From Planctomycetota bacterium (GTDB taxonomy: Bacteria; Planctomycetota; JAFGQW01), in the NCBI GenBank assembly GCA_016935485.1, contig JAFGQW010000147.1, positions 1 through 36,347 on the forward strand: DNA of 36,347 nt, in the 5' to 3' direction. Positions 1 to 36,347 of this stretch are shown one piece after another. Position numbers and translations under genes: made by a program. How positions within the stretch are numbered: position 1 is the stretch's first letter; every line of letters begins with the position of its first letter. The notes below the pieces were generated by a model. It was given only the letters and a program-made list of their open reading frames with translations. It did not search any database and was not told the origin of the DNA.

Positions 1-557
1 GATTTCACCGTGCCCAGCGGGCGGTCCACGATGCGCGCGATCTCCTCGTAGCCGAGTCCCTGGACGTCGCGCAGCACGATCAGCTCGCGATCCTCGGGAT
101 CGAGCGTGCCGAGCACGCCATGGATTCTCGCCGCGGTTTCCTGCTGTCCGATCCTCCGCGTCGGCTCGTAGGTCCGATCCGGGATCTCCACCGCACGGTC
201 CTCCTCGTCCCCGCCGCCGCCGCCCACAAAGACGAGCTTCGGCCCGGCGCCGCGCTTGGGTCTCAGCCTCGAACGGGCCTCGTTCACGGCGATGCGGTAG
301 ATCCAGGTCGCAAACGCCGCCTCGCCGCGAAACCGGGCCAGGCCCACGTAGGCCTTGACGAACACGTCCTGGGTGGTGTCCGCCGCGCGCTCGCGATCGC
401 CCAGGAAGCGGTAGACCAGGCCGTAGATCCGGTCCTGGTGTCGTTCGACCAGGCGATCGAACGCGGCGCGGTCACCGCCCCGGGCGGACGCCACGAGCTC
501 GGCGTCGCTCGGGCCCGCCGGGCGGTCCGTCTCGTTCGATGCGGCGCTTGGATCCAT
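1..557 (-). CDS. RNA polymerase sigma factor, ECF (sigma-70) family; 3' end truncated by window edge
   Basis: Manual reverse-strand translation from ATG at 557 gives MDPSAASNETDRPAGPSDAELVASARGGDRAAFDRLVERHQDRIYGLVYRFLGDRERAADTTQDVFVKAYVGLARFRGEAAFATWIYRIAVNEARSRL...LDPEDRELIVLRDVQGLGYEEIARIVDRPLGTVKS: sigma region 2 and region 4 motifs. This frame is not in the ORF list because it runs off the window. Confidence 0.93.
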   Translation of the reverse strand, partial: MDPSAASNETDRPAGPSDAELVASARGGDRAAFDRLVERHQDRIYGLVYRFLGDRERAADTTQDVFVKAYVGLARFRGEAAFATWIYRIAVNEARSRLRPKRGAGPKLVFVGGGGGDEEDRAVEIPDRTYEPTRRIGQQETAARIHGVLGTLDPEDRELIVLRDVQGLGYEEIARIVDRPLGTVK

Positions 558-683
558 GAGGAGAGGCCAGGTTTCCAGAAAACCGATCGGAATCCGGATT
601 GCCTCCGCGGGGGAATTCTACCCGCTCCCCGGGGATCCCGGCCGGAATCCCGGCGTCCCGGGGGAAGAAACTCCCCGCGCGGT

Positions 684-1817
684 TCAGAGGCGACGCGGCG
701 CCATCGAGACCTCGCGGCGGCCGAGCACATTGACGGCCAGGCCCAGCAGCAGCAGGGTCGTCAGCAGGCTCGAGCCCCCGCCGCTCACCAGCGGCAGCGT
801 GAGCCCGGTGGTGGGGAGCGCCCCGCTCGCCACCGCCGTGTTGACCAGCACCTGCGTGCCCAGCAGCCCGCCCACGCCGACCAGGAGGAGCCGCCCGAAG
901 GGCTCCCGCCACTCCATGGCGGCGCACAGCAGCAGGGCCACCAGCGCGTAGAACAGCCCCAGCACCACCAGGCAGGCCACGAGTCCGCCCTCCTCCGCGA
1001 TCACCGCGAAGATGTAGTCGTTCGACCGGGCGGGCAGGTAACCGCCGATGTTCTGCGGGCCCTCGAACAGCCCGCGCCCCGCCAGTCCGCCGTTGGCTAC
1101 CGCGATCCTGGCGTTCAAGGGCTGGTAGAGATCGAAGCTGCCGTGGCGCGCCTCGTCCCACGCGAGAAACGTCCAGATGCGCGCGCGCTGGTAGTCCTTG
1201 AGCCCCCAGAGCACGCCCGCCGCAACCGAGACCGCGAGCACCGCGAGCAGCACCGCCGCCACCCGCCGCCGCACGCCCGAGGCCCACACCATCACGCCGA
1301 CGATCGGCAGGTAGAGGAGCGCCATCCCGAGATCGGGCTGGCGGACGACGAGCGCGACGGGAAGAAGCGTGAGCAGACACGGCCAAGCGAGCCGCCGCCA
1401 GCCGTACCCCTTCTCCGCGTACATGAGCGTCCGCGCCAGCACCAGCAGCAAGCCGAGCTTCATGAGCTCCGAGGGCTGGAACCCGATCGAGCCCGAGATC
1501 GCGAGCCACCGCCGCGAGCTGTGGCGCACCTCGCCGAACAGCGCGGTCGCCACCAGCAGCACCAGGCAGGCCCCGTAGATCGGCCACGCCAGCCGCCCGA
1601 CCGTGCGGTACGACGGGAGCTGCACCGCCGCGAACGCCACCAGCCCCAGCCCGATCCAGCGGAGCTGGCCGAGCGGCGCTGGGGCGTAACGGTCGGTGTC
1701 GGCGAGGTAGGTCGACGAGACGTAGAACACGAAGCCGCCGCCGAGCAGGAAGAGGCCGATCAGCACCAGCAGCGCGCGGTAGGGATGGATCCGCGAGGCG
1801 CCGAGCGCGGTCTTCAT
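684..1817 (-). CDS. rodA: Rod shape-determining protein RodA (SEDS family peptidoglycan glycosyltransferase)
   Basis: MKTALGASRIHPYRALLVLIG... with SEDS motifs (FQPSELMKLGLLLVLAR, QPDLGMALLYLPI, SNDYIFAVIAEEGG, GLTLPLVSGGGSSLL). Start trimmed to ATG at 1817, overlapping the mrdA stop by 4 nt. Confidence 0.95.
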   Translation of the reverse strand: MKTALGASRIHPYRALLVLIGLFLLGGGFVFYVSSTYLADTDRYAPAPLGQLRWIGLGLVAFAAVQLPSYRTVGRLAWPIYGACLVLLVATALFGEVRHSSRRWLAISGSIGFQPSELMKLGLLLVLARTLMYAEKGYGWRRLAWPCLLTLLPVALVVRQPDLGMALLYLPIVGVMVWASGVRRRVAAVLLAVLAVSVAAGVLWGLKDYQRARIWTFLAWDEARHGSFDLYQPLNARIAVANGGLAGRGLFEGPQNIGGYLPARSNDYIFAVIAEEGGLVACLVVLGLFYALVALLLCAAMEWREPFGRLLLVGVGGLLGTQVLVNTAVASGALPTTGLTLPLVSGGGSSLLTTLLLLGLAVNVLGRREVSMAPRRL

Positions 1818-4513
1818 CGCCGTGCCGTCCCCTCCGCCGGCCGCGCCGTGCCGAAGTAGTGCTCGAGGAAGTCCGCCGCCAGCGGCACCGCCGCCGCGCC
1901 GCCCGACAGGCCGCGGTGCTCCAGGTAGACGACCACCACGATCTCCGGACGATCGGCCGGAGCGAAGCCCGCGAACCAGGCGTGCCGCGGGAGCGCGCTC
2001 GGCTGCCGGCGCGAGCCGAACGTGGCGGTGCCGGTCTTGCCCGCCACCGCGATGCCGCGCTCCGCCAGGCGGCCAAACCCCTCGTGCTGGGCGGTGCCGC
2101 GGCGGACCGCGTGCTGCATCCCGGTGACGAGCAGCTCGGCGTGCGCGGCCGGAAACGCGCGCCGCGCCGCGCCCTGCCGGTACGGGCTCTGCTCGACGAC
2201 GAACGGCGGGCGCCACAGCCCGCGCTGCGCCACAGCCGCGTACAGCACCGCAAGGTGCAGCGGCGACACGTAGACCGGGTCCTGGCCGATGGCCATGTTC
2301 CGCATCTCGGCCTCGCTTGCCGGCATGCGGATCCGCCCGGCGTACCGCGCGGCGTCATCGCCCCAGAGCGGCGGCTGGTCGAAGTGGAAGGCGCGAAACG
2401 TCCGGTCGAACGCGTCCCGGAGCCCGCGTTCGTGGAGGGCTCGGGCCACCTTCGCGAAGTACGCGTTGCAGGAATGGCAGAGCGCCTCGTGGAAGTCGAC
2501 GCTCGCCGCACCGCCCGCATGCCCCGCGTAGGCGCAGCCCGGCGTGGGGCCGCCCGGCAGCCGCCCCCAGCACGAGAACGCCGTGTGCTCGTCCTGGATC
2601 ACGCCGTGCTCCAGGCCGACCAGGGCGGTGAAGATCTTGAACACCGATCCGGGCAGCGCCGGCTCGAGGGCGCGGCTGGCGAGCGGCCGGTCGGGCGACT
2701 GCCTGCGGTCGGCCAGACGCGCCAGCGCCCCGGGCTCGCGCAGCGCGCGGGGCTCGTAGCTCGGGTCGGTCGCCAGCACCCGCACCGCGCCGCACCGCGG
2801 GTCGAGCGCCACCAGCGCGCCGCCCCCCATGCCGACGTGCTGCTCCGCGCCCTGCCGGCGCGCCCGGTCCGCGGCGAGCAACGCCTCCGCCTGGCGCTGC
2901 AGCGCCTCGTCGAGCGTGAGCGTGACGTCCGCCCCGTCGACGGCGGCGGCCTCGTGGATGACCAGGGGACGGCGGGCGCCGGGCACGTGGACGAAGCGCA
3001 GGATGCCGCGCCGCCCGCGCAGCCGCTCGTCGTAGCGCCGCTCGATCCCCTCGATCCCGACGTCCCGGTCGCCGACGTGCGGCCGGGCGAGCAGCGCTTC
3101 CTCCAGCGCCACGAAGGCGCGCGCCTCCTCGCGGCTGCGCATCCCCGACTGCGAGAGGATACGCCGCTGTAGCGCTTCGATGCGCCACCGGGCGACGGCC
3201 TGCAACCGCGGCACCCAGCCCAGCACCGCGTCCGGATCCAGCGGGTCCGGCGGCGCCACGTCCTCGAGCCAGGCCGCCGGAACCTCGCCGGTCCACCCCA
3301 CGAGATGCGGCGCGAACCCCTGCTCCCAGCGGCGGTCGGAGTACTCCTGCACCGCGAAGCCCTGAAGACGCCGGTCGACGCTGGCGCGGTGGAGCTCCAC
3401 GACGACGTCGTAGGGCACGGACCGCGCCGGCGTGCGCTCGCGTCCCAGGTGGTCGCGGAGGATCTTGCGGCAGCGCATCCTCGCCTCCCGCCCGAGGCGA
3501 GACAGCGACTCCAGCCACCAGAGCGAATCGCCGGCAGAGGTGCGTGCTCGACCGAGACCCGCGGCGGCCGCCTGCAGCTCGCGGCGCGCGCCGTCCTCGG
3601 CGCGGACGACCTGCCGCCAGAGCTGCACCTCGAGGTCGTCGCCGAGCGCCGCGGCGAGCGCACGAAACGCTTGCGCCTCGCCGGCGAGCCGTTCGTACCG
3701 CGCCTCGAGCGCCGCCGACTCGCCCTCACCGAGCGCCGCGCGCAGCGGGCGCCAGCCGTCGCGCGGCTCCCGCACGAACGCCTGCACGCGGGCGAGCGCA
3801 CCCCCACCCAGGACCGCATCGAGCTGGGCCGCGAGGCTGCCGTCGAGCGGGCACTCCTCCCGGTCCGCGGGCGCGGCGGCGGCCACGGTGCCGGCGCGCG
3901 CGCCGGATTGGCGCGCGCCCAGCACCAGGAAGATCGGGGCCGCAAGCAGCCGGTCCCACTCGGCGCGCGGATCCCGGACGATCGCGGCGAGATGCCGGGC
4001 GCGGCGTGCGATCTCAGCCTCGAGCATCCGGTCGTGCGCGCGATCGAGCTCCGCGAGACGTTCGGCGAGCTCGGCACGGCGGTCCTCCGCACCGGCGCCG
4101 GGAGCGGCCGCCACCCCGCCGGGTTCGCGCTCGAGGGTCTCGAGCTGCGCCGCAAGCGCGGCCCGGGCGGCGGCGCGCTCGGCCGCCTCCCGGCCGTGCA
4201 CCAACCAGAAGCCCTGCTTCGCCTCGAGCTTGCCGAGCGCCGCAGCGAGCGCCGCCGGCGGCCAGCGGTCGCGTACGCGGCCGGGCTCGATCCTGAGATC
4301 GAAGCGATGTTCGCTCCGCGCCACCACCGCGCCGCCTTCGAGCCGGATGGACCCGCGGATCGGCGGGCTGAACAGACGCCGGGTGCGGTGGTCCTCGCCC
4401 TTGGCCACCCACGCATCGCGCTCGACGACCTGCAGGCGAACGAGGTGGGCGATCACGAGGAGGTTCGCCACCCCGAAGAGCACGAGCACCTGGGCCAGTC
4501 GCTTGGCGAGCAT
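1814..4513 (-). CDS. mrdA: Penicillin-binding protein 2 (peptidoglycan D,D-transpeptidase), unusually long (899 aa)
   Basis: N-terminal TM; PIRGSI; GIERRYDERLRGRRG; transpeptidase motifs PGSVFKIFTAL (SxxK), CHSCNAYF (SxN), AGKTGTATF (KTG); located between mreD and rodA. Confidence 0.93.
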   Translation of the reverse strand: MLAKRLAQVLVLFGVANLLVIAHLVRLQVVERDAWVAKGEDHRTRRLFSPPIRGSIRLEGGAVVARSEHRFDLRIEPGRVRDRWPPAALAAALGKLEAKQGFWLVHGREAAERAAARAALAAQLETLEREPGGVAAAPGAGAEDRRAELAERLAELDRAHDRMLEAEIARRARHLAAIVRDPRAEWDRLLAAPIFLVLGARQSGARAGTVAAAAPADREECPLDGSLAAQLDAVLGGGALARVQAFVREPRDGWRPLRAALGEGESAALEARYERLAGEAQAFRALAAALGDDLEVQLWRQVVRAEDGARRELQAAAAGLGRARTSAGDSLWWLESLSRLGREARMRCRKILRDHLGRERTPARSVPYDVVVELHRASVDRRLQGFAVQEYSDRRWEQGFAPHLVGWTGEVPAAWLEDVAPPDPLDPDAVLGWVPRLQAVARWRIEALQRRILSQSGMRSREEARAFVALEEALLARPHVGDRDVGIEGIERRYDERLRGRRGILRFVHVPGARRPLVIHEAAAVDGADVTLTLDEALQRQAEALLAADRARRQGAEQHVGMGGGALVALDPRCGAVRVLATDPSYEPRALREPGALARLADRRQSPDRPLASRALEPALPGSVFKIFTALVGLEHGVIQDEHTAFSCWGRLPGGPTPGCAYAGHAGGAASVDFHEALCHSCNAYFAKVARALHERGLRDAFDRTFRAFHFDQPPLWGDDAARYAGRIRMPASEAEMRNMAIGQDPVYVSPLHLAVLYAAVAQRGLWRPPFVVEQSPYRQGAARRAFPAAHAELLVTGMQHAVRRGTAQHEGFGRLAERGIAVAGKTGTATFGSRRQPSALPRHAWFAGFAPADRPEIVVVVYLEHRGLSGGAAAVPLAADFLEHYFGTARPAEGTARR

Positions 4514-5005
4514 TCACCCCCCCGCCCGCGGCAGCAGTCCGCGCCGCCACCGCTCCGGACGCAGCAGTACGCGGTCGACGAGGAAGATGAAAACCGGCGC
4601 GGCCAGCGCCGTCGGCGCGGCGACGGCCAGCGCCCCCGCCAGCAGCGCGAGCCGGCCGGAGTGCGGATAGGCGACCATCAGCGGCACGACGGCCCCCGCC
4701 TCGAGAATCGCCCCGAGCACGAAGGTGAGCCACACCTGGTTGAGCGGCCGCGCGGCGTAGAACCCGCGCCGGAGCCCCACCACGACCCCCACGCCGCCCG
4801 CGGCCAGCACGAGGTGAAACCAGGTGGGATCCAGAGAGGCGCTGCCGCGCGCGAACGCCACGAGCAGCACCGGCAGCACGAGCCGCCGGAGCTCGATCCG
4901 CGTGGCCGCGAATCCAAGCAGCAGCACGAACGGATCGAGGCAGGCCGGCAGATCGGGCGCGAACACCGCCGCGACCACGGTGAGCAGGAGGAACATCGCG
5001 ATCAT
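4514..5005 (-). CDS. mreD: Rod shape-determining protein MreD-like membrane protein
   Basis: 163 aa, multiple hydrophobic helices, position between mreC and mrdA, 4-nt overlap with mreC. Confidence 0.8.
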   Translation of the reverse strand: MIAMFLLLTVVAAVFAPDLPACLDPFVLLLGFAATRIELRRLVLPVLLVAFARGSASLDPTWFHLVLAAGGVGVVVGLRRGFYAARPLNQVWLTFVLGAILEAGAVVPLMVAYPHSGRLALLAGALAVAAPTALAAPVFIFLVDRVLLRPERWRRGLLPRAGG

Positions 5006-6273
5006 CGCGCGTCATCCAGCGGCCAGGCGAGATCGCGCGGCGGGCGCGCAAACCGCCCGACCTGGAGTCCAGCGCCGCGCGCAGGCCGCGCGGGCCGCTC
5101 CAGGACCACGAAACCGCCCGCCGACGAGCTTACCACTTCCCCGAGCACAAGACCAACCCCGCCCGCCCCCCGGTCGGGTCCGACCACCAGGAGATCTCCG
5201 GCCTCGGGCGCGACCCGGGCCTCGAGGCAGCCGCCGTGAACCCGGGTGCCGTCGCGCCGGCCGCCGCGGAACACGGCGCCGCCGGGACTCTCCAGGCGAC
5301 CGGGCTCCGCCGGCCGGAGGATCAGGACGTGGCAGTAGAACCCCGGGTCCTCGACGAGGCGCACGCGGGCGACCCGGCCCGCCGCCGTGTGGACCCAGCC
5401 CTCGAGGTACGCCCCGCTGGCCACGGGAGCGTCCGGCGGCACCGGCCCGCCGCCCTCGCACACGATCAGCACCGAGCCCCGGAGCGGGCTGGCGTCCCAG
5501 CTCCGGACCACACGGGCCGGCCGCCAGTCCCCGGACCCCTCGCCCCGAGGGCCGAACCGGTGGATCCTCTCCCCCCGCTGGAGGCGGAGCCCGAGCACAC
5601 GCCGCGGCTCGAAGAAGGGCTCCACGCACGAGCCGCCGCCCTCGGCGCCGCCGGCCTTGAGCCGGCCGACCGGCAGGCCGGCGGGGACCTCGCGCACAAC
5701 GTCGCGATCGATCGCCGTGGTGACGACCGCGCCGCGCTCGATCTCCGCGCGGAGCGCGCTCCGGTTCTCGGGATCTTCGATCTCGAGTCCGCCGCCGCGC
5801 CGCGATCCGGTGAGCACCATCCGCCCGCTCCCGGCGCAGCCGAGCCACCACGCCTCGGCGTCGACCACGGTCCGGATGCGCGCGAAACCGGCGGCCACCG
5901 CGTCCACCTCGCCGGCGAGGCAGATCGGACCGCCCTGCGGCTCGCGGAAGCCGGCCACGTCACCGAGGGCGACGCCGTCGCGCCGGCCGCGGTCCACTAC
6001 CACGTGCGCGCGGTCGCCCGCCAGGCGGACGGCCACGACCCGCGCGCACCCGTCCGGCCCGGCCCGGTTCCACGCACGCTCGAGGAACGCCGCGACCGCC
6101 GGCGGCGGCGCCGGGAGCGCCGCGTCCCGCCGGGCGGCCTCCGCGCAGGGGTGGCGCAGCGCCGCCACCGCGGCCTGCACGGCCACCTCGAGCGCATCGC
6201 GCACCGGCGTGCGCAGCACGAGGAACACAACCGCCGCGGCGTAGAGGAGCCCCGCCAGCGGCCACCGCCGCAT
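5002..6273 (-). CDS. mreC: Rod shape-determining protein MreC-like, with two apparent MreC beta-domain modules
   Basis: N-terminal TM, then ARVVAVRLAGDRAHVVVDRGRRDGVALGD... and a second MreC-like stretch ARVVRSWDASPLRGSVLIVCEGGG...GWVHTAAGRVARVRLVEDPGF. Directly downstream of mreB. Confidence 0.82.
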   Translation of the reverse strand: MRRWPLAGLLYAAAVVFLVLRTPVRDALEVAVQAAVAALRHPCAEAARRDAALPAPPPAVAAFLERAWNRAGPDGCARVVAVRLAGDRAHVVVDRGRRDGVALGDVAGFREPQGGPICLAGEVDAVAAGFARIRTVVDAEAWWLGCAGSGRMVLTGSRRGGGLEIEDPENRSALRAEIERGAVVTTAIDRDVVREVPAGLPVGRLKAGGAEGGGSCVEPFFEPRRVLGLRLQRGERIHRFGPRGEGSGDWRPARVVRSWDASPLRGSVLIVCEGGGPVPPDAPVASGAYLEGWVHTAAGRVARVRLVEDPGFYCHVLILRPAEPGRLESPGGAVFRGGRRDGTRVHGGCLEARVAPEAGDLLVVGPDRGAGGVGLVLGEVVSSSAGGFVVLERPARPARGAGLQVGRFARPPRDLAWPLDDAR

Positions 6274-6275
6274 GG

Positions 6276-7328
6276 CTACTCGGACTCGGCGGTCTCAAGG
6301 ATCTCGTGGAGCAGATCCAGCTGATCCAGGATCTCGTTGATTCCGCGGGCCACGGCGGTGCGAGGATCCGCCGCCACGGAGACCGGCAGCTTGATCTCCT
6401 CGGCGATGATCTCGTCGATCCCCCTCAGCAGCACCCCGCCGCCGGTGAGCGTGATCCCGGTGTCGACGAGATCGGCGGAAATCTCCGGCGGTGTCTGCTC
6501 GAGCGTCGTGCGGATCGCCTGGATGATGGCGCGCACCGGAGGCTGCAGGGCCTCCCGGATCTCGGTCGAGGTGATGTTGGTCCGACGGGGCAGGTGGTCC
6601 TTGAGATCGCGCCCGCGGATCTCCATCTCGTACTCCTGCGCGATCGGGTAGGCGCTGCCGATCTCGATCTTGATCCGCTCCGCGGTCTGCTCGCCGATCA
6701 GGAGGTTGTACTTCTTGCGCACGAACTGGATGATCGCCTGGTCCATCTCGTCGCCGGCCACGCGGATGCTCGTCTTCTGCACCAGCGACGCCAGGCTCAG
6801 CACCGCCACCTCGGTGGTGCCGCCGCCCACGTCCACGATGAGGTGGCCGCGCGGCTCGTTGATGGGCAGGTTCACGCCCAGGCCGGCCGCGAGCGGCTCC
6901 TTGATCAGGAACACCCGGCGGGCGCCCGCGCGCTCCGCGCAGTTGATCACCGCGCGCTTCTCGACCGCCGTGATGCCCGAGGGGATCGACATGAGCACGC
7001 GCGGCCGGATCCACGAGCCCCCGTGGGCCTTGCGCAGGAAGTAGCGGATCATCGCCTCGGTGATCTCGAAGTCGGCGATGACCCCGTTCTTCATGGGCCG
7101 GATGGCCATGATGCTGCCGGGCGCCTTGCCCAGCATCTTCTTGGCGGACTCCCCCACGGCGGTCCCGTTCATGAGGACCCGGTTGGTGCCGCGCTTGACG
7201 GCGACCACGGAGGGCTCGTCCAGCACGATCCCCGCCCCGCGCACCGCGACGAGCGTGCTGGCGGTGCCGAGATCCATGCCGACGTCCGCGGAGAACTTGC
7301 CCAGCAGCCAGTCGATCGGCGACCTCAT
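6276..7328 (-). CDS. mreB: Rod shape-determining protein MreB
   Basis: MRSPIDWLLGKFSADVGMDLGTASTLVAVRGAGIVLDEPSVVAV...HLIVDVGGGTTEVAVLSL...TLTGGGVLLRGID: canonical actin-like MreB. Start trimmed to ATG at 7328. Confidence 0.97.
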   Translation of the reverse strand: MRSPIDWLLGKFSADVGMDLGTASTLVAVRGAGIVLDEPSVVAVKRGTNRVLMNGTAVGESAKKMLGKAPGSIMAIRPMKNGVIADFEITEAMIRYFLRKAHGGSWIRPRVLMSIPSGITAVEKRAVINCAERAGARRVFLIKEPLAAGLGVNLPINEPRGHLIVDVGGGTTEVAVLSLASLVQKTSIRVAGDEMDQAIIQFVRKKYNLLIGEQTAERIKIEIGSAYPIAQEYEMEIRGRDLKDHLPRRTNITSTEIREALQPPVRAIIQAIRTTLEQTPPEISADLVDTGITLTGGGVLLRGIDEIIAEEIKLPVSVAADPRTAVARGINEILDQLDLLHEILETAESE

Positions 7329-7459
7329 GCGTGTGCCCTCCCGCGCCCTTGCCCTGTCCGCCGTTCCGTCGCCAACCCGGTCCGTCGCGGCCGCCCGCAC
7401 CGCCGACGCCCACCCCCGGCGCCGGCGCCCCGGCCAGGGGGCTCGGCCTCGCAAGGTAT

Positions 7460-7489
7460 AAGAAACGGGCCCGGACGAGGCCGGGCCCG
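7460..7489 (-). terminator. Rho-independent-like terminator after the 56-aa protein gene
   Basis: Perfect 9-bp stem CGGGCCCGG-(6 nt)-CCGGGCCCG at 7466-7489, followed on the minus strand by TTTCTT (7465-7460). Confidence 0.72.
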
Positions 7490-7520
7490 CGCGGCATTCA
7501 ACAAGGGGTCGAGCGTCGCG

Positions 7521-7691
7521 TCAACCGAGAAGCCCGGCCTGATAGTCGTTGCTCAGCTTGATGAGGGTGATGATGATCGCCACCAGCAAGCCCACCGTGG
7601 TGATGATCACGAGGCCGGTCGCCAGCACGTCCTCGGACGGCGACTCTTCCTCGATCACCTCGTCGAGATCCATCAGTTCTTCAGCGGCCAT
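7521..7691 (-). CDS. Small acidic single-TM protein (56 aa), unknown function
   Basis: MAAEELMDLDEVIEEESPSEDVLATGLVIITTVGLLVAIIITLIKLSNDYQAGLLG; acidic N-terminus then one hydrophobic helix; lies between the upstream coiled-coil gene and a hairpin terminator. Confidence 0.68.
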   Translation of the reverse strand: MAAEELMDLDEVIEEESPSEDVLATGLVIITTVGLLVAIIITLIKLSNDYQAGLLG

Positions 7692-7749
7692 GTATCGTTC
7701 ACTCCGTCTCCCGGGGAATCGCCCCCCGTGGGTTCTCGGAAACAGGACC

Positions 7750-8598
7750 TCACAGGCGCGTCTGGGCCGTGTCGCCCACGGCGATCTCCCTGCCCGGCGC
7801 GAGCACGATGAATCTCGCGGCGCAGCTCTTCGGGTAGACGTTGTCCACCTGGACATCGCCGACGTACAAGCCGCGGCGGCTGACATGGAAGCGCATGCCC
7901 TTGGTGACCTTGTCGTCGCTGCCCACCGAAAGCGTCACGAACTTGTATTCCGGGTTGACCGTCTGCACCACTGCTTCGATGGGCGGCGCCTGGATCACGC
8001 CCTCGAAGTTGAAGCCCCCGTCAATGGCGATCTTGACCTTGTTCTGCTCGTGGGCCAGTTCACTCCGCACCTCGGTCAGATCGCGCTCGTGCTGCGCCAC
8101 CTGCTCCTGGAGGTCCGCGATCATCTGGTCCTTGCGCCGCCCGTCGTCCTCGGCCGTCTCCTTGGTCGCCACCGCACTCCGCGCGTTCTCCTCGGCCGTC
8201 GTCATGCGCCGCTCGTAGAGCTCGCGATCCCGCTGGGCCTGGGTGAGCGCGGCAGTCAGCGTCTTCATCTGGTCCTTGAGCTCGGCGACGCTGTTGCCGA
8301 GCTTCTCGTTGGAACGTTTCTCCTCGGTGAGCTGCTGCGACAGGGCGAGGTTGGTCGACCCCATCTGGTCCTTCTCATCCACGGCCGCCTTCCGGGCGGT
8401 TTCCGACTCGCCGAGCTGGGCCCGCAGGCTGTTGTTGGCCGCCTGCATGACAGCGATTTCTTCCGCCTTCTGCTTGTCGAGCGCCTCGTACTTCCCCTTC
8501 CAGTTGTCGGCCTTGCCGAGCAACGTCGCGGCGGTCGCCACAAAGACCACCGAAAGCACGAGGTTGAGCACGATGAAGACCTTCAGAATGTTGCTCAT
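7750..8598 (-). CDS. Membrane-anchored coiled-coil protein with C-terminal beta-rich domain, unknown function
   Basis: MSNILKVFIVLNLVLSVVFVATAATLLG (TM anchor), about 150 aa of E/K/Q/A-rich coiled coil, then IEAVVQTVNPEYKFVTLSVGSDDKVTKGMRFHVSRRGLYVGDVQVDNVYPKSCAARF. ATG at 8598 downstream of a consensus promoter. Confidence 0.85.
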   Translation of the reverse strand: MSNILKVFIVLNLVLSVVFVATAATLLGKADNWKGKYEALDKQKAEEIAVMQAANNSLRAQLGESETARKAAVDEKDQMGSTNLALSQQLTEEKRSNEKLGNSVAELKDQMKTLTAALTQAQRDRELYERRMTTAEENARSAVATKETAEDDGRRKDQMIADLQEQVAQHERDLTEVRSELAHEQNKVKIAIDGGFNFEGVIQAPPIEAVVQTVNPEYKFVTLSVGSDDKVTKGMRFHVSRRGLYVGDVQVDNVYPKSCAARFIVLAPGREIAVGDTAQTRL

Positions 8599-8688
8599 CA
8601 GTTTCCCTTCTTCTTCTATGCGGACTGCGGCAGGCCAGGGGTCGGCATGCACGGACACGGGTTCCGTGACAAGCGCACGTTGGGCCCG

Positions 8689-8716
8689 ATTATAGCCTCG
8701 GCCGGGGTGCTGTCAA
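8689..8716 (-). promoter_or_regulatory. Consensus housekeeping-sigma promoter (TTGACA-16-TATAAT)
   Basis: Minus strand reads TTGACAGCACCCCGGCCGAGGCTATAATCGGG, with an A/T-rich UP-element-like tract just upstream (8717-8770). Confidence 0.8.
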
Positions 8717-8756
8717 CAAATAATTGAGTCCGAGTCGAACCGGATAAAGTATTTTT

Positions 8757-10352
8757 TTAAAAGAACTTACGCCGTTTACTTCGCAGTCCTGCCGCAGCGC
8801 TGGCGAGGACGGCGGCCAGCCCGAGCACCGCACACGAGACTGCGAATGCGTCGCCTGCGACCGTGTACACCGCCGGCCGCGTGCGCACCGGCACCCGGCA
8901 GCGGAGCACGCCGCCCACGCCCCGGTCGCGCCCGGCCCGATCCCGCACCCGGGCCACCACGTCACCGCGCGCGTCGATCAGGCAGCTGATCCCGCTGTTG
9001 GTCGCCCGGACCAGGCTCACCCGGTTCTCCACCGCGCGAAACCGGGCGATCCCGAGCAGCTGATCGAACTCCGCCGACTCCCCGAACCACGCCTCGTTCG
9101 TCAGGTTCACCAGGAAGCGCGCCCCGCCGGCCACCATGCGGCACGCGGTGCGCGCGTGGATCACGTCGAAGCACACCAACGCACCGAAGGACCAGCTCTC
9201 CTCGGGGCCGAAACGGAACACCACGGGCTCGCGGCCGGCGATCATCTTCATGTCGAAGCCAGCGTAGCGCTCGAGAATGTCGCCCACGAACCGGAGCCCC
9301 AGCGGAATGTACTCGGCCCATGGAATCGGGTGGAGCTTGTCGTAACGCCCGCTCTCCCGGCCGTCGCGGGTGAACAGGATCGCGCTGTTGTGGAAGGGTG
9401 GATACGGCGCGCCCCGGCGCAGCGGCTCGGTGTAGTAAAGCGTGCCGAGCAGCAGCGCCGTGCGATAGCGGGCGCGGGCCAGCGTGGCGAACGCCAGGCG
9501 GTTGGCGCCATACGGCGGGTCATCGCCCGGGCCCAGCGGATAGAGCGGCGCCGGATTCATGGTCTCCGCCCACACGATGAGGTCGGGCCGCGGGTCGGCG
9601 CCGGCCGCCTCGAGCGACAGCCGGTCGTTGCGCTCGAAGACCTCACGGCCCTCCACGGCGACGGCGCTGTCCTTCAAGGCCTGCGGGATGTTGGGCTGCA
9701 CGGCGGCGACCCAGGGGCCGTCCTCCCGAGCGGCGCCGCCGAACTGGCGACCGCGCATCTCGCCGTAGACGAGTGTCGCGATAGCGAGCGCCGCCCAGAG
9801 TCCGAGCGGCGCGAGGAGCCCGCGCCGTGGGCGCTCGCGGGCGTCCCACGCCGCGGCGATCACCGCGGCAGAAAGCGCCGTCAGGAAGGTGACGCCATGC
9901 ACGCCGGTGACATCGGCGATCTGGATGAGGCGGGTGCGCTCGACCTGGCTGTAGCCGACCATCAGCCAGGGAATCCCGGTGAAGAGCCGGCCGATCAGAA
10001 GGTCCCCCCCGACCCACGCGGCGGCCACCAGCACCGGCCCGAACCGGTTCCGAAGCACACAGACCGCCCGGAGCACCGGCCCAAGCGCCGCGTAGAAGAG
10101 CCCGAAGTAGAGCGCGACCGCGATCCAGCCGACCGCCGTGGGCACGGTGAGCCAGGACATCGCGAGGGCCGCCGAGACGAGCCCGAACGCTCCACCGGCC
10201 GCCGCCGCGCCGCCCGGCGTGCTCCGCCCGAGCGCCCGGAAAAGCGGTGCCAGCCCCACCCAGCCGAGCGGCCACAGGGCAGCGGGCGGAAAGGCGAGCG
10301 CGACCAGGAAGCCCGACAGGGCTCCCGACAGGAGGGCAAGCAGCACGGACAC
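8757..10352 (-). CDS. lnt: Apolipoprotein N-acyltransferase
   Basis: N-terminal multi-TM then nitrilase domain with WAETMNP, YDKLHPIPWAEYIPLG, LVCFDVIH (E-K-C) and LVNLTNEAWFGES. GTG start at 10352 chosen because MSVLLALLSGALSGFLVALAFPP is a typical Lnt N-terminus. Confidence 0.93.
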   Translation of the reverse strand: MSVLLALLSGALSGFLVALAFPPAALWPLGWVGLAPLFRALGRSTPGGAAAAGGAFGLVSAALAMSWLTVPTAVGWIAVALYFGLFYAALGPVLRAVCVLRNRFGPVLVAAAWVGGDLLIGRLFTGIPWLMVGYSQVERTRLIQIADVTGVHGVTFLTALSAAVIAAAWDARERPRRGLLAPLGLWAALAIATLVYGEMRGRQFGGAAREDGPWVAAVQPNIPQALKDSAVAVEGREVFERNDRLSLEAAGADPRPDLIVWAETMNPAPLYPLGPGDDPPYGANRLAFATLARARYRTALLLGTLYYTEPLRRGAPYPPFHNSAILFTRDGRESGRYDKLHPIPWAEYIPLGLRFVGDILERYAGFDMKMIAGREPVVFRFGPEESWSFGALVCFDVIHARTACRMVAGGARFLVNLTNEAWFGESAEFDQLLGIARFRAVENRVSLVRATNSGISCLIDARGDVVARVRDRAGRDRGVGGVLRCRVPVRTRPAVYTVAGDAFAVSCAVLGLAAVLASAAAGLRSKRRKFF

Positions 10353-10542
10353 GGTCGAGGACTCCCGACGGGTTCGCCGCCCGCCGGGGCCGGCGAACGC
10401 GCGCGGTGGCCGGAATCCGAGAATGCGCCTATCCGTATGCGCTCCGGCCCCGTACCATGCCGGCGGGCCGAGTGGGCCGGGACCTCGGGTCCGCGCTCCG
10501 CGGAAACCGGCCCTCCGGGCCCCGGAGGCGAGAACGACCGGA

Positions 10543-12054
10543 ATGCGGGAGAAGCATAGCGTGGGTTGCGCACTCCGCCCACCGCATTGCCCGGCGCCCC
10601 GCGGCGGCGGTTGCGCGCACGCACCGCGCGCCACACGCCTCGCGCGGCGGGCCGCCGCTTTTCTTCTGCTGTATCTCGCCGCCGGCTGCGAGCGCTCGGA
10701 GCCGGTCCCACCGCCGAGCGGGAACCCGGCGGACCGCGGCAACCCCGGCCGGATCGAGGCGGGGCCTGTGCCGGCGCGCGTCGAGCCGCTCCGGCGCGGA
10801 CCGATCTCCCACACCCTGACGACCACCGGAGATCTCGCCGCCGAGGCGTGGACCGACGTGGTGGTGCGGCGCGCTGGCGTCGTCGAGGAGCTGCTGGTCG
10901 AGGAAGGCAGCGCCGTGCGGGCGGGCGACCGCCTCCTCGTGCTGGACCGCCGGGAGGCCGAGATCCTGGTGGAGCAGGCCCGCACCGAGGCGGTGGAGGC
11001 GGCCAAGCGCGCAGAGCTCGCCCGGCTCGCCGAGACCGAGGCCGACAACGCGGTGGAGCAGGCGCGCATCGCCGCGGAGCGGGCGACTTCGGAGCACGAG
11101 CGCTACCGCAGGCTGAGCGGCGGGCTGGTCCGCCAGGAGGAGCTCGAGACGCGCGACTACGAGATGCGCCGGGCCCGGCTCGCACTCGAGACGGCCCGCA
11201 ACGAGCGGCGCAAGGCCACGGTCAACGCGGCCATCGCCGAGACGGCGGCCGCCACCGCCGGGCTCCGGTGCGAGCGCGCCCAGTTGGACCTGGACTACAC
11301 GGTGCTGAGCGCGCCGCTCGCGGGCGTGGTCAGCGCCCGGTACGTGCAGCGCGGCCAGTTCCTGGCCGCCCACACGCGCGCCTTCACGCTCGTCGACCCG
11401 CACGACCTCAAGCTCGAGGTCAACCTGCCGCAGCGCTACCTGCCGCTGCTCCAGCCCGCGCTGCCGGTACGGCTCGAGAACGAGGCGTTCCCGAACGAGG
11501 TGTTTGCCGCCCGCATCGAGCGCATCAGTCCGGTGGTGGGTGAGAAGGGCACCGTGAAGGTAACGATCCGCGTCCCGCCGGCCGAGCTCAGGCTGCGCCC
11601 GGGGATGTACGTGTCGGCCCGGATCGTCATCGACACCCGCCCGCACGCGCTGCTGGCCTCCAAGCGGGGCGTCCAGTACACGGCGCTGGGAGAGACGCCG
11701 CACGTGTTCGTCGTGCGCGACGGCAGAGCCTGGAAGCTTCCGGTCGCGATCGGCTACCGCGAGGCGGACACCCTGGAGGTGATCCCGATTGCGGTGCCGG
11801 CCGGCCTGGCGCCGGTGTACGCGGAGCTCCCGCTCGCCGGCGGCCCGCTGTTCCTGCCCGCCTCCTTGCTCGTCGTCACCGAACAGGACGTTGTCGTCGT
11901 AGCCGGCCAGGACCGCCTCAAGGGCGGCGAGTTGGTCAGCATCGTCGAAGAACACGCCCCGGCGGGAAGCGCACCCCCCGAACCGCCCGCCGCTCCGGAA
12001 GGGGCGTCCGCGGCGGGCGGCACCGCCGCGCCGTCGGGCGCCCGTCGGCCATGA
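10543..12054 (+). CDS. RND efflux periplasmic adaptor (membrane fusion protein), lipoprotein type
   Basis: Lipobox-like LLLYLAAGC; biotinyl-lipoyl/hairpin organisation (VEELLVEEGSAVRAGDRLLVLDRREAE...YTVLSAPLAGVVSARYVQRGQFLA). Start uncertain (ATG 10543 or GTG 10561). Confidence 0.9.
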   Translation: MREKHSVGCALRPPHCPAPRGGGCAHAPRATRLARRAAAFLLLYLAAGCERSEPVPPPSGNPADRGNPGRIEAGPVPARVEPLRRGPISHTLTTTGDLAAEAWTDVVVRRAGVVEELLVEEGSAVRAGDRLLVLDRREAEILVEQARTEAVEAAKRAELARLAETEADNAVEQARIAAERATSEHERYRRLSGGLVRQEELETRDYEMRRARLALETARNERRKATVNAAIAETAAATAGLRCERAQLDLDYTVLSAPLAGVVSARYVQRGQFLAAHTRAFTLVDPHDLKLEVNLPQRYLPLLQPALPVRLENEAFPNEVFAARIERISPVVGEKGTVKVTIRVPPAELRLRPGMYVSARIVIDTRPHALLASKRGVQYTALGETPHVFVVRDGRAWKLPVAIGYREADTLEVIPIAVPAGLAPVYAELPLAGGPLFLPASLLVVTEQDVVVVAGQDRLKGGELVSIVEEHAPAGSAPPEPPAAPEGASAAGGTAAPSGARRP

Positions 12055-15000
12055 CGCTCCGGCCGGATCCTGCCGCACGGGTCACCTCGATCTTCCGGCT
12101 CGCCACGGATCGCCCCGTGGCCGTGTCCATGTGCGTAGTGGCGGTCCTGGTGTTCGGGGTGTTGTCGGCCCGCAAGCTCCCGATCGACCTCATGCCGGAG
12201 ATCAACTACCCGACGGTCACCGTCCGCACGGAGTACGCCGGGGCGGCGCCGGCCGAGGTCGAGGACCGCGTCACCCGGCGCATCGAGGGAGCGCTGGCAG
12301 TGCTGAGCAACCTGGTGGCCATCCGTTCCGCGAGCCGCGCCGGGCGGAGCGACGTGATCCTGGAGTTCAACTGGAAGACCCCGATGAAGTGGATCACGCA
12401 GGACATCCGCGAGAAGCTCGACCGGACGGTGCTGCCCCGCGAGGTCGATCCCCCCACGATCCTGCGCTACGACCCGAGCCAGGAGCCGGTGATGCGGATC
12501 GCGCTCACGAGCGACCGCCTCGATCTGGTGGCGCTCCGCGAGCTGGCCGAGCGCGAGGTGGAGTGGCGTCTGGAACAGGTCGACGGCGTGGCGGACGTGA
12601 AGATCCGCGGCGGTCTCGAGAAGGAGATCCGCATCGCCGCCGACCCGGACCTGCTCGGCCGCTACGGGCTGACGACGGAGGGCATCGCAGCGCGGCTAGC
12701 CGAGGAGAACATCAACCTCGCCAGCGGGCTGCTCAAGGAAGGCGACACGGAGTACCTGGTGCGGAGCCTGAACGAGTTCCGGTCCGTCGAGGAGATCCGG
12801 GCGCTGACCCTGACCTACCAGAACGGGGTAGCGGTGCCGCTCTCCGAGGTGGCCGCGATCGCCGTCACCCACAAGGAGCGCGACATCATCACCCGGCTTG
12901 ACGGGCGCGAGAGCGTCGAGTTGCTCCTCTTCAAGGAGGCCGGGGCGAACACCGTCGGGGTGGCCGCGGAGGTGCGCCGCCGCCTGTTCGGGACCGAGGC
13001 GCAGCACGCGGCCCTGGCGCGCCGCGACCGGGAGGACGCGCAGCGGCGCGAGCAGCTCGCGCGCGGCGAGACCCCGCCGCGGGACCGGGGCGGCCGCGGC
13101 GCGCGCCGGGAGCCCCACGGGCCGGGGGGAGGCCGGCCCGGCGACGAGACCGACGCCGGCGCCGCCGTGGACTACGTGCTCCGCTACGTGCCCGCGGGCA
13201 CGCACGCCGCGGTGCTGAGCGACCAGTCGCTATTCATCACCGCCAGCATTCGCGAGGTGGTCCTAGCGGCGATCTACGGCGGGCTGCTCGCCGCCGCCCT
13301 CCTCTACCTCTTCCTCAGGCGCCTCCAGCCCACGCTCATCGTGGTCGCCGCGATCCCGATCAGCGTCGGCGTGACCTTCGCGCCCATGTTCCTCGGCGGC
13401 ATCACGCTCAACATCATGTCGCTGGGCGGGCTCGCCATGGGCATCGGCATGCTGGTGGACAACTCGATCGTCGTGACCGAGAGCATCTTCCGCTGCCGCC
13501 AGGAGGGCGACGACGTGCGGACGGCGGCGCTGCGCGGCGTGCGCGAGGTGGGCGGCGCGGTCACCGCCTCCACCCTGACCACCGTCGCGGTCTTCCTGCC
13601 GATCGTGTTCGTCAAGGGCGTGGCCGGCCAGGTCTTCCGCGACCACGCGCTCACGGTGGTCTTCAGCTTGCTGGCCTCGCTCGTCGTGGCGCTGTTCGTC
13701 GTGCCGATGCTCGCCGCACGTGGCGCGCGCCGCGGTGCGCGGCCAGGCGGGCGCCAGCACCTGGGGGCGCTCTTGTCGGCGCCGCTGGCGCTCCGGAACC
13801 TGACCGGCACGCTCCGCCTGTTCGGCCGCCGACCGCTCCCCCTCGCCGTCGCGCGGCTCGCGGTCCACGCGCTCCTCCTGCCCGTCCAGCTCGCCCTCGA
13901 AGTCGTCGGGCGCGTGCTCGCCGCGCTCGCCATCCTCGCCGCCGTCGTGCTGCTCGCCGCCGCTTGGCTGGCCGGCCAGGCCGCCGGGCCGCCCGTCCGG
14001 TTCCTGCTGGTGACGCCGTTTCAGGCCGCCTACGGCGCGATCGAGCGCCTCTACCCGCCGCTTCTCCGTCTGGCGCTCCGCGCGCGCCTACTCGTCGTGC
14101 TCGCCTGCGTGGCGCTCGTCGTGCTCGCGGTCGAGCTCGTGCCGCACCTGGGAATCGACCTCATTCCGGAGGCGCACCAGGGCGAGTTCACGATCCGCGC
14201 CGCGCTGCCGCTCGGCACGCCGGTCGAACGTACGGACCGGATCCTCGCCCCGCTCGGCGACGCGGTCCTCGCGCTCGAGGAGGTGGCGAGCGTGGCACTG
14301 GCCAGCGGAGTGGCGCGCGACGAGATCGCGGACTCCGACGAGGGCGAGCACACGGCGCGCGCGCTCGTCCGCCTCGCCCGCGACCGCGGGGACGCCGCGA
14401 CCGCGGCCGCCGTCCGGGCCCGGATCCGCACGCTGGCCGCCGGGAACCCCGAGCTGAGCGGCGCCCCGCAGTTCGTCAGTCCGAGCCTCTTCGTCACGCA
14501 CACGCCGGTCGAGGTGATCTTGAAGGGCCACCACCTCGCGGAGCTCCAGCGCGCGGCAAGCCGGGTGGAAGCCTGGCTCGCGGGACCGGAGTTTCCCGAG
14601 CTGCGCGACGTGCGCACCAGCATCCGCACCGGCAATCCCGAGGTGCTGATCGTCTTCGATCGCCGCAAGCTCGTCGACCTCGGGCTCGGCCTCGAGACGG
14701 CGGCGCGCCGGATCCGGACCGCCCTCCAGGGAAGCGTCGCCACGCGTTTCAACGACCGCGACCGAAAGGTGGATCTCCTCGTTCGGCTCGACGAGCGGAT
14801 CCAGGGGAGTCTCCAGGCGCTGCGCGGCATGGTCATCAACCCCGAGGATCCCTACCCGCGCCCGCTGGAGGACGTGGCCGAGGTGCGGCTCGACACCGGC
14901 CCCGCCGAGATCCTGCGCGTCGACCAGCAGCGCGCCGCCGTCGTGCGCGGCAACGTCGAGGGCATCGATCTCGGCCGCCTGAGCGCGCGCATCGAGGCGG

Positions 15001-15620
15001 GGCTCAGGCGCCTGGAGGCGGAGGAGCGCGGCATCGTCACCGAGGTCGGCGGCCAGAATGCCGAGCGCAAGGCCGCCACGAAGAGCCTGGCCCTGGCGCT
15101 GCTGCTCGCGCTCTTCCTGGTCTACGTGGTGATGGCCTCCCAGTTCGAGAACCTGCTTCATCCCTTCGTGATCCTGCTCACCTTCCCGCTGGCCACCGTG
15201 GGCGCGGTGCCCGCGCTCTACCTGCTCGAGCTCCGCCTGAGCGTGGTGGTGGGCATCGGGGCGATCATGCTGTCGGGGATCGTGGTCAACGACGCGATCG
15301 TGCTCGTCGACTACGTCAACCAGCTGCGGCGGCGCGGCCTGGAGCGGCGCGCCGCGCTGCTCGAGGCCGGGCGGGTGCGGCTGCGCCCCATCCTGATGAC
15401 CACGCTCACCACAATGCTCGGCCTCCTGCCGCTGACCGGCCTGCTGCCGTGGCTGCCGGGATTCGGCACGGGCGAGGGCGTGGAGCTCCGGGCGCCGATG
15501 GCGGTCACCGTCATCGCGGGGCTCGCTTCGGCCACTGTGCTCACCCTGGTGGTGATCCCCGTGGTCTACGACCTCCTGGATGTCCGCGGCCGCCGGGCGG
15601 CGCCAGGAGAGCCGGCATGA
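12051..15620 (+). CDS. Efflux RND transporter permease subunit (AcrB/MdtB/CzcA-like), first of two
   Basis: RPVAVSMCVVAVLVFGVLSARKLPIDLMPEINYPTVTVRTEYAGAAPAEVEDRVTRRIEGAL; GIGMLVDNSIVVTESIF; RPILMTTLTTMLGLLPL. 4-nt overlap with the adaptor gene. Confidence 0.95.
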   Translation: MTLRPDPAARVTSIFRLATDRPVAVSMCVVAVLVFGVLSARKLPIDLMPEINYPTVTVRTEYAGAAPAEVEDRVTRRIEGALAVLSNLVAIRSASRAGRSDVILEFNWKTPMKWITQDIREKLDRTVLPREVDPPTILRYDPSQEPVMRIALTSDRLDLVALRELAEREVEWRLEQVDGVADVKIRGGLEKEIRIAADPDLLGRYGLTTEGIAARLAEENINLASGLLKEGDTEYLVRSLNEFRSVEEIRALTLTYQNGVAVPLSEVAAIAVTHKERDIITRLDGRESVELLLFKEAGANTVGVAAEVRRRLFGTEAQHAALARRDREDAQRREQLARGETPPRDRGGRGARREPHGPGGGRPGDETDAGAAVDYVLRYVPAGTHAAVLSDQSLFITASIREVVLAAIYGGLLAAALLYLFLRRLQPTLIVVAAIPISVGVTFAPMFLGGITLNIMSLGGLAMGIGMLVDNSIVVTESIFRCRQEGDDVRTAALRGVREVGGAVTASTLTTVAVFLPIVFVKGVAGQVFRDHALTVVFSLLASLVVALFVVPMLAARGARRGARPGGRQHLGALLSAPLALRNLTGTLRLFGRRPLPLAVARLAVHALLLPVQLALEVVGRVLAALAILAAVVLLAAAWLAGQAAGPPVRFLLVTPFQAAYGAIERLYPPLLRLALRARLLVVLACVALVVLAVELVPHLGIDLIPEAHQGEFTIRAALPLGTPVERTDRILAPLGDAVLALEEVASVALASGVARDEIADSDEGEHTARALVRLARDRGDAATAAAVRARIRTLAAGNPELSGAPQFVSPSLFVTHTPVEVILKGHHLAELQRAASRVEAWLAGPEFPELRDVRTSIRTGNPEVLIVFDRRKLVDLGLGLETAARRIRTALQGSVATRFNDRDRKVDLLVRLDERIQGSLQALRGMVINPEDPYPRPLEDVAEVRLDTGPAEILRVDQQRAAVVRGNVEGIDLGRLSARIEAGLRRLEAEERGIVTEVGGQNAERKAATKSLALALLLALFLVYVVMASQFENLLHPFVILLTFPLATVGAVPALYLLELRLSVVVGIGAIMLSGIVVNDAIVLVDYVNQLRRRGLERRAALLEAGRVRLRPILMTTLTTMLGLLPLTGLLPWLPGFGTGEGVELRAPMAVTVIAGLASATVLTLVVIPVVYDLLDVRGRRAAPGEPA

Positions 15621-18600
15621 AGCCGCCCGACGGCCGCGGCGGCTTCGTCGGCCTGACGCTCCGGCGCCCGGTGACCGTGCTCATGGGGCTCGCCGCCGCG
15701 CTCGCGGTGGCGGGATTCGCGCTCGTCGACATGCCGATCGAGCTCGTGCCCGAAGGCATCCTCGGCGGCCGCACCCTGCACCTGTCGGTGGCTTACCCCG
15801 GCGCGAGCCCGCGCGAGATCGAAGAGGAGATCTTGAAACCGATCGAGGAGGCGATCGGCAGCGTGCCCGACGTGCGGGAGATCCAGGCCTGGGCCGCCGA
15901 GAACGAGGGCACCGTGCAGGTGACCTTCACGGCAGGTGCCGATCTCGATCTCGGCTACGCCGAGGTCCGCGACCGCATGGAACGAATCAAGCACCGCTTG
16001 CCCGCGCAGGCCGACCGCTACGCGCTGCGCCGGCGGGGCGGCAGTTCGGGCGACATCCCGATCGTCTGGCTCGGCCTCCACTTCGAGCGGGATCTCCGCG
16101 AGGTGAGCCCGCTGGTGGACGACATCGTACGCCGCAAGCTCGAGCGCATCGACGGCGTGGCGAGCGTGCGCATCTGGGGGCTCGCGGCCGAGGAGGTGCG
16201 GATCGAGGTGGACCCGGACGCCGTGCGGGCCCACGGCGTCGACCTTTACGCGCTCGTCCAGCGGCTGCGCGGGGAAAGCGGCGCCGACACCGGCGGCGGC
16301 CACGTCTTCGAGGGCCCGCGCAAGTACCACGTGCGCTCGCTCACGCGGCTGAGGAGCCTGGAGGAAGCACGGCAGTTCCCGGTCGCGCCGGGCCTCAGAC
16401 TGGGCGACATCGCCGCGGTCCAGAAGGCGTATGCGCTCCAGCACTACGCGTTCCGGGCGCTCGGCAAGCCGGCGGTGGGCGTGGCGGTCTTCAAGGAGTC
16501 GATGGCGAACACGGCCACGGTTGCGGACCGCATCGCCGCCGCGCTCGAGCACGACATCCGGACGGATCCCCGCCTCGGCGGGATCGCGTTCACGATCTTC
16601 TGGAACCAGGGCACCTGGATCCGGGCGAGCTTGAACCAGCTGCGCGACACCGCGGTCTGGGGTGCGCTCTTCGCGCTCGCCATCCTGTACGTCTTCCTCC
16701 GGCGGGTCCGGATGACGCTGCTGATCACCGCCGCGATCCCCATCTCCGCCCTGATCGGGCTCGGCGCCCTCTACTTCAGCGGCAAGACCCTCAACATGCT
16801 GTCGCTCATGGGCTTCACCCTGGCCGTGGGCATGCTGGTCGACAACTCGGTGGTGGTCGTGGAGAACATCGTGCGGCGGCGCCACGAGGGCGAGCCGCCC
16901 CGCACCGCGGCGCACCGCGGCGCCCGTCAGGTGGGGCTGGCGATCTTCATGTCCACGCTGACCACGCTGGTCGTCTTTCTGCCGTTTCTGTTCATGGCCG
17001 AGTCCGGCCCCAGCCGGAACGTGCTCCTCGAGATCGTGCTGCCGCTGGTGTTCAGTCTCGTCGCCTCGCTCGGGGTGTCGCTCGGCCTCATCCCGCTGGC
17101 GACCGTGGTGGCTGTGCGCCGGGTGGGAGCGGCCGGCGCGCGGCCCGCCGCACGCCTCGGACGGCGACTGGCCGCCGCGTACGAGACCAGCCTCGGCTGG
17201 GTGCTCCGGCACCGCTTCCCGGCGCTGCTGCTCGGCGTGCTGTTCCTCGCCTCGAGCCAGCTGGCGAGCGCGCGGCTGGCGCGCAGCGGCAGCGACTTCG
17301 CCGGGCACGCCTCCTACCGCATCCGCCTCGAGTTCCCGCGCAAGTTCACCCTGGCCGAAGCGAGCGCGGTGGTCGCCGACTACGAGCGCTTCTTCGTCGA
17401 GCGCCTCGAGGCGCTCCGCCTCGACTTCGTGTTCGCCCACTTCACCCGGCGCGACGGCAGCCTCTCGGCGTTTCTCACGAACGTGCCGGGCTGGACTCCG
17501 AAGGCGCTCGCCGCCCGGGTGGAGGGCGAGCTGCCGGTGCACGCCGGAGTGGAGCGCCACGTCCGCTTCGAGGGCCAGGACGAGGAGGCGGATGCGCGCA
17601 CGACGATCCCCATCCACATCTACGGGCCGGACAGCCGCGTGCTCGGCGAGCTGGCGGTGGATCTGAAGCCGCGGCTCGAGGCCGTGCCGGGAGTGGTCGA
17701 GGTCACCACCCAGGAGGAGGCGGGCCGCGAGGAAATCCACCTCCGCGTCGACCGCACGCGCGCCGGCAAGTACGAGGTCGACCCGCGCGCGGTGCTGGGC
17801 AGCGTCGTCTACGCGCTCCAGGGCGCCCGCCTGGCGGACTTCGTCGAGGACGAGCGCGAGATTCCCATGGTGATGCGGTTTCGCGCGGAGGACACCGAGG
17901 GCCTCGAGGCGTTCGAGACCTTCCGGGTCTTCTCCCGCACCGGCGAGGAGATCCCCCTCGAGGCGCTCTCGAGCTACGCGTTCCGCTCCGGCGCCGAGCG
18001 CATCGCCCGGCGCAACCGCCGCACGATGTACGAGCTGCTCGTGCGCGTGGCCGACCCCGAGCGCCTCTGGGCCACGAGCCTCATCGTACAGGACGCCTGC
18101 CGGAGCCTGCCCCTGCCGCCGGGCTACACGTGGGAGCCCGCCGGCAGCGTCGCCGCCATCCAGGACGAGACCCGCGCCATGATCGAACAGGTCGGCTACG
18201 CGGTGCTCTTCGTGTTCCTGCTGATGGGCATCCTGTTCGAATCGCTCGCGCTGCCGGCAAGCGTGCTGGTCACGATCCCGACGGCGATCGTCGGCGGGCT
18301 CTGGGCGCTGGTCGCGACGGGCACCCACCTGGACGTGATCGGCATGATGGGCTTCGTCATCCTGGTCGGCATCGTGGTGAACAACGGCATCGTCATGGTG
18401 GACTTCATCCACCGGCTGCGGCGCGAAGGTGATCCACCCCTGGCGCCGGTGCTCGCACTCCGCGGGCAGCGGCTGAGGCCGATCGCACTCCGGGCGCTGG
18501 CGCCGGAGGCGGCCCTGGCCGCGCTCCGACAGGGCGGTCTCACGCGGCCCGACGCGGTTCGGCTCGGCGCCCACCACCGGCTGCGCCCGGTCCTCATGAC

Positions 18601-18835
18601 CGCGCTGACGACCATCGCGGGGCTCCTGCCCATTGCGCTGTCCGCACCCGCCAGGGAGGGGTTCGACTACCTGCCGCTGAGCCGGATCGTGGTCGGCGGC
18701 CTGGTGACCGCCACGGTCTTCTCGCTCTACCTGGTGCCGGTCGCCTACACCTTGCTGGACGATCTCCAAACCTGGGCCCGGGGGGTCGCCGGGGAACTCC
18801 GCAGCCGGGGCGGGACGGAGGGGGGCAGGGTTTGA
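15617..18835 (+). CDS. Efflux RND transporter permease subunit, second of two
   Basis: MKPPDGRGGFVGLTLRRPVTVLMGLAAALAVAGFALVDMPIELVPEGILGG...; AVGMLVDNSVVVVENIV; RPVLMTALTTIAGLLPIAL. ATG at 15617 gives a 4-nt overlap with the first permease. Confidence 0.95.
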   Translation: MKPPDGRGGFVGLTLRRPVTVLMGLAAALAVAGFALVDMPIELVPEGILGGRTLHLSVAYPGASPREIEEEILKPIEEAIGSVPDVREIQAWAAENEGTVQVTFTAGADLDLGYAEVRDRMERIKHRLPAQADRYALRRRGGSSGDIPIVWLGLHFERDLREVSPLVDDIVRRKLERIDGVASVRIWGLAAEEVRIEVDPDAVRAHGVDLYALVQRLRGESGADTGGGHVFEGPRKYHVRSLTRLRSLEEARQFPVAPGLRLGDIAAVQKAYALQHYAFRALGKPAVGVAVFKESMANTATVADRIAAALEHDIRTDPRLGGIAFTIFWNQGTWIRASLNQLRDTAVWGALFALAILYVFLRRVRMTLLITAAIPISALIGLGALYFSGKTLNMLSLMGFTLAVGMLVDNSVVVVENIVRRRHEGEPPRTAAHRGARQVGLAIFMSTLTTLVVFLPFLFMAESGPSRNVLLEIVLPLVFSLVASLGVSLGLIPLATVVAVRRVGAAGARPAARLGRRLAAAYETSLGWVLRHRFPALLLGVLFLASSQLASARLARSGSDFAGHASYRIRLEFPRKFTLAEASAVVADYERFFVERLEALRLDFVFAHFTRRDGSLSAFLTNVPGWTPKALAARVEGELPVHAGVERHVRFEGQDEEADARTTIPIHIYGPDSRVLGELAVDLKPRLEAVPGVVEVTTQEEAGREEIHLRVDRTRAGKYEVDPRAVLGSVVYALQGARLADFVEDEREIPMVMRFRAEDTEGLEAFETFRVFSRTGEEIPLEALSSYAFRSGAERIARRNRRTMYELLVRVADPERLWATSLIVQDACRSLPLPPGYTWEPAGSVAAIQDETRAMIEQVGYAVLFVFLLMGILFESLALPASVLVTIPTAIVGGLWALVATGTHLDVIGMMGFVILVGIVVNNGIVMVDFIHRLRREGDPPLAPVLALRGQRLRPIALRALAPEAALAALRQGGLTRPDAVRLGAHHRLRPVLMTALTTIAGLLPIALSAPAREGFDYLPLSRIVVGGLVTATVFSLYLVPVAYTLLDDLQTWARGVAGELRSRGGTEGGRV

Positions 18836-19000
18836 CCGGCAGCGGACGTTGAGGTAAGCTGGAGGCTCCGACCATCGGAGCACGGGGCCGCGGCCGAGCG
18901 ACGCCGCGGCGCCAGGGACAGGGAGATCCCGCGCTCGGGGGGCGCCCGGTGTGCGTGCGCGTACCTTCCCGGCTACGGCGGTCGCGCAAGAGGAGGCGGC

Positions 19001-20998
19001 ATGAAGCGCACCGAGTTCGTCGTCCTGCTGATGGCGGCGAGCGCCCTGGCGGCGGCGGCCCTCGCGCCCGCCAGCGAAGCCCAGCCCATCCAGCCGGCAG
19101 GCCGCGCCGGCGACACCTCCCAGCTCGAGGCGGATTTCACGATCCTCGGCGACTACCCCGGAGCGTACACCGGCGCCTCGATCGCGGTGGGCGATGTCAA
19201 CGGTGACGGCATCCACGACCTGGTCTACGGTGTGCCGCTCGCCCAGCCGGCCAGCATGACCGCCGCGGGCGAGGTGCACGTCTTCTTCGGGATGAGAACC
19301 CGGCCCGGCCACGAGCTCAAGCAGCTCAAAAGCCCCTCCTGTTTGCCCGACCTCGTGGTCAGCGGCGAGAACCCGGGCGACCGTCTCGGAACCTCCGTGG
19401 CCGTCGGCGACGTGAACGGCGACGGCATCGACGACCTGATCCTGGGCGCCGGCACCTACACCCAGCCCGCCCGCTCCGCGACCGGCTCCGTGTTCGTGCT
19501 GTTCGGCCGGAAAGACTGGCCTTCGTCCCGGGCGCTGCGCGCCGAACGGGCCGACATCCAGGTGATCGGGGCCCACTACACGGACCGGCTCGGCGGGCAC
19601 AGGACCCAGGTTCCGGCGACCTACACGGGCCAGTCCGTCGCCGCCGGCGATCTGAACGGCGACGGCATCGACGACCTGATCCTGGGCGCTCCCGACGCCA
19701 CCTACACGGTGAACGAGCTCTCCCGCTCGCGCGGTGGCGCGGTCTACGTGCTGTGGGGCCGGGGGAACTGGCCGGCCGCCCACAAGCACGATCTCCTCGC
19801 CACGCCGGCGGACCTCACGTTCTACGCCGCCCACAGCAACGCGTACCTCGGCGCCTGCTTCGCTGTCGGCGACTTCAACGGCGACGGCGTCGCGGATCTC
19901 GCGCTGGGCGCGCCTGGCGGCAACGCCCCGGGGCGGTCCGGCGTCGGCCTGACCTCCCTGATCTGGGGGCGGCAGAACTGGCCGGCCGGCGCCGTGGTCG
20001 ATTTCGGCGCGGACGGCAAGGCCGATCTCGCCGTGCTGGGCGAGAGGCCGTGGGACCAGTCGGGCTCCTCCGTGGCGCTGGGCGATCTCGACGGCGACCG
20101 GCTCGCGGACCTCGTGATCGGCGCGTGGCAGCACGCCCCGGCCAACCAGGCCCGGATCCTGGGCGGCAAGGTCTACGTCCTCAAGGGCAAGAGCCATCTG
20201 CCACCGGCCGCGGTGGTCGATCTCAGCGTCGCGCTCGCCGACCTGAGCTTCCTCGGCGCCAGCACGGGAGACTGGCTCGGCTATCGGGTGCGCACCGCCG
20301 ACCTCGACGGCGACGGGTTGGAGGACCTCGCTCTGTCGGCGCCCGGAGCGAGTCCCGGCTTCCGGGCGCGGGCCGGCATCACGTACCTCTTCCGGGGTGG
20401 GCGCGCGACCCCGCCGTATTCGACGCTCGACCTGCAGACGGCCGCCGTGGACTGGCGCATCTGGGGCGGCGTGGCGCACGAGTACCTCGGGCAAGCCCTC
20501 GGGGTTGGCGACGTGAACGGCGACGGGGTGGCCGACCTCCTCCAGGCCGGCGATCTGACGAACTTCGACGGCCTGACGACCTACGCCGGCCGCCTCGTGG
20601 TCACCTACGGCGGCCCCCTCTTCGCGAACGCGCGCGCCCGGATCGGCAACACCCTGTCGCTCACCGTGCTCAGCCCGGCCAATCCGCGCGAGGTCTTCGT
20701 GGCCGCCGCCTCCTTCGGCCTGGCCGCCAACCGGGGCATCGCGCTGGGCTCAGGACGCGTGATTCCGATCGACGTCGACGTGCTGACCGTCCTGTGCCTC
20801 CTGAACAGTCCGCCGTTCACGGGCTTCGTCGGCCAGCTCGACGGCGTGGGCGTATCGACCACGCCCACGACCGCGCTGCCGGCCGTTTCCGGGCTCGTGG
20901 GCGTGACCCTCTTCTCTTCGATGGTCATCCAGAAGCCCTCGGCCCCGCAGGGCATCCAGCTGATCGGCAACCGCGTCCACACGACGATCCTGCCCTGA
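19001..20998 (+). CDS. Secreted FG-GAP repeat (integrin-alpha-like beta-propeller) protein
   Basis: Signal peptide [27 protein letters not shown]; seven Ca-binding-type motifs ([98 protein letters not shown]). SD-like gaggagg upstream of ATG. Confidence 0.92.
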
Positions 20999-21027
20999 AC
21001 CGCGGCGGCCGGAGAGCCGAGGCGTGC

Positions 21028-21056
21028 TTGAAGTCGCGGGGCCGCCTGCCTACCAT
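21028..21056 (+). promoter_or_regulatory. Possible promoter of the ribH-nusB-ftsY cluster
   Basis: TTGAAG-17 bp-TACCAT in the FG-GAP/ribH intergenic region; 4/6 matches in each hexamer. Confidence 0.28.
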
Positions 21057-21147
21057 TCCCCGATCCGGGCCGGAGCCGTCGGCGGAGCATCTCGGGGGAG
21101 CCGCGCCGCGGTCGGTCGGATCGCTTGACCTCCCCGGAGTCGATGCC

Positions 21148-21608
<461 letters not shown>

Positions 21609-21612
<4 letters not shown>

Positions 21613-22121
21613 CCGAGGCGGCGGCCGCCGTTCGCCGGCCGGGCGCGATGGAATCGCCGCCTCCCGGCCGGATCGGAGGGGCGATGCGCAACCGAACGAC
21701 CGGCCGCGAGCTGGCGCTGAAGTTCCTGTTCATGCTCGATCTGCGCGGCCCGGAGGTGCGCGCGGAGCTCGGGGAGTTCCTCGCCTCGAGCCGCGCGCCC
21801 GACGAGGCGGTCCGCTTCGCCGGGGATCTCGTCGCGGGCTACCTGGAAGAGGCCGAGCGGATCGACGCCTGGGTCGACCAGGCGGCGGAGAACTGGGACC
21901 TCCGGCGGATGGCCACGGTGGACCGCAACATCCTGAGGATCGCCACGTACGAGCTGCTCGCCCGCCCCGAGACCCCCGCGCGGGTCGTCATCAACGAGGC
22001 CATCGAGATCGGCAAGAAGTTCGGCTCCGCGCGCTCCGCGTCCTTCATCAACGGCATCCTGGACCGGATTCGCCGCTCCCGGGACCTCGAGGGCGACCCC
22101 CGGGTCGACACCGCGCCATGA
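21609..22121 (+). CDS. nusB: Transcription antitermination factor NusB
   Basis: [21 protein letters not shown]...[59 protein letters not shown] at 21609 overlaps ribH by 4 nt; ATG at 21684 is an alternative start. Confidence 0.94.
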
Positions 22122-23032
22122 TCTTCGGCCGGCTCAGGGACGGACTCAGGAAGACCCGCGACAAGTTCCGGGCCGGGCTCAAGTCCATTCTCGCCGCCGG
22201 CCGCAAGCTGGACGAGGACCTCCTCGAGGAGCTCGAGGAGAAGCTGGTCACCTCCGACATGGGCCCCACCACCGCGCTCCAGCTCATGGACCGGCTGACC
22301 GCGGCCTACAAGACGCGCGAGATCCGGACGGCCGAGGAGGTGGTGCCGTTCCTTAGGCGCCGGCTGCTGGAGCTGCTGGCCACGGAGGCGGGGACTTCCG
22401 GCCTCCGGCTGGCCGCCGCGCCGCCGACCGTCATCCTGGTGGTGGGCGTGAACGGCACCGGCAAGACCACGAGCATCGCCAAGCTCGCCTATCACTTCCA
22501 CCGCCAGGGCAAGCGCGTGCTGCTCGGGGCCGGGGACACGTTTCGCGCCGCCGCCGTCGAGCAGCTCACCATCTGGGCGGAGCGGATCGGCTGCGAGATC
22601 ATCAAGCACCGCCAGGGGGCGGACCCCGCCGCCGTCGCCTACGACGCGGTCGAGGCCGCCGTGGCGCGGCGGGCCGACGTGCTCATCGTGGACACCGCGG
22701 GGCGGCTCCACACGCAGACCAATCTCATGAACGAGCTCGAGAAGATCCGGCGGGTGATCGGCAAGAAGATCCCCGCGGCGCCGCACGAGGTGCTGCTCGT
22801 GCTCGACGCGACGGTGGGCCAGAACGCGATCCGCCAGGCCCAGGAGTTCAACCAGGCGGTCGCGGTGACCGGGCTCATTCTCGCCAAGCTCGACGGCACC
22901 GCCAAGGGCGGCGCCGTGATCGGCATCCGCAACGAGGTCCCCGTCCCCGTGAAGTTCGTCGGGCTGGGAGAGAAGCTCGAGGACCTGGAACCGTTCGGCG
23001 CCGAGGCGTTCGTGGATGCAATCCTGGAGTGA
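22118..23032 (+). CDS. ftsY: Signal recognition particle receptor FtsY
   Basis: VVGVNGTGKTTSIAKLAYHF, GAGDTFRAAAVEQL, VLIVDTAGRLHTQTNLMNEL, TKLDGTAKGG-like AKLDGTAKGGAVIGI, VPVKFVGLGEKLEDLEPF: SRP GTPase motifs. Confidence 0.96.
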   Translation: MIFGRLRDGLRKTRDKFRAGLKSILAAGRKLDEDLLEELEEKLVTSDMGPTTALQLMDRLTAAYKTREIRTAEEVVPFLRRRLLELLATEAGTSGLRLAAAPPTVILVVGVNGTGKTTSIAKLAYHFHRQGKRVLLGAGDTFRAAAVEQLTIWAERIGCEIIKHRQGADPAAVAYDAVEAAVARRADVLIVDTAGRLHTQTNLMNELEKIRRVIGKKIPAAPHEVLLVLDATVGQNAIRQAQEFNQAVAVTGLILAKLDGTAKGGAVIGIRNEVPVPVKFVGLGEKLEDLEPFGAEAFVDAILE

Positions 23033-25394
23033 CCGAGACCGCGCGACGACGACGTCGAGCCCGGCGCTGCCTGCGCGCTCCGCGTGGCGGGCCGCCGCGC
23101 CGCTCGCCGCCGTCGCCGTGGCCCTGCCGCTGCTGGGCAGCGCCGACCCGCTCGGCCGGGAGGTCCCCCGGTGGCTCGGACTTCAGGCCGGCCTCCTCCT
23201 GATGCTCGCGGCCGGTCCCTTCGCGCTGCCGCGCCGCCACCGCGCCGCGGCGGCCGTCTGGCTGTTCCTGCTGGCCTGGCTCGCGCTGTTCGTGCTCGGC
23301 GTGCGCGACCGCGCCTCGCTCGCCGCCGGTCTGCCGCTCCTCCTCGGCGGCGCTCTCGCGCTGGGCGCGGCCTCCGTGCCGCTGCACCGTTCGAGCATCG
23401 TTGTGCTCGGGTTCGCCCTGGTCACGCCGGCCGTGGCGCTCGCGGTGGCGGGCGCGGCCGACAGCGCAACCGGAGGGTCGGGCGTCGTCTCGCTCGGAAA
23501 CCCCAATCGCGTCGGCGAGTTCGTCGCCGCCGTGCTGCCGGTGGCGGCTGCCTTCCTGCTGCTGCCCCGGCACCGGGGGCTGGTCGCAGTCGGCCTGATC
23601 GCGGTGGTGCTGCTGCTCGGACACGCGGTCCTCTGCAAATCGCGCGGCGGCCTGCTGGTCGGGGCGTTCGAGCTCGTGGCCGTGACCGCGTGCGCGAGCC
23701 GGCTCGCCCGATGCGGGCTCGCGGCACCCGCGCCGTGGCGCCGCCTCAGCTTCCTCACGATCGCGCTGCTGCTCGGGCTCGGCGGCCTGTGGATCGCACC
23801 CGCCACCCGCGGCCACCTTGCGCATGCGGTGGAGCGGGTCGGCCACGGTCTCGGGCCGGACTACCCCGCGAACCGGGTCCGGCTCGGTCTGGGGCGCGCG
23901 ACATTCCGTCTGGTCCTGGCCCACCCCCTGGGCGTGGGCCACGGTGGGTTCGAGGCGGCGTTCGTGCCGTTTCGCGAGCCGGTGGAGCAGCGCGTGAGCG
24001 GCTGGCGGAGCACGGTGCCGGATGCACACAACCAGTACCTGCACACGGCGGCCGAGACCGGGATCGCCGGCGGCATCGTGCTCGCAGCGCTGCTGGCGCT
24101 CACAGCGATCCTGCTGCTCCGGCGCGTCGCCGCGCCCGGCGCCGCGACGCCGGAACGGCGCGCCGTGCGGATCGCCGCCGGCGTGAGCTTGCTCGGCGCC
24201 GCGGTCGGCTCGCTGGTGTCCACGCCGCTGCTCAATCCGGCCGCGCTCGCCGTGCTCGCACTCGCCGGCGGCGCGGGCGCGGCAGCCGCTGCGCCGGACC
24301 GCCCGCCGGCCCCGGCGCGCCTCGGCCGCGCCCTGGCGCTGGCCGCGGTCGCCCTGTCTCTCCTGCTGACCGTGCCCGCCTACCGGAGCTATCGCCACCG
24401 CGTCAGCGCGCGGGATGCGTACGCCGCCCGCAACGTGGAAGCCGTCGTCGCCGCCTGGACGAAGGCAGCCGCCGTCACCCCCGAGGACGCCGAGGTGTGG
24501 CAGTGGCTCGCGCGCGCACAGGCCGCGCTCGCCCGCACGCCCGAGGCAGCGCTCGCGTCGCTCGACCGCGCGCTCGCCATCCAGCCGGACCTCGTCGCGT
24601 GTCTTCTCGCCCGTGCTGATCTGCTCGCGAAGCTCCGCCGGTTCGCGGAGGCCGCAGAGACGGCCGCCCGGGCGGTCGAACTCCAGCGTGGCAATCCCCA
24701 TCCCCACCTGCTGCTGGGCAAGATCCGAGACGCCCTGGGCGACCCCGAGGAGGCGGCGCTCTCGTACCGCGAGACGATCCGCGCGGATCGCGATGCCTTC
24801 CGGGGCGATCCCGCGCGCTACGCACCGAGCGCGCCCGCCGCGCAGGCGCGGGAAGCGCTCGTCGGCCACCTCGAGGCCAGGGCCGAGCGCATCGCGGCCA
24901 CGGAGGGACGTTCCCGCGCCGCGGCGGTCCACGCGGAGATCCTCGAACTCGATCCGCGCCACGCCGAGGCCAACCTCGAGCTGGCCGCAGAGCTCCGCCG
25001 CCAGGGGCGCGAGGACGAGGCCGCGCGCCACCGATACGTCGGCGAGCTCGAGACCGGGATCCGCTGGCTGGACGAGGCGACGCGGCTGGGCCGACAAGGC
25101 GACGCCCGAGGCGCGGCCAGCCGCTTCGCGCTCGCCATCCGCCACCTCACCCTGGCCATGCTCGCCGAGCCGGCCAGCCCCGAGCCCTACTACTACCTCG
25201 CCGCGGCGCACGCGCTGCGCGACGCCCCGGAGCCGCACTTCGACGACCGCGAGCTGGCCCGCGCGCGTCTCGCGGAAGCGCGCGCCCGCGGGCTCGAGCG
25301 GCTCGAGGAGGCGCCCGGCGGCCAGGCGCTGCGCGCGGCCGTCCGCCCCTACTGGTCGCCCGGCGCGCAAACCTCCGGAGTCCCGACCCGATGA
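23016..25394 (+). CDS. O-antigen ligase/polymerase-like membrane protein with C-terminal TPR domain
   Basis: Many N-terminal TM helices; Wzy_C/WaaL-like GLGRATFRLVLAHPLGVGHGGFEAAF...DAHNQYLHTAAETGIAGG; TPR-like C-terminus (AEVWQWLARAQAALARTPEAALASLDRALAIQPD). Confidence 0.82.
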   Translation: MQSWSDRDRATTTSSPALPARSAWRAAAPLAAVAVALPLLGSADPLGREVPRWLGLQAGLLLMLAAGPFALPRRHRAAAAVWLFLLAWLALFVLGVRDRASLAAGLPLLLGGALALGAASVPLHRSSIVVLGFALVTPAVALAVAGAADSATGGSGVVSLGNPNRVGEFVAAVLPVAAAFLLLPRHRGLVAVGLIAVVLLLGHAVLCKSRGGLLVGAFELVAVTACASRLARCGLAAPAPWRRLSFLTIALLLGLGGLWIAPATRGHLAHAVERVGHGLGPDYPANRVRLGLGRATFRLVLAHPLGVGHGGFEAAFVPFREPVEQRVSGWRSTVPDAHNQYLHTAAETGIAGGIVLAALLALTAILLLRRVAAPGAATPERRAVRIAAGVSLLGAAVGSLVSTPLLNPAALAVLALAGGAGAAAAAPDRPPAPARLGRALALAAVALSLLLTVPAYRSYRHRVSARDAYAARNVEAVVAAWTKAAAVTPEDAEVWQWLARAQAALARTPEAALASLDRALAIQPDLVACLLARADLLAKLRRFAEAAETAARAVELQRGNPHPHLLLGKIRDALGDPEEAALSYRETIRADRDAFRGDPARYAPSAPAAQAREALVGHLEARAERIAATEGRSRAAAVHAEILELDPRHAEANLELAAELRRQGREDEAARHRYVGELETGIRWLDEATRLGRQGDARGAASRFALAIRHLTLAMLAEPASPEPYYYLAAAHALRDAPEPHFDDRELARARLAEARARGLERLEEAPGGQALRAAVRPYWSPGAQTSGVPTR

Positions 25395-25849
25395 CGAAAC
25401 CCGCCGAACCCCGGCCGCCGCGCGGGGAGACGCGCCCCTGGTACGTCGGCGGCCTTCGCTTCGGTTGCACGCAGTGCGGCCGCTGCTGCATCAACCACGG
25501 CGACGAGAGCTTCGTCTACGTGTCCACGGCCGAAATGCGCGTGCTGGCGCGCCACCTCGAGCTCGATCTGGCGACCTTCCGCCGGCGCTACACCACCACG
25601 CACGAGGGCGATCGCGTCCTCAAGGACGCCGCGGACCGATGCATCTTCCTCGGCGCCGACCACCGCTGCCGGGTCCATGCCGCCCGGCCCGTCCAGTGCC
25701 GCACCTGGCCGTTCTGGACCGAGAATCTCGAGCCCGCCGTCTGGCGCGGCCGCGTGCAGGCGCGGTGCCCGGGGATCGGGCGCGGGCGGCTCTACTGCCG
25801 GGCCGAGATCGAGGCGCAGGCGCGGGCCGCGGATGCGACCGAGGACTGA
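25391..25849 (+). CDS. YkgJ-type CxxCxxCC (zinc/iron-chelating) domain protein
   Basis: RFGCTQCGRCCINHGDESFVYVS...CIFLGADHRCRVHAARPVQCRTWPFW. 4-nt overlap with the upstream gene. Confidence 0.9.
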   Translation: MTKPAEPRPPRGETRPWYVGGLRFGCTQCGRCCINHGDESFVYVSTAEMRVLARHLELDLATFRRRYTTTHEGDRVLKDAADRCIFLGADHRCRVHAARPVQCRTWPFWTENLEPAVWRGRVQARCPGIGRGRLYCRAEIEAQARAADATED

Positions 25850-25872
25850 GCCCAAACGGCACCGTTTCGGGC
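25850..25872. terminator. Hairpin in the convergent gap, putative bidirectional terminator
   Basis: GCCCAAACGG-CA-CCGTTTCGGGC: 10-bp stem with one bulged C, exactly filling the 23 bp between the two stop codons. No clear T-tract. Confidence 0.5.
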
Positions 25873-27123
25873 CTACGCCTCCTCCGGGTCGGCCGCAAAG
25901 GTGAAGTAGCCGTCCCAGGCCCGGTCGAGGCGGCGGAGCGCTTCGGGGAGCGAACAGACGCGGAGCGCGCCCTCCGGGGAGCGCTCCAGCAGCTCGAGCC
26001 GCTCCAGCTTCGCCAGTGCGTCGGGCGCCTCGAAGTCGAGCCTCACCCCGAGGCGCGCCGCGAGGAAGCGCTCGATGCGGGCGTCCAGCGTGGCCTCGTC
26101 CTGACGCGCCTTCGGTTCCGTCAGCAGGAAGGTGTAGGCGAGCAGCGCCTCCTTGCACTCCTCCTCCTCGGCCTGGTCGATCAGGTGGTGAATGACGCCC
26201 TGGTTGTTGTCGAGGCTGTTGAAGTAGAGGCTGGTCACCAGCGCGCCGTGGTACTTCTCCTTCACCTGGAGGAAACCGAAGAAGCTCTTGATCGCGTAGC
26301 CGAGGAAGCCGGCGGCCAGCATGAGGGCCGCCACCATGCTGAGGGCCGCGGCGCCGAGGATCTTGATCACCGTCGTGCCGGTGCCGCTCAGCAGCGGCAC
26401 CACCACGCGCACCTTGTCGGTGAGCTTCATCTCGGGGACGGTGTTGGGAAAGAGCATCTCGAGATCGGCGCAGGGAATGTTCTTGAAGAGCTTGAGGTAC
26501 ATGGCGTCGGGCTCCACGCCGGCCGGCAGGCCCTTCACGGGCTTGAACTGCACGACGAGCACGAGCCGGCGGAACACGGCGAACCGGTGGCGCCGCGCGC
26601 GGAACAGGGTGCGCACCTCGCGCAGCGCGCGTTCCTCCTCGCCCACGCCGCGGCCGTAGAGGCAGAACTGGGCGTACGGCGTTCGATCGACGCGCAGCCT
26701 GAGCGCCCAGGGCGAGTGCTGGCTGAGCAGCGCGTCCAGCTCGTCACCGTCGATGCGCCGGTAGTTGGCCCGGGACAGCACGTACTCCAGACGCTCCACG
26801 AAGAGCGCGGCCTGTGTCTTCTTGTCCGCAGACGTAGGGGGATGGACCGGCGCGTGGAGGGCGTCCGGGTCGAAGGGGGCGTAGGTCCGCTTGAGCTCGC
26901 GGGCCTCGAGGTCGAACAGGAAGTGGAAGACGTGCGCGAGCAGCGCCGAGAAGGTGACGAAGTGCCCGCGCGCGGCGGCGTCGAAAGGCCCCTCCTCGGC
27001 GAGCACACGGGTCAGCGCGTGCCGGGAGATCGGCAGGAACCGGGCGTCCTGCGCGGCAAGCCCGGGAATCGCCGTCCCTGCGGCTTGCTCCCGGTGCCCG
27101 ACCTTCGTGCTTGCCGACCCCAT
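25873..27123 (-). CDS. DUF3754 / TMEM143-like protein
   Basis: FLPISRHALTRVLAEEG...YAPFDPDALHAP...central hydrophobic pair...KYHGALVTSLYFNSLDNNQGVIHHLIDQAEEEECKEALLAYTFLL, resembling the DUF3754 signature from memory. ATG at 27123 chosen; the frame is open to GTG/ATG at 27357. Confidence 0.8.
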   Translation of the reverse strand: MGSASTKVGHREQAAGTAIPGLAAQDARFLPISRHALTRVLAEEGPFDAAARGHFVTFSALLAHVFHFLFDLEARELKRTYAPFDPDALHAPVHPPTSADKKTQAALFVERLEYVLSRANYRRIDGDELDALLSQHSPWALRLRVDRTPYAQFCLYGRGVGEEERALREVRTLFRARRHRFAVFRRLVLVVQFKPVKGLPAGVEPDAMYLKLFKNIPCADLEMLFPNTVPEMKLTDKVRVVVPLLSGTGTTVIKILGAAALSMVAALMLAAGFLGYAIKSFFGFLQVKEKYHGALVTSLYFNSLDNNQGVIHHLIDQAEEEECKEALLAYTFLLTEPKARQDEATLDARIERFLAARLGVRLDFEAPDALAKLERLELLERSPEGALRVCSLPEALRRLDRAWDGYFTFAADPEEA

Positions 27124-27183
27124 CGCTCCGTCCCGCGCGCGCCCTTCGCGCGCGCCACGCCAGCGGGCGCCATCCGCCCGCGC

Positions 27184-27315
27184 CACCCGCACCCTCACCC
27201 GCACCCGCACGTCTCTTCTCGTGCTCGTGCTCGTGCTCGTCTTCTCCTCTTCTCCTCTTCTCCTCTTCTCCTCTTCTTCGTGTTCTTCTCTTCTCTTCGT
27301 GGTCTTCGTGTTTAA
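27184..27315. repeat. Nested simple-sequence repeat tract of hexamers and octamers
   Basis: Plus strand: CACCCG x4 (one CACCCT) at 27184-27210; GTGCTC x3 at 27221-27238; TCTTCTCC x4 at 27240-27271; then degenerate CTTCGTG/CTTCTC repeats to about 27315. The minus strand reads AAACACGAAGACCACGAAGAGAAGAGAAGAACACGAAG. Confidence 0.93.
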
Positions 27316-27353
27316 CACCACCGCGCCGACCCCGCACGCCCCCCCGCCGACCA

Positions 27354-27809
27354 TCACGGCTCCATCGCAGCCTTGAGCTTCCCGTGAATCAGGCCGACCA
27401 GTCTCTGCGCCCGGGCCGAATTGTCCTGCGTCGGTCGCCAGCGGGCGTTCCTGGAGACCTCCGTGTAAATCGGTTCCTCGTTGCGGTCACGCCGCACGCG
27501 CACCCGAACCTTGTAGCCCTTCTCGCCCTTGTCCACCTGGATGTGCGCTTGCTCCCGGATGCCCTCGCCGGTCAGGTAGCTGAGCTCCTCATCCCAGCCG
27601 GTCACGAGCACACCCTGCGCGGAACGCTCGTACTCGATGGTCCGGAATTCGTCCATGAGGGTCAGCCGCACGGCGTCCCAGACGATGGCCAGGTCCACGT
27701 CGTACTCGGTTCCCATGTCGTGCCACTGCACGGGATCGAACAGGGACCCGCACCCGGAGGAAACCGCCAGCACCGCCGCCAGCGCCACCGTGCACAGCAT
27801 CTTGACCAT
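27354..27809 (-). CDS. Putative lipoprotein, unknown function
   Basis: MVKMLCTVALAAVLAVSSGCGSLFDPVQWHDMGTEYDVDLAIVWDAVRLTLMDEF...: signal peptide with lipobox-like SSGC; compact about 120-aa domain. Confidence 0.83.
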   Translation of the reverse strand: MVKMLCTVALAAVLAVSSGCGSLFDPVQWHDMGTEYDVDLAIVWDAVRLTLMDEFRTIEYERSAQGVLVTGWDEELSYLTGEGIREQAHIQVDKGEKGYKVRVRVRRDRNEEPIYTEVSRNARWRPTQDNSARAQRLVGLIHGKLKAAMEP

Positions 27810-27866
27810 GATCCGCTCTTCCTCACTCGAGCATGAACCACCACCCACGATCGGACCCAGGCGCTG

Positions 27867-27872
27867 ATTATA
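27867..27872 (-). promoter_or_regulatory. -10 element (TATAAT) upstream of the lipoprotein gene
   Basis: Minus strand GGCTATAATC about 60 nt upstream of the ATG at 27809; no good -35. The same 10-mer is at the 8689 promoter. Confidence 0.45.
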
Positions 27873-27997
27873 GCCGAGATGCCGCGCGAAGCATGGGCCC
27901 CGGCTCGAGGCGGCAGGGGATCGGGATCCGAGCTATCTTTCGGCGCGGCGGCTCCGGAGCGTCCGGCAGCGCTCCGGGGCTCGGAAAGGACCACCGG

Positions 27998-28933
27998 ATG
28001 TCCGACTGGCTCACCCACATGGGCTGGACGTACGGACCGGCCCGCGCGCTGGGCCGCGCCACGGTCCGACTGGCCCTGCTGGGCGCAGTGCTGCCCGACG
28101 CGGCCACTCCGGCGGTGGTGGCCGTCAACCTGGCTCACTTCCACCCGGGCGCAATCGAGTCGTACCTCCAGCCGCTCCAGGCGCCGGCGCCGACCCTGCT
28201 GCTCGCCTGCGCGATCGCACTCCTCACGGCCGCTCCCCGCCGCAGTCTGGCCGCGCTCGTGCTCGGCATGGCGCTTCACTACGCGCTGGATCTCACCCAG
28301 GTCCGCTACGGCGGCAGCGTCTACTTCCTGTATCCCCTCAGTTGGTGGTGCCCGAGCCTGGACCTCTACTGGCCCGAGAGTCCGGCCAACCTCGCGCTCC
28401 TGGCCGCCGGCGTTGTCGGCGTTGGCTGGGCGCTGGTCCACCCGGGCGCACCGATCCGCTGGCGTCGCCGGCGCGCCGGGCTCGCCGCGCTCGTCGCCGC
28501 GGCAGCCCTGGCGATGCCCGCTCTCACCCTCGAGTCCTTCGTCGCCACCAACCAGAACAACGTGGACTTTTTCGCCCGGCCCGCGGCCTACGAGGGCCGG
28601 ACGCTCCGGCTGGCGAACCTCGAGGTCGTCGCGGCGGCCGGCGCGCCGAGCCTGACGGTGCGCAAGGGAGACCATCATCTGGCCGTGCGCGCGGGTCAGT
28701 TCGAGTCCTGGGGCCGCGTGAGCGACGCGCCGCCCGCCCCGGGACAGCGCATCTCCTTTGCCGCCGCGTACCGCCACGGTGCGCTGGAGGCGAGCGACCC
28801 GGTCCACGTCCACTTCCGGCCGCTGCGCACGTGGACCTCGCTCGCCGCGCTGGCGATCCTCGCGTGCCTCCTCCGGCCCGCGCGCCGCGCCGCGCGCCCC
28901 GTGCGCGCTCAGTCGCCGGCGCACGACAGGTAG
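27998..28933 (+). CDS. Multi-pass membrane protein, possibly metal-dependent hydrolase (YdjM/DUF457)-like
   Basis: MSDWLTHMGWTYGPARALGRATVRLALLGAVLPDAA...GMALHYALDLTQVRYGG...: H/D-containing TM segments; SD-like ggaaagga upstream. Family call is tentative. Confidence 0.72.
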   Translation: MSDWLTHMGWTYGPARALGRATVRLALLGAVLPDAATPAVVAVNLAHFHPGAIESYLQPLQAPAPTLLLACAIALLTAAPRRSLAALVLGMALHYALDLTQVRYGGSVYFLYPLSWWCPSLDLYWPESPANLALLAAGVVGVGWALVHPGAPIRWRRRRAGLAALVAAAALAMPALTLESFVATNQNNVDFFARPAAYEGRTLRLANLEVVAAAGAPSLTVRKGDHHLAVRAGQFESWGRVSDAPPAPGQRISFAAAYRHGALEASDPVHVHFRPLRTWTSLAALAILACLLRPARRAARPVRAQSPAHDR

Positions 28934-30591
28934 ATGTCCAGCTCGCGCCTGCCGTCCCGGTCGTAGCTCACCACGATGTCGGCCTTGCCGTCGCCGTTGA
29001 GCTCGACGAACTCGTAATCGCTGCGCCAGACCTCCCCGGCACGGAGCTTCAGGCTCTTCAAGGGGCGCTGCCCCTCGATCTGGTCGCGGTTCAAGCTGTA
29101 GCGAAGATCGCCCATGTAATCGAGCAGCCGGTCGATGTCCCAGGTGCGCCGCTCGGCATCGAAGAGGAGGTCGCGCAGAATCCGGTTCACCACCTCGCGG
29201 TCCTCCACGCCCCCGGCCACCGCACCCGCGCCGCGGCAAGCGTACAGGTCCAGCCGCCCGTCCTCGCGGATGCCGACGTCGTAGATCCCGTTGCCGGTGA
29301 GGTCGCCGACCTTGAGGCGCCCGGCGCGCTTGCGCGCCGTGCGGGCCTTGCGCTCGAGCTCCCCCAGGTTGCCGAGCAGCTGCAGCAGCGGCGGCACCGA
29401 GAACGTGATCTCGTTGGTCCGGTCCGGCTGCCGGGACAGCGTGCGATCGCCGTGGTTGCGGTAGCACAGCGCCACGAGCTTGAGATCGATGCCCACGAGC
29501 AGTGCGGCCACCAGCCGCGCCAGGCCCGGCATGTCGAACTTGACCAGCACCAGGTCCGCGCGCCCGTCGCCGTCCACGTCGCCGGTGAGCACGGCGGCGA
29601 TGTCCTCGCCCACCTGGAGGATGCGGTCCGGGCGCGGGAATCCCCGGAATCCCTTCCCGCCGAAGAAGATCCACACCTTCCGGCCCGAGGCGATCAGGAA
29701 GTCCGCCGCCCCGTCGCCATCCAGATCGTCCTGGCTCAGGTTGACCCCGCCGAGGTCGATGCGGAGCTTGCGCTCCGCCGGCTCCGCGTCCTGCTCGAAG
29801 CGGGACAGATCGAGCACCCAGGTGGGCACTTCGGCGAAGGTCCAGTCCGCGCCTCCGCGGTAGATCTCCAGCCGCGAGCCCAGGGACGCGATGAAGTCGA
29901 GGTGGCCGTCGCCGTCCACATCCCGGCCGACCAGCTCCGGGATCTCGAGGCGCGATTCGAGCTGGCCGTCCAGCGCATCGGCCGGCGCGCTCACCACGGT
30001 CCGGATCCCCGACGGCAGCGACCGGGTGCTTGCCGCATCGAACCCGCCCCGGCCGTCGCCCGGCAGGAGCAACAAGCGCTCGCCCGACGGGTAGAGCAGG
30101 TCGGTCCGCCCGTCGCCGTCGAGGTCGCGGAGCAGGTTCACGCGGAGGACGCGCGACGGCGTCAACGTGCGCCGCAGACGGATGGCGGGGCCGTCCTCCG
30201 GCGCGACGAAGCGGCCGTCCCGGTAGCGCCACACGTGAACCCCATCCGCGCGCACCATCACCAGCTCCAGCCGGCCGTCGCCGTCGAGGTCGGCGAGATC
30301 GAAGAGGAAGCCGCCGCCCGCCTCCCGGATGGACTGCGGTGTGAGGCCCGTGGACTCGCCGGCCAGCGGCCGGTGGACCTCGAAGCCGTCCGCGCCGATC
30401 GCCAGCAGTTCCTTGCGGCCGTCCCGGTCGAGGTCCCGCCACTCCATGACAGAAGGCACCGTAGGGAGCGTCACGCTCCGCTGATCGAACCGCTGCGCAC
30501 CCGCCGGCAGGGCGAGTACCGCGCCGAGCACCAGGCACGCCAGCCGGCCCGCCGGCGCCGGGCCCCGCCTGCCCTCCGCGCGCCTCCTCAT
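28909..30591 (-). CDS. Secreted FG-GAP/VCBS repeat protein
   Basis: Signal peptide LACLVLGAVLALPAGAQ; repeated DLDRDGRKELL, DLDGDGRLELV, DLDGDGRTDLL, DVDGDGHLDFI, DLDGDGAADFL, DVDGDGRADLV, ELNGDGKADIV. ATG at 30591 overlaps the upstream gene by 4 nt. Confidence 0.9.
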   Translation of the reverse strand: MRRRAEGRRGPAPAGRLACLVLGAVLALPAGAQRFDQRSVTLPTVPSVMEWRDLDRDGRKELLAIGADGFEVHRPLAGESTGLTPQSIREAGGGFLFDLADLDGDGRLELVMVRADGVHVWRYRDGRFVAPEDGPAIRLRRTLTPSRVLRVNLLRDLDGDGRTDLLYPSGERLLLLPGDGRGGFDAASTRSLPSGIRTVVSAPADALDGQLESRLEIPELVGRDVDGDGHLDFIASLGSRLEIYRGGADWTFAEVPTWVLDLSRFEQDAEPAERKLRIDLGGVNLSQDDLDGDGAADFLIASGRKVWIFFGGKGFRGFPRPDRILQVGEDIAAVLTGDVDGDGRADLVLVKFDMPGLARLVAALLVGIDLKLVALCYRNHGDRTLSRQPDRTNEITFSVPPLLQLLGNLGELERKARTARKRAGRLKVGDLTGNGIYDVGIREDGRLDLYACRGAGAVAGGVEDREVVNRILRDLLFDAERRTWDIDRLLDYMGDLRYSLNRDQIEGQRPLKSLKLRAGEVWRSDYEFVELNGDGKADIVVSYDRDGRRELDIYLSCAGD

Positions 30592-32183
30592 CGCCCCCGC
30601 TCCTGTCCGATTCCCCAGCCGCCGAGCACGAACGCGTTCTCGTGAAGCAACAGCACCTCGCTCACGCCGTCCTGGTCCTGATCGAACACCCGGACCTGGC
30701 GCGGCACCTCGATCGGCACCGACACCGCGGGACGATCCTGGAAGGTGAACGTCCCGCCGGCGCGAAACAGCCCGCCGCTCGTCTCTGTGGACAGGTAGAT
30801 CCGCAAGCGGTCCTGCTCGTCGACCACCAGCAGATCGGCGCGCCCATCCCGGTTGAAGTCGCCGTCGAGGAGGATCATCGGCTCGATCCCGGCCGCGGCC
30901 AGCTGATCGGTCCGGAGCGACTCCGTGCGGCTGTAGTCGGGCCGCAACCCGAAGCGCGCGGCGCCGCGGTTGAGGAAGACGTGCAGCGTCACCTCGAGAG
31001 AACTCACGGCCGCCCGCCGCGCGCGCTCGAGCAGGTCGAGGCGGTAGGTCGGCACGAGCAGGTCCAGCCGGCCGTCGCCGTCCACATCGCGGAAACACGG
31101 CGCGGCGGTCAACCCCTCGAGCACGAAGATCCGCACCGGCGGACCGGTGAGCGCGGCCGCGCCGCCGGTAAACAGCAAGAGCCGGGTGCGCACGTCTCGC
31201 TCCACCGCCTGGCGGACCAGGAAGTCCAGCTTGCCGTCGCCGTCCAGGTCGGCGTGGGCGACGTTGCCGGTGCGCGCCCACCGGGGAACGAGGGAGCGCA
31301 CCTTCTCCACGTTGTGCTCCGTCGCCGCCGACTCGGGCCAGACGCCGCCGGGCGCCTGCGGCCAGACGCGCAACCAGTCCCCCTCGAGCAGCAGCAGATC
31401 CGGTCGCCCGTCGCCGTCCTCGTCGGCGATCACGGGAGCCGACATGCGCCGGACCGTCGCCACCATCAGGTCGCCCGCCGGACTGGAGGCCTCGCTGCGG
31501 CGGCCACCGTACCGCTCGCCGCCGAAGCCGATGGAGAGATTCAGGCGGCGGTCCGCCACGCGCGCGTGGCCGCGGTTGATGTAGGCGTGGAGCGGACCGC
31601 ACCGGGCGAATTCGGACTGGCCGCCGGCCGGCCGCGCCTGGTGGCGCATCACGAAGCCGTCCCAGCCGGGCACGCACACATCCTCGAGGCCGTCGCCGTC
31701 GAGGTCGCGCACGTGCGGCCAGAAGGGCGCGTCGTTGGGATCGGCGAACGCGAAGAAGAGCGGCTCCGCGAAGAGGCGGCGGTAGCGCTGCGACTCGGCG
31801 GGCTCGAAGGGCCGGTAGACGAAGACCGAGCCCGGCGTGAACAGCACGAGCTCGACCCCCGGGGCCGCGTCCAGATCGCCCAGCCCCACGAGCACGACGT
31901 CGGACTTGAGCCGCAGCCGGTGGGCGGGCGCCTCCTCGAAGCCGCCGTCCCGGCGCCCGCGGTAGAGCCCCATCTCGCGCCGGCCGTCGGTGACGGCCAG
32001 GTACACCAGGTCCAGTCTCCCGTCGCCGTCCAGGTCGCGAAGCTCCACCCAGCGCAGGCTGCCCGGCACGTCGCGGCGCTCCAGGGTGAACTCCCGCAGG
32101 GAGCCGTCGCCGCGGGGGGCGGCGAGAGCCGCGGCAGCGAGGAGGAGCCCGACCAAGGGGGCGCGTAGGAGGCAGGTCATCAT
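30588..32183 (-). CDS. Secreted FG-GAP/VCBS repeat protein
   Basis: MMTCLLRAPLVGLLLAAAALAAP signal peptide; [77 protein letters not shown]. Confidence 0.9.
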   Translation of the reverse strand: MMTCLLRAPLVGLLLAAAALAAPRGDGSLREFTLERRDVPGSLRWVELRDLDGDGRLDLVYLAVTDGRREMGLYRGRRDGGFEEAPAHRLRLKSDVVLVGLGDLDAAPGVELVLFTPGSVFVYRPFEPAESQRYRRLFAEPLFFAFADPNDAPFWPHVRDLDGDGLEDVCVPGWDGFVMRHQARPAGGQSEFARCGPLHAYINRGHARVADRRLNLSIGFGGERYGGRRSEASSPAGDLMVATVRRMSAPVIADEDGDGRPDLLLLEGDWLRVWPQAPGGVWPESAATEHNVEKVRSLVPRWARTGNVAHADLDGDGKLDFLVRQAVERDVRTRLLLFTGGAAALTGPPVRIFVLEGLTAAPCFRDVDGDGRLDLLVPTYRLDLLERARRAAVSSLEVTLHVFLNRGAARFGLRPDYSRTESLRTDQLAAAGIEPMILLDGDFNRDGRADLLVVDEQDRLRIYLSTETSGGLFRAGGTFTFQDRPAVSVPIEVPRQVRVFDQDQDGVSEVLLLHENAFVLGGWGIGQERGR

Positions 32184-32193
32184 GGAGCCCGGG

Positions 32194-33114
32194 TCACGGT
32201 TCGAGCGGCGCGGGAAAGACCGCAAGCTCTTCGAGCGACTGCGCCTCCCCCGTCGTCCACGAGATCACCCAGAACAGGGTGGTGGTGCGCCGGCCGGCTT
32301 TCCACTCGGTCTGAAAAACGTCGAGGAGCACGCCCCAGGAGCTCGCCTCGGGCGCCGGGGAGCGGTAGTTGAACAGCACCGGGACGAAGACCCGCTCGGT
32401 GCGCCGCGCGCGCCGCGAGGCGACGGTCAGGATGGCCAGCCGGCGGCCCTCCCGCACAATGTCCAGCCGGACCGGATCGCCGGGTTCCTTGCGCCGGATC
32501 CGCCGCAGCAGCTCGCGCGGATCGTGGAGCGGTTGTCCATCCATCCGGTGCAGGATGTCGCCGGGACGAAGCCCGTCGCGCCGCCACGGGCTGTTGCCCC
32601 AGAAGTCCACCAGCTCCACGCCCTCGTTGGGCGGCAGGCCCGCCGCGCGCGCCGCTTCGCGCCCGAGCGTCCGCACCTGGATGCCGACGCGTTCGGTCTC
32701 GGCGAGGCCGCGCACTGCGGGCGGGGGCGGGGGGCGCAAGCGCGGCAACGGCACCACGACCAGCCGCAGGACCACCTGCCCGCGCAGGATCTCGACCTCG
32801 ACGGGTGCGCCCGGCACGAGCGCCGCCACCGCCGCCTCGAACTGCCCGGGCCACTGGTAGGACCGGCCAGCGAGCTTCACGATGACGTCGCCGGAACGGA
32901 TGCCCGCCGCTTGCGCCGGGGAGTTCTCCACCACCGCCTCCACCTTGAGCCCCACGTGCTCGCCAATGTCCTCCAGCGCCGCCGCATTCTCCACCACCTC
33001 GACGCCGAGGTAGCCATCGCCCGCCGCCACCGGTGCCGGCTCCTGCGCCACCGCTCCCGTCAAACCGATCGCCGCTGCCACCGCGAACCGGGCCGCCCGT
33101 CCGAGCCGGATCAT
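32194..33114 (-). CDS. Secreted or periplasmic double-PDZ-domain protein
   Basis: Signal peptide; two PDZ-like segments: YLGVEVVENAA...VEAVVENSPAQAAGIRSGDVIVKLAG and GVELVDFWGNSPWRRDGLRPGDILHRMDGQPLHDPRELL. No trypsin-like protease domain seen. Confidence 0.85.
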   Translation of the reverse strand: MIRLGRAARFAVAAAIGLTGAVAQEPAPVAAGDGYLGVEVVENAAALEDIGEHVGLKVEAVVENSPAQAAGIRSGDVIVKLAGRSYQWPGQFEAAVAALVPGAPVEVEILRGQVVLRLVVVPLPRLRPPPPPAVRGLAETERVGIQVRTLGREAARAAGLPPNEGVELVDFWGNSPWRRDGLRPGDILHRMDGQPLHDPRELLRRIRRKEPGDPVRLDIVREGRRLAILTVASRRARRTERVFVPVLFNYRSPAPEASSWGVLLDVFQTEWKAGRRTTTLFWVISWTTGEAQSLEELAVFPAPLEP

Positions 33115-33974
33115 GTCAGGATTGCCTTTCTTTCGAAGAGGAGCAACGAGCCGATCAGCAGCGCGCCGGCGGTCCCCAGCGGCACCCAGACGTTCCACCA
33201 CCACAGCCCGGCCGGCCAGAACGCGTCCGTCAGGCCCTCGGAGGCCCCCTGCAACACGCGCACGTACGAGTTATCGACGATCGAGGGCAGGTAGTTGTTG
33301 AACAGGTACTGCAACGCCGGCCGGCGTTCGAGGAAGACCTTGACGATCTCGAGCCCCAGGAATGCGACCACGGCCGTGCCCGACGCAACACCCGGGTTCT
33401 CGACCAGGACCGAGACGGTGAGCCCCACGACGGCGGCGGCGGCGAGCGGCAGGACGAGCAGCGCCACGGCGCGCAGCAGGTGTCCCCACATCTCCGCCGC
33501 GTCACTGTAGATGTACGGATGGAGGGGATCGGCGTACTCGGGGTCGATGACCGCGCCGAAATCCGAGCCCGGGCAGGCGCCGGCCACCAGCGCGGCGCTC
33601 AGCGAGACCGCCAGCAACAACACCAGCGCGTACTGAAACACGGTGAGGACCTTGGCCAGGAACACTTCCGTGCGCTTCACCGGGCGCACCAGCACCATCT
33701 TCAGCGTGCCCTGGCCGGTCTCGGCCGCGACCATCAGGCCGGCGACCAGCACCAGGAAGAACCCGCCCATGGCGATGCCGTAGCGCAGCCCGATCGCGAA
33801 GAACCGGAACGCGTTGCGCGGCACGGCCGCCGCGCCCCGCAACTCGGGCACCACCTCGGCGTTCATCCACGCCGCCAGCACGGCGACCCCGACCGCGAGC
33901 CCGAGCCCCACCCACGGCAGCCGCTGCCGCCACAGCTTCGTCATCTCGGCGCGGAGGCACCACAGCAGACGCAC
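33111..33974 (-). CDS. ABC-2 type transporter permease
   Basis: 287 aa; MRLLWCLRAEMTKLWRQRLPWVGLGLAVGVAVLAAW..., about six hydrophobic segments; adjacent to an ABC ATPase; GTG start. Confidence 0.87.
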   Translation of the reverse strand: MRLLWCLRAEMTKLWRQRLPWVGLGLAVGVAVLAAWMNAEVVPELRGAAAVPRNAFRFFAIGLRYGIAMGGFFLVLVAGLMVAAETGQGTLKMVLVRPVKRTEVFLAKVLTVFQYALVLLLAVSLSAALVAGACPGSDFGAVIDPEYADPLHPYIYSDAAEMWGHLLRAVALLVLPLAAAAVVGLTVSVLVENPGVASGTAVVAFLGLEIVKVFLERRPALQYLFNNYLPSIVDNSYVRVLQGASEGLTDAFWPAGLWWWNVWVPLGTAGALLIGSLLLFERKAILT

Positions 33975-33976
33975 GC

Positions 33977-34903
33977 TCAGCCTCCCTCCCCGGCGCCGCG
34001 CGCGGCGAACCCGTCCCGGAACAGGTCCTCGAGCCGCGGCCGCCAGGGCACGAGCTCCAGGACGTCGAGGTCCGCCTCGACCAGCCAGCGCGCCAGCCGG
34101 TGCGCCTCCTCGGCGGCCACCTCCACCGCCAGCGCCCCGTCCGTGGCCGCCACCCCGGCCACGAAGGCCGCCTCCGCGAGCCGCTGCTGCGCCCGCGCGT
34201 CGTCGCGCGTGCGGATGCGGTAGCGCTGGCGGTCCGGCGGCGCGAGCAGCGCGTCGAGTCGCCCCTCGCGGACGAGCGCCCCGTCCCGGATCAGCCCGAT
34301 CCGGTTGCAGATGCGCTCGGCCTCGTCCAGCCGGTGGCTCGACAGCAGCACGGTGATCCCCTCCTCGCGGTTGAGCCGGACGAGAAGCTCGCGGACCTCG
34401 ATCACCCCGGGCGGATCCAGGCCGTTGAGCGGCTCGTCGAGCACCAGCAGGCGGGGCCGGTGGAGCAGCGCCTGGGCCAGCCCGAGCCGCTGCTTCATGC
34501 CGAGCGAGTAGGTGCGGACCCGGGCGCGCGCCGCCCGGGCGAGCCCGACGGTCTCGAGCAGCTCGTCGATCCGCGCGCGCTCCGGCGCGCCGTGGTAGCG
34601 GGCGAACAGGATCAGGTTGTCGCGCCCGGACAGATACGGATAGAACGCGTGCCCCTCCAGATGCGTGCCGACGCGCGCGAGCACCGCGAGCCGGGAGCGG
34701 TGGAGGTCCTCGCCGAAGAAGCGGATCGTGCCGCGGAGCGGTGCGACCAGGCCGAGCAAAAGGCGCATCGTGGTGGTCTTGCCCGCGCCGTTCGGGCCCA
34801 GGAAGCCGTAGATGTCGCCTTCCTCGACGCGCATGCGGAGCGCGCGGATCGCGAACGACTTGCCGTAGCGGAAGTCGAGGTCCAGGGTCTCGATGGCGCT
34901 CAT
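33977..34903 (-). CDS. ABC transporter ATP-binding protein
   Basis: Walker A GPNGAGKTTTMRLLLGL, signature YSLGMKQRLGLAQALL, Walker B LLVLDEPLNGLDPPG, H-loop SSHRL. Confidence 0.96.
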   Translation of the reverse strand: MSAIETLDLDFRYGKSFAIRALRMRVEEGDIYGFLGPNGAGKTTTMRLLLGLVAPLRGTIRFFGEDLHRSRLAVLARVGTHLEGHAFYPYLSGRDNLILFARYHGAPERARIDELLETVGLARAARARVRTYSLGMKQRLGLAQALLHRPRLLVLDEPLNGLDPPGVIEVRELLVRLNREEGITVLLSSHRLDEAERICNRIGLIRDGALVREGRLDALLAPPDRQRYRIRTRDDARAQQRLAEAAFVAGVAATDGALAVEVAAEEAHRLARWLVEADLDVLELVPWRPRLEDLFRDGFAARGAGEGG

Positions 34904-34965
34904 CTCGGACTTTGCCGCGGGCTCCTCCGGGAAACGCGGACGGCGAGCGCCGGCCGCGCCCACCC

Positions 34966-34995
34966 AGGGTACGGGCGCGGCGGCGAAGTGGTCAA
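34966..34995 (-). promoter_or_regulatory. Possible promoter for the ABC/PDZ/VCBS operon
   Basis: Minus strand TTGACC-18 bp-TACCCT in the 133-bp der/ABC gap; weak -10. Confidence 0.25.
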
Positions 34996-35036
34996 GGGCC
35001 GGTAACGGCGGCCCGCGCCGCCCGGCCGTGCGCCGG

Positions 35037-36347
35037 TCACGCTTGCGCCCGCCGGTCGGCACGCGCACTGCGCGCGCGGAACTCCACCTTGAGCGGCACC
35101 TCCGCGAAGGGAAACGCTGCGCGCAGGCGGTTCTCGAAGTAGCGGGCGTAGCGCTCGTCGAACAGGCCGGGATCGTTCACGAAGAGCACGAACGTCGGCG
35201 GGTGGACGCCGACCTGGGTGCCGTAGAACAGCCGCGGCGCGCGCCGGCCCCGCCGGTGGGGCTGCTGGCGCTCGCGGGCCGCCTCCAGCACGCGGTTGAG
35301 ATCCGCCGTGGCCACCCGGATACCGGCCTGCCCGTGGAGACTGCGGGCCAGATCGAGCAGTCCGGCGACGTTGAAGCCCGTCCGGGCCGAGACCAGCGCG
35401 ATGGGCGCAAACTCCAGGCCCGCGAGCTCCGCGCGGAGGTAGCGCTCGTACGCCGGCGGCGTGGCGCCAGCCTCCGCGGCAAGGTCCCACTTGTTCACCA
35501 CGAGCACGCACGGCTTGACCTGCTCGCGGACGGCGGCGCCCAGGTTCTTGTCGACCACCGAGATCGACACCGCCGCATCGATCAGGAGCAGCACCACATC
35601 GGCGCGGCGCACGCTCCGTTCCGCCCGCACCTGGCCGTAGTAGTCGACCGCAGTCGCCAGCGCGCCCCGGCGCCGCATGCCGGCGGTATCGATGGCCACG
35701 TAGCGGTGTCCACCGAGCTCGAAGCGCACGTCCACCGCATCGCGCGTGGTGCCGGGCACCTCGCTGACGATCACGCGCTCGGCACGGGCGAGGCGGTTGA
35801 GCAGCGAGGACTTGCCCACATTGGTCCGGCCCACCAGCGCCAGACGGATTCCGTCCGCCGCGGCCGGCGCCGCGTCCTCGCGGGGCGGGGCCGGAAGCCG
35901 GGCAGCGAGCGCCGCGAGCAGCGCCGTCATGCCGCGCCCGTGGGTCGCGCTGGCGAGGAGCGGTTCGCCGAAGCCCAGCGCGTGGAACTCCCCCGCGCCG
36001 GCCGCCTCGAGCCGGTCCGAGTCGACCTTGTTGACGACGACGATCACCGGCACCCGCACCCGCCGGAGCCGGCGGGCCACTTCGCGGTCGAGCGGGGTCA
36101 GCCCGTCGCGCGCATCGACCAAGAACACGATCAAGTCCGCGGCCGCAACCGCCAGTTCGATCTGGCGCTCGATCTGGGCCTCGAGCCGGAGGCTGTCCAC
36201 GATCCCGATCCCGCCGGTGTCGACCAGCTCGACCGATCGGTCCCCCACGCGGATCTCGGCCGTCACGCGGTCGCGGGTCACCCCGCTCGTCGGATCCACG
36301 ATGGCGATGCGGCGACCGGCGAGCCGGTTCAGCAGCGACGACTTGCC
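35037..36347 (-). CDS. der: Ribosome biogenesis GTPase Der (EngA); 5' end outside the window
   Basis: Two tandem GTPase domains: GKSSLLNRLAGRRIAIVDPTSGVTRDRV...VDTGGIG...NKVDSD and GRTNVGKSSLLNRLARAERVIVSEVPGTTRDAVD...DTAGMRRRG...NKWDL; KH-like C-terminus. Confidence 0.96.
   Translation of the reverse strand, partial: GKSSLLNRLAGRRIAIVDPTSGVTRDRVTAEIRVGDRSVELVDTGGIGIVDSLRLEAQIERQIELAVAAADLIVFLVDARDGLTPLDREVARRLRRVRVPVIVVVNKVDSDRLEAAGAGEFHALGFGEPLLASATHGRGMTALLAALAARLPAPPREDAAPAAADGIRLALVGRTNVGKSSLLNRLARAERVIVSEVPGTTRDAVDVRFELGGHRYVAIDTAGMRRRGALATAVDYYGQVRAERSVRRADVVLLLIDAAVSISVVDKNLGAAVREQVKPCVLVVNKWDLAAEAGATPPAYERYLRAELAGLEFAPIALVSARTGFNVAGLLDLARSLHGQAGIRVATADLNRVLEAARERQQPHRRGRRAPRLFYGTQVGVHPPTFVLFVNDPGLFDERYARYFENRLRAAFPFAEVPLKVEFRARSARADRRAQA

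Follow-up and report, generated by a model that had tools for sequence, protein, structure and literature searches.

A conserved gene pair beside mreB in Planctomycetota encodes a coiled-coil membrane protein of near-constant length, a candidate strut of the cell envelope

Introduction

How is the envelope of Planctomycetes shaped and divided? The gene ftsZ has been lost in all Planctomycetes (PMC10632474), and many lineages have lost MreB or can dispense with it (PMC10632474; PMC6952346; PMC8567305). Deletion of mreB in Planctopirus limnophila has no phenotype (PMC6952346). A result cited in PMC8567305 is that the presence of MreB-complex genes correlates strongly with that of wall-synthesis genes across the phylum.

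The stretch of planctomycete DNA analysed here (36,347 nucleotides, denoted the window) carries, between lnt and mreB, genes encoding a long coiled-coil membrane protein (denoted CC) and a short protein with a single transmembrane (TM) segment (denoted TMS). A preliminary description read them as a two-gene envelope unit with a strong promoter of its own, possibly a partner of the elongation machinery. What does this pair do next to the mre genes, and is it bound to MreB? Among open-licence papers, we found none that describes or names it.

Results

The genes of the locus lie on the minus strand in the order lnt, promoter, CC, TMS, stem-loop, mreB, mreC, mreD and a PBP2-like gene. The lnt gene, encoding apolipoprotein N-acyltransferase, occupies 8757..10460, its start being approximate (Pfam LNT_N, 8.3e-30; CN_hydrolase, 1.4e-19). 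CC, an ORF of 282 amino acids, runs from the ATG at 8598 to the stop at 7750 (7750..8598), followed by the 56-amino acid TMS (7521..7691), mreB (6276..7328; Pfam MreB_Mbl, 7.8e-133) and a true mreC of 423 amino acids (5002..6273; Pfam MreC, 35.4 bits, cut-off 28). The two ORFs and their products are thus as first described. Neither CC nor TMS has a Pfam or NCBIfam family. Matches to SMC, myosin, crescentin and similar proteins were set aside as generic coiled-coil noise, as was a TMS match to SecE (E 0.023).

Upstream of CC is a sigma-70-type promoter, TTGACA-16-TATAAT (8689..8716, minus strand), which agrees with the consensus at 12 of 12 positions. Perfect TTGACA/TATAAT pairs with spacers of 15-19 occur only twice in the whole 4.9 Mb genome (405 contigs), once before CC; the other copy (L002:95-122, G000:C185) is on a different contig, upstream of a possible secreted protein of unassigned function. 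The AT-rich tract noted upstream of the CC promoter is real and overlaps in part the end of lnt, whose stop is near 8757. Judged from the promoter, transcription would start at about 8682, giving a predicted untranslated leader of ~84 nt (8599..8682, minus strand) in which inspection of the sequence revealed a purine-rich ribosome site before the CC ATG.

Near-consensus promoters are enriched at this position in the relatives as well. Among 80 loci from the phylum, 22 promoters with at least 11 of 12 matching positions lie in the 230-bp stretches that precede CC, compared with 21 in the remaining 2.28 Mb, both strands included, a ~130-fold enrichment per base; perfect promoters number 6 upstream of CC and 3 elsewhere. 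By these counts the pattern is beyond chance, and it suggests high expression of CC, as expected for a structural protein.

Downstream of TMS, a terminator-like stem-loop (7465..7490, minus strand; TTCTTATACC) forms 10 pairs, of which 9 are G-C; its RNA folding z is -2.5. The stem announced in the preliminary description therefore holds, whereas its tail is only weakly T-rich. Of 50 testable loci, 15 have a terminator-like hairpin with a T tail after TMS, compared with none of 50 control windows inside mreB. In the other 35 testable loci no such hairpin was found 3' of TMS, so in some lineages transcription probably reads through from the CC-TMS unit into mreB. Taken with the promoter enrichment, the hairpins of the relatives argue for the strong, self-contained unit initially proposed.

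A search with the single CC sequence gave matches in 50 of 59 relatives; most of these cover the full length, and identities are 25-35%. In a profile search of 294 genomes, most families had full-length matches. For the latter search a match was counted as CC only if it was long and extended into the C-terminal barrel; the raw result, a profile match in all 294 genomes, was discarded, as weak matches may be any coiled-coil protein. All CC loci come from one phylum, Planctomycetota, and kinship among them inflates the counts given here. The phylum was deduced from the planctomycete-type PSD1 family, which occurs in 15 of 20 genomes of the group, at up to 81 copies per genome, and in none of 14 control genomes.

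Directly downstream of CC, 74 of the 80 loci have a short single-TM ORF. The TMS seeds had been picked by position and hydrophobicity, hence profiles built from half of the loci were searched against all ORFs in the remaining loci. The best match was the ORF adjoining CC in 71 of 74 loci (E<0.01 in 63), and by this held-out test TMS is a real gene family. A pattern recurs in the family, clearest in the lineages that lack MreB: the TM helix opens with a Y..LL motif and is followed by an aromatic residue. Conservation of the small ORF and of the two-gene unit, which the preliminary description had left to be checked, thus extends across the phylum as far as comparison of genomes can tell.

CC consists of a TM helix (residues ~7-26), a coiled coil (~30-193) and a predicted six-stranded beta barrel (~205-282). 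An alignment of 35 family members has a conserved start, MS..AK.FVV.NLVLS, followed by the TM helix, a coil devoid of conserved residues, and a C-terminal domain that is again conserved (LSVG..D.V..G..F.I.RG..Y.G.V.V..V.PD...A). At ~25% identity, the distance from TM helix to barrel is nevertheless 219.9 +/- 4.0 residues in 76 loci, compared with ORFs read as MreC at the CC loci, which range from ~230 to >430 residues. The hydrophobic periodicity of the coil is exactly 3.50 (power 13.2, mean 2.1), glycine and proline together make up less than 3%, and proline is nearly absent. AlphaFold2, run from the family alignment, predicted one continuous helix over residues 3-193 and the six-stranded barrel (mean pLDDT 89.8), with helix and barrel mostly above pLDDT 90. 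The isolated C-terminal domain reached pLDDT 92.6 and pTM 0.78; the pTM of the full model is 0.39, leaving the angle between helix and barrel undefined. Constant length, exact heptad and unbroken predicted helix are what a rigid rod of fixed length would display. At 0.15 nm per residue, ~160 helical residues measure ~23-24 nm, which is of the order of the width of the periplasm. Because the length is constant, the heptad exact and the predicted rod ~24 nm long, the reading we prefer is that of a spacer or tether.

Several loci carry additional genes of this type. A second gene for a TM plus coiled-coil protein lies directly upstream of CC in five of them (L073:7267-7947, L075:5995-6669, L076:5786-6523, L113:5040-5774 and L108:5133-5873); these proteins resemble the N-terminal part of CC and have no barrel match, which suggests a duplicated, barrel-less partner. 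In L127 (G012:C151, 1999-4111) three tandem genes encode proteins with a C-terminal barrel and a shorter coil, and further tandem duplicates of CC are found in L068, L085, L116 and L122.

The C-terminus of CC had been said to resemble loosely the beta-modules of MreC. At the level of fold the likeness is plausible: Foldseek with the full CC model gave MreC (2j5u, E 1.1e-3) as the best match. With the isolated barrel domain the best matches are to FlgT (8z5n, 3w1e). The MreC matches (2j5u, 6zm0 and 7eft) have E values of ~1e-3 to 4e-2, and the small fold is a common one, present also in F1-ATPase. At the level of sequence the likeness did not stand. Comparison with profiles of the true MreC proteins encoded at the CC loci gave 87% for the whole CC profile and 19% for the domain alone, with a stretch of 54 columns common to both families. 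The domain of the window CC scores 12.8 bits against the MreC core (PF04085), below the cut-off of 28, and 2 of 27 CC-family members match this core at E<=1. In comparison, 18 of the 27 match FlgT_C (PF16538) at E<=1, two relatives among them exceeding the curated 27-bit cut-off with 29.0 and 33.0 bits; the window CC itself does not match FlgT_C at E<=1. Against profiles of PDB proteins, TsaP was the sole match of the barrel domain, and a weak one (E 0.046). The sequence of the barrel is thus nearer to that of Pfam FlgT_C than to that of MreC, and going by these models a fair statement is that CC carries an MreC/FlgT-like barrel and is not an MreC. FlgT and MreC are periplasmic structural proteins; together with the N-terminal TM helix, this would place the C-terminus of CC in the periplasm.

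The affinity to FlgT_C, the weak TsaP match and the fold match to the flagellar LPHT ring could mean that CC belongs to an envelope-spanning machine, such as the basal structure of a pilus or flagellum, with its barrel in a periplasmic ring. The neighbours of CC, however, are lnt and the mre genes and not genes of motility or pili, and CC has neither the N-terminal domain of FlgT nor a LysM domain; we consider such a role highly improbable. Against the tether reading, Pfam searches of the full proteins detected no known anchor domain of the OmpA or LysM type in CC.

The pair usually adjoins mre genes in the relatives, as the preliminary description had asked to be verified: in 52 of the 80 loci CC is followed by mreB at a distance of at most 2.5 kb, in 33 it is preceded by lnt at a distance of at most 1 kb, and the order lnt-CC-TMS-mreB-mreC-mreD-PBP2 recurs in many families. 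This recurrent order speaks for CC being a second MreC-like partner in the elongasome, with the barrel binding MreC or PBP2 and TMS binding MreD or RodA. The MreC-like fold and the TM-coil-barrel architecture would agree with such a partnership, as would the little coiled coil in the window's own MreC; CC is, however, also present at loci whose MreC does have a coiled coil.

The distribution of the pair across genomes weighs against that partnership. In nine genomes of 96-99% completeness (G133, G241, G269, G273, G277, G285, G297, G309 and G313) MreB was not found at E<=1e-20. All nine keep CC, with a match running from the TM helix to the barrel, and in all nine TMS follows it (L074, L107-L113 and L119). 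In five other genomes (G025, G048, G138, G183 and G203) mreB is found at a separate site, and CC and TMS are still together. Conversely, three families (f42, f68 and f74) have MreB but yielded no CC match at E<=1e-10. In two of these, f42 and f74, lnt and mreB are immediate neighbours (L094, L095, L096, L123 and L126); as far as gene content can tell, these are MreB-containing lineages in which the pair is absent or has been lost. CC without MreB and MreB without CC were thus both found, so an obligate elongasome component is unsupported, and the original suggestion of a partner of the elongation machinery is weakened. For such a partner, the copies in MreB-less genomes would have to be relics or a derived use, and we regard it as rather unlikely. 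The pair without MreB, the pair apart from mreB and MreB without the pair together indicate that CC-TMS is a unit of its own. By gene content it occurs in most of the phylum and persists where mreB has disappeared.

Persistence of the pair where MreB is lost, in a phylum in which ftsZ is lost throughout (PMC10632474), might also point to a complex for division or membrane remodelling, similar to FtsL/FtsB/DivIC. The pairing of a bitopic TM-plus-coil protein with a small membrane protein fits this idea, and the only match in this direction is a weak one to FtsL_2 (E 0.5). In a small neighbourhood check of the MreB-less genomes, no division genes adjoined the pair, and in this small sample the neighbouring genes shared no functional context. 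The coils of FtsL and FtsB are, moreover, far shorter and carry no barrel. A division role therefore seems improbable.

Discussion

Tentatively, and short of calling it probable, we propose that CC and TMS form a strut or tether between the inner membrane and the wall or outer membrane. CC would sit in the inner membrane by its one N-terminal TM helix, N-terminus in; its predicted coil of ~160 residues would span the periplasm as a stiff rod whose length is fixed, at ~23-24 nm, holding up the predicted FlgT/MreC-type barrel, which may dock on peptidoglycan or on an outer-membrane partner. CC would also oligomerise. TMS would be made together with CC from the strong promoter, with a terminator-like hairpin after it in some lineages, and may pack against the membrane helix of CC and so assemble, anchor or regulate the rod. 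Together, the two proteins would set the spacing of the inner membrane relative to the wall or outer membrane. We propose that service to the growing envelope accounts for the place of the unit in the lnt-mre locus, and that the unit can do without MreB.

Several points temper the tether reading. A constant length is also expected of a coil whose length is fixed by other partners, and a TM protein might in principle have its long coil in the cytoplasm. The strong link to mreB in the genomes (52 of 80 loci) still allows an elongation-specific role in most lineages, and the Foldseek E value of only ~1e-3 concerns a common small-barrel fold. A wider proposal, that CC-TMS represents a novel core module of the planctomycete envelope, a rod with a small membrane partner that sets the width of the periplasm and replaces part of the wall mechanics guided by MreB or FtsZ in lineages that have lost those systems, we hold to be doubtful.

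The pair has a strong promoter, is conserved in most of the phylum and persists without MreB, and for these reasons it offers a direct genetic handle on how the planctomycete envelope is shaped and divided. If the coil is indeed a ruler, its length may tell what sets the width of the periplasm in bacteria with heavily invaginated membranes.

Among known systems, MreC shares with CC the TM helix, the coiled coil, the beta barrel and the locus. It differs in its two-barrel core, where AlphaFold2 predicts a single six-stranded barrel for CC, and CC has a much longer coil of constant length and no Pfam match to MreC over the cut-off; a true mreC coexists with CC, downstream of mreB, whereas CC lies upstream. 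The MreC of the window is itself unusual, apparently without the usual coiled coil and seemingly with repeated barrel segments, and similarly long MreC proteins are encoded in related loci (L034, L035, L037 and L039). The closest sequence family of the CC barrel is the C-terminal domain of FlgT (PF16538), with TsaP. In Pfam searches of the full proteins CC has neither the N-terminal nor the middle domain of FlgT, and its context is lnt/mre and not flagellar; TsaP differs by its LysM domain. Unlike both, CC has a TM helix and a long coiled coil. FtsL, FtsB and DivIC resemble CC in their short N-terminus, TM helix and coiled coil; their coils are several times shorter than that of CC, there is no barrel and the gene context is different. 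The envelope tethers of diderms, for example Lpp, are alike in the role that we propose for CC and in having a long alpha-helical spacer of fixed length. Lpp, however, is anchored by lipid in the outer membrane, and CC would be anchored by its TM helix in the inner membrane.
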